NCBI GenBank assembly: GCA_024275195.1
Contig: JAJRZP010000093.1
Location: 1 to 48,628, forward strand
Reading direction: 5' to 3'
DNA from: Chloroflexota bacterium
GTDB lineage: Bacteria; Chloroflexota; Dehalococcoidia; Lucifugimonadales; Lucifugimonadaceae
DNA length: 48,628 nt
Position 1 is the first letter of the stretch, and every line of letters starts with the position of its first letter. The position numbers and the translations under genes are program-made. The notes under the pieces were generated by a model. That model worked only from the letters and a program-made list of their open reading frames with translations. It ran no database searches and had not been told where the DNA came from. Shown piece after piece: positions 1 through 48,628 of the stretch.

Positions 1-1099
1 CCATCGGCACCTCCAACTCGGAGAACAGCGCGCTCAGTCTGGTTCTCAGCGATTCTCCCAGTTGGTCGAGATATACGTATTTCTCAGGAGTCAGGTTTTC
101 CAGAGTGGCGACTCCTGCCGCGGCTGTCATCGGGTTCCCGTTGAACGTTCCGGCGTGTTGCACGACAGCACCGCCGTCCGATGGATTCCACATCGACATG
201 ATGTCTTCTCGGCCTCCAAACGCCCCAACAGGCATGCCTCCGCCTACAACCTTGCCGAAACAAGTTAGGTCAGGTGTCACGCCGTAGTAGTCCTGAGCTC
301 CGCCGTATGCGATGCGGAATGCGATAACCTCGTCAAATATCAACACGATTCCGAGTTCGGTGGTAATTCGTCGCAGGCCCTCAAGAAATTCTGGCTTGGC
401 GGGCACCATTCCACATTGTCCGTTTACCGGCTCTACGATCACTGCCGCAAGCTCGTCGGCGTGTTCCCGAATAAGCTTTTCAGCCAGCACGATATCGTTG
501 AATGGTGTGATGAAAATCTCGCTGACGGACGAATCTGAGATGCCGGGGAACGCTTTGACTGCTTCGGGAGAGTTGGCATTCCCTGCCTGGTCGAGAGGCG
601 GAACGACGCTAATCTGGATAGCGTCGTGGTTGCCGTGGTACGCACCTTCGCACTTGAGCAGCTTTTGCTTGCCGGTGAACGCACGGGCTGCTCGAATAGC
701 GTTGAGGGTCGCCTCGGTTCCGGTGTTCACGAATCGAACCTTGTCGAGTGAAGGGACGCGTTCGCACATCAGCTCTGCCCATCGAACAACTGAAGGACTT
801 GGCGCTGGAAAAGAGAGTCCACGTTCAATCTGCGCGGCGACTGCAGCCGTTACTTCAGGTGGACGATGGCCGAGGATCAGGGTCGTCATATTGTTGACGA
901 AATCGATCCTTTTATTTCCGTCAACGTCCGTGATCGTAGTGCCGACGCCATCGGTGATATAGAGCGGGAACGGATCCCAGAAGATCGAGTTACGAGTGTC
1001 ACCACCGGGCATGAATTGAGTTGCCCTGTTGTGCAGTTGTGCCGATTTCGGGTTTGCAGCCGTATAACTGGCGATCTCTTGTTCTAACGGGGTAGTCAT
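1..1099 (-). CDS. Class III PLP aminotransferase, glutamate-1-semialdehyde aminomutase-like (partial, C-terminus beyond window)
   Basis: Translating the minus strand from the ATG at 1099-1097 gives 366 codons with no stop before the window edge. The class III aminotransferase landmarks are present: NTGTEA near residues 125-130, FDEVIAFR at 255-262 (the Asp that contacts the PLP pyridine nitrogen) and FGKVVGGGMPVGAFGG around 281-296, where K283 should form the PLP Schiff base. The overall order matches glutamate-1-semialdehyde 2,1-aminomutase, which makes 5-aminolevulinate for tetrapyrroles. The N-terminus (MPGGDTRNSIF) lacks the GGVNSPVR-type motif usual in true HemL, so this may be a paralogue acting on another amine. 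It is the last gene of a minus-strand run recF-sir2-this gene, 59 nt after sir2. No clear Shine-Dalgarno precedes the ATG. Confidence 0.85.
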   Translation of the reverse strand, partial: MTTPLEQEIASYTAANPKSAQLHNRATQFMPGGDTRNSIFWDPFPLYITDGVGTTITDVDGNKRIDFVNNMTTLILGHRPPEVTAAVAAQIERGLSFPAPSPSVVRWAELMCERVPSLDKVRFVNTGTEATLNAIRAARAFTGKQKLLKCEGAYHGNHDAIQISVVPPLDQAGNANSPEAVKAFPGISDSSVSEIFITPFNDIVLAEKLIREHADELAAVIVEPVNGQCGMVPAKPEFLEGLRRITTELGIVLIFDEVIAFRIAYGGAQDYYGVTPDLTCFGKVVGGGMPVGAFGGREDIMSMWNPSDGGAVVQHAGTFNGNPMTAAAGVATLENLTPEKYVYLDQLGESLRTRLSALFSELEVPM

Positions 1100-1158
1100 T
1101 TAGTTGTTCGTGTTAGATGTGAAATTTAGGTCGGATCAATAGCGCTGGTGACACGTGC

Positions 1159-1962
1159 TCACTTTGAGAGGGCATCAAGCAACAGCGGAAGCGCTTCACC
1201 GGCGGTAGCGCGCAAAGATACATCACAAATAGGGGTCAGTTTGGTTTCTGCCGGGTTTATCTCGATGATCGTTGCACCTGATGCTGCAGCAATCCAGAGC
1301 AGTCCGCTGGCAGGTCGAACGGTAGCCGAGGTGCCGATCGCCAGTATGCAATCTGCCCTGTCGATTTCAGCCCTCGCCGTTGCCATTACGTCGGCTGGAA
1401 TCGGTTCGCCAAACATTACCGTGTCGAATTTCATCAGGCCACCGCATTTTTCGCATGGGCCGGGTGCGTACAGTGGTACGAAATCGCCAAGCGAGACTCG
1501 ATCACCGCACTCTATGCACCGCAGCTTCGTTCGATTTCCGTGGATTTCGATCAGGTTTTGAACACCTGCTTTCTCATCAAGTGCATCGATATTCTGTGTC
1601 ACCAGAGATTGAAGCGAGCCCTGCTTTTCTAGTTCTGAGAGTGCGTAGTGACCGGCATGAGGTTCGGCAGCGGCGAGGGCATCCCTCAACTCGATGATGT
1701 GTGCGTCGATCTCCTGATTGGTTCGCCGATCCCACCACCCTGTGGGGTCTTTTTTGAACTGTGAATAGCCATCCATGCGCGGTGTGCCGTGTCGGGTCCA
1801 CAGGCCATCGGCTCCTCGGAATGGTGGGATGCCGCTCTCCACAGACATTCCAGCACCGGTCATCCCGACGACGTAGGTTGATCTGCCTAGGATCACAGCT
1901 ATCTCTTCAATAGCTGAAAGCAACTCATCTCTTGAGACGCCGGTTGTTTGCGCACTAGTCAT
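1159..1962 (-). CDS. Sir2-family NAD-dependent protein deacylase
   Basis: 267 residues, a normal length for a bacterial sirtuin. The family removes acyl groups from lysines, consuming NAD and releasing O-acyl-ADP-ribose. Visible motifs are GAGMSVESGIPPFRG at 36-50 (NAD binding), TQNID at 122-126, the catalytic His in IHGN (H141), a structural zinc site of two CxxC pairs (C149/C152 and C170/C173), and GTSATVRPASGL for the cofactor. All key residues are present, so the protein should be active. Its ATG lies inside the end of recF (8-nt overlap), implying co-transcription and translational coupling. The protein substrate cannot be read from the sequence. Confidence 0.95.
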   Translation of the reverse strand: MTSAQTTGVSRDELLSAIEEIAVILGRSTYVVGMTGAGMSVESGIPPFRGADGLWTRHGTPRMDGYSQFKKDPTGWWDRRTNQEIDAHIIELRDALAAAEPHAGHYALSELEKQGSLQSLVTQNIDALDEKAGVQNLIEIHGNRTKLRCIECGDRVSLGDFVPLYAPGPCEKCGGLMKFDTVMFGEPIPADVMATARAEIDRADCILAIGTSATVRPASGLLWIAAASGATIIEINPAETKLTPICDVSLRATAGEALPLLLDALSK

Positions 1963-3154
1963 TCTTGCTTCCGTTGGCGATGGCGTCCTGGGTGACGCGT
2001 CCGTTCATGACGGTGTAGACGTCAGCACTTTCGAGAAAGTCCGATGGCACGATGCCGGTTTCAGTCGCGGTGAGCAGCACCTGTTCGTGCCGGGTTGCCG
2101 CTTCAAGTACGAGTTGTCGTCGCTCAGGGTCAAGTTCAGAGAGGATGTCGTCGAGAGCCAGTACCGGGGTTCGACCTGTCGAACGGGTTACGAACACTGC
2201 CTCTGCCAGCTTGAGGGAGAGCGCGATTGTCCGTGCTTGACCTCGTGAAGCGAAGCTACCGGCAGGATTGTCGTTCAGTCGAATATCGAGATCATCGCGG
2301 TGTGGTCCGATTACCGAGATACCCTGTGCTATTTCACGTCGCCTGAGTCCGTGCAGGGTGCGTTTCATTTCTTGCTCGATCATTTCTGTCGTCATCAGAC
2401 CTACGTTGGGTTGATCGGTTGATGAAGCAGTGATGCGCGGTCGATAGGCAAGCTCCAGGTCATCACCATGCGAGAGTTCACTGTGTGCCGGAACGGCGTG
2501 TTCGTTCAATCCGTCAACGGCGCGGCGGCGAGAGTCGGTTACCCGTGCCCCTTCGTAGGCGAATCGCTCATCCCAGAACGCCAGTTCATTTTCCTCGGAA
2601 AGGCCATCACGAATCCGTCGCAAGAGTTGGTTGCGTTGAGTGACGACCTGTCCGTAGCGTTGAAGTGATTTCAGATACGCCGGGTTGGACTGCGAGATCA
2701 GGATGTCCAAATAACGACGCCTTCTGCCAGGCGACCCGTGGATTATTTCGAGATCGTCGGCCTCGAAGAACACGATGTTCAGATTGCCGACGAAATCGAT
2801 TGCCGACCGCTTGATGCCGTTTACCCGTAGCCCTTTACGGAAACCGAGTGCGCCATTTGTCGGCCCAGATGCGGTGACATCGATATCGATCTGAGCTTGA
2901 GTCGCTATATCGCCTTCTCTACCAACGCCAAGCACCTGCATATGTCCACCGGTTTCGGCGAGTGACCAGTTCACCAGTTCGCGTTCGTGCGAAGACCGGG
3001 CAGATTTTGCGATGGCAAGCATGTACGCGGCTTCGAGCAGATTGCTCTTGCCGTGACCGTTTTGACCCTGAAACAGCGTGAGTCCGGGTCGAAGTTCCAG
3101 TTCGGTGTTGGTGTGGTTTCTAAAGCCGATTAGGGATAGCCTCGATAAGTGGAT
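1955..3154 (-). CDS. recF: RecF DNA replication/repair ATPase (ATC start proposed)
   Basis: RecF is an SMC-like ATPase that loads RecA at gaps with RecO and RecR. From 3154 the product is 399 residues, typical for the family, and opens (I/M)HLSRLSLIGFRN, as RecF proteins do. The Walker A GQNGHGKS is at about 30-37, the ABC signature-like FASRGQARTIALSLKLAEA follows much later, and Walker B is LALDDILSELDP. The first ATG/GTG/TTG in this frame is at 3022, downstream of Walker A, so it cannot be the real start. No NTG exists between it and the upstream stop. The best start is ATC at 3154-3152, 8 nt after GAAGG. It heads the minus-strand run and is divergent from the DUF3179 gene. A sequencing error at the start codon is the main alternative. 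Confidence 0.92.
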   Translation of the reverse strand: MHLSRLSLIGFRNHTNTELELRPGLTLFQGQNGHGKSNLLEAAYMLAIAKSARSSHERELVNWSLAETGGHMQVLGVGREGDIATQAQIDIDVTASGPTNGALGFRKGLRVNGIKRSAIDFVGNLNIVFFEADDLEIIHGSPGRRRRYLDILISQSNPAYLKSLQRYGQVVTQRNQLLRRIRDGLSEENELAFWDERFAYEGARVTDSRRRAVDGLNEHAVPAHSELSHGDDLELAYRPRITASSTDQPNVGLMTTEMIEQEMKRTLHGLRRREIAQGISVIGPHRDDLDIRLNDNPAGSFASRGQARTIALSLKLAEAVFVTRSTGRTPVLALDDILSELDPERRQLVLEAATRHEQVLLTATETGIVPSDFLESADVYTVMNGRVTQDAIANGSKND

Positions 3155-3167
3155 CGGAGTGCCCTTC
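3152..3167 (-). promoter_or_regulatory. recF ribosome binding site and ATC start codon
   Basis: On the minus strand GAAGG (3167-3163) is followed by 8 nt and then ATC (3154-3152). The residues that follow match the canonical RecF N-terminus. No ATG, GTG or TTG lies in frame between the upstream stop and residue 45, so this ribosome binding site decides the start. Confidence 0.6.
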
Positions 3168-3346
3168 GTTGCTGCTACAACGCTGCCATTTGGATACGGA
3201 GCGCCAGTGATAGTGAGTATTCGCGGTCGGTGCGGGCGAATTTTAGCATCGAGGTTGAGTCGAAAGCCGATGATGTCGCATCTAACGTATTACTGTCGGC
3301 ATATATCGTCGCAGCGGAGTACGAATATTAAAAATATGAGGTGCAG

Positions 3347-4429
3347 ATGCACAAGGTAGTTGGGATCGGATTAATAGTGCTTCTGATCGGTTACGTTCTC
3401 TGGATAGCGACCTCTGGTACATCGGTTGCACCCAGCGAGACTGTTGTGGTGAATTCAGATACTGCCCGAAACCCAACTGAGGAGCGGTCATTTGAAATCG
3501 TGACCGTCCTCGGTTTCGACGCGATTCCGTCGATCGAAAACCCGCGGTTCGTCAATCAGAGTATCGCCGACGAGACCTATGACCCCGATGAACTCGTGCT
3601 CGGAATCGAGATCGATGGCGACGCGCGGGCATACTCGGTTCCGGTTCTTAGCCGCCGCGAGATTGTGAACGATGTGGTCGCGGGTAAACCTGTGGCCATC
3701 ACATGGTGACCGCTTTGCTTTACTGGGATCGGGTATTCCAGAGAGATCAATGGTGTGGTTACAGAATTCGGTGTTTCAGGCAAGCTCATCATGAACGCCC
3801 TGGTGATGTATGACCGAGAGACTGAATCGCTATGGAGTCAGTTTTTGTCACGCGCAGTTAGTGGTGAATTATCGGGGACAGAACTCGAAACAATCCCTCT
3901 GACGATGACCACGTGGGAGAAGTGGAAGGAGATACAACCTGAGACGGTAGCACTGCGCAAGGGCAGCCGCATTCTCGACCCATATGCCGGGTACTACGCA
4001 GGTGGCTCAGCAGGTGTGATCGGTGAGGCGAATCAGGATGATCGTCTGCCAACCAAAGAACTGGTACTGGGTCTTGGGTTCGATTCGGAGCCCGTTGCAT
4101 TCCCACATTCGAAGCTTGAAGCAGAACCACTGATCCAGGTCACGAATGCCGGTGAGACAGCGGTCATCTACTACGACCCGACAACCAACACGGCACTTGC
4201 TTTCAGTACGGTTGTGGATGGGCAGGAACTCGATTTCGAGTTAGTCGAACAGGACGGTCGTGAATGGATGCAAGACACCCAGACGGGAACACTGTGGGTG
4301 CCATTCACGGGGCAGGCGGTCAATGGCGAGATGGCTGGGAAGGCACTTGATCGTCTTCATGCCGTAAACGCGTTCTGGTTCGCCTGGAGCGACTTTTATC
4401 CGAATACCGAAATTTGGGGGTTGGGATAG
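3347..4429 (+). CDS. DUF3179 family membrane-anchored protein with in-frame TGA (predicted selenoprotein)
   Basis: Two open segments lie in the same frame, separated only by the TGA at 3707-3709. Read through, they form one DUF3179 protein of about 360 residues. The ATG at 3347 follows GAGGTG. A hydrophobic segment (about residues 5-22) anchors the protein, with the domain outside the membrane. DUF3179 proteins carry a conserved (T)(Y/W)CPLC motif; here the segment reads ITW-TGA-PLCFTG, so selenocysteine would replace the first Cys and give a UxxC pair. Downstream homology continues without a gap: FGVSGKLIMNALVMYDRETESLWSQF, then TTWEKWK. A SECIS-like hairpin follows the TGA (3723-3741). Protein function is unknown; the motif suggests redox or metal chemistry. 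A nonsense mutation is less likely because the TGA falls exactly on the Cys column and the downstream half shows no decay. Confidence 0.88.
3723..3741 (+). promoter_or_regulatory. SECIS-like hairpin of the DUF3179 gene
   Basis: CTGGGAT (3723-3729) pairs with ATTCCAG (3735-3741), 7 bp including one G-T, around the loop CGGGT (3730-3734). The loop begins 20 nt after the TGA. This fits the bacterial SECIS rule as I know it: a short apical loop with G in its first two positions, about 16-37 nt from UGA. The same loop and distance occur in the peroxiredoxin gene. Confidence 0.7.
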
Positions 4430-4511
4430 ATTAACCCGGGCTGAACTCAGGTCGCTTGCGGCTAGAATGTCTGGTGAACTAACTACTCACTCGACACTCT
4501 GGCGGTAACAA

Positions 4512-5027
4512 TTGGATCTGAAGGCGCTGATTCGTGATGTTCCTGACTACCCTTCCGAAGGCATCATTTACCGTGATTTGACACCGGTAATGGGCGATCC
4601 TCGGGCAATGCAGTTCATCACGGAAACTCTGTCAGGGCACCTGAGTGCTTTGAGGGTCGAAGCCCTTGCAGCAATCGACTCCCGCGGGTTTATTTTCGGA
4701 GCCCCGATCGCTGCTACGCTCGATATCCCGTTTATCCCGATCCGCAAGGCGGGGAAGCTCCCGCCGCCCGTTATCGGAACGGACTATTCGCTTGAGTACG
4801 GAATAGCCCGGCTGGAGATAGGCACCTCGGCTCTGGACGACGGACAAAGAGTTGCCGTCGTCGACGATCTGTTGGCAACCGGGGGTTCGGCAGCCGCGGG
4901 AGCGAAGCTGGTCGCTGAGCTTGGTGCTGTGGTGGTATCGACCACGTTTCTGGTAGAACTTCAGTTCTTGAACGGCAGATTGAATCTTCCTGACGGTATC
5001 GACGTTTACAGCATGGTTCAGTACTAG
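4512..5027 (+). CDS. apt: Adenine phosphoribosyltransferase
   Basis: Salvages adenine to AMP using PRPP, in the cytoplasm. 171 residues matches the family. The PRPP-binding motif VVDDLLATGG is at about 116-125. The N-terminal IRDVPDYPSEGIIYRDLTPVM and the flexible-loop RKAGKLPPPV segment are characteristic. The start is TTG at 4512; no ATG is available near the conserved N-terminus. The HAD gene starts 2 nt after the stop, so the two are probably one transcript. A possible -10 box (TAGAAT, about 4473) lies in the 82-nt gap after the DUF3179 gene. Confidence 0.95.
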   Translation: MDLKALIRDVPDYPSEGIIYRDLTPVMGDPRAMQFITETLSGHLSALRVEALAAIDSRGFIFGAPIAATLDIPFIPIRKAGKLPPPVIGTDYSLEYGIARLEIGTSALDDGQRVAVVDDLLATGGSAAAGAKLVAELGAVVVSTTFLVELQFLNGRLNLPDGIDVYSMVQY

Positions 5028-5029
5028 AT

Positions 5030-5815
5030 TTGGACACCGTACATCCCTCCGAGGGCGTCGCTGTCACTTTCGATTTGTGGCAGACGTTGATCTTCGAGTT
5101 TGACGGATCGGTGAGATCGCACGCACGGAGAAAGTATCGAACCAAGTACACCGTTGAAGAACTGGCAGAGCTTGGTGAGTCGATCGATCCTGAGGTGGTA
5201 GATCGCGGTTTTGTAAGGCTTTCCGAAGAGATCACCGCGGGGCACGATCGTGGTCTTGACGCTCGGTACGACGAATGGATATCCACGTTTTTCCAGCAGA
5301 TAATGCCAGGGCTGGAAGAGCGGATAGGATCTGATGAAGTCGGCAGAATCGGCAGAGTCATCGACCGTGCGTTTATCGAGTCGCCACCGCATCTCATCGA
5401 GGGTGCAGCAGGCGTTCTGGACTACCTTGCTGAACGTGGAGTTAAGATCGGCCTCATATCGAACACCGGATTGACCAGTCCAGAGATATATCGAGAGTGG
5501 CTGGTTCGTATCGGCCTGCTCGGTAAATTCGACTACCTGTCGTTCTCGAACGAACAGGAGGTCGCCAAGCCAAGTCGGGCGATTTTCGAATCAACGGTTC
5601 GCGGTCTGGGCGTGAAGGCGGGTCGCACTCTCCATGTCGGCGACAATCTTCATACCGATGTCGCCGGTTCGGCTGCGGTGGGCATGTCGACTGTGTGGGT
5701 GCGTGGAGGGATCGATTCACCAGTCAGAACCGACACGGTGCCTGACTATTCGGTCGATTCGATCCTCGAACTTCCAGAAGTCGTCGACCGATGGCTGGCG
5801 TTACTAGCCAGCTAA
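5030..5815 (+). CDS. HAD-superfamily hydrolase (phosphatase-like)
   Basis: 261 residues with all four HAD motifs. Motif I is FDLWQTL with D15 as nucleophile; the usual second Asp is replaced by Trp, the DxWxT variant. Motif II is LISNTG, motif III the Lys in AKPSRAIFEST, and motif IV HVGDNLHTDVAGS. A helical cap lies between motifs I and II. This fits a subfamily I small-molecule phosphohydrolase; the substrate is not deducible. The TTG start at 5030 sits 2 nt after the apt stop, so coupling with purine salvage is plausible but unproven. Confidence 0.9.
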   Translation: MDTVHPSEGVAVTFDLWQTLIFEFDGSVRSHARRKYRTKYTVEELAELGESIDPEVVDRGFVRLSEEITAGHDRGLDARYDEWISTFFQQIMPGLEERIGSDEVGRIGRVIDRAFIESPPHLIEGAAGVLDYLAERGVKIGLISNTGLTSPEIYREWLVRIGLLGKFDYLSFSNEQEVAKPSRAIFESTVRGLGVKAGRTLHVGDNLHTDVAGSAAVGMSTVWVRGGIDSPVRTDTVPDYSVDSILELPEVVDRWLALLAS

Positions 5816-5849
5816 CGGCGCACAGACGGCACAGAATATCTTGAGATTC

Positions 5850-6605
5850 CTACCCAGTGAGGCGTTTGCGACCGAATAGCGCCGCCGCCGTTATTAACGC
5901 GAAATCTATGACCGTCAACGCGCCGATGAACAACGACGCTTCAAAGAAGAATCGCTGTGGAAACATCATCAACAAGTAGTCGTTGTACGGATCGAGCATC
6001 CAAAGGTTGTTTGCGAAGCTCAAGAAGTGGAACTGTGTGAATAGCCAGCCGAAGTTAATGGCAGCAGTCCCTCCGAATAGCACGAGGAACACGCCTGTAC
6101 CTATTGCAGACCATTTTAAGGATCGCAACAGTAACGGGAACAGATCTTGCTTGAGGTATAACAGCCCTATGGCCAACAAGAATAGAAGGAGGACTCCTGT
6201 CCAGCGTGTGATCGTGAACACGGCCTGCATCAATGCTTTGACATCGACCATGTGAAGTACTTCTCGATCTTTGTACAGCGAGACTTCGGTTGCACCGAAG
6301 TTGACCCGCACATCGAGGAATTCCACATCGTTGTTGAAGTATGCCTTGATTTGATCAGCACCTCTGTCCAACTGGTCAACCGGTAGCCCGGTGCGATTCG
6401 CTATATCGTTTCGCCACCAGCCATACGTGTACAACCATTCGCTGTTGGTGATGTACATGGTGTTGAATAGGATCAGGAACAACGGAAGCACCAGCGCAAA
6501 GATGGCGGCTCCAGCGAGAGGGATTTTGAATTTTTGGATACTGGACGAACCTGAGCGTTCATCGCTGACATTTTGATTAGACAAGGTGACCATCGAAGTT
6601 AGCAT
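5850..6605 (-). CDS. DUF1461 (TIGR01906-type) integral membrane protein
   Basis: 251 residues with about four membrane segments, near 28-50, 131-152, 160-182 and 218-245. The family landmarks are visible: LYKDREVLHMVDVKAL in the middle and FHFLSFANNLWMLDPYNDYLLMMFPQRFF before the last segment. The domain between the first two segments is predicted outside. Function is unknown. A second ATG four codons in (6593) could be the true start. It is convergent with the HAD gene and divergent from mazG, with 43 nt between the two starts. Confidence 0.88.
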   Translation of the reverse strand: MLTSMVTLSNQNVSDERSGSSSIQKFKIPLAGAAIFALVLPLFLILFNTMYITNSEWLYTYGWWRNDIANRTGLPVDQLDRGADQIKAYFNNDVEFLDVRVNFGATEVSLYKDREVLHMVDVKALMQAVFTITRWTGVLLLFLLAIGLLYLKQDLFPLLLRSLKWSAIGTGVFLVLFGGTAAINFGWLFTQFHFLSFANNLWMLDPYNDYLLMMFPQRFFFEASLFIGALTVIDFALITAAALFGRKRLTG

Positions 6606-6648
6606 ACGTGCTGTTACCGAAATATGTGCATAGAGGTTGGAGAGCCAT

Positions 6649-7422
6649 TTGAGCCTACATAGCGAACAAGCGGCGACGGCCGGGAAGGCTTTTGCCGAGC
6701 TAGCAGCGGTTGTTGAGCAACTGAGAGCCCCCGGAGGTTGTCCGTGGGACGCTGAGCAGACTCACATTTCACTGCGTCCGAACTTACTCGAAGAGACATA
6801 CGAAGCGTTGGAGGCTATCGATTCAGGCAATCCAAAAAATCTTGAAGAAGAGTTGGGCGATATCATCATCCAGATACTGTTTCACGCTGATATCGCCCGA
6901 CGAGAGAACGGATTTGACGCAGCATCCGTTTGCGATTCAATTCGAGAAAAGATGATTCGACGACACCCGCATGTGTTCGGAGATGAAGAATCGATCGACG
7001 ACTCAGAAAAAGTTATGGACCTGTGGGAAGACCGCAAGCGAGTCGAATCGGGAGGGAATCGCTCGATTGTGGCCTCGCTTCCTGTGGCCATACCCGCTCT
7101 TGCATATTCATCGTCCATTCAAAGACGCGTGATGCGCGCTGGGCTGCCCTGGCCGGAGAAGCATGCGATGCCTCTGGCGTTCGGTTCGATAGAAGGCGAA
7201 TCAACGGAAGATGGCGAGGAGCGAGCGGGTGAGTACTTGATGGCGGTAGCACGGCAGGTGCATGCTGCCGGTATCGACGCTGAGACTGCTTTACGTAAAG
7301 CGGCAGTCAGCCTGCGTGACCACGTTGTACGGGCCGAGGACGCGGCGGGCGAAAAGCCACTGACTGCTCTGGATGATGCAGAACGGAGTCGCATCTGGGA
7401 TGAAACAGAGATAGACGGTTAG
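6649..7422 (+). CDS. mazG: MazG-family nucleoside triphosphate pyrophosphohydrolase
   Basis: Hydrolyses NTPs to NMPs and pyrophosphate as housecleaning. 257 residues with the MazG N-terminal signature LRAPGGCPWDAEQTHISLRPNLLEETYE, the metal-binding EELGD (EExxD) and HPHVFGDE. A second, weaker MazG-like helical unit follows (SSIQRRVMRAGLPWP). The start is taken as TTG at 6649 because GGAG lies 6 nt upstream; an in-frame TTG at 6637 has its AGAGG directly abutting it. The 169 nt between this gene and selD contain nothing I could identify. Confidence 0.92.
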   Translation: MSLHSEQAATAGKAFAELAAVVEQLRAPGGCPWDAEQTHISLRPNLLEETYEALEAIDSGNPKNLEEELGDIIIQILFHADIARRENGFDAASVCDSIREKMIRRHPHVFGDEESIDDSEKVMDLWEDRKRVESGGNRSIVASLPVAIPALAYSSSIQRRVMRAGLPWPEKHAMPLAFGSIEGESTEDGEERAGEYLMAVARQVHAAGIDAETALRKAAVSLRDHVVRAEDAAGEKPLTALDDAERSRIWDETEIDG

Positions 7423-7590
7423 CGGGGCTCAGGTCATTCTTTTTCAGAGTGCGTCGAGGGATGCCGTGAGGACGTTGCCGACTACCTGAGCTGGATAGGT
7501 GATTTCGACTTGCAGGCGGGATGCGGGATGTTGATAGTAAGGTCCCTCGGGCGGTCCTTGGGGAGTCGGGTGGGTGCGTTGATCAGAGGA

Positions 7591-8646
7591 TCAAGCCTGA
7601 ATTGTTACGACGCCCGGTGTGCCGTCGCTGGTAACCGTGCCGATAACAGACTTATAAAGTGTATTATTAGCAACTAGACTCTTTATAAGTGAGTTTGATC
7701 GTTCTTTGCTCACAGATATAAGCATTCCGCCAGACGTTTGAGCATCGGCAAGAATCATGAATTCAAGCTCTCCAATGCCATTCTCTAAAACTACCTTGCC
7801 TTCGAGTGCCTCCATGTTGCGAGCCGTACCACCTGAAACGGAGCCGCTCTGAGCAAGGTCGAGTACTCCGGGCAGTAACGGTATGTCTGACCAGTTCAAG
7901 GTTGCCGACGTACCGCTGGCTTTCATCATTTGTGAAAGGTGGCCGAGCAACCCGAACCCGGTTACGTCGGTCGCCGCGTTGACGCCGATCTCGATCATCG
8001 CGTCTGCTGCGCCCTTGTTGAGGGTTGCCATCGACTCCACAGCGGCATTGATCGAATCCGACGTTGCGGTTCCTGCCTTGCCAGCGGTAGTAATTATTCC
8101 TGAGCCGATTGCTTTGGTGAGAATCAAAACATCACCGGGTTGGGCGTTTGCGTTCGTGATCTGCTCACCGGGGGTGACGATTCCGGTCACTGCGAGACCA
8201 TATTTCGGCTCCCGATCATCGACGGTATGACCACCAATGATCAGAATTCCGGCTTCTTCTGCCTTCGCCTGCCCACCTTCGAGAATTTTGGCGATGACTT
8301 CCGGCCCAAGTTCTCTCGGGAAAGCAGCGATGTTCAGGGCGGTAATTGGTTTTCCGCCGACTGCGTAGATATCGCTCAGGGCGTTAGCCGCGGCGATCAG
8401 TCCGTAGTCGTAGGGATCGTCGACGATAGGCGCAAAGAAGTCGTTCGTGAGTACGAGAGCGACGCGATCATCTATCCGGTAGATGGCAGCGTCATCTCCG
8501 GTTTCGGTTCCAACCAGCACATTCGGGTCAGTGATGGTCGGTGTTGGCAGCCTGCCCAATACCTGGGCAAGTTCACTCGCGCTGAGCTTCCCAGCTCAAC
8601 CGGCGCAGGTAGCCAGTTCGGTTAGTCGTACAGGTTTATCGCTCAT
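7591..8646 (-). CDS. selD: Selenophosphate synthetase SelD, itself a predicted selenoprotein
   Basis: Makes selenophosphate from selenide and ATP, the Se donor for selenocysteine. From the ATG at 8646-8644 the N-terminus reads through to TGA at 8598-8596 (codon 17): the local peptide is LATCAG-U-AGKLSASELAQVLG. This is the position of the catalytic Cys17 of E. coli SelD, where selenocysteine is a known natural variant. The rest is a full AIRS-type synthase: TGDDAAIY, TNDFFAPIVDDPYDYG, AANALSDIYAVGG, GGHTVDDREPKYG, DVTGFGLLGHL and AQTSGGML. The total is 351 residues. A start downstream of the TGA would delete the catalytic segment. No selA, selB or selC lies in the window. A SECIS-like stem is noted separately. 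Confidence 0.95.
8551..8571 (-). promoter_or_regulatory. SECIS-like hairpin in selD
   Basis: In the minus-strand mRNA, CTTGCCCA pairs with TGGGCAGG (8 bp, one G-T) around the loop GGTAT. The loop begins 32 nt after the TGA, within the usual bacterial range, and starts with GGU as in the classic fdhF element. A competing fold (CTGGG with CCCAG closer to the TGA) is possible, so the exact structure is uncertain. Confidence 0.5.
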
Positions 8647-8908
8647 GGTCATTGCATCCTGCCATAGATAAGACGATAAAGACATCTTGTGTCACACAGA
8701 TCGGATAGTTCATCAAGATGCCTTGTCTGTTGGAATAAGAGTTCGTCGTTCAAATACTGCCTCAACAGCACCTGCCTCCCGCCGGTTCAAATTGACGTGT
8801 CTGCTCGTGAGAACGACAATTGGTGTTCCACAGTTCTGTACTCCGCTCCGCGTACGACTCAATTAGCATCTGCTCGAAGCAGAGATTCCGTTCTGGCGGT
8901 AAATCCTG

Positions 8909-10234
8909 ATGACCGATCTTCCTGAAGCTCAGATACTTCCTATAACTGCCGATATCGGTGTCGATGGCCGTCTTATGATCGGCGGCTGCGACGTGCGGGA
9001 TCTTGTCGGAAAATTTGGCAGCCCACTGTACATCTATGATGAAGCTACCCTGAGAGACATCTGTCGCGATTTCGTTGGTAGCTTCACTGCTGAGTATCCG
9101 AATTCTCATATCGAGTACTCATCGAAGGCCTTCGCGAATCCGGCGATAGCCGAGATCATAGATCAAGAAGGTCTCGACATGGATGTCGTTACGGGCGGTG
9201 AACTCGCGGTTGCAATTGCCGCTAATTTCCCTCCCGAGCGGATGAATTTTCACGGGAACAACAAAGGCCGTGAGGAACTCGTCGAGGCACTTCAGTACGG
9301 CATCGGGATCGTCACGCTGGACTCGTTTGCCGAAATCGACCTGTTGAACGAAGTGGCGGGAGAGCTTGGTGTTACACAGCAGGTGATGCTGCGGCTTTCA
9401 CCAAGCATCGATCCCCACACGCATTTGCTTACCTCGACCGGCATTCTGGACTCCAAGTTCGGATTCTCGATCGAGACCGGTGATGCTGAACTTGCTGTCG
9501 AGCAGGCGATTGACAAAGAGTCGCTAGATGTCGTAGGTCTGCATTTTCATCTGGGATCCCCTATTTTCGAGTTGGAGCCGTACTCCGAGGCGATTGACTA
9601 TGTTTTACAGTTTGCCGCCAACATGCGGGACAGATACGGACTTGAGCTAAAGCGGTTCAGCCCCGGCGGTGGTTTCGCTATTGGGTATGTCTCCGACACT
9701 CTTCCACCTGCAATGAGCGAATACGCTAAAGAGATTGCAGTGGCCATCCGGAAAGGTTGCGACGCGTACGGTCTTGACGAGCCGGAAGTCTATCTCGAAC
9801 CTGGCAGGGCGATAGTCGGGCGGGCCGGGGTGGCTGTCTACACTGTCGGTGGTATCAAGACCATTCCAGATGTCCGCACTTACGTAAGTGTGGATGGTGG
9901 GATGGGCGACAACATTCGACCTGCTCTGTACGATTCGGAATATTCCGTTGTGCCTGTAGATCGTCCACTGGCACCTCGAAACCAGACCGTTACGGTTGCT
10001 GGAAAATTCTGCGAATCTGGGGATGTGCTGGCTCGTGATGTTGATCTGCCCGATCCGGCAACGGGCGATCTGCTCGCGCTGCCAGCTTCAGGAGCGTACT
10101 GCCTGATGATGGCCAGCAACTACAACATGCAGACCCGCCCGGCAGTCGTGTTGGTCAACGAAGGCAATGCACGTCTGATCCGCCGACGCGAAACCTATAG
10201 CGACCTTCTCGCTTCGAGTCTTGATATTGACTGA
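8909..10234 (+). CDS. lysA: Diaminopimelate decarboxylase
   Basis: Last step of lysine synthesis: meso-diaminopimelate to lysine and CO2, PLP-dependent. 441 residues of the alanine-racemase-like fold type III. The PLP Lys is K73 in YSSKAFANPAI. Further landmarks are GLHFHLGSPI, SPGGGFAIGY (phosphate binding), EPGRAIVGRAG, KFCESGDVLARD (catalytic Cys) and GAYCLMMASNYN. The ATG start is clear. The preceding 262 nt after selD hold no gene I can support. The 3' end overlaps holB by 14 nt. Confidence 0.96.
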   Translation: MTDLPEAQILPITADIGVDGRLMIGGCDVRDLVGKFGSPLYIYDEATLRDICRDFVGSFTAEYPNSHIEYSSKAFANPAIAEIIDQEGLDMDVVTGGELAVAIAANFPPERMNFHGNNKGREELVEALQYGIGIVTLDSFAEIDLLNEVAGELGVTQQVMLRLSPSIDPHTHLLTSTGILDSKFGFSIETGDAELAVEQAIDKESLDVVGLHFHLGSPIFELEPYSEAIDYVLQFAANMRDRYGLELKRFSPGGGFAIGYVSDTLPPAMSEYAKEIAVAIRKGCDAYGLDEPEVYLEPGRAIVGRAGVAVYTVGGIKTIPDVRTYVSVDGGMGDNIRPALYDSEYSVVPVDRPLAPRNQTVTVAGKFCESGDVLARDVDLPDPATGDLLALPASGAYCLMMASNYNMQTRPAVVLVNEGNARLIRRRETYSDLLASSLDID

Positions 10235-11369
10235 TCCCGTTTCACCTGTCACCAAACGTCCACCAGTTGTCGGATGGACGACGTTCGGGCATCCGGGTGC
10301 GATACGACTCCTTTCAAAGTCATATGAAACCGGTCGGCTCGCCCATGCATATCTGATCACCGGTCCAGACAAGGTTGGCAAGCGGACGCTGGCACTTGAT
10401 ATTGCAGGCATGGTCAATAGTGAGCCGGTGGTCGACATGTTCGGTGAGGCTCCAAATATCGACCTTGCGTCTTCGCATCATGCCGAGCGTATTCGCAAGG
10501 GGATTCACTCGGATGTGGAGGTCATTGACCCCGATACCGAACTTGAAACCGACAACCGTCGGACGAACCTGAATGACGACGGTACGGCTCGGGAGCGCCA
10601 GACAATCTCGATTCTTCACGTTCAGCAGATGATCCGACACTCAGCAACGAAGGCTTTCGAGGGTTCCCGAAAAGTATTTATTTTCGATGGAGCTCACCAG
10701 ATGGTGGAGGCCGCATCGAACGCGTTTCTCAAGACTCTTGAGGAGCCTTCGGAAGATGTAATGATCGTGCTAACTGCGCCATCGGCAGACCTGCTGCCGG
10801 AGACTGTCGTTTCGCGTTGCCAACTGATTCAACTGCGACCAGTCGATACGGTGGTCATTGAACAAGAACTAGTTCAACGGCTTGGAGTTGACGAACCGCT
10901 GGCGAGTTCGTTGTCACGGCTGGCCCGCGGTTGTCCGGGGTGGGCAATTGACGCGTTCAACGACCCCACGATTGTTGATGGGCACAATCAGGCGGTGTTG
11001 AGATTTGCTGGGATTATCACTGGGAATATTGAAGAGCGGTTCAGGTACGCTCGGCAGACAGGGGGGCAGTTCTGGCGAGATCGTGAGACCGTCCTTGCCG
11101 AAATGCAGCGGTGGCTTGAGTGGTGGCGCGACGTGGCTATGATGAGGCACAAACTCGTCGATTACGTGACAAACACCGAGTGGAAAGACTTGCTATCCGA
11201 GATCGCAGGCCAGCTAAAAGAGGCGCAAATATCGGGGGCCATCACGTCGATTCAGGAAGCTCAATCAGCGCTTGAGGCGAACGCCTTACCGCAGCTAACG
11301 CTTGAGGTGCTGATGCTCGATTTACCGTGGGTCGATCCGGCAAAAGTGCCATCTCTGACGATCGAGTAG
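10221..11369 (+). CDS. holB: DNA polymerase III delta-prime subunit (clamp loader)
   Basis: Part of the clamp-loader complex that opens the beta clamp. 382 residues with an AAA+ core: a P-loop-like ITGPDKVGKRTLA, a sensor region RKVFIFDGAHQM, the conserved ASNAFLKTLEEPSEDVMIVL, and the SRC motif (VVSRCQ). The zinc-binding Cys cluster usual in many clamp-loader subunits is absent; a 40-residue acidic insert replaces that region. The C-terminal collar is helical. The TTG start at 10221 lies inside lysA, so translation is probably coupled. The GK of the P-loop is retained, so nucleotide binding cannot be excluded. Confidence 0.9.
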   Translation: MILTDPVSPVTKRPPVVGWTTFGHPGAIRLLSKSYETGRLAHAYLITGPDKVGKRTLALDIAGMVNSEPVVDMFGEAPNIDLASSHHAERIRKGIHSDVEVIDPDTELETDNRRTNLNDDGTARERQTISILHVQQMIRHSATKAFEGSRKVFIFDGAHQMVEAASNAFLKTLEEPSEDVMIVLTAPSADLLPETVVSRCQLIQLRPVDTVVIEQELVQRLGVDEPLASSLSRLARGCPGWAIDAFNDPTIVDGHNQAVLRFAGIITGNIEERFRYARQTGGQFWRDRETVLAEMQRWLEWWRDVAMMRHKLVDYVTNTEWKDLLSEIAGQLKEAQISGAITSIQEAQSALEANALPQLTLEVLMLDLPWVDPAKVPSLTIE

Positions 11370-11505
11370 TTTGGTTGTGGGTTCTCAAATGCCATGATCG
11401 GTGTAGAAGGCTTGCTGACCTACCTCCTGTCGCGCTGCCAGAGAAGTGCGTTTGGTTGAGGCGTGCGCACAATACGCGTCCGAGCAACGATAGATGACTG
11501 AGGAT

Positions 11506-12075
11506 CTAGTCGCCGACGGCGATTGCGGCACCGAAAGCGCCCGATGATGGATTCGATTCTGGAACAAGCCAGGGCACGAATGGCAGCCACGTCGCTTTGA
11601 GGGACTGCAGCTTGAGGAACGAGTATGGATTGGGGCGAGGCTCGTAGGGTTTGTTACGTAGCCTCATTCCCGCTTCCTGGGGCGTTCGGCCAGCCTTTCG
11701 ATGATTACATGCCTTGCAAGCACTAACGATATTCGTCCAAGTGTGCTCACCACCTTTGCAGCGAGGTCGAACGTGGTCGATAGTCATATCACGAGGCTTT
11801 GCCCCGCAGTACTGGCAGGAGTGGTTGTCGCGAGTGAAGACTTCGTTACGTGACATTTTTCTACGCTGCAACGGGCGCCTGACCATGTAGACGAGCCGGA
11901 TCACGTCGGGTCGATCGAAGATGTCACTCACCGTGTGAACGTACTCACCCGTATCCTGAACCGATTCTGCCTTGCCTTTGCCCACGAGCTTGACCGCCCT
12001 GCGAATATCGCAGATGTTGAGTGGCTGATAGTTCTGATTGAGCACCAGTACTGGTGCCCGGGTACTCTCGGTCAT
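11506..12075 (-). CDS. HNH endonuclease domain protein
   Basis: 189 residues. An N-terminal region VLVLNQNYQPLNICDIRRAVKLV is typical of a widespread chromosomal HNH family, not of intron-encoded enzymes. The HNH core has CQYCG, then DHVRPRCKGGEHTWTNIVSACKACNHRKAGRTP: two CxxC zinc pairs, the DH metal/catalytic pair, the middle Asn and the final His-Arg. Its biological role is not established; housekeeping context argues against a selfish element. It shares the minus strand with cvpA (115-nt gap) and is convergent with holB. The 136-nt gap after holB shows no clear terminator. Confidence 0.88.
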   Translation of the reverse strand: MTESTRAPVLVLNQNYQPLNICDIRRAVKLVGKGKAESVQDTGEYVHTVSDIFDRPDVIRLVYMVRRPLQRRKMSRNEVFTRDNHSCQYCGAKPRDMTIDHVRPRCKGGEHTWTNIVSACKACNHRKAGRTPQEAGMRLRNKPYEPRPNPYSFLKLQSLKATWLPFVPWLVPESNPSSGAFGAAIAVGD

Positions 12076-12189
12076 CTCGATTTTCCGAATGCGGAGGTGT
12101 CTGAGTCGCTACTCGCGTGAACTAAATAGTACGGCCTGCTGCATCCTGCCGATACATCTTGTTACGGAGTTGGCTCGCTGCAGGCGCGG

Positions 12190-12837
12190 TCACTCTTGCT
12201 GTTCAATTGCCATTTCGAGCCTGTCGAGTGCAACCCCGAATTCTTCGGGGGCGAAATCGATTACGAAACTTCGAAGGTTCAACAGCGATGGAACTACTTG
12301 AGACTCGACCAACCACGTACGGCCATTTTCACGCCCAAGATCCTGTGCGAAAGCGATTGTGCGACCGGTGATTTCGTCTTTTAAGCCTTCGATACCGTCG
12401 GTCATCACATCGTCGATGCTGATTCCAGACTCAGCGGGGGCAACGTCTTCAACGAAAGAATAGCGGGCGAGAACAGTCATCACCCCACCGGCGATCAGGA
12501 CACCGGCGACGAGCCCGATCACAATGCCTCCGAGGCTGTCGACCCAGCCCATGAACGTAACTTTGAGAGCCTTTTTAATTATCGATCCGACGATACGACT
12601 GGCAATGAAGACAGCGACGAAGATGATCACATACCCTATCGCGGTCGAAAGAGCTTCACTCTCGACACCATCCCAGATTAGCGAAAGAACTCGACCGGCG
12701 AACAGTCCACTGAGGAAAAGTGCCACGTAGACAGCGACTGCATTGAGAACAGCGGTAACTAGCCCAGTTTTGTATCCCCACAGTGCGGTCAGTGCAAAGG
12801 CTATGACTAGCACCCAATCAAGAACGTTCATTTCCAA
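12190..12837 (-). CDS. CvpA family membrane protein
   Basis: 215 residues with four hydrophobic segments in the first 130 (about 5-22, 27-50, 64-85 and 100-124). The family motif WVDSLGGIVIGLVAGVLIAGG is clear. CvpA proteins affect colicin V production and envelope functions; the molecular activity is poorly defined. The hydrophilic C-terminal 90 residues end in a helix (EFGVALDRLEMAIEQQE) that may be a coiled coil. It starts ATG at 12837 and is divergent from cmk across a 199-nt gap in which I see no gene. Confidence 0.88.
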   Translation of the reverse strand: MEMNVLDWVLVIAFALTALWGYKTGLVTAVLNAVAVYVALFLSGLFAGRVLSLIWDGVESEALSTAIGYVIIFVAVFIASRIVGSIIKKALKVTFMGWVDSLGGIVIGLVAGVLIAGGVMTVLARYSFVEDVAPAESGISIDDVMTDGIEGLKDEITGRTIAFAQDLGRENGRTWLVESQVVPSLLNLRSFVIDFAPEEFGVALDRLEMAIEQQE

Positions 12838-13036
12838 ATATCTCCACTATCAGCAGATGAGCGCATCGACTCATTTACACGATGGTATCGGCAAAACGTT
12901 ACCTGAGCATTGATAACACGTGAGTGCCGCGTGACCGGGATTTTAGCAGCAGACGATTATGCTTCTACGAGTGTATTTAGCACGAATGTGATCCAATATG
13001 TATTGGGGATTACCCCGAGAAGCGGACGGAGATATC

Positions 13037-13723
13037 TTGCCAGATACAAAACCTGTGGTTCCTTCAATAGCGATCGATGGTCCCGCGGTGTCGGGCAAAA
13101 CTTCAGTTGGCAGGGCACTTGCTCAGAGAATCGGATACCGACTCCTAGACACTGGCCTGATGTACCGGGCGGCAACTTGGAACGCAATACAGAACAATGT
13201 TGACGTTGGTGACGAAGCTGCTGTTTCTGCTGCGACCGAAGACATGGTCTTCTTGGTGGAAGATGGCGTGGATGGCGAGAACCTGATTTTTGTGAACGGT
13301 GAAGACGTTACCCGGTATTTACACACCCAAGCAGTCGATGATTCGGTATCCGCGGTATCTGCAGTGGGAAGGGTTCGGGAAATTATGGTCGCCGAGCAAC
13401 GTCGGCTGGCGGGTGAAGGCGGAATTGTGGTTGTCGGCCGGGACATCGGCACGGTCGTGATCCCCGAATCTCCCCTGAAGATCTACTTGACGGCGTCAGC
13501 TCGAACACGCGCAATTCGCCGACATCGTGAATTTGTTGCAGATGGCACGGAAGTAGAGTTAGAGGATATTCTGCATTCGATGGAACGTCGGGACCTTGCG
13601 GATTCTTCTCGAAAGAACTCGCCACTGAGACCTGCTGACGATGCGCAGGTTGTCGATACGGACGATCTAACGTTGGATCAGGTCGTTGATCGATTGGTCG
13701 AGCTCACGAAGGATGTTGTTTAA
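13037..13723 (+). CDS. cmk: Cytidylate kinase
   Basis: Phosphorylates CMP/dCMP with ATP. From TTG at 13037 (GGAG 5 nt upstream) the protein is 228 residues. The P-loop is GPAVSGKT at about 15-22, then LDTGLMYRAATW (CMP-site signature), VVVGRDIGTVVIP and a lid region RRHREFVADGTEVE. An ATG 13 codons upstream (12998) has no ribosome binding site and adds no conserved sequence. The last A of the TAA stop is the first base of the plsC ATG, so cmk-plsC-glmS form one tight operon. Confidence 0.95.
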   Translation: MPDTKPVVPSIAIDGPAVSGKTSVGRALAQRIGYRLLDTGLMYRAATWNAIQNNVDVGDEAAVSAATEDMVFLVEDGVDGENLIFVNGEDVTRYLHTQAVDDSVSAVSAVGRVREIMVAEQRRLAGEGGIVVVGRDIGTVVIPESPLKIYLTASARTRAIRRHREFVADGTEVELEDILHSMERRDLADSSRKNSPLRPADDAQVVDTDDLTLDQVVDRLVELTKDVV

Positions 13724-14427
13724 TGGCCCAGTGGCTGTTCCCTTTTTGCAATGCGGGGTTCAAAACCACTCTCAAACTCTTCTCCGATTTCGATATCGAG
13801 GGCCGAGAGAACATTCCCGAAACCGGGCCTTTACTCGTGGCTTCAAACCACCTTTCGAACCTCGACCCAGCGATAGTTGCCGCTGCATTGCCAAAGCCTC
13901 CTGTATTTTTGGCCAAGAGAGAACTGTTCAAGTATCCGATAGCCTCTTCGCTGATGCGAGGCTACGGGGCGTTCCCGGTAGATCGCACGCGAGCCGATGT
14001 TCGAGCCCTCAACTGGATAACCCGCCAGTTGTTGATCGAACACCGAATTGCAATCGTGTTTCCTGAGGGCACTCGTAGCAAAGTGGGGGGTCTCCTGAAA
14101 GGGCAGCCCGGTCTTGCGCATATCGCGATGTCCACCGGAGTCCCGGTCATTCCATTCGCACTTACCGGATCAGAGAAACTTCAGCACCCGTTAAAAGTTT
14201 TGAAACCAACAGCAACTCTCAGGTTGAAAATCGGCAAGCCGTTTATTGCCGCAGGGTTATCGGATCGGGTGTCGCGGGAGAAAGCGGCAGATGTGACAAC
14301 TGAAATAATGGTTCGAATCGCAAAAATGCTTCCCGAAGCAAATCAGGGCGCATATTCTGGGATGGGTGATCTGAAATTTACCGAAACTACCGAGTACGAA
14401 TGGTCGAACAGTGGGGTAACTCTCTAG
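13723..14427 (+). CDS. plsC: 1-acyl-sn-glycerol-3-phosphate acyltransferase
   Basis: Acylates lysophosphatidic acid to phosphatidic acid at the membrane. 234 residues with the acyltransferase blocks in order: NHLSNLD (HX4D catalytic), then GYGAFPVDRTRAD, FPEGTRSKVGG (glycerol-phosphate binding) and VIPFALTGS. A hydrophobic N-terminus should associate with the membrane. It overlaps cmk by one base and abuts glmS with no spacer (TAG directly followed by GTG). The cmk-plsC pairing is common in bacteria. Confidence 0.94.
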   Translation: MAQWLFPFCNAGFKTTLKLFSDFDIEGRENIPETGPLLVASNHLSNLDPAIVAAALPKPPVFLAKRELFKYPIASSLMRGYGAFPVDRTRADVRALNWITRQLLIEHRIAIVFPEGTRSKVGGLLKGQPGLAHIAMSTGVPVIPFALTGSEKLQHPLKVLKPTATLRLKIGKPFIAAGLSDRVSREKAADVTTEIMVRIAKMLPEANQGAYSGMGDLKFTETTEYEWSNSGVTL

Positions 14428-16281
14428 GTGTGCGGAATATTTGCATATGCGGGGACCGAGAACGCGGTGCCGTTGCTGATCGAGGGTCTTCGATCGGTCG
14501 AGTATCGCGGCTACGACTCTGCGGGAATTTCGGTTATCGATGGTTCTGGTGCCATCCAGACAGTGAAGAGAGGTGACCACAAGTCTTCGCTCTCGAATCT
14601 GGCGGAGGCAGTAAGTGATCGTCGGGTTTCAGGTACCGTTGGGATCGGTCACACCCGCTGGGCAACGCATGGTGAGGTGAACCATACGAATTCGCACCCT
14701 CACTCCTCGAGCAATGGACTGGTCTCGATTGCCCACAACGGCATCATCGAGAATTTCCTCGAACTCAAAGATGAACTGGTGGATTCAGGAGTCGAGTTCA
14801 GGTCTGATACCGATTCGGAAGTACTGGCACATCTTGTCGGACGCGCCGTCGAATCGGGAAGTAGCCTCAGAGATGCTGTTGTTGCTGCTGCCAGTCGAGT
14901 GAAGGGTAATACTGCTGTGGTTGCGGTGTCTGCCAATGAACCCGAGATAGTTGTTGGACTGAGAGTGGGAAATGCCGGTGGGATCGTGGTTGGCAAGAAC
15001 GACGACTCGGCGGTGATGGCATCCGACACCATTGCCCTTCTTCCGTACACATCGGAGGTGATTTATCTGGAGCCGGGTGAGGTGGTTGAGATCGAGCAAG
15101 GCAAGGTTCGCCTGTTTGATCTTGATGGCTCACCCATTTCTCGTGAACCTATCGTTACCGCCCAGAACTTCGAAGCTGCACAAAAAGGCAATTATCCACA
15201 CTTCATGGCGAAAGAGATTGCCGAGCAACCCGACGCGGTGCAGAGCGCAATGCGAGGCCGGGTCGATATTGCATCGGGGACTCTTTCACTTCCAGAGTTG
15301 TCGTTAGAACGAGAGCATTTTGGATCGATCGATCGAGTGATACTCACCGGTATGGGTACCTCGCTCCACGCAGCGATGTTCGGTGCGTCAGTTATCGAAT
15401 CTCTCGCCCGTATTCCTTCGATCGCCGAAAACTCATCCGAACTGCGATATCGAAATCCGGTAATCGGACCGAGCACACTCGTTGTAGCAGTAACTCAATC
15501 GGGAGAGACTGCCGATACTCTGGCGGCGATGGAGCATGCCAGAAGTGCGGGCGCACCTCAGGCTGTTGTGTTGGAACTTGAGGGTTCGCAGGCGACGAGA
15601 ATTGCCGATTTCACATTGCCTATTCGTGCCGGTCAGGAGATCGGAGTAGCCTCGACAAAGACGATGATCGCCAGCATGACGACGCTGCTGCAGTTGGCGG
15701 TCGTACTCGCTGAGGGAAGAGGTGTTGTTGGTTCGGTTCAGGTTGAAAAAATCGTTGAGGCGATTGCTGAACTCCCTTCACTGGTTGCGACCACTTTGGG
15801 ATTGAACGGGCAGGTCTCAAAACTGGCGACGCGACTTTCTGAGTTCGAAGATCTGCTCTACCTTGGCCGGGGAGCCCAGTTGCCAATTGCTCTAGAAGGC
15901 GCACTCAAGATGAAAGAGCTTGCTTATATCCATGCTGAGGGCTATCCCGCTGGAGAAATGAAGCACGGCGTAAATGCACTTCTCGGACCCGAGATGGCGA
16001 CGGTCGTTTCGGCACCAAAGAACGATCTTTACGAAAAGATGCTGTCGAATATCAGCGAGGTAAAAGCCCGTGGGGGAGAGGTGGCGGTGATTGCAACCGA
16101 GGGTGACGAGATTGTTGGTCGCGTTGCCGATCACGTAATCCTTGTCCCAGACTGTCCAGAGCTATTGCAGCCGTTCGTAACATTGGTGCCGATGCAGATT
16201 CTCGCCTATGAGACCGCGCTGGCGCTTGGGCGAGATCCCGACAAGCCGCGGAACCTGGCGAAGACGGTCACGGTCGAGTAG
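14428..16281 (+). CDS. glmS: Glutamine--fructose-6-phosphate aminotransferase (isomerizing)
   Basis: Makes glucosamine-6-phosphate for peptidoglycan precursors. 617 residues, full length. The start is GTG, giving M-CGIFAYAG; Cys2 becomes the N-terminal nucleophile of the glutaminase domain after Met removal. Glutaminase landmarks are RGYDSAGIS, GHTRWATHG and HNGIIENF. Two SIS domains follow from about residue 290, with GMGTSLHAA, TQSGETADTLAAM and LGRGAQLPIALEGALKMKELAYIHAEGYPAGEMKHG. It is the third gene of the cmk operon. No riboswitch-type leader is possible given the zero spacing. Confidence 0.97.
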   Translation: MCGIFAYAGTENAVPLLIEGLRSVEYRGYDSAGISVIDGSGAIQTVKRGDHKSSLSNLAEAVSDRRVSGTVGIGHTRWATHGEVNHTNSHPHSSSNGLVSIAHNGIIENFLELKDELVDSGVEFRSDTDSEVLAHLVGRAVESGSSLRDAVVAAASRVKGNTAVVAVSANEPEIVVGLRVGNAGGIVVGKNDDSAVMASDTIALLPYTSEVIYLEPGEVVEIEQGKVRLFDLDGSPISREPIVTAQNFEAAQKGNYPHFMAKEIAEQPDAVQSAMRGRVDIASGTLSLPELSLEREHFGSIDRVILTGMGTSLHAAMFGASVIESLARIPSIAENSSELRYRNPVIGPSTLVVAVTQSGETADTLAAMEHARSAGAPQAVVLELEGSQATRIADFTLPIRAGQEIGVASTKTMIASMTTLLQLAVVLAEGRGVVGSVQVEKIVEAIAELPSLVATTLGLNGQVSKLATRLSEFEDLLYLGRGAQLPIALEGALKMKELAYIHAEGYPAGEMKHGVNALLGPEMATVVSAPKNDLYEKMLSNISEVKARGGEVAVIATEGDEIVGRVADHVILVPDCPELLQPFVTLVPMQILAYETALALGRDPDKPRNLAKTVTVE

Positions 16282-16445
16282 CCAGAAATCACGGATCGTT
16301 GAATGTCGGGTGGTGCTCCCCAATTAAGGTGCAGGTTGCCATGATGCGTTTTTCGACTTTCTGGGTGCTTCCGAGGGATCTCCGATGGTGACGGCTATCC
16401 CAGTTAGACGTTTCGTGGTTGGCTTGTGTTGGCAATGATTGCCGC

Positions 16446-16484
16446 GAGGTTCCCTCTCATATGTAAACAACCTCTATGAGAGTT
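16446..16484. repeat. Dispersed intergenic repeat, copy 1
   Basis: The core CATATGTAAACAACCTC (16458-16474) recurs exactly at 47069-47085. Copy 1 can fold in more than one way: CTCTCAT pairs with ATGAGAG, or GAGGTT (16446-16451) with AACCTC (16469-16474). It lies in the 207-nt gap between glmS and the convergent tsaD. I recognise nothing else in that gap. Confidence 0.55.
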
Positions 16485-16488
16485 ACAG

Positions 16489-17547
16489 CTATATCAGTGA
16501 ACTGGTTCCGATCCGCAGGCTGGGGATCACGTCGAGATCCCAATCGTCACGTCGGCCGTTCCGAAAATTCACGAGGCCGCTCATTGCAATCATCGCACCA
16601 TTGTCGGTGCAGAGCTTGAACGGCGGTATTGCTACGGGGAGTGGCGATTTACTTTCGAGAGACGCTCGCAGTGGTCCATTCGCGGCGACGCCACCGACAA
16701 GAACAATGCCGACACATGCCTCACGTTTGGCGGCGGCAATCGTCTTCGTTACCAGCACGTCAACGACCGAGTCTTGAAACGCCTTCGCCAACCCGGCGAT
16801 GATCTGTGGGTCGGCAGCTTCGCCTGACGCTCCGGGTGGATAGATACCGAGGGCTCTCGCCCGATTCAGCACTGCAGTTTTTAATCCGCTGAAAGAGAAT
16901 TCATCGGTTCCACGCATCCACGCCCGCGGCAGCGGCTCCGCGTCGGGTGCGTTCTCTGCGACGCGTTGAATCTCAGGGCCACCCGGGTATCGCAGCCCCA
17001 GAACCCGCGCAGCTTTATCGAATGCCTCACCCGCCGCATCGTCTCTCGTCTCGCCGAGCAGTCGAAATTTACCGTGATCCTCAAGCAGTACGAGTTCGGT
17101 ATGTCCACCTGAAACCACGAGGCACATTATCGGCTGCTCACCGACAAGTTCCTGAAACGGTTTCGGACCGTAATCCTCAGTGCGCGCCCATGCACCGTAG
17201 ACGTGCCCATCCATGTGATTCACGCCGACAAATGGGACTCCGAGCGCGGCCGAAAGACCTTTGGCGAAGTTCAGGCCGACGATCAGCGAGCCGGCAAGTC
17301 CGGGGCCATGGGTTGCCGTAACCGCTTCGATGTCGCCCCAGTCGATCCCTGCGTCAATGATCGCCTGTTCGCATACCGGGCGTATGTCGAGTACATGCTG
17401 CCGTGAAGCCACTTCGGGGACTATTCCCCCATAGCGGGCGTGAAGATCCACCTGCGTTGCAACTACATTCGCGAGAACACGACCGTCGCCATCGACTACG
17501 CCGACAGAAGTCTCATCACAGCTTGTTTCGATTCCTAATACATTCAT
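16489..17547 (-). CDS. tsaD: tRNA N6-adenosine threonylcarbamoyltransferase
   Basis: Catalytic subunit for t6A37 modification of ANN-decoding tRNAs. 352 residues. Family signatures are LGIETSCDETSVGVVD at the N-terminus, ARYGGIVPEVASRQH (metal-binding His), GVNHMDGHVYGAW (second metal-binding His pair), VSGGHTELVL, and GGVAANGPLRASLESK with FKLCTDNGAMIA at the C-terminus. All are intact. ATG at 17547. Partner genes tsaB, tsaC and tsaE are not in the window. It is convergent with glmS. Confidence 0.97.
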   Translation of the reverse strand: MNVLGIETSCDETSVGVVDGDGRVLANVVATQVDLHARYGGIVPEVASRQHVLDIRPVCEQAIIDAGIDWGDIEAVTATHGPGLAGSLIVGLNFAKGLSAALGVPFVGVNHMDGHVYGAWARTEDYGPKPFQELVGEQPIMCLVVSGGHTELVLLEDHGKFRLLGETRDDAAGEAFDKAARVLGLRYPGGPEIQRVAENAPDAEPLPRAWMRGTDEFSFSGLKTAVLNRARALGIYPPGASGEAADPQIIAGLAKAFQDSVVDVLVTKTIAAAKREACVGIVLVGGVAANGPLRASLESKSPLPVAIPPFKLCTDNGAMIAMSGLVNFRNGRRDDWDLDVIPSLRIGTSSLI

Positions 17548-17742
17548 ATCAATACATCCAATGTACTGCCCAAGCCCGCCAAATTACCCACGGAAAGCCA
17601 GTACATTTTGTCATGATCGAGAATAGACTCATCGACACGGATAATTTCCGACATAGATAAAACCCCTGAGTTCTTCATGCGATCCGCAGGTGCCTGCCTG
17701 CTAACTTCGCCGAGGTTCTCGACAGGGAGAGAGTGAACGACT

Positions 17743-17943
17743 TTGGATTCGAATAACTGGCCTGAGTGTATGAGTTGCGAAGAGGGTCGCCTTGTACCTC
17801 TGTCGGATTTCGGGGCACAGGGTGCCGCAGTCCACTACAAGGCGTGGGTCTGCACGAACCCTGACTGTGAATTTAACCTGAAGATTCGAAACGGTGAAAT
17901 TCACCTGAACGAGCCGATCATACGCGGTGCCCGCGTCCGATAG
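17743..17943 (+). CDS. Small zinc-ribbon-like protein
   Basis: 66 residues from TTG at 17743, after GGGAGAGAG about 10 nt upstream. It has CMSC near residue 9 and CTNPDC (CxxxxC) near residue 37, the spacing of a short zinc ribbon. The rest is polar and beta-rich (KAWVCTNPDCEFNLKIRNGEI). No membrane segment. It precedes the sortase-like gene by 50 nt on the same strand. I do not recognise the family; a nucleic-acid or protein-binding role is only a guess. Confidence 0.7.
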   Translation: MDSNNWPECMSCEEGRLVPLSDFGAQGAAVHYKAWVCTNPDCEFNLKIRNGEIHLNEPIIRGARVR

Positions 17944-17993
17944 CATTAGACCATTCAATCCGTGCCGACTCTGAAGTCGTAGCAGGAACCAGG

Positions 17994-18902
17994 ATGGCGA
18001 CTTCGAATCACATACCCGCGACCAACTCTACCGAGACGGGTACGGGTGCGAAACCACCGAGATTCACACCGATTACGATCGCAGCATACACAGCGGCCGC
18101 AGTCGGTGTTCTGTTGATAGTCATCTCGGGTGTGTATGTCTACTCCAGAGCCCAATCGGGTTCCGACGCGGCCGAGTTCGCCTACACGGTTCCTGAAAAG
18201 TCGCTGGAGATTCATCTGGGGTTATCTGCCGATGCGATTGCGCAACCGCCAGTTGACGCCGAGCAGCCCATCTCACTTGGAATAACGGCCCCTGATGTGG
18301 CTCGGTTCGCCAGCCTATATCCGGGTAATCAGATAAACCCGAAGTACTGGGCGGAGCCCGAGTGGGCCGGTTCAGACCCGTATGGCGGCCCGACGATTCC
18401 AGACGATTTCATCCCGATCCGTTCAACCGATATTTTCACCGAATTCGACTCTACAGTTCGGCCGTCGCGGATGAGGATTCCAGCGATAGGTGTCGATTCT
18501 GTCGTTACGGAGCTTGAACTGCTGAATGATGGGGCACAACAGTCGTATGAAAACCCGGATCGTGTAATCGGTCATATTCCTGAAACCGCTACCCCCGGGC
18601 AACAGGGACGTGGCTGGTACTTCGCACATCTTGAAAGCTACGCTGTGGGTGAAGGAAACATTTTTCGGAGACTCCCACAGGTGACCGACCTCATCAAACA
18701 GGATGTTGTCGATGTGTACATCGAGACATCCTCTGGCGAGTTCGTTTACCGGGTTACTGGAACGCGTCAGGTCAACAAGGAGGATCTGGTTTTGACCGGC
18801 GCAGACAATGCGCAGATTACTCTGGTAGCTAGTTGGCCGCGTCTGATCTACGACCAACGAATACTGGTTGATGCAACTTTGATCGCATACAGGCCACTTT
18901 AG
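17994..18902 (+). CDS. Sortase-like membrane protein with Ser at the catalytic Cys position
   Basis: 302 residues: a cytoplasmic N-terminus, one membrane segment at about 27-50, a 100-residue linker, then a C-terminal sortase-fold domain from about 155 (RMRIPAIGVDSVV). The conserved His is H212 in GWYFAHLES and the Arg is R289 in DQRILVDA. Sortases have a TLxTC motif at the nucleophile; here the segment reads ITLVASWP, putting S280 where Cys is expected (codon AGT, one base from TGT). Either the protein is no longer a transpeptidase or it uses Ser. No LPxTG-type substrate was noticed among neighbours. It shares the plus strand with the zinc ribbon gene. Confidence 0.82.
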   Translation: MATSNHIPATNSTETGTGAKPPRFTPITIAAYTAAAVGVLLIVISGVYVYSRAQSGSDAAEFAYTVPEKSLEIHLGLSADAIAQPPVDAEQPISLGITAPDVARFASLYPGNQINPKYWAEPEWAGSDPYGGPTIPDDFIPIRSTDIFTEFDSTVRPSRMRIPAIGVDSVVTELELLNDGAQQSYENPDRVIGHIPETATPGQQGRGWYFAHLESYAVGEGNIFRRLPQVTDLIKQDVVDVYIETSSGEFVYRVTGTRQVNKEDLVLTGADNAQITLVASWPRLIYDQRILVDATLIAYRPL

Positions 18903-19069
18903 AAATCTACCGCCCGGAGTGTTGTACAGACCAATCCTGGAGTGGAATTCTGTGCGCCATTTGGCGAGAATTGCGCGAACATTACTGCTGAAATATCACG
19001 ACACCGCTATCGGATGCCGACAAAATGCCCTGTTCGGGCGCTTTCTTCATAACTTGAAACTGGACAAAA

Positions 19070-20152
19070 ATGGAATCGTCTGACCGCGCCACACAACAGG
19101 CCGAAGCAATTGAGCCGAATTCGACCAAAGCGCCAATATGGCGGGACAGGCTACTACTCACCCTACTGGTAATAGCGGTTGTCGGCGTCATTTTGCAGAT
19201 AACCCTCGGCGGGGTCGTCAGGGTCACCGGATCAGGCGACGGCTGTCCCGACTGGCCGACCTGTTTCGGTCAGGCATTCCCTCCACTGGACCAGACGACT
19301 ATCGACCGGCTTTACGACGGACCACGCCTGACAACTCCCCGACCGTACAACGTACTCCTCGAGTACAGCCATCGAACGGTCGGAACACTGCTCGGACTGG
19401 TGATAATTGCAGCCGTAGTGCGCATATGGGTACGCCACAGAGAAAGCAAATCCGTCGCCTGGCTTGCAACCGCCGAACTGGCGTTGATTTTCGTCGTTGG
19501 CATGCTCGGGGGTGCGGTTGTCCTGAACGATCTTGACCCGGCCATAAGAACGCTTCACCTGTTTTTGGCTGAAATCGTGGCATTGCTCGGGATACTGGCT
19601 CTTGTCGGGGCCCTCTACGGCAGATCAAGATCGAATGAAGGCAGTTCGCCATGGATATGGGGAAGGGTCAACGACGAGCACAAGGGTGCATTGAAACTGG
19701 CCGCCGCCGCCGGGGTGTTTTCGCTAATCGCCCTTCTTTCGGGCTCTTATGCCGTGTGGAAAGAGGCCGGGGCCATCTGTGGCTCGTGGCCGTTGTGCGG
19801 AGGCGATGTCATCCCGCAGTCGACTCTCGTGGGGATTCATATGACTCACCGGATGCTCTCCCTTATTGCGGTCGTGCTTATCCTGCTCGCGGGACACCGG
19901 GTGTGGCGGCTTCCCAATATCTCGGGTGCCCTTCGTTTCGCAGCACTGGCATCGGCAATAATCATCTTTGCCCAGATGCTCATGGGGGCTGCCAACCCGT
20001 GGACATCGTTCTCTGAATGGGCGCAGGCAGGCCACCTGAGCCTCGCAACCCTGATATGGGTCAACATGGTGTTCATTGTCGCTCTGCTTTTACGGCCAAT
20101 ACCGCTCAGCGAGCTTGCGGAATCTACAGATAACAGGGCAGGACAGGCTTAG
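19070..20152 (+). CDS. ctaA: Heme A synthase (COX15/CtaA family)
   Basis: Oxidises the C8 methyl of heme O to the formyl of heme A for cytochrome aa3 oxidase. 360 residues with eight predicted membrane helices in two four-helix halves. Heme-ligand His are in EYSHRTVGTLLG and TLHLFLAE in the first half, and HMTHRMLSLIAV and AGHLSLATL in the second. Paired cysteines flank the periplasmic loops (GCPDWPTC; CGSWPLC). The ATG start follows a 167-nt gap containing a small palindrome (CGCCA-TT-TGGCG, about 18954) but no gene. ctaB follows after 15 nt. Confidence 0.95.
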   Translation: MESSDRATQQAEAIEPNSTKAPIWRDRLLLTLLVIAVVGVILQITLGGVVRVTGSGDGCPDWPTCFGQAFPPLDQTTIDRLYDGPRLTTPRPYNVLLEYSHRTVGTLLGLVIIAAVVRIWVRHRESKSVAWLATAELALIFVVGMLGGAVVLNDLDPAIRTLHLFLAEIVALLGILALVGALYGRSRSNEGSSPWIWGRVNDEHKGALKLAAAAGVFSLIALLSGSYAVWKEAGAICGSWPLCGGDVIPQSTLVGIHMTHRMLSLIAVVLILLAGHRVWRLPNISGALRFAALASAIIIFAQMLMGAANPWTSFSEWAQAGHLSLATLIWVNMVFIVALLLRPIPLSELAESTDNRAGQA

Positions 20153-20167
20153 ACCCGCTAAGATTCC

Positions 20168-21070
20168 ATGGTGGCAACTAACGAGACAGTCGAGCGCGGT
20201 TCGGCGATGACATTGGTGGGCGATTTCATCGCGCTTACGAAACCGCGGGTCATGTCTCTGCTGCTCGTCTCCGCAATTGCAGGTGCGTTCCTGGGGGTTG
20301 GCTCCAGCCCGACCCTCGAAATACTCGTTGCGGTCATCGTCGGTGGCGCCCTCGCCTCGGGTGGTGCCGCGTCGCTAAATATGGCGTACGAGAGTGAACT
20401 CGACCGCCGTATGGGGCGAACAAAGAACCGGCCCGTCGCGGAAGGCCGGATATCGCCGATTACAGCCGTCGTTTTCGGCCTCGTTCTCAATATTGGATCG
20501 TTCCTGATACTGGCGTTGATGACGAACGTTCTGGCAGCCGGCCTGGCGATAGTTGGCACGGTGCTTTACTTCGTTCTGTACACCGTAGTCCTGAAGCGAA
20601 CTACCACTCAGAACATTGTTCTGGGCGGTTCCGCGGGAGCGATACCTCCCCTCGTTGGATATGCGGCAGCAACCGGGACGGTTGATCTTGCCGCGTGGTA
20701 CCTGTTCGTTATCGTGTTCTTCTGGACTCCGCCACACTTCTGGGCGCTGGCGATCATGATTAAAGACGACTACGCAAAGGCCGAAATTCCGATGCTGCCG
20801 GTGGTGCGTGGTGTCGAGCACACCAGTGTGCAGATCATGTTGTACACAGTGATCCTTTCTGCGCTGACCATCCTGTTCGGCGTAGTATCTGATGCACTTG
20901 GCTGGATCTACATGATCGGCGCGGCCACCCTGTGTGTGGCGTTCTTCTGGTATGCCTACAAGCTCACAAAAGAACCCGACCGCCCAGCAGCTACCCGGCT
21001 TTACAAATACTCGCTGCTGTTTCTGGCATTGTTTTTTGTTCTGGTCATGGTCGACTCGGTCATCGCTTAA
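20168..21070 (+). CDS. ctaB: Protoheme IX farnesyltransferase (heme O synthase)
   Basis: Adds a farnesyl group to heme B to make heme O, the substrate of CtaA. 300 residues of the UbiA prenyltransferase fold with nine membrane helices. The first Asp-rich motif is NMAYESELDRRMGRTKNRP and the second region is KDDYAKAEIPMLPVV. LTKPRVMSLLL near the N-terminus is family-typical. The ctaA-ctaB pair makes an aerobic haem-copper oxidase likely; oxidase subunits are outside the window. Confidence 0.96.
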   Translation: MVATNETVERGSAMTLVGDFIALTKPRVMSLLLVSAIAGAFLGVGSSPTLEILVAVIVGGALASGGAASLNMAYESELDRRMGRTKNRPVAEGRISPITAVVFGLVLNIGSFLILALMTNVLAAGLAIVGTVLYFVLYTVVLKRTTTQNIVLGGSAGAIPPLVGYAAATGTVDLAAWYLFVIVFFWTPPHFWALAIMIKDDYAKAEIPMLPVVRGVEHTSVQIMLYTVILSALTILFGVVSDALGWIYMIGAATLCVAFFWYAYKLTKEPDRPAATRLYKYSLLFLALFFVLVMVDSVIA

Positions 21071-21170
21071 CCGTTCTTCTTACGAGACAGCGGTTGTTTA
21101 AGATACCAGTTTGGTCGGATCGCTCGGTGCCATCGGTCACATGTCTGGATTTCGGCGTTAATATGTTGAC

Positions 21171-22175
21171 GTGGGATTTATCAGAACAACATTCACTTTG
21201 CTTGGTCTGGCAGCAGGCGGGTACGTTGGTGTGTCGTCCGCTATGGCCGCCAGACTGACTCGAACTGCCCGGGTACGATCAGAGGAAACACCTGAGTCCG
21301 TCGGACTCGAGTATCGTGCCGTCAATTTCATGAGCCGAGGCGGCGATGCGAAGCTCACGGGATGGATCATCAACCCTGAATCCGGTTCCGACTCTCCACA
21401 GGCAACGGTGCGGGGCATCTCCTGGGTGATCATGTTGCACGGTGACAATGCGAATCGCAGTGATGCGAAAACCGGCATGTTGAGTATTGCCCGAGAACTC
21501 AATCGACGTGGTTTCGGAATCTTCATGTTCGACCTCCGGGGTCGTGGCGACTCGCCCGCGACGATGTCTTCTTCGGGATACTTTGAACGGCTCGACCTGC
21601 AGGGTGCGTCTGACTACCTCGTGAGCAAGGGTGCTGATCGGAGCCGCATTGGGGTTCTCGGGTTCTCGCTCGGGGGTGCGGTGGCGCTTATGACAGGTTC
21701 AAACCCGAACAACTTTGGCGCTGTGGTCGCTGATAGTTCATTCGCCGATTTCTCTCTGGTTCTGAAAAGTTCTATGACAGGGTTCAAGCGCCCGTTGTCG
21801 TTGTGGATTCCCGGGATGGAGTTCATGGCTAAATCGATCTACGGTATCGACGTTAAAGAAATCTCGCCCGCCCGCGCCATTACGCGCTCCGACACCCCTG
21901 TGCTGGTGATCCATGGCGAAGATGACACCGTGATACCGGTCGAGCACGCACGGCTTCTAGGCCGGGCGATAGGTGCCAGTTTCGATGAGATCGAAGGCGG
22001 CGAGGAAACGGTATGGATAGTACCGGGGGCTGGTCACACCGGATCGTTTCGAGTTCAACCAAAGGCGTACATAGAGAAGCTGGTTAAATTTTACGGGGCG
22101 CACCTCGGCGCACCCCGTAGTTCACATCTGCAGATGGCTGAAAACGCTGAGTTTCCAGAGAATTCGTCAAGCTAG
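21171..22175 (+). CDS. Alpha/beta hydrolase with N-terminal membrane segment
   Basis: 334 residues from GTG at 21171. A hydrophobic stretch at about 7-27 should anchor it. The hydrolase core shows the HG oxyanion region (MLHGDNANRSD), the nucleophile elbow GFSLGG, the acid in HGEDDTVIP and the His in GAGHTGSF: a complete Ser-Asp-His triad. DLRGRGDSP is typical of BAAT/DUF-type peptidase-like hydrolases. The substrate is unknown. The stop lies in a CTAG shared with the convergent rplT stop. Confidence 0.88.
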   Translation: MGFIRTTFTLLGLAAGGYVGVSSAMAARLTRTARVRSEETPESVGLEYRAVNFMSRGGDAKLTGWIINPESGSDSPQATVRGISWVIMLHGDNANRSDAKTGMLSIARELNRRGFGIFMFDLRGRGDSPATMSSSGYFERLDLQGASDYLVSKGADRSRIGVLGFSLGGAVALMTGSNPNNFGAVVADSSFADFSLVLKSSMTGFKRPLSLWIPGMEFMAKSIYGIDVKEISPARAITRSDTPVLVIHGEDDTVIPVEHARLLGRAIGASFDEIEGGEETVWIVPGAGHTGSFRVQPKAYIEKLVKFYGAHLGAPRSSHLQMAENAEFPENSSS

Positions 22176-22531
22176 GCTGGTAGTGCCGCCTGTGCGGTTT
22201 TTACGACCTCACCGAAGCCTTCTGGCTCACGGATCGCCAGTTCAGCTAGAGACTTACGGTCGATCTCGATGCCTGCCAGAGCCATGCCATGTATCAGGCT
22301 TGCGTAGTTGATCCCAAGTGCGCGTGCCGCGGCGTTGATACGAACGATCTGAAGAGATCGATTCGTGCGCTTCTTTAGGCGGCGGTGAGCTGTTGAGTAC
22401 GCCTGTGCATGAGTAAGCGACTCGCGGGCGACACGAAAGCGCCTGCTCCGCGATGCCCTGTGGCCGCGCGTGGCTTTCAGTACGGCTTTGTGCCGTCGTC
22501 GTGTTGTAGTTCCGGCTTTGACCCTGGCCAA
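22172..22531 (-). CDS. rplT: Ribosomal protein bL20
   Basis: 119 residues, the standard length, starting MARVKAGTTTRRRHKAVLK and with the globular RNA-binding part NRSLQIVRINAAARALGINYASLIHGM. L20 binds 23S rRNA early in 50S assembly. It is the last gene of the minus-strand infC-rpmI-rplT operon, 76 nt after rpmI. Its TAG stop overlaps the stop of the convergent hydrolase, leaving no room for a terminator between the two genes. Confidence 0.98.
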   Translation of the reverse strand: MARVKAGTTTRRRHKAVLKATRGHRASRSRRFRVARESLTHAQAYSTAHRRLKKRTNRSLQIVRINAAARALGINYASLIHGMALAGIEIDRKSLAELAIREPEGFGEVVKTAQAALPA

Positions 22532-22607
22532 CTTGCTTCTCCTCGGTCAGACGAATACAGGCCTCTGATTGAGTCCTGCAATGGATACAAATATTATGCA
22601 GATACTG

Positions 22608-22811
22608 CTAGCGAAGTGCGCTAATTGCCTGCTTGATGGTCTTCGAGAACGTCTTTGAGTCGAGAGCGACCTTGCCACCGAACAGACGCTTTACCCGTGC
22701 AGCCTTGCGGCGGCGGAAGTGGCTCTTCGGACCCTTTGAACGCAGCACCTTGCCGGTGCCACTAATGTGGAACCGTTTCTTGGCACCCTTATGGGTCTTC
22801 ATCTTCGGCAT
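22608..22811 (-). CDS. rpmI: Ribosomal protein bL35
   Basis: 67 residues, very basic, with the typical MPKMKTHKGAKKRFHISGTGKV opening and FRRRKAARVKRLFGGK. A 50S subunit protein. It lies between infC (53 nt upstream) and rplT in the conserved order. Confidence 0.97.
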   Translation of the reverse strand: MPKMKTHKGAKKRFHISGTGKVLRSKGPKSHFRRRKAARVKRLFGGKVALDSKTFSKTIKQAISALR

Positions 22812-22864
22812 ATTCAGATAGTTTCCGTTCTCAATTCTCGTGTTCAGGCAATGAATGGCTGAAC

Positions 22865-23470
22865 TTATTCTTCTGTTGTAGCTTCGCCATCGGCAGGTGC
22901 ACCACTCGTGGCCGCAACCGCTGCCGATTTTCCTTGTCGTTCGCGCTCTTTCTGTTGAAGCGATGGTGCCAGCAAAATGCTCAACACACGCCCTTCCATG
23001 CCAGGTGGCTTCTCAAGTTTTGCGACGGAAGCTACACCCTCGGCAACTTTTCTCAGTACCTTCATTGCGATTTCAGGGTGGGCACGCTGCCGACCACGGA
23101 ACCGCACAAACACTCTGACCTTCGCACCCTCGGCAAGAAGGTGCTTCGTCATATTGATCTTCGTTTCGATGTCGTTGTCCGACATCACAGGGCTGAGACG
23201 CACATCTTTCTGTTTGCTCGCACTGCGTGAGACTTTACGGGCTTCACGCTGCTTCTTGCTCTGTATGAATTTGAAACGACCGTAATCCAGCAGGCGACAT
23301 ACAGGTGGATTTTGGTTAGGGCCAACCTCTACAAGATCAAGACCTTCTTCCTGAGCCATGTCGAGCGCGTCACGTATGTGCATCACTGTCGACTCAGAAG
23401 AGTCCTCGCCACGAATCACGCGAACCTCTTCGGCTCGAATACGGCGATTCACCCTGAATTCTTTTGCTAT
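22865..23470 (-). CDS. infC: Translation initiation factor IF-3 (ATA start proposed)
   Basis: IF-3 splits ribosomes and proofreads initiator tRNA and start codon choice. From 23470 the product is 201 residues: AKEFRVNRRIRAEEVRVI opens the N-domain, then LDLVEVGPNQNPPVCRLLDYGRFKF, a linker, and the C-domain RLSPVMSDNDIETK and RFRGRQRAHPE. The conserved N-terminus begins right after an ATA codon at 23470-23468, which has AGGGAG 7 nt upstream. The nearest in-frame NTG is a TTG at 23554 with a 28-residue extension unlike IF-3. E. coli infC starts at AUU and is autorepressed through that rare codon, so ATA here is biologically plausible. A low-complexity tail (AAVAATSGAPADGEATTEE) follows the fold. 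Confidence 0.93.
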   Translation of the reverse strand: MAKEFRVNRRIRAEEVRVIRGEDSSESTVMHIRDALDMAQEEGLDLVEVGPNQNPPVCRLLDYGRFKFIQSKKQREARKVSRSASKQKDVRLSPVMSDNDIETKINMTKHLLAEGAKVRVFVRFRGRQRAHPEIAMKVLRKVAEGVASVAKLEKPPGMEGRVLSILLAPSLQQKERERQGKSAAVAATSGAPADGEATTEE

Positions 23471-23483
23471 GTTCGCACTCCCT
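23468..23483 (-). promoter_or_regulatory. infC ribosome binding site and ATA start codon
   Basis: On the minus strand AGGGAG (23483-23478) is followed by 7 nt and then ATA (23470-23468), immediately before the conserved IF-3 N-terminus. This fits IF-3 autoregulation through a poor start codon. Confidence 0.6.
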
Positions 23484-23778
23484 GTGACATCGAATGGGTG
23501 ATCCCCATCGAAATGCGTCCCTAAAACAGTTGTCCGGCGCGCACTTCTTGCCAATGTCGAATTGGTCGAACTTCCAATATACCAACCAAGCGACCGATAC
23601 TCAATCGGAAACCAGTAGGAATCTTCCCACGGTTCCCGTACGTAACAAAGGCAAGCTCCAATGCGGCGCGAAACAGCCGCTATGCTACGATTAACGCGCC
23701 TTTACGAAGCAGCCAGATTGCATAGATAGTTGCCTCATAATGAACGGGCTGTACCGTAGTGACAGGAATCTCATCCAA

Positions 23779-23801
23779 CTAATCGGGAGTTTATCGATTA
23801 G
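23779..23801. repeat. Inverted repeat upstream of ftsH
   Basis: CTAATCG (23779-23785) and CGATTAG (23795-23801) form a perfect 7-bp palindrome with a 9-nt spacer, ending 36 nt before the ftsH ATG. It could be an operator in the divergent infC/ftsH gap (367 nt from the ATA start). The rest of the gap shows nothing I recognise. Confidence 0.35.
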
Positions 23802-23837
23802 ACCGGCTTTGTAGTAGCAATAGGACGGCCAGGACAA

Positions 23838-25775
23838 ATGAGCAACCGCTGGATGCGGAATAGCCTCGTCTACCTCGTGATCATCGTGGCGGTGATCACG
23901 ATATTCTTCATGTTTGTCGATCAGCCGCTCAATGGCTCACAGGAGATCGGCATAAATGAAGTTGTCGAGTTGGCGAGAACCAGTACTGGATCGTCCAAAC
24001 TCGAAATCGAGGTTCAGGGTGATTCGCTAACGATTACTGATGGTCTCAACGTGTTCACATCGCGCAAAGAAGCGGGGTCAAGCATTGCCGATCTTCTCAG
24101 TAACGCCGGGGTTGACAACGCTAACTACTCTGTGAATGTCAAAGGCTCCGGGGGGTTCTCGAGTCTGTTTGGAATCCTGATCGGCTTCCTCCCGCTCATT
24201 CTGTTCGGCGGAATCCTGCTATTCATGATGCGTCAGGCGCAGGGTAACAGTAACCAGCAGATGGGCTTCGGTCGGAGCAAGGCCCGGCTATTTGTAGGCA
24301 CCAAGGCGACCGTTACATTCTTCGACGTTGCCGGTATACCTGAAGCCAAGGAAGAACTCGAAGAGGTGGTCGAGTTCCTGAAGTACCCGGAACGATTCCA
24401 GGCGCTGGGCGCAAAAATTCCGGCAGGTGTGCTTCTTGTGGGGCCTCCCGGTACAGGAAAGACACTGCTCGCACGAGCCGTTGCGGGTGAGGCAGGTGTG
24501 CCATTTTTCTCGATCTCGGGTTCTGAGTTCGTCGAGATGTTCGTTGGTGTCGGTGCATCACGGGTCCGTGATCTGTTTGAGCAGGCGCGCCGCCACTCGC
24601 CATGCATCATTTTCATCGATGAGATCGATGCTGTGGGTCGACACCGTGGTGCCGGTCTCGGCGGTGGACACGACGAACGCGAGCAAACCCTTAACCAGAT
24701 ACTTGTTGAGATGGACGGTTTCGACTCCGCAACGAACGTTATCGTGATTGCCGCGACGAACCGCCCTGACATTCTTGATCCTGCATTACTACGTCCCGGT
24801 CGATTCGACCGGCGGGTGATTCTCGACAGCCCTGATGTTCGAGGCCGTACCGCAATTCTCGATGTACACGCCAAGGGCAAGCCTATCGAGAAGGAAGTCG
24901 AGCTGGCAAACGTGGCAAAGCAGACACCGGGCTTCTCTGGTGCCGACCTCGCCAACCTGATTAACGAAGCAGCATTACTTGCGGCTCGAAACAACCAGAA
25001 ACTGATTAGTTTCGAGAACCTGACCGAGGCTATCGACCGTGTTTCGATCGGGCCTGCTCGTAAGAGCAAGGTGATCAGCGAGAAAGATCGCAAGATCACT
25101 GCCTATCACGAATCGGGGCATGCGCTGGTGGCACATCTGATGCCCGGTGGGTCGCCTATCGGCAAGATCTCGATCATTGCCCGTGGGCAGGCTGGCGGGT
25201 TCACCCGTTGGCAGCAGGAAGACAAATCTTACGCTTCGCAGGAACAACTCGAAGCCCAGATCGCAGCCGCAATGGGTGGGAGGGCCGCAGAAGTTCTCAA
25301 GGTCGGCGATGTCACCAGCGGTGCCTCGAACGACTTTGAGCAAGCGACGAGCATCGCCCGCGAGATGGTGATGCGACTTGGCATGAGCGATAAGTTATCG
25401 AAACGATCGTTCGGGAAACGTCAGGGTGGAGCCGTGTTCCTGGGGAGAGAGATGTCCGAAGAGCGAGACTACTCACTCAAGACTGAGAGCATCATCGATG
25501 ACGAGATCAACCGCCTTCTGAGGGAGGGTGAAGATCGGGCAAACAATCTGCTTCGCGAGCACGACCAGGAACTTGAAGGGATTGCGCAGTTCCTGCTTGA
25601 GCACGAGACAATCGACGGCGATCAGTTCACAGCGATCATCGAGGGTAAAGACCCGTTGCTCGTCAGCCCACCGGCAACGGACAACCCGACAGTATCGAAT
25701 GAGCCATCGACCCCAGCGGGTGAAGTCGATGATGAAGTTGGCGAAGTCGCTGATCCCGAACCACAGGCCACTTAA
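23838..25775 (+). CDS. ftsH: ATP-dependent zinc metalloprotease FtsH
   Basis: Membrane AAA+ protease that degrades misfolded membrane proteins and regulators. 645 residues: helix 1 at about 8-27, a short extracytoplasmic domain, helix 2 at about 112-131, then the AAA module. Walker A is GPPGTGKT at 202-209, Walker B FIDEIDAV near 257, and the [21 protein letters not shown]. The M41 protease domain has HESGH at 424-428, with the third zinc ligand expected in the [14 protein letters not shown] segment. The C-terminal 40 residues are acidic and Pro-rich. ATG at 23838. A strong terminator follows. Confidence 0.98.
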
Positions 25776-25815
25776 TACCGTTTCACTATCGGTGTGAACG
25801 CTAAATAGAATTCTT

Positions 25816-25840
25816 GAAACGGCGCTTCGGGCGCCGTTTC
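25816..25840 (+). terminator. Rho-independent-type terminator after ftsH
   Basis: GAAACGGCGC (25816-25825) pairs perfectly with GCGCCGTTTC (25831-25840) around TTCGG, a stable UUCG-type loop, followed by TTATTCG. It sits 41 nt after the ftsH stop. Confidence 0.8.
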
Positions 25841-25887
25841 TTATTCGTGACGAAAAAGATTCTGGCAAGCTAACTGCACGGACATAC

Positions 25888-26559
25888 ATGAGCATCGTTT
25901 TCACCGGCAAGTACTGGTCAATTGAGAGATTCATCTCTGGATTCTCTAACAATTCATTCCTGATCACCTGTGCTCGAACTAACAACTCGGTCGTCATCGA
26001 CACACCGGCGAAACCTGTTGAGTTGATAGAGGCCCGCAAGAAAACCAACCCGACATTTATCTTGATCACCCACGGCCATCAAGATCATGTCGAAGGGTTC
26101 AATGAGGTCAACGGCGATTCCGAGCCGATGGTCGGCATTGGGCAGGGCGATAGAAGCTCGCTTCCCATCTCATCAACCGCTTTCACGATTGATGTCTCAA
26201 CAGGCCAACAGCTGGACGCCGGTGATATCTCGCTTCGTGCCATGGCAACCCCGGGGCATACCCCTGGTTCGACCTGCTATCTACTGGAATCTCCGGAGTC
26301 CAGGGCGGCTGGTGAGCCAGCCCACGTCTTCACCGGAGACACGATCTTCCCCGGCGGGCCCGGAAGATCGTCATCGAACGAGGCACTGAAACAGATAATC
26401 GATTCACTCACAGAACACATTTTTGTGCTGCCAAGAACGACCGTTGTACTGCCGGGGCACGGGGAATTTACGACAATCGGTGAATCAATTCTGGAGTATG
26501 AGAAGTTTGCCGTAAAACACTTCGACACTAATCTGTTCGGAGACGTGACATGGATCTAG
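25888..26559 (+). CDS. MBL-fold metallo-hydrolase (glyoxalase II-like)
   Basis: 223 residues with the metallo-beta-lactamase motif THGHQDHVEGF (HxHxDH, two-metal site), then ATPGHTPGSTCYLL (third His), FTGDTIFPGGPGR (bridging Asp) and VLPGHGEFTTIG (last His). All metal ligands of a glyoxalase II-like hydrolase are present. The size is that of a single-domain member. Likely a thioester or lactone hydrolase in the cytoplasm; the substrate is not determinable. ATG at 25888, after the ftsH terminator. Confidence 0.92.
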   Translation: MSIVFTGKYWSIERFISGFSNNSFLITCARTNNSVVIDTPAKPVELIEARKKTNPTFILITHGHQDHVEGFNEVNGDSEPMVGIGQGDRSSLPISSTAFTIDVSTGQQLDAGDISLRAMATPGHTPGSTCYLLESPESRAAGEPAHVFTGDTIFPGGPGRSSSNEALKQIIDSLTEHIFVLPRTTVVLPGHGEFTTIGESILEYEKFAVKHFDTNLFGDVTWI

Positions 26560-26587
26560 TCCGATATGTGACGCACTGGATAGCTCA

Positions 26588-27520
26588 TTGATTCCGCAAC
26601 AGTCACCGATCTCGCCAGAAAACGGACGCTGGGATACCGTCTCAATTCGTCCCGTAAAGTGGGGGTCTCTCGACATTGTCGTTGCCATCACAGTCACCGT
26701 GCTGGTGGTCGTTGCGATACTGACGCTCAGTGGTTCGTTTGGCACAGATGCCGGATATGACACCACGATTGCCTCGCCAAATGGCTACTACATTGGCCTG
26801 CTGGCGGTTGGGATCGCACTGGTCGTCCTTCGGCTCTTTCATTATCCCTCATGGCCGATACTCGCCGCCCTCGGAGCAGGGGGCGGCGTATTAGTCATCA
26901 GCTACCAGTTCGGTAACGATGCAGGTGACGGGACGGCTCAATTCGTCGGTGTACCCGTCGGGATCATCGCGGCCACCGCGATGTCGGGCGTATTCGCCGC
27001 AACCGGCTTCGCGTTCTCGATCGTCCGTTATCGCGAGCCTTTGAGTTCTCTCGGGTTTGTAAAGACCAACGGCATCCGACCGTATCTTTTCGCCGTGGCG
27101 ATGTGGCTTATCGGCCTGAGTGTGTTGATTTTCTGGCTACAGGCGCTCGTCTGGCTCGGTTTTGATTCACTTGTACCACCCGACACAGCGAGGGAGATCC
27201 TTGACGAAGCAGGCGGAAGCATTGTCATCACCATAATTCTTGTTGGGATTCTGGGGCCGATCGCCGAAGAGATATTCTTCCGGGGATACATCTTGCCAGG
27301 ATTCGTCAGGCGGTTCGGGGTTGGTCGCGCTCTGCTGTTTTCGTCACTGATCTTTGGATCTTTCCATATCGATCCAGGAGCCATCGTTCCTACTTTCGCA
27401 TTAGGAATGGTTCTCGGCTGGGTGTACCTTAAAACTGGTTCGATCTGGCCAGCTATGTTCGCTCATGGACTGCACAACACCGTTGCGGTACTGGTCGCGA
27501 AGTACGCCACGGTAAACTGA
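26588..27520 (+). CDS. CPBP-family intramembrane glutamic endopeptidase
   Basis: 310 residues with about eight hydrophobic segments. The Abi/CPBP signatures are in the C-terminal half: AEEIFFRGYI (EExxxR), SSLIFGSFH (FxxxH) and AHGLHNTVAVL (HxxxN). These residues form the active site of Rce1-like intramembrane proteases. The substrate is unknown; the family includes CAAX-type proteases and bacteriocin immunity proteins. TTG start at 26588, 28 nt after the MBL gene. Confidence 0.9.
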   Translation: MIPQQSPISPENGRWDTVSIRPVKWGSLDIVVAITVTVLVVVAILTLSGSFGTDAGYDTTIASPNGYYIGLLAVGIALVVLRLFHYPSWPILAALGAGGGVLVISYQFGNDAGDGTAQFVGVPVGIIAATAMSGVFAATGFAFSIVRYREPLSSLGFVKTNGIRPYLFAVAMWLIGLSVLIFWLQALVWLGFDSLVPPDTAREILDEAGGSIVITIILVGILGPIAEEIFFRGYILPGFVRRFGVGRALLFSSLIFGSFHIDPGAIVPTFALGMVLGWVYLKTGSIWPAMFAHGLHNTVAVLVAKYATVN

Positions 27521-27600
27521 ATCAACACGTTTAGGTGTGCAGGTCGCTGAGCAATCTTCGGCGGCGAATTTGGTGAATTGACAGGGGACGAAGCAGCCAC

Positions 27601-28419
27601 ATGGCAACTGACAGAATTCGAGAAGCGTTCGAGAAGGCGAAGGGCGAAGGGCGAATTGCTCTTATTCCGTATGTCACGGTTGGCTTTCCCGAACTCGGGC
27701 TTACCACCGACATCGTGCGCTCGGTCGTCGATGCCGGGGCTGACATCGTGGAACTCGGTGTACCGTTCAGCGACCCGCTAGGTGACGGCCCGACCATTCA
27801 GGCATCGGGGCATACCGCACTCGAAAACGGCGTCACGCCTCAGGTGTGTATCGAAAACGTAAAAGAAATTCGAGCCGCAGGTATCGATGTACCAATCGTG
27901 TTCATGGGCTACTACAACAACATGCTGGCGATGGGACTGGACGAATACTGCTCTGCTGCCAGTGGTGCGGGAGTGGATGGTCTGATCGCTGCCGATCTGC
28001 CGGCTGCCGAGGCAGGACCACTTCAGGATGCCTGCGACAAGACCGGTCTCTCGCTGATCCCGCTGCTTGCCCTGACCTCGACAGACAAATCGATCGAGCA
28101 TGCCTGTGAACGTGCTGCCGGATTCATATATTGCATCTCTGTGCTCGGCGTAACTGGCGCCAGAGCGACGATGTCGTCGCGTGTCGAGGGGCTTGCAAAC
28201 AACGTGCGCCGGTTCTCTGATCTTCCGGTAGCGATCGGCTTCGGTATTTCAACCGCCGATCATGTCGCCGAGGTCGCAGGATTTGCCGATGGAGCGGTTG
28301 TTGGCAGCGCCCTTATAAACACCCTCGCCGATGGTAACGCCGCGTGTGCAGCAAAGCGCGCGCGGGCATATATCCAGACACTGACACCCGGCACGGCACG
28401 GAAAGTCGTGGCAAACTAG
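27601..28419 (+). CDS. trpA: Tryptophan synthase alpha subunit
   Basis: Cleaves indole-3-glycerol phosphate to indole and glyceraldehyde-3-phosphate. 272 residues as TIM barrel. The catalytic pair is E51 in VELGVPFSDP and D62 in GDGPTIQASG. FMGYYNNML and the phosphate-binding IGFGISTADHV are intact. ATG at 27601 with AGGGGAC upstream. It is normally the partner of TrpB, which is not in this window. The downstream neighbours aroH and aroF make a small aromatic-synthesis cluster. Confidence 0.96.
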   Translation: MATDRIREAFEKAKGEGRIALIPYVTVGFPELGLTTDIVRSVVDAGADIVELGVPFSDPLGDGPTIQASGHTALENGVTPQVCIENVKEIRAAGIDVPIVFMGYYNNMLAMGLDEYCSAASGAGVDGLIAADLPAAEAGPLQDACDKTGLSLIPLLALTSTDKSIEHACERAAGFIYCISVLGVTGARATMSSRVEGLANNVRRFSDLPVAIGFGISTADHVAEVAGFADGAVVGSALINTLADGNAACAAKRARAYIQTLTPGTARKVVAN

Positions 28420-28472
28420 GTCGCCTGCATTCTCGATCTCCAAATAACCCCATTCTCAGGACGAAACACAGA

Positions 28473-28853
28473 TTGGCTACGAAGGTTCGAGGCGTCAAAG
28501 GCGCAACAACCACTGTCGGCACAACGGCTGAAGATGTACTGACAGCGACCGAGCAATTGCTGCTGGCACTGATAGATGCAAACGACATCGATCAGGACGA
28601 TGTCGCGGCTGTTCAGTTCACCACGAGCCCGGATCTCGTCGCCGAGTTTCCCGCCGTAGCAGCGCGTGAACGGCTCGGCTGGAACGACGTTCCGTTGATG
28701 TGTGGGCACGAAATGGCCCGTCCGGGTGCATTGGCCCAGTGCATACGTATACTTATTCTGTGGAATACCGACAAAGCTCAGAACGAAGTTATGCACGCCT
28801 ACCTGAACGGTGCTGCTACACTTCGCCCCGATCTTTCAACGGCTGAAGCGTAA
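28473..28853 (+). CDS. aroH: Monofunctional chorismate mutase, AroH type
   Basis: Converts chorismate to prephenate, the branch to Phe and Tyr. 126 residues from TTG at 28473, the length of the Bacillus-type trimeric AroH. Conserved features are VRGVKGATT at the N-terminus (active-site Arg), TTSPDLVAEFPAVAARERLGW, PLMCGHEM, CIRILI (active-site Arg) and YLNGAATLRPDL near the end. It starts 53 nt after trpA and ends 5 nt before a small Tyr/Phe-rich ORF. An upstream in-frame start at 28344 would lie inside trpA and add no conserved sequence. Confidence 0.93.
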   Translation: MATKVRGVKGATTTVGTTAEDVLTATEQLLLALIDANDIDQDDVAAVQFTTSPDLVAEFPAVAARERLGWNDVPLMCGHEMARPGALAQCIRILILWNTDKAQNEVMHAYLNGAATLRPDLSTAEA

Positions 28854-28858
28854 AAGAA

Positions 28859-29017
28859 ATGGCTGCACGCAACCTAAAGACGAATACTTTCTCGAACCGC
28901 AGCGACACTCGCGCGGCCTGCTTCGGCTCGTCTTATCCGGGTTCATACGTCTGCAGCACCACGTATTTTGGCTATACCGGCGGGCTGTTTACGTACGGAC
29001 GTTCATATCGCAGTTAG
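28859..29017 (+). CDS. Tyr/Phe-rich 52-residue ORF, possible leader peptide of aroF
   Basis: An ATG 5 nt after the aroH stop opens a 52-codon frame ending at TAG 29015-29017. Residues 22-50 hold nine Phe/Tyr (F22, Y26, Y30, Y36, F37, Y39, F44, Y46, Y50), about a third of that stretch. The next gene encodes the first enzyme of aromatic amino acid synthesis, so a ribosome-stalling leader is attractive. No GC-rich terminator hairpin is evident in the 141 nt that follow. The ribosome binding site is weak (AAAAGAA). It could also be a chance frame. Confidence 0.3.
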   Translation: MAARNLKTNTFSNRSDTRAACFGSSYPGSYVCSTTYFGYTGGLFTYGRSYRS

Positions 29018-29109
29018 CCCTGCATGACCGTTCCGCAGCCCAACCTGGATTCACGAAGCTCTCCCTCCCACAGCATGCAACTGTGCCGGTCCGTCCGAAT
29101 GAATCACGA

Positions 29110-29140
29110 ACCCCATCAAATTCATTCAGTAACAGTCCGA
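29110..29140 (+). repeat. Inverted repeat before aroF
   Basis: GAATGAAT and ATTCATTC form a perfect 8-bp palindrome with a 15-nt spacer (coordinates approximate to a few bases), ending about 25 nt before the aroF ATG. It is AT-rich with no T-run after it, so an operator or a mRNA structure near the start is more likely than a terminator. Confidence 0.35.
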
Positions 29141-29158
29141 TAGAAACCCGAACAGATC

Positions 29159-30196
29159 ATGTCCACGTCAAATATCCGAGTCACAGAACTACAGACACTC
29201 AGTTCACCGCGCGAGTTCATCGCCGCACAGCCAATTACCCCTGAAATCGCAACGACAGTCATCGAAACCCGTACCGCCATCGAGAACATCGAACAGGGCA
29301 AGGACAGTCGCATGGTCATGCTTGTCGGGCCATGTTCGATACACGATGAAAAAGCGGGAATCGAATACGCCGAGAGGCTTGCCGTACTGGCCGAGGAAGT
29401 AAAGGACACAATCCTCGTTGTGATGCGGGTCTACTTCGAAAAGCCTCGTACCACCGTCGGTTGGAAAGGGCTCATCAACGACCCGAATCTCGATGGCACA
29501 TTCGACATGCAGACCGGACTTGAACGGGCACGGGCGTTCTTGCTGGCGGTCCTGAAGCTGGGACTTCCGGCCGGAACCGAGTTCCTCGACCCGTTCACTC
29601 CGCAGTACCTCGCCGACCTTATCTCCTGGGGAGCCATCGGTGCCAGAACGACAGAGAGCCAAACCCATCGTCAGATGGCGAGCGGACTTTCGATGCCGAT
29701 CGGTTTCAAGAACGGAACCGGCGGGAGCTGCCAGGTCGCGGTCGACGCGATGATGGCGGCACGGTCGCCACATGCATTTCTCGGTATCGACCTCGATGGT
29801 CGTGCTTCCGTGGTCAACACGGCAGGAAACAAGGCACAGCACCTGATTCTCCGTGGAGGGGCTTCGGGGCCGAACTACGACGAGGAGTCAGTGAGCCTCG
29901 CATTGAGCCTTCTCGAAACCGCGGGACTGCGCCCGAATGTCGTCGTCGACTGCTCCCATGCGAATAGCAACAAGGATCACAGACGCCAGCCGATCGTATT
30001 TCGTGAAGCGATTCGTCAGCGAGCCGATGGAAACGAGGGTGTTATCGGGGTAATGCTGGAAAGCCATCTCAACGAAGGCAATCAGTCGCTAGGTGATCCG
30101 GCCGATTTGAAGTACGGTGTCTCGATAACCGATGCATGTATCAACTGGGAGACGACGGAAGAACTGCTTCGCGAGGCGCACGCAACCCTGAGTTAG
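29159..30196 (+). CDS. aroF: 3-deoxy-7-phosphoheptulonate synthase, class I alpha (AroFGH type)
   Basis: Condenses phosphoenolpyruvate and erythrose-4-phosphate, the first shikimate pathway step. 345 residues closely resembling the enterobacterial AroF/G/H enzymes: LVGPCSIHD, YFEKPRTTVGWKGLINDPNLDG, EFLDPFTPQYLADLISWGAIGARTTESQTHRQMASGL, GFKNGTGG, DCSHANSNKDHRRQ and ESHLNEGNQSL. Metal-ligand Cys, His, Glu and Asp positions are intact. Such enzymes are usually feedback-inhibited by one aromatic amino acid; which one cannot be read here. The gene follows trpA-aroH after a 305-nt gap with the Tyr/Phe-rich ORF. The symbol assigns the family, not the effector. Confidence 0.95.
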   Translation: MSTSNIRVTELQTLSSPREFIAAQPITPEIATTVIETRTAIENIEQGKDSRMVMLVGPCSIHDEKAGIEYAERLAVLAEEVKDTILVVMRVYFEKPRTTVGWKGLINDPNLDGTFDMQTGLERARAFLLAVLKLGLPAGTEFLDPFTPQYLADLISWGAIGARTTESQTHRQMASGLSMPIGFKNGTGGSCQVAVDAMMAARSPHAFLGIDLDGRASVVNTAGNKAQHLILRGGASGPNYDEESVSLALSLLETAGLRPNVVVDCSHANSNKDHRRQPIVFREAIRQRADGNEGVIGVMLESHLNEGNQSLGDPADLKYGVSITDACINWETTEELLREAHATLS

Positions 30197-30260
30197 AAAG
30201 CCCGAGAGCCAACGGCACGCTAGTTATGAGGACTGGCCGCCACCGAACGGCCGACAATAG

Positions 30261-31187
30261 ATGTCGATGACCGATCTGTTCGATTCAATAGACGCCATGA
30301 AGGGGCCCACGGTAGCCACCGTCGGGACGTTCGATGGCGTTCATCTTGGTCATCAATCGCTGCTGAAGCGGGTGCGGGATGAAGCATCGGTGCGCGGCGC
30401 AAAATCAGTCGCCTTCGTATTCAGAGAACAGCCGCGAGCGTACTTCAAACCGGCTGCCACAGTTTCGTATCTGAGCAACATCGAGGAACGACGAACTACC
30501 CTCGGCAGAATCGGCATCGAGACCATCATTGAGATGGAGTTCGGGTCTGAGATTCAGCAGTTGTCGTCAATCGAATTCATCAAGGCGTTGCGAAAACGGG
30601 TTGGTCTCACCGCGCTCGTTCTGGGTCCCGGGGCGAGAATCGGCTCGGACCGCGCCGATGTCGATCAACTTTCCGGTGTCGAAGAATTCTCGGATATCAG
30701 TTTCATCAGCGTCCCGGCCGCCATAGTCGATGGCCAAACCGTTTCCAGTTCTGCCATTCGAAAGGCACTGGTTGATGGTGGGTACGATCTGGCTGCGAGG
30801 ATGCTCGGTAGGAACTACTCGATCACCGGTGTTGTCATCGACGGTGAAAAGCGCGGACGAGATATCGGGTTTCCTACGGCGAATATCGAACTTGATTTTC
30901 CTGTAATCGTTCCCGAAAACGGGATATACGCGAGCATGGTCGAAGTCGATGGTGTTACCCATCAGGCAGCGACCAGCATCGGTGTTCGCCCTACTTTCGA
31001 ATCCAATGGCGGTCGCACAATCGAGGCATACCTTCTAGACTTCGACGGGGATCTCTATACGAAGCGACTGCGCCTTGAGTTCGTCAAGCGACTCAGGGCC
31101 GAAGTCGCATTCGAATCGGTCGAACAGCTAATCGAACAAATGAACAAGGATGTCGAGCAAACCCGTCAAATACTGGCATCACGTTAG
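30261..31187 (+). CDS. ribF: Bifunctional riboflavin kinase/FAD synthetase
   Basis: Phosphorylates riboflavin to FMN and adenylates FMN to FAD. 308 residues: an N-terminal nucleotidyltransferase with GTFDGVHLGHQ at about 22-32 and SSSAIRKAL (the SSTxxR-like motif), and a C-terminal kinase domain with GEKRGRDIGFPTANIE (GxGxxxGxPTAN) and TSIGVRPTF. Both halves look complete. ATG at 30261, 64 nt after aroF. The usual neighbours rpsO and truB are absent. Confidence 0.95.
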   Translation: MSMTDLFDSIDAMKGPTVATVGTFDGVHLGHQSLLKRVRDEASVRGAKSVAFVFREQPRAYFKPAATVSYLSNIEERRTTLGRIGIETIIEMEFGSEIQQLSSIEFIKALRKRVGLTALVLGPGARIGSDRADVDQLSGVEEFSDISFISVPAAIVDGQTVSSSAIRKALVDGGYDLAARMLGRNYSITGVVIDGEKRGRDIGFPTANIELDFPVIVPENGIYASMVEVDGVTHQAATSIGVRPTFESNGGRTIEAYLLDFDGDLYTKRLRLEFVKRLRAEVAFESVEQLIEQMNKDVEQTRQILASR

Positions 31188-31220
31188 CTCGAATCGTTTT
31201 CCACTCCCCTAAATAACGAT

Positions 31221-31245
31221 ATCCCGCCGGTAACTACGGCGGGAT
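31221..31245 (+). terminator. GC-rich hairpin between ribF and tyrS
   Basis: ATCCCGCCG (31221-31229) and CGGCGGGAT (31237-31245) form a perfect 9-bp stem with a 7-nt loop. It ends 12 nt before the tyrS ATG and just before its AGGA. There is no T-run, so it may end ribF transcripts or affect tyrS translation initiation. Confidence 0.45.
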
Positions 31246-31257
31246 CAGGACACTCCG

Positions 31258-32571
31258 ATGACCACCAACCCAGAATTCACCAACGTAGCCGAAGACCTTG
31301 AATGGCGCGGGGCGCTATTCGACGCCACGCCCGGCGCAGCGCACGCTCTCGCCACCGAGAAAATCAGGTGCTACAACGGCTTTGATCCCACGGCGAGCAG
31401 CCTGCACATCGGCAATCTGGTGGCGATAATGGGGCTCGTACGACTTCAGCAGTACGGCCATACTCCGATTGCGCTGGTAGGTGGCGGGACGGGCATGATC
31501 GGCGATCCCTCAGGACGATCCAACGAACGCACGTTGATGTCGGTCGCTGAGATCGATGACAACGTCGAAGCAATTCGTCTCCAGCTTGAACCGTTTCTGG
31601 ATTTCAAGGCGAAATCGAATCCGGCTCGTATGGTCAACAACGCCGACTGGCTGCGAACGACCGAACTTCTCCCATTCCTGCGGGACGTAGGGAAGCACTT
31701 CACTGTGAACACGATGATGGGTCGTGATTCCGTGAAGGATCGATTCGGGCGTGACAACGGAATTTCATTCACCGAGTTCAGCTACCAACTCCTTCAGGCA
31801 TACGATTTCCTTACCCTGTTCGAACGGGATCACGTTGGGTTTCAAGCGGGTGGAAGTGACCAGTGGGGCAACATTCTGGGTGGAGTCGACTTAATCCGAC
31901 GCATCCACGGGGCTGACTCGGCTGGTCGACCCCGCGCTCACGGCATCGCCTACCCACTGGTTGTCGATTCAAATGGTGAAAAATTTGGCAAATCTATCGG
32001 CGGGGCACCCACGCTCGATCCTGGGCAGACCTCGCCGTACAAGTTGTATCAGTATTTCTTGAATGTTTCGGATGCAGACGCCGTGCCATATGTAAAGTTG
32101 TTCACGCTTTTGAATCAGGTACAGATCGGCGGACTCGCAGAAGCTGTGACCGCTGAGCCTCAGAAGCGTGAAGCACAGAAGACACTCGCCGAAGAGGTGA
32201 CGCGCACTGTTCACGGACAGGGCGGACTCAACCAGGCGCTGAAGATAACTCAGGCCTTCTTCGGGGGGGATATCTCGGCACTTACAGCCGACGAGATGGA
32301 AGACGTTCTCGAAGGATCGTCTATGGCTGAAGTTAGTCGCAATCAACTTTCGGGCGACGGCATTCGCTTTTCCGAACTGGCAGTGAACGCAGGTGCAGGT
32401 AAGTCCGGTGGTGATGTGCGACGAACTATCGAGCAGGGAGGCATGTACCTCAACGGTGAGCAGATCAGCGATGCGGGTCGTATGGTGAGTACCGAAGATC
32501 TCGTAGAGGGTCGCCTGTTGGTCATCCGCCGCGGCAGAAAAAACTACTCGCTGGTGAAACTGGCGGACTGA
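31258..32571 (+). CDS. tyrS: Tyrosyl-tRNA synthetase
   Basis: Charges tRNA-Tyr. 437 residues. The class I motifs are HIGN at 50-53 (within CYNGFDPTASSLHIGNL) and KFGKS at 242-246. GGGTGMIGDPSGRSNER and the tyrosine-pocket QLLQAYDF and GGSDQWGNI are present. A C-terminal S4 RNA-binding domain ends MYLNGEQISDAGRMVSTEDL. A terminator follows directly. A decayed second copy of its last 43 codons lies 1.4 kb downstream (33978-34107), beyond a low-GC gene. Confidence 0.97.
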   Translation: MTTNPEFTNVAEDLEWRGALFDATPGAAHALATEKIRCYNGFDPTASSLHIGNLVAIMGLVRLQQYGHTPIALVGGGTGMIGDPSGRSNERTLMSVAEIDDNVEAIRLQLEPFLDFKAKSNPARMVNNADWLRTTELLPFLRDVGKHFTVNTMMGRDSVKDRFGRDNGISFTEFSYQLLQAYDFLTLFERDHVGFQAGGSDQWGNILGGVDLIRRIHGADSAGRPRAHGIAYPLVVDSNGEKFGKSIGGAPTLDPGQTSPYKLYQYFLNVSDADAVPYVKLFTLLNQVQIGGLAEAVTAEPQKREAQKTLAEEVTRTVHGQGGLNQALKITQAFFGGDISALTADEMEDVLEGSSMAEVSRNQLSGDGIRFSELAVNAGAGKSGGDVRRTIEQGGMYLNGEQISDAGRMVSTEDLVEGRLLVIRRGRKNYSLVKLAD

Positions 32572-32572
32572 T

Positions 32573-32595
32573 GTCTGGAGCCAGACTTGTTTGTT
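32573..32595 (+). terminator. Rho-independent terminator after tyrS
   Basis: GTCTGG (32573-32578) pairs with CCAGAC (32581-32586), followed by TTGTTTGTT. It starts 2 nt after the tyrS TGA. Confidence 0.7.
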
Positions 32596-32649
32596 ATCTT
32601 GCAGGGCGGTGTTCGGATCGCGCGGTCATAACACTCCGGCAACCGGACG

Positions 32650-33771
32650 TCACTGAAGCCCCGTAACGTTGTACTCGATTTCACTCAGGTTGAAATCAGC
32701 GTACGTCCAATCGCCATCGGGGGTGTGCCAGATTGCCTCTGCCTTAGATGTGACCATCCTTCCATCAGTCTCCAGATAATCCCTGATAGGCGTACTCCAC
32801 TTGTAGGTCGTATAGTTCGCTCCATCGTCAGTCATGTATCTATCGTGGGACTCAAATCTTGTGAGCTGGCCGGTTTCATTGAAGAACAAAGTGGCACTAA
32901 TCGAAATGCCTGAATTCGTGAATGTGGCTTTTACCGTCATTGGGCCAACTTCACTCCACTGAATCCCTGGATCAATCAACGTCGCCGGTGCCAACAGCCA
33001 CATGTCGTTGAATAGGGTAACTGTGTCGCTCTGAACTACTTTTTCGCCTTTCGCGTCCACCACGCTGACCATTGAAGCGGCCTTGATCTGGAAGGTTGCC
33101 TCGCCTTCTGCGATCTGATGCAATCCAGTGAGCGGAATTCCAAAAAGTGATGACTCTATGTAGAAAAAACGGCTATTTTCAGCAGCAAAAAAATTGTATT
33201 GATCGGTTGATACATTCAACGTTTTGCTGTTCATAGATCGCGTCATTGTCCCGGTGAAAGACGCATGGAAATTGTGAACTTTGGGCATCCCGATGACGCC
33301 GGAATAGCGCAAATAGTTTTGGACAGATTCAGGAAGATGCTGAATGTCGGCTTCGCTGACGATCGAGTCATCTTCACCCGGAGATACTCTCGCCTGCACT
33401 TCAGATCGGTACACGTTTTGAAAACTGGATGGCATCGCGCCCAAGAGTGCCACAATGACCGGCAACAAAATGACTACATTGACTATCGTTCCATATTTCG
33501 CATCGGTCCATTGTTGAAAGATCACAATTTGAGACACGACGATCGCCACTGACGCAACCATCCACCAATAGTCTTTGCCCTGTAGATAGAGGAGGCCCGC
33601 AGCGATGAACAGGAGCGCAGAAATCAACCAAAACACACCTGGAAGTTTTGAAATCGGTTCAGTCAACTGACTGAACTCAGCCAGACTGAACGCCTTCAAA
33701 AAACCCGCGGAATGGATTGCGGCGTGACCGAGTATGACAAATGTGAAAACATACTTGAGCGCGCTATCCAT
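32650..33771 (-). CDS. DUF6544-type membrane protein on a small low-GC island
   Basis: 373 residues from the ATG at 33771-33769 (GGAGG lies 12 nt upstream). Four hydrophobic helices occupy about residues 5-115, followed by a beta-rich soluble domain with VQNYLRYSGVIGMPKVHNFHASFTGTM, FFYIESSLFGIPLTGLHQ and DDGANYTTYKWSTPIRDYLETDGRMV. This matches the DUF6544 family as I remember it; function unknown. Visibly lower GC than its neighbours, opposite orientation, and flanked by intact tyrS on one side and a tyrS 3' remnant on the other, so it is probably an acquired gene. A longer frame to 33864 lacks support. Confidence 0.8.
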   Translation of the reverse strand: MDSALKYVFTFVILGHAAIHSAGFLKAFSLAEFSQLTEPISKLPGVFWLISALLFIAAGLLYLQGKDYWWMVASVAIVVSQIVIFQQWTDAKYGTIVNVVILLPVIVALLGAMPSSFQNVYRSEVQARVSPGEDDSIVSEADIQHLPESVQNYLRYSGVIGMPKVHNFHASFTGTMTRSMNSKTLNVSTDQYNFFAAENSRFFYIESSLFGIPLTGLHQIAEGEATFQIKAASMVSVVDAKGEKVVQSDTVTLFNDMWLLAPATLIDPGIQWSEVGPMTVKATFTNSGISISATLFFNETGQLTRFESHDRYMTDDGANYTTYKWSTPIRDYLETDGRMVTSKAEAIWHTPDGDWTYADFNLSEIEYNVTGLQ

Positions 33772-33977
33772 CAGCAGTGAATACCTCCGTTTCTGTTTTC
33801 TGAGTTGGCGAAAACGTAGTGTCGTAGTAATTGTCTGGGTGAGACATGACAATCTTCTAGCCACACTTTCGTGATCGTATGATCGATCAGAACAGAGCCG
33901 CGTGACTGCACTGTGATGGACGACGAGACGGTCGTGTTTAAGCTGTGATGCCCGCTTACCAACGTGGGCATGGACAC

Positions 33978-34107
33978 ATGTACCTGAACGGGGTACAGAT
34001 GGAGGACGCCAGCCGGGCTGTTGGGTTTTGACGACCTCGTCGAAGGACGGCTGCTGGTGATACGCCGGGGCTGCAGGAGCTACTCATTGGTGAAATTGGC
34101 CGAGTAG
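33978..34107 (+). pseudogene. Remnant of a second tyrS 3' end (S4 domain), frameshifted
   Basis: Forward translation from 33978 gives MYLNGVQMEDASRAVGF, then TGA. Skipping one T of the TTTT run at 34026-34029 restores DDLVEGRLLVIRRGCRSYSL and continues VKLAE to TAG at 34105-34107. The whole 43 codons align without gaps to the end of intact TyrS (MYLNGEQISDAGRMVSTEDL, then VEGRLLVIRRG and YSLVKLAD). The DNA has diverged substantially (roughly 70% identity by eye), so it is not a recent copy. Homology fades upstream of 33978. Best explained as the displaced original 3' end after integration or recombination at tyrS. Confidence 0.8.
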
Positions 34108-34449
34108 GCAGGTAATTGTCAATTGGGGGGAAGCCTGCCCTGAGGCGACGTGGCAATCACGCCCAATCGGGGCAATTTCGAGTTTTAGCCAGAGTTCGCT
34201 TGCGAGGTGCCCTTCTATCACGTTTCCTATGGCATGGTGAAAATATTCTGAGTCGCGAATCATGCCCATTTCAACCACTGATTTCCACGTCGTCCATGCT
34301 TCACTCCCCGCAATGACAGATGAACAGATCGGTCTCACTGGCGAGTTACGCGTCGCAACATCGTTCCGACCGGAGCGATAGAGGAGCGAAGGAATTGTTT
34401 TGATCGCGGAGATAGGTTTTGCGCCAATCCGCAAAAGTGTCACAGACAC
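34084..34449 (-). CDS. Doubtful hypothetical ORF, 121 residues
   Basis: An open frame on the minus strand with a plausible GGTGAGGT upstream of its GTG start. Part of it looks protein-like (EMGMIRDSEYFHHAIGNVIEGHLASELWLKLEIAPIGRD), but the two ends do not, and the 3' end runs into the tyrS remnant. I recognise no family. It may be a gene fragment carried by the same island or a chance frame. Confidence 0.22.
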   Translation of the reverse strand: MSVTLLRIGAKPISAIKTIPSLLYRSGRNDVATRNSPVRPICSSVIAGSEAWTTWKSVVEMGMIRDSEYFHHAIGNVIEGHLASELWLKLEIAPIGRDCHVASGQASPQLTITCLLGQFHQ

Positions 34450-34507
34450 CTCACCATGATCGCGCAGCGAGATTACAGTCGTTTTACAAACTCAGAGTTA
34501 GAATCTG

Positions 34508-34535
34508 TAGTGGTCGTTCGTGAAAACGACCACTA
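34508..34535. promoter_or_regulatory. 11-bp perfect inverted repeat upstream of the class V aminotransferase gene
   Basis: TAGTGGTCGTT (34508-34518) and AACGACCACTA (34525-34535) with a 6-nt spacer, ending 43 nt before the GTG start at 34579. No T-run follows on the plus strand; on the minus strand no gene ends here. A repressor operator or a leader hairpin is plausible. Confidence 0.5.
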
Positions 34536-34578
34536 TCGAAAAATTCTCAGTCCATTTCCGTACGAACGGAGCATTCCG

Positions 34579-35679
34579 GTGAGCAGCCAGAACCAGCCAA
34601 ACCTTCGAATTCCAGGCCCCGTACCGCTACCCGACGATGTATTAGAAATCGCCGGTTCGCAGATGATCAACCACCGCGGGCCTAAATACGCCGACATGCT
34701 TGATCGAATGTCGGCAAACCTGAAGACGGTTTTCATGACCAAGAACGATGTGTACTTCATCACGTCGTCTGGAACCGGTGCGATGGAGGCTGCCGTCGTA
34801 AACACGATCTCGCCCGGCGATAAGATACTGTCGATCATCATTGGTGCTTTTGGCGAGCGATTCGCCGAAATTGCCGAGGCATATGGTGGTGACGTCACTC
34901 GCATTTCATTCGATCTCGGTCAGGCTGCCGACCTCGATAAGGTGCGAGAAACCCTCAAGGGTATGTCCGGTGTAAAAGCCGTGGTCTTCACCCACAACGA
35001 GAGTTCGACTGGCGTCTCCAACCCACTCGAAGACCTCTGTAGGGTAATCCACGAAGAATCAGACGCATTGATCCTCGTCGATGCCGTCTCCAGCGCCGGT
35101 GGTGTTCCGATAGCGGTCGATGCATGGGGTATCGATGTGGTCGCCACCGCGTCGCAAAAGAGCTGGGTATCCCCTCCGGGTATTTCGATGGTGACTTTCT
35201 CGAAGAAGGCGTGGGAAGCACACGCTCGCTCGATTACGCCGAAGTACTACTTCGATATTCAGCAATACGAGGACTATGTCAAAATTGGGCAACCGCCGTT
35301 TACTCCATGCCTACCTACGATGTTCACGCTCGAGGTAGCTCTGCAATCGATGGTCGATGAAGGCATTGAGAACGTCTTCGCCCGTCATCATGAAATTGCG
35401 CAGCACACCCGCGATGGTGCGAAGGCCCTCGGGCTCGATCTTCTGCCCGATCCACGCTTTGCTTCGAATACCGTTACTGCGATACGGCTGCCTGAAGGTG
35501 TCGATGGCAAGGCATTTCTGGCTCAGGTGAACAAGAACTACAACGTGATTTTTGGCGGTGGTCAAAAGTCTCTGGTTGGCAAAATCTTCCGTATCGGACA
35601 CATGGGCTGGGTCGAAAAGGCACATATCGACGAGGCTTTGAAGGCTGCGGAAGAAACCCTGAAGAGTATGACTTCGTAG
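34579..35679 (+). CDS. Class V aminotransferase (alanine/serine--glyoxylate type)
   Basis: 366 residues from GTG at 34579, with GGAG 7 nt upstream; conserved sequence begins at once (LRIPGPVPLPDDVLEIAGSQ). PLP-fold landmarks are TSSGTGAMEAAV (phosphate binding), NESSTGVSNP, VDAVSSAGG (Asp to pyridine N) and TASQKSW, where K194 forms the Schiff base. The C-terminal half has GQKSLVGKIFRIGHMGW. This fits the AGXT/serine-pyruvate family, working in glyoxylate, glycine and serine metabolism; the exact amino donor is uncertain. A 41-codon upstream extension is open but contains the palindrome and lacks conservation. Confidence 0.9.
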   Translation: MSSQNQPNLRIPGPVPLPDDVLEIAGSQMINHRGPKYADMLDRMSANLKTVFMTKNDVYFITSSGTGAMEAAVVNTISPGDKILSIIIGAFGERFAEIAEAYGGDVTRISFDLGQAADLDKVRETLKGMSGVKAVVFTHNESSTGVSNPLEDLCRVIHEESDALILVDAVSSAGGVPIAVDAWGIDVVATASQKSWVSPPGISMVTFSKKAWEAHARSITPKYYFDIQQYEDYVKIGQPPFTPCLPTMFTLEVALQSMVDEGIENVFARHHEIAQHTRDGAKALGLDLLPDPRFASNTVTAIRLPEGVDGKAFLAQVNKNYNVIFGGGQKSLVGKIFRIGHMGWVEKAHIDEALKAAEETLKSMTS

Positions 35680-35729
35680 AACTGGTCGTGATCGTGAACG
35701 CAACGATTGCATCAAATGGCAAGAATTGT

Positions 35730-35765
35730 CGAAACTGCGTAGCCCTAACCGACTACGCAGTTTCG
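35730..35765 (+). terminator. 13-bp perfect hairpin after the aminotransferase gene
   Basis: CGAAACTGCGTAG (35730-35742) pairs perfectly with CTACGCAGTTTCG (35753-35765) over a 10-nt loop, 51 nt after the stop. The U-rich part is inside the stem and no T-run follows, so termination is likely but not certain. Confidence 0.6.
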
Positions 35766-35812
35766 GAATACCCGGTAAGTTACCGATACACGTTCTGGGG
35801 CAACTGAAATAA

Positions 35813-36577
35813 ATGGGTCTGGTTCTGTTGCAAAAAAAGCGAGTACTAATCGCTATTTCGCTGGTTGCTGCGATATTCGCAGTTACAGCCGCGTGTGGGT
35901 CAGAAACCGCAACACCTTCGACTGGTGGCAGTGATCCGATCGCGGCTGGAACGCAATCCACAGCGGACACAACTTCGCCGACGTCAAGTGGGGCAGCACA
36001 GGTCAACCCGACTAGAAAATCGGCAACAGAGTCACCGTCGGCAGATTCAACAGCGAAAGTTGCCGAACAATCTGACCCAACTCCGGAGCCAACCGAACCA
36101 CCTCTGATCAATACTCCGGGGCCTGTAGCCAACATCGCTCCCGATTTCACACTCCCGTCAATTCAGGGACCCGAGTACACACTGACCCAGTTCCGTGGTG
36201 AGAAGCCGGTTGCGATCGTTTTCTATCGTGCCTACTGGTGAGCATTTTGCAGAGAGCAACTCGGGAAGTTGCAAAGATCATTAGACGAACTGGATGCCAG
36301 TGGCGTACAGGTTCTGGCGATTAGCACCGACAATCTGGAAGGGCCCGCATCACTCGCTGCTGCCCAGGGTTACGAATTTCCGATTCTCTACACCTCGCTC
36401 GATTCGTCTATACCCGAAGAGTACGGCGTGTTTGATCTGTTCGGAGATGGGCTTGCCTCGGCATCGGTGTTCCTAATTGACAAAAACGGAGAAATCGCGT
36501 GGCAGAGCATCGGTCTCAACTACACGCATCAGGTTGAGGCTGCCGAGATTATCGACCAAGTTGAAAAACTAGGCTGA
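35813..36577 (+). CDS. Peroxiredoxin-like lipoprotein with in-frame TGA (predicted selenoprotein)
   Basis: 254 residues from ATG at 35813 when TGA 36239-36241 is read as selenocysteine (U143). The N-terminus is a signal peptide with lipobox VTAAC (C28), then about 70 Ser/Thr/Pro-rich residues, then an AhpC/TSA domain from about 105 (IAPDFTLPSIQGPEYTLTQF). The active site reads AIVFYRAYW-U-AFCREQL. In homologues it is FYRGxWCPFC, so U replaces the peroxidatic Cys and C146 is the second thiol. The fold then continues (GVQVLAISTDN, FPILYTSLDSSIPEEYGVF, ASVFLIDKNGEIAW). A SECIS-like hairpin follows the TGA. Likely role: peroxide reduction outside the membrane. Sec peroxiredoxins are known; a lipoprotein form is less usual. 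A Cys-less paralogue follows. Confidence 0.92.
36245..36276 (+). promoter_or_regulatory. SECIS-like hairpin of the peroxiredoxin gene
   Basis: The upper stem CAACT (36257-36261) pairs with AGTTG (36267-36271) around the loop CGGGA (36262-36266), which begins 20 nt after the TGA. A lower stem TTTTG/CAAAG adds five pairs below a 7-nt 5' bulge. Loop and distance match the DUF3179 hairpin (CGGGT, 20 nt). Confidence 0.75.
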
Positions 36578-36605
36578 ACACAGTGCTGCGAAATTCTGAG
36601 ATCTG

Positions 36606-37301
36606 GTGATTTGGCTCCACAGCGTCGATAATTCCTTCGTGCATTTGTTTTTTCAAAAACCTCTGTGGACGCTGATCGTTCTAACGCTAATTCCGATAGT
36701 CGTGGCTTGCACTGGTTCGTTGCCTACGGACTCGACATCTTTGCCAATCACCAACCCGACCATCGCAAATCCCACTCCTACATCCGGGATAGCTGAAGGC
36801 GACACATCGAAGATAGAATCGGAACAGGCTGCACCAGTAGTACCTTGGGCTCCGGTGTTCTCGGTCTCGACAGTTGACGGAGAAAACCTGCGACTTGACG
36901 ATCTGCTTGGTTCAGTTCCCGTCTACCTCGTATTCATTCCAACTTCGACAGATCCAACCGACCGGTCACAGATGAGCCGTATCCAGGCTCAGATCGATTC
37001 ATTCGAAAAGCTGGAGACCGAAGTTGTGGTTGTGGTTTCCGATCTACCCACACGGGTTGTCGAGATGAGAGATGAGTTAAGCCTCGGCTTCGCATTGATA
37101 GCCGATCCACTGAACGTTATTTCGGGCGATTGGCAGGTTTTCGACGGGGGCAATGACGGCAGTGCCACTCCGGCGAGTTTTGTTTTCGACGCACTTGGAA
37201 CTCTGGTGGCGCGACTAGTCGCGGCAGAACCTGACGATCGCCCGTCCGTCGTCGAAGTACTGAACGTGATAGAAGAGTCGCTCAGCACCGGCGCGCTCTA
37301 G
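36606..37301 (+). CDS. Thioredoxin-fold lipoprotein, peroxiredoxin paralogue lacking catalytic Cys/Sec
   Basis: 231 residues from GTG at 36606. The signal peptide ends in the lipobox IVVAC (C35), followed by a Thr/Pro-rich linker. The domain aligns with the preceding peroxiredoxin: VPVYLVFIPTSTDPTDRSQM against PVAIVFYRAYW-U-AFCREQL, then a VVVVVSDLPTRVVEMRDELSLGFALIADP block and ASFVFDALGTLVARL. Asp/Thr occupy the U and C positions, so no redox activity is expected. It may be a binding or structural partner of the Sec enzyme. It lies 28 nt downstream in the same direction, and its stop shares CTAG with the convergent DUF1015 gene. Confidence 0.75.
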   Translation: MIWLHSVDNSFVHLFFQKPLWTLIVLTLIPIVVACTGSLPTDSTSLPITNPTIANPTPTSGIAEGDTSKIESEQAAPVVPWAPVFSVSTVDGENLRLDDLLGSVPVYLVFIPTSTDPTDRSQMSRIQAQIDSFEKLETEVVVVVSDLPTRVVEMRDELSLGFALIADPLNVISGDWQVFDGGNDGSATPASFVFDALGTLVARLVAAEPDDRPSVVEVLNVIEESLSTGAL

Positions 37302-38599
37302 AGCCGATCACCAAACCGTTGGATCACCGCGCCAGCAGGCGGTTTCGGGTAGAAATTCGTAGCCTTCGCAGGTAACCGCCAACCACGCGTGACTATCGAG
37401 ACAAACTCATCCAGCGGTACCGGACGCATAATGAACGCCATTCGTGCGGTACCGCTTTCGATTTGCCGAGCGATAAGCCCTGCATCGTGGTGAGGACTGA
37501 TAATCGCCTCCTCACGTTCTTCTGTTATCGCGGGCCTGAATACGTATGTGTGGAGCCGTGAATACTCAGAGTTATCAAGAGAATTATTGGCTGGAGGAGG
37601 CGATTTCATTCGAGCGATATGGAACTTGCCTGGCTCTTTTGAAAACAGCCCAAACACCACTTCATCGCCCTGTCTCTCACCAAGTGCCACCGAGAACTCT
37701 TCGATCTGAGCATCGGTCGCAAGCCCTTTGCTTGTATCGGGTAACCATTCTTCAAGATCGCTACTGGCCTCGACTGATTCTAAGATCGCTGCAAATTCTT
37801 CATCCGTCGCCGATTCAACGAGTCGGTGATAGCCACGGGTTATCAGTCCCGGCTCGTCAAACGAGACCATCAGCATCATTCGGAAGTTAATCGACTCATC
37901 GGGATCGACTTCTCGCTCGGCACGCACACTTCCTCGATACCGGAGTGCCGCCTCGTAACGGTGATGTCCGTCGGCAATGAATATCTCGGCATCTTTCAAC
38001 GCGGCCTGCAGCACGCCAATCGTTCCGGGGTCCGAAACCCTCCAGAGCCGGAGCATCGGCATGTCCGGAGGAGTGAACACAGCGGTTGGCGCTCCACCGG
38101 CGATCGCTCTGACAAGGTTGCCCACACTCGATCGTAGATCGTCGCGGTAGATCACCAGCAGCGGGCTGTAGTTCGATTGCGCCGAGCCCATCAGTCTTAC
38201 CCGGTCGGCTACCCACTCGGTACGGGTTCCCTCATGAGGGAGCACAACTTTCTGGTCGTAGTCCTCGAGCCGTACTGCGGCAACGAAACCACGCCGTTTC
38301 AGTACCTGCCCTTGGAACTCGAACTCTTCTTCAGTCACGTAAATCGAAGGCGCTTCTTCGTGCTTAAGCACACCGGAATCGGTCCATGCCTGTTCTGTTT
38401 CAGCGGCCTTCTCATATGGATCGTCCGACATCCCGCGTCGCGCAAGCTCGAGCCGAACGATGTTGTACGGAGAACGGTCGTACAACTCCTGCTGGAGCTG
38501 GGGAGTTATCACGTCGAAGGGCGGGCAGACGTGAAGACTGACGTCACCAGCTATTTCGGGATTGTAGCGGACCGCCCTGAAGGGTTGAATATCTGCCAT
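37298..38599 (-). CDS. DUF1015 family protein
   Basis: 433 residues from the ATG at 38599, where conserved sequence starts (MADIQPFRAVRYNPEIAGD). Family landmarks are CPPFDVITPQLQQELYDRSPYNIVRLEL, LPHEGTRTEWVADRVRLM, FIADGHHRYEAALRY and MMLMVSFDEPGL. The ADGHHRYE segment resembles a ParB/serine-kinase-like nucleotide site, and some DUF1015 members have been linked to free-serine kinase activity; function here is unproven. An upstream ATG (38650) adds an unconserved 17 residues. Divergent from ligA; both directions of the gap contain GCTATACTCG, possible -10 elements. Confidence 0.9.
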   Translation of the reverse strand: MADIQPFRAVRYNPEIAGDVSLHVCPPFDVITPQLQQELYDRSPYNIVRLELARRGMSDDPYEKAAETEQAWTDSGVLKHEEAPSIYVTEEEFEFQGQVLKRRGFVAAVRLEDYDQKVVLPHEGTRTEWVADRVRLMGSAQSNYSPLLVIYRDDLRSSVGNLVRAIAGGAPTAVFTPPDMPMLRLWRVSDPGTIGVLQAALKDAEIFIADGHHRYEAALRYRGSVRAEREVDPDESINFRMMLMVSFDEPGLITRGYHRLVESATDEEFAAILESVEASSDLEEWLPDTSKGLATDAQIEEFSVALGERQGDEVVFGLFSKEPGKFHIARMKSPPPANNSLDNSEYSRLHTYVFRPAITEEREEAIISPHHDAGLIARQIESGTARMAFIMRPVPLDEFVSIVTRGWRLPAKATNFYPKPPAGAVIQRFGDRL

Positions 38600-38673
38600 A
38601 AAAAGTTCTACAAAATAGGAAAAGCGATAGGGAATGTGGAGCCGATCCACATAGTCCGATAAACGAGTATAGC

Positions 38674-38778
38674 CCTACTTGCAACAGGCGACTCTCAGTA
38701 CGGTGTGATCAAACCGGCGAATGAGCACCGACTATTCAGACGCAGTTGCAGCTTGTGGGCGTTGCTATACTCGGCACA
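38674..38778. promoter_or_regulatory. Possible divergent -10 elements between DUF1015 gene and ligA
   Basis: TATACT occurs within GCTATACTCG on the plus strand near 38765-38774 and, on the opposite strand, within GCTATACTCG near 38665-38674. Each points toward the adjacent gene. No convincing -35 box sits at 16-18 nt, so this is weak. A small palindrome (GCGCC-ATGAT-GGCGC, about 38805) follows before ligA. Confidence 0.3.
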
Positions 38779-38786
38779 CCATTTAA

Positions 38787-40961
<2,175 letters not shown>

Positions 40962-41006
40962 CCTGCTCACTGTCCCTCCAGTGTATGAGTGCCGGAGGAT
41001 TTCATA

Positions 41007-43082
41007 TTGGTCACACCGTCAATCGCATCTGCACAGGTGAGTATCGTGCAGTTCTCGTTTGCTGCGGATCTCCTTGGAGCACCGCAACCTGTAAAGGTCT
41101 GTATCAGCGGACTCGAATTCCCCGGAGAGGTGATTGTCGCCAATCGCTGACAGCCAGAGTTCGGCGGGAAACTGACCGGAATTTCAATGTTCAGGCTTGT
41201 GCTGCTCCAGACCAGTTCAGGTCCCTCGCCAGCAGAGATATCCGACCGACGTATCTATGTTGCGATTTACGGAGATCCAGTCGCTTCTGAGACAGGCACA
41301 GACATCAGAGAAGTACAGGCAACTTACAGCACTGACCGTTCCGCACCGAGAACCGGGCATTCTTTGGACGCAGATATTCAGGCTTTACGTGGTGTGCGTC
41401 AGAACTATGCTGAGATGGCCGACCCCGGACTGAGCCGTATCACCGCAGCGATCGCCGAGTACGAATCGAGAGTCAATGCGTCGCTGGCAGAAGAATTCCA
41501 TGACAGATGGAAGTCTGGAGCGATCATTGCCGCCGAATCTGTGGTGAAACCCCCTGCTCCACCCAACCAGATTTTTCTGCTTGATAGCCCCGAGGCGTGG
41601 CTGGAGGTGTCAGCCGCCAACCTACTCGACCACTCCCGATTCGTGGCAACACACTCGATGCTCTTGAGGGTTTTCGAAGATCTACAAAAAGGGCAGCTTG
41701 AGGTTGCGAAAGAGAGCTTGCGAAAGTTGTGCAACCTGCGGCTTGACGAGTCAACGCCGCTCGATCTCATCCACACTCGACTTTCAGGTAGCTCTCACAA
41801 AATCAGTGGCAGTGACCTTGTCGATCTGTTGATTCACGATCAGGCGTATCCGCCCTCGGTCGCAATACTGTGGCTAATCGTCTACGTGTGCAGCAGCAAT
41901 TCAGAGTTAAAACTAATAAGTGAGCCTGACACGCCCGAGTTTATGTCGAACGACAACCTTGCAGAGTTCTGTTTTGCTGATTGCTCTTTCGAGAATATTG
42001 ACTCGCTACGATCGACGAAATCCAATGAATGGGATGCGGTATTGCCGTTTCTGAGACTCATCACACCACATGCCAGATCAACGCGATTTGGCGGCGGCCG
42101 CCAAACTGATATACAGGAATTCGTTGTCCAGCTGGCGACCCTCGCCAACCGCCGGCGAATTTCTTCGCCGGTGATGCAATCTTTGGAAATTGCCGCGGTA
42201 GCACGAAACCGTCCTCTGACACACGATGACATGCGGCTGGGTGAGGTTCTCAGCGCGGATTCATGGCTTGAGTACGTGCTAAGAGCAAGGGACATTTTCG
42301 GAACGGTTGCCAGTTTACGAGCCTCGCTGGCTCGTGCGGCGTCACACTGGCTGGCAATCGAATCTGCACCCGACATGGAACGCACAATCACCTATCTCGA
42401 CCAGATCGAATTCGGACGCGTAGATCACGCACTCGCAGTTGAGCGGCATCTACTCAGGTCGAGGTGCGAGCTGACAACACTCATCGAGAACCCTGCAAAT
42501 TGGCTGTCGACGCAGGATGAGTTCGAACGTTGGCGACAGGACTACCGGCGGGCGTATCTGGAGGATCATGCAGAAAAGCAGGTTCGTAACAGACAACTCC
42601 AAGAACTGATTTACTCGACTGGCAAGACAGTCGCCGAGATCGAGCTTCTTGAGCAGATTGAGGTTATCCAGCTTGGGACGATCAATGAGATCGTGGAGAT
42701 GTGGAACGAAACAATCCGATTGTTCAAAGTCTGCGAAAGTGACGGTGCTGACATCCAACTGATTGATGAATCGGTCTGCCCTGAGTGCCGGGTTCGACTC
42801 GGTCAGCCTTCCAATCACACCGACCTAACCGATATGATTTCTGAGATAGACCGACTATTCGGCGGATTTCGTGATCGACTGGCGTCGGTCGTTTCAGGAA
42901 TGGTGATTGAATCATCCACTCCCGACAAACTTCTTAGCCTGTTCCGGCTAAATTACGCTGGTGACCTGTCTGATCTCGCGAACGTTCTCGACGATAAGGT
43001 CATATCCTTTCTGAACGATTTGTTCGGTGAATCTGATAGACCAAGTGGAAATACGGGCGATTGGGCGTCTCCTCACTTTTAG
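41007..43082 (+). CDS. Unrecognised large protein with an in-frame TGA near its N-terminus
   Basis: GGAGG lies 9 nt before TTG at 41007. The frame runs 47 codons to TGA at 41148-41150 and continues uninterrupted to 43082: 691 residues if the TGA is read. Alternatively the protein starts at ATG 41187 (631 residues). The N-terminal part is beta-rich (VSIVQFSFAADLLG, CISGLEFPGEVIVANR). The bulk is alpha-helical with no membrane segment, and a lone CPECRVRLG knuckle sits near the C-terminus. I recognise no family or NTPase motif. The TGA context (NR-x-QPEFGGK) has no redox motif. It is open to three readings: nonsense or assembly error, a Sec codon, or a separate short ORF. pth overlaps the 3' end by 22 nt. 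Confidence 0.6.
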
Positions 43083-43717
43083 AAAAACTGTTCCCGAGTG
43101 GCAGTGGTGGTGGATCGGAAGGTCCACCATGGATTGTTGTCGGGCTCGGCAACCCCGGTGCTGAGTACAGGAATACCCGCCACAACGTTGGGTGGTGGTG
43201 CATGGACGAACTCGTCCGTCGCACGGGTGTCGAACTGAACCGTAAACGCAAGGAACTGCGATTCGCCGAAACCGAACTCGGTGGTACGACGGTTGTACTC
43301 GCTTACCCTCGGACATTCATGAATCGATCGGGATTGGCGCTCAACTATCTCACCAATCGATTCAAGACCGACCACGATAAAATCCTGATCGTTACTGACG
43401 ACATAAACCTCAACCCCGGTTCCGTGCGTATCAGGAAAAAGGGTGGCCCCGGAGGACACAATGGGCTGAAGTCGATCATAACCACGCTCGGTACGAACGA
43501 GTTCCCAAGGGTACGAATTGGAGTAGGAAATCCCGACTCGTCTGCAGAGCAGGTCGATCACGTACTAGGTACGTTCGAACCCGAGACGCGTGATCTGGTC
43601 AAAGCAGCTTCAATCCGTGCCGCTGACGCCATTACGATGATCGTAAGCGGTGAGTTTGAAAACGCGATGAACAAATACAACGCCAGAAACAACGGCGAGA
43701 CCTCGATATCGACATGA
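43061..43717 (+). CDS. pth: Peptidyl-tRNA hydrolase
   Basis: Recycles peptidyl-tRNA released from stalled ribosomes. 218 residues from TTG at 43061, including a short Gly-rich N-terminal extension before WIVVGLGNPGAEYRNTRHNVGWW. The catalytic His is in TRHNVGW, the Asn in TFMNRSG and the Asp in VTDDINLNPG. GGPGGHNGLKSII and RVRIGVGNP complete the family pattern. It overlaps the preceding gene by 22 nt and the next by 4 nt (ATGA), so it sits inside an operon. Confidence 0.96.
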   Translation: MGVSSLLEKLFPSGSGGGSEGPPWIVVGLGNPGAEYRNTRHNVGWWCMDELVRRTGVELNRKRKELRFAETELGGTTVVLAYPRTFMNRSGLALNYLTNRFKTDHDKILIVTDDINLNPGSVRIRKKGGPGGHNGLKSIITTLGTNEFPRVRIGVGNPDSSAEQVDHVLGTFEPETRDLVKAASIRAADAITMIVSGEFENAMNKYNARNNGETSIST

Positions 43718-45864
43718 TGCCGTTTGGCAGTTCCTCGAATCGATCGCGTCGCGCAATTTTCAGAGTCGTCGCTACAGCCTCTCTCACCAGCCTGACACTA
43801 ATCGTTGTCGCCTGTCAGGGTGTGCAGAATACCGACGATCCTCTGTCTTCAACTGCTACCGCCGTGCCGACCGTAGTGAGTCTACCGACTGCGACATCGA
43901 CACCGTCTCCCACCCCGAGTCCGGAGACAAATATTCCTCCCGCGGCAACCGTCTTACCGTCCGCACCAGATGTTCCGCCCACTGTCGTCGCACAGAAACC
44001 TCCGACACCGACTCCAGTTCTTCTATCCGCAACAACCGTCCCGGCTCCCTCAAACACCGTGGTTGCCGACCCGACAGCTACTCCGTCGCCGCCTGCCACC
44101 CCGAAAGCCGTTTTCGTCCCGGCACTCGCAGAACCCGACATTCCTGTTGCGCCAGACCGCGATCTACAGGAATTAGGACGACGACTGGTCAAGGGCTACG
44201 TGGAACCAGAAACAGCCCTCCCTTCCGTGCCTCTTACCGTAGGCCAGCAGGTAGATTTCTGGGTGAATCGGGACGCAGGGAACGTCATGATCAACGGTGA
44301 GGTTTCACACATCTCTGATCACGTCTACTGGATATTTGAGCGCGGATACGAGCCTGATCCGGCCGCGATCGCAGAAGTTGCGAGGAAATTCGAGACCGAA
44401 GTCTGGCCGGCAGTAACCAACGTATTTAGCACACCTCTCATGCCGGGTATCGATGGCGATGATCGAATTGTTGTCTATACAACCGTGCTGAGGACCGGTG
44501 TTGCCGGGTATTTCTCGTCAGCCGATTCCTACCCCGAGGAAATTCGGCCACATTCGAATCAACGAGAAGCGCTGTACATGTCGGCCAACCGAATCGATCT
44601 CACCAGCACCGAATATCTCAGTGTGCTCGCCCACGAGTTGCAGCACGCAACTCACTTCGCTGCCGATAACGGTGAGGAATCCTGGGTAAACGAAGGGCTA
44701 TCAGAGATCGCCGCCGACCTCGCCGGATTCGCACGATCAGCAGTTTCGTCGTTCGTTCGGGCGCCTGCCACATCCCTTACAGCATGGGCTCAGGATATCG
44801 GCGTGTCCGCGGCAAACTATGGCGCGGCGAACCTGTTCTTCGCTTTCCTCGCGACAGACTATGGTGGCAATGACATGCTGGCAGCGGTCTCTCGAAATCA
44901 GGAAGACGGCATCAGCTCGATAGATAGCGCGCTGGCCGAACAAGGGTTCGATGCTAGTGCCAACGATGTCTTTGCCGACTGGCTTGTTGCCAACTACCTG
45001 AGCACGAACGAAGGACCCTACGGTTACGAAAATATCTACATTCCACCAGTGAGGAACATCTATAAAAGAGCACCTGATTCGCTGAGTGGGTCGGTCAGAT
45101 CGTACGGGGCCGACTATTTGGTGACCTCAAGCGGATCGGGCAGCATAACCGTCGAATTCAGCGGCGAGCCCGAGACATCTCTCCTGAACTCTGCGCCATA
45201 TTCTGGCGCAACCTGCTGGTGGTCGAACCAGGGGGACTCTATCGACTCAACACTTACCAGGGTTGTCGATCTCAGATCGGTCGATTCGGCAACGCTCAAG
45301 TACTGGGTCGACTACAAAATCGAGGAGTTCTGGGACTACGGCTATTTGATGGTCTCGGTCGATGACGGCACGACGTGGGACATTCTCCACACTGAACGCG
45401 CAATTAACTACAACCCGAATGGGAATGCCTACGGTGCGGGTATCACGGGGACGAGTCTTGGCTGGGTTCAGGACTCTGTCGATCTCACCAACTACACCGG
45501 CCAGCAGGTTTTACTGAGATTCGAGTACGTCACTGACGATGCCGTGTTCTCGGTAGGTGCCTGTTTCGACAACTTCGAGATTCCCGAAATAGGGTGGTCG
45601 GACGACACTGCTACTGCTGGAGATTGGGTTGCGAATGGTTTCGCCCGGGTTGAGGAGACGGTTCCGACGCAGTATCTCGTCCAGGTGATCCACGAAAAAG
45701 CGGTAGGCGATCCGATCGTTTATCAGGTTCCGGTCGGAGCAAATGGAATGGGGGCGCTGACAGTCGAGAATGTCGGCGAAGACGATCTGGTCGTTGCGGT
45801 AGTTAGCGCTGTTACCCGGCAATCGACCCGCCCGACGGAATACACTTTGAGCATCGTTCCCTGA
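43714..45864 (+). CDS. Secreted lipoprotein zinc metalloprotease, immune-inhibitor-A (M6)-like
   Basis: 716 residues. Signal peptide and lipobox IVVAC (C34), then about 100 residues rich in Thr/Pro/Ser that should span the envelope, then a metallopeptidase domain with HELQH at 307-311 (zinc ligands and catalytic Glu) and a downstream NEGLSEIAAD that can give the third ligand. The C-terminal third resembles the jelly-roll part of InhA proteases: CWWSNQGDSIDSTLTRVVDL, LMVSVDDGTTWDILHTE and LRFEYVTDDAVFSVGACFDN. Likely an exoprotease anchored on the surface, attacking extracellular protein. Its ATG ATG start overlaps the pth stop. Confidence 0.88.
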   Translation: MMPFGSSSNRSRRAIFRVVATASLTSLTLIVVACQGVQNTDDPLSSTATAVPTVVSLPTATSTPSPTPSPETNIPPAATVLPSAPDVPPTVVAQKPPTPTPVLLSATTVPAPSNTVVADPTATPSPPATPKAVFVPALAEPDIPVAPDRDLQELGRRLVKGYVEPETALPSVPLTVGQQVDFWVNRDAGNVMINGEVSHISDHVYWIFERGYEPDPAAIAEVARKFETEVWPAVTNVFSTPLMPGIDGDDRIVVYTTVLRTGVAGYFSSADSYPEEIRPHSNQREALYMSANRIDLTSTEYLSVLAHELQHATHFAADNGEESWVNEGLSEIAADLAGFARSAVSSFVRAPATSLTAWAQDIGVSAANYGAANLFFAFLATDYGGNDMLAAVSRNQEDGISSIDSALAEQGFDASANDVFADWLVANYLSTNEGPYGYENIYIPPVRNIYKRAPDSLSGSVRSYGADYLVTSSGSGSITVEFSGEPETSLLNSAPYSGATCWWSNQGDSIDSTLTRVVDLRSVDSATLKYWVDYKIEEFWDYGYLMVSVDDGTTWDILHTERAINYNPNGNAYGAGITGTSLGWVQDSVDLTNYTGQQVLLRFEYVTDDAVFSVGACFDNFEIPEIGWSDDTATAGDWVANGFARVEETVPTQYLVQVIHEKAVGDPIVYQVPVGANGMGALTVENVGEDDLVVAVVSAVTRQSTRPTEYTLSIVP

Positions 45865-45906
45865 GCGTCTGTAGCACTCTGGAAGAATTTAATCCAAGAT
45901 CAAGTT

Positions 45907-45921
45907 GGAGCAACCACGATT
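45907..45921 (+). promoter_or_regulatory. Ribosome binding site and ATT start codon of the OYE gene
   Basis: GGAG, an 8-nt spacer, then ATT leading directly into the conserved SKLFSPLKIRG sequence. No NTG start is available upstream in frame. Confidence 0.6.
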
Positions 45922-47013
45922 AGCAAGCTATTCAGCCCTCTGAAAATTCGAGGCGAGACCATCCCGAACCGCGTCTTTGTTTCGCCCATGTGCCAGTACT
46001 CGAGCGATACCGATGGTATGGCAACCGATTGGCACATGGTTCATCTTGGCACGCGTGCAACTGGTGGTGCCGGAATGGTTATGGCTGAAGCGACAGCCGT
46101 GCGGGACGAGGGCAGGATTTCACAGTGGGATCAGGGCATCTGGTCAGACGCCCACGTCGATGCACTGCGCCCGATGACGGCCTTTATCTCATCACAAGGC
46201 TCGATTCCAGCAGTTCAGTTGGCTCACGCCGGTCGCAAGGCGGCACACGCGGCTCCGTGGATTGGAACGGGTTACCTGGGTGAAGAGGGCGAGGGCTGGG
46301 TTCCGGTTGCTCCGAGTGCGATTCCTTACGATGAACATTCAGGAATGCCGCAAGAACTTTCAACAAATGAAATCGCCGACATTGTTACTGCCTTCGCAGA
46401 TGGTGCCGCACGCTCAGTCGATGCTGGATACAGGGTTATCGAGCTACACATGGCTCACGGATATCTCGGCTGTGAGTTCCTTTCACCACTCTCAAATCGA
46501 CGTACCGACGAGTATGGCGGGTCACTTGAAAACAGGTCGAGATTCGCACTCGATGTGATAAATGCCGTTCGGGGCGCTGTGCCTGATTCGGTTCCACTGT
46601 TCACCCGTATTTCCGCTACCGAGTATGTGGAGGGCGGCTGGGATCTTGAGCAGTCGATTAAACTTACGGAGTGGATGAAAGATGCCGGGGTCGATCTGGT
46701 CGACTGTTCATCCGGCGGAAACTCACCCGATCAGCAGATGACCGCCGAGCCGAACTATCAGGTGCCATTTGCTGCAGAGATTCGTGAGCGGACAGGGATT
46801 CTGACCGGTGCGGTAGGTCTAATTACTGAAGCTGAGCAGGCAGAGGCAATTCTTGTTGACGGGGAGGCCGATGCAATTTTCATCGGGCGCGAACTGCTCA
46901 GAAATCCGTACTGGCCCCGCTACGCCCAGGCACAACTCGATGGTGAAGCTCCGTGGCCCGACCAGTACATCCGCTCCGCCTTCAACGGCACATACACTGG
47001 GCCGATCGGATAG
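45919..47013 (+). CDS. NADH:flavin oxidoreductase, old yellow enzyme family (ATT start proposed)
   Basis: 364 residues, an FMN TIM-barrel ene-reductase of the YqjM/xenobiotic-reductase type. From ATT at 45919 the protein opens (M)SKLFSPLKIRGETIPNRVFV, then SPMCQYS, as the family does. Further landmarks are QLAHAGRKA, the substrate-binding HMAHGYLGCEFLSPLSNRRTDEYGGSLENR, DCSSGG and a phosphate site near FIGRELLRNPYW. No ATG/GTG/TTG lies in this frame between the previous gene's stop and the internal Met at 45988 (in PMCQYS), which would cut off the first beta strand. GGAG (45907-45910) is 8 nt before the ATT. Substrate unknown. Confidence 0.93.
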   Translation: MSKLFSPLKIRGETIPNRVFVSPMCQYSSDTDGMATDWHMVHLGTRATGGAGMVMAEATAVRDEGRISQWDQGIWSDAHVDALRPMTAFISSQGSIPAVQLAHAGRKAAHAAPWIGTGYLGEEGEGWVPVAPSAIPYDEHSGMPQELSTNEIADIVTAFADGAARSVDAGYRVIELHMAHGYLGCEFLSPLSNRRTDEYGGSLENRSRFALDVINAVRGAVPDSVPLFTRISATEYVEGGWDLEQSIKLTEWMKDAGVDLVDCSSGGNSPDQQMTAEPNYQVPFAAEIRERTGILTGAVGLITEAEQAEAILVDGEADAIFIGRELLRNPYWPRYAQAQLDGEAPWPDQYIRSAFNGTYTGPIG

Positions 47014-47055
47014 TTTTGCTCAAACCAGATAACAACATACAAGGGACCTCGCGTG

Positions 47056-47096
47056 AAGTATCCCCCTGCATATGTAAACAACCTCCGTGGGAGGTA
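47056..47096. repeat. Dispersed intergenic repeat, copy 2
   Basis: The core CATATGTAAACAACCTC (47069-47085) is identical to 16458-16474. Here ACCTCC pairs with GGAGGT over GTG (6 bp). The flanks are partly shared with copy 1. It lies in the 181-nt gap between the OYE gene and a convergent membrane-protein gene. Confidence 0.55.
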
Positions 47097-47194
47097 CATT
47101 TAGCTGCCGCCTTGCCGTCAGGGGCGATGTGTACTCTCGGTTGCTCGCGCTACTGGCGTTAGAGTGAAACAGGTGGGCACGCACAACTCGGAAC

Positions 47195-47758
47195 CTAACC
47201 CGAAGAGTAGCTACGAAACGAGGAGCCGCCCCCTCCGGGTACGAGTCGTCGCTTTGCATCTTCGACATCGTGAATGAACTGCAATGCGCGAGCTGTTTTC
47301 GACCCGATTTCACCCCCGATTTTGTTGCCGCCCGCGGTGTGGAACTCCATATGCACGCCAGCCGGGCGAATCCAGTAGTCTCCCATCAGAACGAGTGAAA
47401 TAAGCGCAACGGCAATTGCCGCGATCACACCGACGTTAGAATTCGGTGTGACCTGCCAGACACCGATCGCTGCGAACAGGCCAATCGTGCCCCATGCCGC
47501 GCTTCGGCGGGCACGCGGACGCCTTGATATCTTTATCGAGGTGATGTCTCTCAGCTGGGCAGAGGCATAGACGGCGTCAGAATCGGATCCACCGCTGAGT
47601 ATCACGCGGGCGTGGGTCAACCTGAAGCTCCCATCGCCGCTTGAGTCGAGGTGCGAGATCACTCGCTCACCGGGTAGAAGCCCGGCGTTGCTCGTGGCAC
47701 CACCTTCATTGGCTTGTTCAGATGAACTGACGCGCTGTGTGCTGGTTTCGACTGCCAT
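47195..47758 (-). CDS. Small membrane protein, PH-domain-like flanks
   Basis: 187 residues from ATG at 47758. A disordered start is followed by a beta-rich segment (PGERVISHLDSSGDGSFRLTHARVILS, AQLRDITSIKISRR), two hydrophobic helices at about 86-103 and 109-126, and a second beta part (GVHMEFHTAGGNKIGGEIGSKTARALQFIHDVEDA). The strand-helix pair-strand layout resembles bacterial PH-like membrane proteins, where a PH-type half-barrel brackets two helices; this is a fold guess only. The Gly/Ser-rich tail has no motif. Function unknown. Confidence 0.7.
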   Translation of the reverse strand: MAVETSTQRVSSSEQANEGGATSNAGLLPGERVISHLDSSGDGSFRLTHARVILSGGSDSDAVYASAQLRDITSIKISRRPRARRSAAWGTIGLFAAIGVWQVTPNSNVGVIAAIAVALISLVLMGDYWIRPAGVHMEFHTAGGNKIGGEIGSKTARALQFIHDVEDAKRRLVPGGGGSSFRSYSSG

Positions 47759-47833
47759 AGGTCTAATCGTAACGGGTTACTGAGGGGTTTGGATGTGCGC
47801 CTACCGACATTCACCGCCGTATGCCAACGGCCG

Positions 47834-48628
47834 TCACACTCCCGGCAACCTCGGCTGGCGCGCCTTGATGCCATGACGAACCATCTCCCGGTACAGTGCG
47901 ATCAGTCCCTGTTGATCTTGGGCGGTGGTTATTTCTGGCAGAGCGTAGTCGACTCCGAGGGCTATGCGCGCCTCTTTCGTGACCGAATTCTCTGCCAGCT
48001 TCGGGTGCGTTGCGTAAAGGTTTAGAACCCGGTTCCTCAGGGCAGTCATACGGAAATCCTGAGTTGAACCTGTACTTCCCGTTGTCGTTGCGAAAACGGC
48101 GGGGAGCAGTATGTTTACGACTATCTCTGATGCACGGGCTACCCCGAGCACTACGCAATCTTCTCGCTCGACCAGCTCTACAGGGCGAAACATCGCCAGA
48201 AGGCTCTTTGAGTTCACGGCACCACCTACGACCTGCACAGCAAAGTTGGATATACCACCGGACCGAACCCAGATTGGAACAAGTGCTGATAACGCCCTGA
48301 TACGCGCATGTGGCGAGTTGGCTGGCCTGCCCCATGGTCGCACCCAGTCGATCGAAGTCCCCTTCACGGTCAGGCGGCTCGGTTTTTCACTGTTTGCGGG
48401 TCTCGAAAACCCGGCAGCACGAAAGAGCAGCACCTCCAGTTCTTCGCGCTCTTCGCACGCCGCCGCCGTGTTCCAGTCGACTCCTGCGGCGAGCGCACGG
48501 AACGCCCGTTTATTCCTCGGGTAGCCAAGCGCACCAAGAACTCCGAGCCAGATCGCCTGATCCGTGCCATGCGTCACGATGTCGAGTGCGATTCCGGAAG
48601 CCTGTGAATGAAACCGTTCAAGCCCGGC
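47834..48628 (-). CDS. DUF2851 family protein (partial, N-terminus beyond window)
   Basis: The frame is open to the right edge: AGLERFHSQASGIALDIVTHGTDQA, then IWLGVLGALGYPRNKRAFRAL, then RPWGRPANSPHARIRALSAL, ASEIVVNILLPAVFA, LNLYATHPKLAENSVTKE and QQGLIALYREMVRHG. This is the C-terminal two thirds of DUF2851, a family with no established role. The usual C-terminal Cys residues of many members are missing; the protein ends ARQPRLPGV. An internal GTG at 48577 is not the start, since homology extends past it. Confidence 0.85.
   Translation of the reverse strand, partial: AGLERFHSQASGIALDIVTHGTDQAIWLGVLGALGYPRNKRAFRALAAGVDWNTAAACEEREELEVLLFRAAGFSRPANSEKPSRLTVKGTSIDWVRPWGRPANSPHARIRALSALVPIWVRSGGISNFAVQVVGGAVNSKSLLAMFRPVELVEREDCVVLGVARASEIVVNILLPAVFATTTGSTGSTQDFRMTALRNRVLNLYATHPKLAENSVTKEARIALGVDYALPEITTAQDQQGLIALYREMVRHGIKARQPRLPGV

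Follow-up and report, generated by a model that had tools for sequence, protein, structure and literature searches.

Introduction

The DUF3179 family is already on record as a family of selenoproteins. The selenoprotein tables of two papers, PMC9312934 (2022; DUF3179, pfam11376) and PMC13188914 (2026; PF11376), list it with the motif UxxC/T, and both papers cite Zhang and Gladyshev 2007 (Olavius algarvensis symbiont) for it. Each table gives one example accession, and the table passages on the family mention no Chloroflexota member, paralogues or SECIS alignment. OS_HP1, a UxxC protein in PMC2398784, may at a guess also belong here. The thiol oxidoreductases of the UxxC type treated in that paper (Trx-like, Prx-like and DsbA-like) have this motif in common with DUF3179; unlike them, the DUF3179 protein studied here matches no other Pfam family at E 1 and yields a mainly beta model. 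As regards the organisms, relevant passages of PMC5649159 place SelA and SelB in sponge symbiont bins (in an SAR202 context) and a passage of PMC8318568 names Chloroflexi among the users of selenocysteine (Sec, U), while no paper linking Poribacteria with selenoproteins was found among open-licence full texts.

In this study, we analysed a window of 48,628 nucleotides (the whole stretch of DNA under examination) from the genome of a marine Chloroflexota bacterium. The initial annotation of this DNA had read one of its genes as a DUF3179 selenoprotein and had suggested that the family might be new to selenoprotein biology. The gene has the same Pfam family and the same UxxC motif as the family in the published tables, and in two plasmid records the product is annotated as 'DUF3179 domain-containing (seleno)protein'; the family claim is therefore not new. 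The additions made here are U forms from Chloroflexota and from seven further named phyla, a covarying SECIS hairpin, the presence of three U copies in the source genome, and a tandem-duplicated domain whose second motif Cys has been lost in several relatives.

Results

The gene in question occupies positions 3347..4429 of the forward strand, encodes 360 amino acids including U121 and ends with a TAG stop. A single internal TGA interrupts this frame, at codon 121 (3707..3709, forward strand) in the context AITW-U-PLCFTG, so read as selenocysteine within W-U-P-L-C. The TGC at 3716..3718 (forward strand) encodes Cys124, the second position of the UxxC motif and the sole ordinary Cys in the protein. 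Pfam analysis matched PF11376 over residues 58-354 (E 1e-88; 298 bits against a cut-off of 27), so that homology runs on past the TGA, and the CPLC-type motif of DUF3179 is present as UPLC. No other Pfam family was matched by the protein at E 1, and none of 63 DUF3179 members matched any NCBIfam model. GC content by codon position was similar upstream and downstream of codon 121; the remaining five frames of 3347-4429 contain 9 to 17 stops each; and the back-translated W-U-P-L-C pattern occurred once in the window and in none of 100 shuffles. Mechanical ORF calling breaks the gene at the TGA into 3341-3709 and 3755-4429, and annotation that is blind to Sec is thus likely to miss it. The gene is flanked by an SMC-like ATPase (25 bits, below the cut-off) and a phosphoribosyltransferase gene. 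Further along, on the reverse strand, 5850-6605 matches Lit, a lipoprotein intramolecular transacylase (PF07314, E 1.1e-28).

The source genome contains SelA (511 bits), a tRNA-Sec with a TCA anticodon, SelD and SelB, the last in two pieces. The N-terminal piece of selB (283 bits, over the cut-off) lies at the start of contig C96; the C-terminal one scores weakly (34 bits, below the cut-off) and sits close to the end of contig C14. These positions would fit one gene divided between two contigs. The selD gene (selenophosphate synthase) was located in the window at 7591..8646 on the reverse strand, with a proposed ATG start at 8646, an in-frame TGA (CAGUAGK) and a TGA stop; it is thus itself a selenoprotein gene, about 3 kb from the DUF3179 gene. 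Among the genomes searched, 46 (source genome included) had a listed TGA in a DUF3179 match, and in every one of these the TGA was confirmed at the motif in a copy. selA exceeded the cut-off in 41 of the 46, and the five genomes that had a TGA form and lacked selA were 61-82% complete. When only genomes at least 90% complete were considered (n=54), 31 had the TGA form and all 31 had selA; of the four lacking selA in this group, three had no DUF3179 gene and the fourth had DUF3179 without the TGA.

The initial annotation had placed the TGA on the first Cys of CPLC, with homology continuing beyond it, and the homologues agree with the PF11376 match in bearing this out. In a first set, 110 frames were reduced to 103 distinct domains, and the first motif column held U in 64, Cys in 37, Ser in one and a gap in one; because 60 of the loci had been chosen for having a TGA, 64 of 103 is not a frequency. 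The second Cys was present in 101 of 102 domains of this set. A second set, drawn from named records (the best 80 of 585 candidate loci), gave 81 domains with U in 33 and Cys in 48 at the same column. Both sets are biased towards forms resembling the DUF3179 of the window, and their counts are likewise not frequencies; in each, an in-frame UGA lies over a Cys that is conserved in homologues, as expected of bacterial selenoproteins. The same TGA was found again in the genus, the family and the order, and hence is not a sequencing error, nor does it mark an isolated pseudogene. Two loci look like decaying copies or assembly errors, namely L119, a U form carrying three extra in-frame TGAs, and L082 (genome G004), a CPLC form whose match contains a TGA away from the motif.

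When the rows of both sets were examined together (95 U and 85 Cys rows, in which 5 shared contigs are counted twice), Trp preceded U in 72 of the 95 U forms and Phe or Tyr preceded Cys in 81 of the 85 Cys forms. C124 was retained in 93 of 95 U forms and in all 85 Cys forms; the two exceptions (L147 and L153) read UPLA. Near-invariant or invariant residues were D58, E105, N108, D109, D156, W163 and G173. Position 104 was His in 86/95 U and 81/85 Cys forms and is Arg in the window's protein, and E105 was Glu in 92/95 and 85/85, respectively. A second group of U forms (L003, L096, L113 and similar) mostly reads Y/W-U-T-L-C, and a long open frame precedes its domain. In the 13 domains from plasmid loci, the first position was always Cys, while the second was Cys in 7 and Thr in 6, the latter being CPLT copies on haloarchaeal plasmids (L240, L241, L244, L245, L246 and L247). 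These haloarchaeal forms thus keep the first-position Cys found elsewhere, and their second-position Thr agrees with the published UxxC/T notation of the tables. On the aligned sequences, the first motif position is the constant one, the Ser copy of the source genome excepted. That several relatives have Thr or Ala instead of the second Cys singles out the U position as the probable reactive one.

A candidate bacterial-type SECIS hairpin lies in the mRNA just 3' of the UGA, at 3723..3741 of the forward strand (stem 3723-3729/3735-3741, loop CGGGT at 3730-3734), starting 13 nt past the TGA codon. All 64 U rows of the first set were gapless over the 42 nt from the TGA, with the stem in alignment columns 17-23 and 29-35. 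Over the 62 distinct U rows, 83.4% of stem cells were paired and covariation was 0.412, compared with 0.153 in shuffled alignments (a value as high arose in none of 500) and no more than 0.142 when the register was slid. Two of five covariation measures went hardly or not beyond the shuffles and say little: pairs changed on both sides were matched by 22 of 500 shuffles and further pair types by 180 of 500. At the same place in the 37 Cys rows, 35.5% of cells were paired and covariation was 0.159, reached by 10 of 500 shuffles, so that Cys rows too stand slightly above most shuffles. With the register fixed, 30 of 33 U forms of the second set made 6 or more of the 7 pairs, versus 1 of 48 Cys forms; the figures were 30 of 33 and 9 of 48 when the register was free to slide by up to 6. 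After removal of five contigs taken to be already in the first set (L127, L128, L129, L130 and L141), 25 of 28 U forms still reached at least 6 of 7 pairs. RNAalifold predicted no pair and no consensus structure on the U alignment, Rfam reported nothing in the window at the gathering threshold, and the window's hairpin alone folds only slightly better than shuffles (z -1.62 for 25 nt, -0.55 for 42 nt). Covariation of the hairpin is a feature of the U forms, and the Cys forms have not preserved it. Cys forms (CPLC) share the domain and the column with U forms, and differ in having Cys for U, mostly Phe/Tyr ahead of the motif and no preserved hairpin.

The source genome itself had 6 DUF3179 matches in 5 genes, comprising three U copies with the TGA at the motif (contigs C68, C167 and C144) and a CPLC form on C96; at a further locus (L004, on C107) Ser and Thr replace both motif Cys (SPVT). 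The family was found in 63 of the 100 genomes searched, source genome included. The further U forms that the initial annotation had proposed to look for in marine Chloroflexota were recovered: the named U forms of the second set came from Chloroflexota (17), Poribacteria (9), an unassigned record (1) and, with one each, Acidobacteriota, Bacillota, Eiseniibacteriota, Fidelibacterota, Nitrospinota and Planctomycetota, as labelled in the records, which are mostly metagenome bins in which individual labels may be wrong. All 14 rows from Nitrososphaerota were Cys forms. A quick FastTree of 180 rows, after 4 of 184 were dropped (three shorter than 200 residues and one Ser form), called for a minimum of 8 changes between U and C. 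Phage records had no DUF3179 match at E 1e-5. Haloferax volcanii gave a match to the family.

A conserved operon of U forms was sought and rejected, as none of the 25 families listed (of 128) recurred in more than 4 of 93 neighbours of named U forms; the scan covered 93 of 122 listed neighbours, the other 29 (mostly near-identical Poribacteria and close-relative loci) having been omitted by hand. Domain fusions were rejected as well: nine long frames gave just a solute-binding match and a weak lyase-like match, which are likely adjacent genes joined through stop-to-stop reading. Among plasmid copies, 11 of 15 listed loci, from 27 matching records, were examined, and genes for dihydrolipoyl dehydrogenase, a TauE/SafE/TSUP exporter or Trx/redoxin/DsrE proteins lay within 4-5 kb in 8 of the 11 (7 of 10 haloarchaeal loci plus Thiothrix); loci H1, H6 and H10 had none of these neighbours. 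Such a gene was present in 1 of 25 control segments, each 9 kb long and drawn from five of these plasmids (Fisher p 1.3e-4 for the haloarchaeal 7/10), but because the neighbour terms were chosen after the loci had been inspected, and the gene tables are incomplete, the association is a lead. Its direction is towards the chemistry of sulfur or thiols.

The AlphaFold2 model of the protein was confident (mean pLDDT 92.5, pTM 0.86) and consists of an N-terminal helix followed by mostly beta structure. According to the model and to hydropathy (19-residue mean up to 2.51), residues 2-22 (3350..3412, forward strand) form a hydrophobic helix, a signal anchor or signal peptide, and the DUF3179 domain behind this one helix is predicted to be extracytoplasmic, in line with the setting that the initial annotation had given the UxxC pair. 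U121 ends strand 114-121, before a turn that is followed by strand 126-131. Moreover, the domain is duplicated: its first half (compared as residues 78-180; 3578..3886, forward strand) and its second half (residues 232-360; 4040..4426, forward strand) are homologous (hhalign probability 99.8), with the UxxC motif in the first half only. A thioredoxin fold finds no counterpart here, as there was no Trx Pfam match, one of 63 members gave a Redoxin match (E 0.16), and neither model had a Trx protein in its list of 50 PDB matches. In BFVD, the half-domain model resembled two uncharacterised proteins, A0A1V0SF28 and A0A1V0SD44, of Hokovirus and Indivirus (E 1.2e-3 and 3.3e-3).

Discussion

The window's DUF3179 gene almost certainly encodes a selenoprotein with Sec at codon 121, a reading on which all the comparative evidence, from the motif column and from the hairpin, agrees. 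By this reading, the UGA would be decoded as selenocysteine via SelB and tRNA-Sec under the direction of the hairpin, a step that the comparison supports, and the protein would be anchored in the membrane with its domain outside. U121 would then most likely be the reactive selenol, in the first of the two half-domains, just as Cys would be the reactive thiol of the Cys forms. In proteins that have Cys124, this residue would resolve the selenol by forming a selenenylsulfide; the Thr or Ala found at the second position in some relatives implies that a Cys there can be dispensed with. An extracytoplasmic domain for selenol/thiol redox or sulfur handling is the most likely reading of the function, at about even odds, and the evidence leans towards thiol/selenol or sulfur chemistry at the first motif position.

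The strongest competing explanation, which we consider improbable, is that U or Cys does not serve as a redox nucleophile and is instead a metal-selenolate/thiolate ligand; the metal would be Cu, Hg or an Fe-S cluster, and the site might sit on a Rieske-like beta scaffold. When both models were compared with the PDB, Rieske ferredoxins and NirD-type proteins came out best (full model, E 3.8e-3 with target TM up to 0.64; half-domain, E 0.3), and H104 and E105 are widely conserved. However, no PDB match of either model in Foldseek reached E 1e-3, and 11 Rieske domain profiles gave probabilities of 0.3 to 6.2% only, on which homology to Rieske domains was rejected. The best-scoring of these profile alignments involved the second half, and an alignment with a probability of 0.6% paired C121 with the first Cys of the CxH motif. 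Sequence searches found no solved relative at E 10. The window protein moreover contains neither the CxH nor the CxxH that would bind a cluster: C124 is the one Cys it has, its His residues are confined to positions 2, 254 and 338, and residue 104 is Arg. Of the 13 plasmid domains, 6 have Thr in place of the second Cys. The likeness to Rieske/NirD-type beta domains is thus one of fold only, and weak. Three relatives from the same order (G063, G066 and G067) each had 37 to 59 matches to Rieske domains.

That translation simply halts at the TGA and leaves the remainder as debris is highly improbable. The unexceptional stability of the hairpin as a single sequence and the three further TGAs of L119 could be taken in its favour, but 64 of 103 domains have their TGA at this very codon, the TGA recurs in genus, family and order, the downstream frame is intact with its codon-position GC kept, and the Sec machinery is present. 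The recurrent U/Cys column and this machinery led us to reject a pseudogene, a sequencing error and a changed code alike. A code in which TGA means Trp or Cys genome-wide is the least credible of all, as no supporting evidence was found, the genome has tRNA-Sec (TCA), selA, selD and selB pieces, the 11 window genes checked end in TGA (3), TAG (7) or TAA (1), and U/Cys alternation is tied to the hairpin.

A more specific and decidedly speculative proposal, which we rate as slightly less probable than a metal site, is that DUF3179 proteins are a new type of extracytoplasmic sulfur or redox carrier bearing a single selenol or a single thiol. Its scaffold would be a duplicated Rieske-like beta fold in which only one half holds the reactive residue and the second Cys is optional, and the Sec version would be in use among marine Chloroflexota, among Poribacteria and in several further phyla. 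Taken together, the data describe one uncharacterised domain in its Sec and Cys forms, a widely spread set that is supported by SECIS hairpins and in which both forms often occur within one genome, so that a comparison of U, Cys and CxxT forms can put the motif's role to the test.
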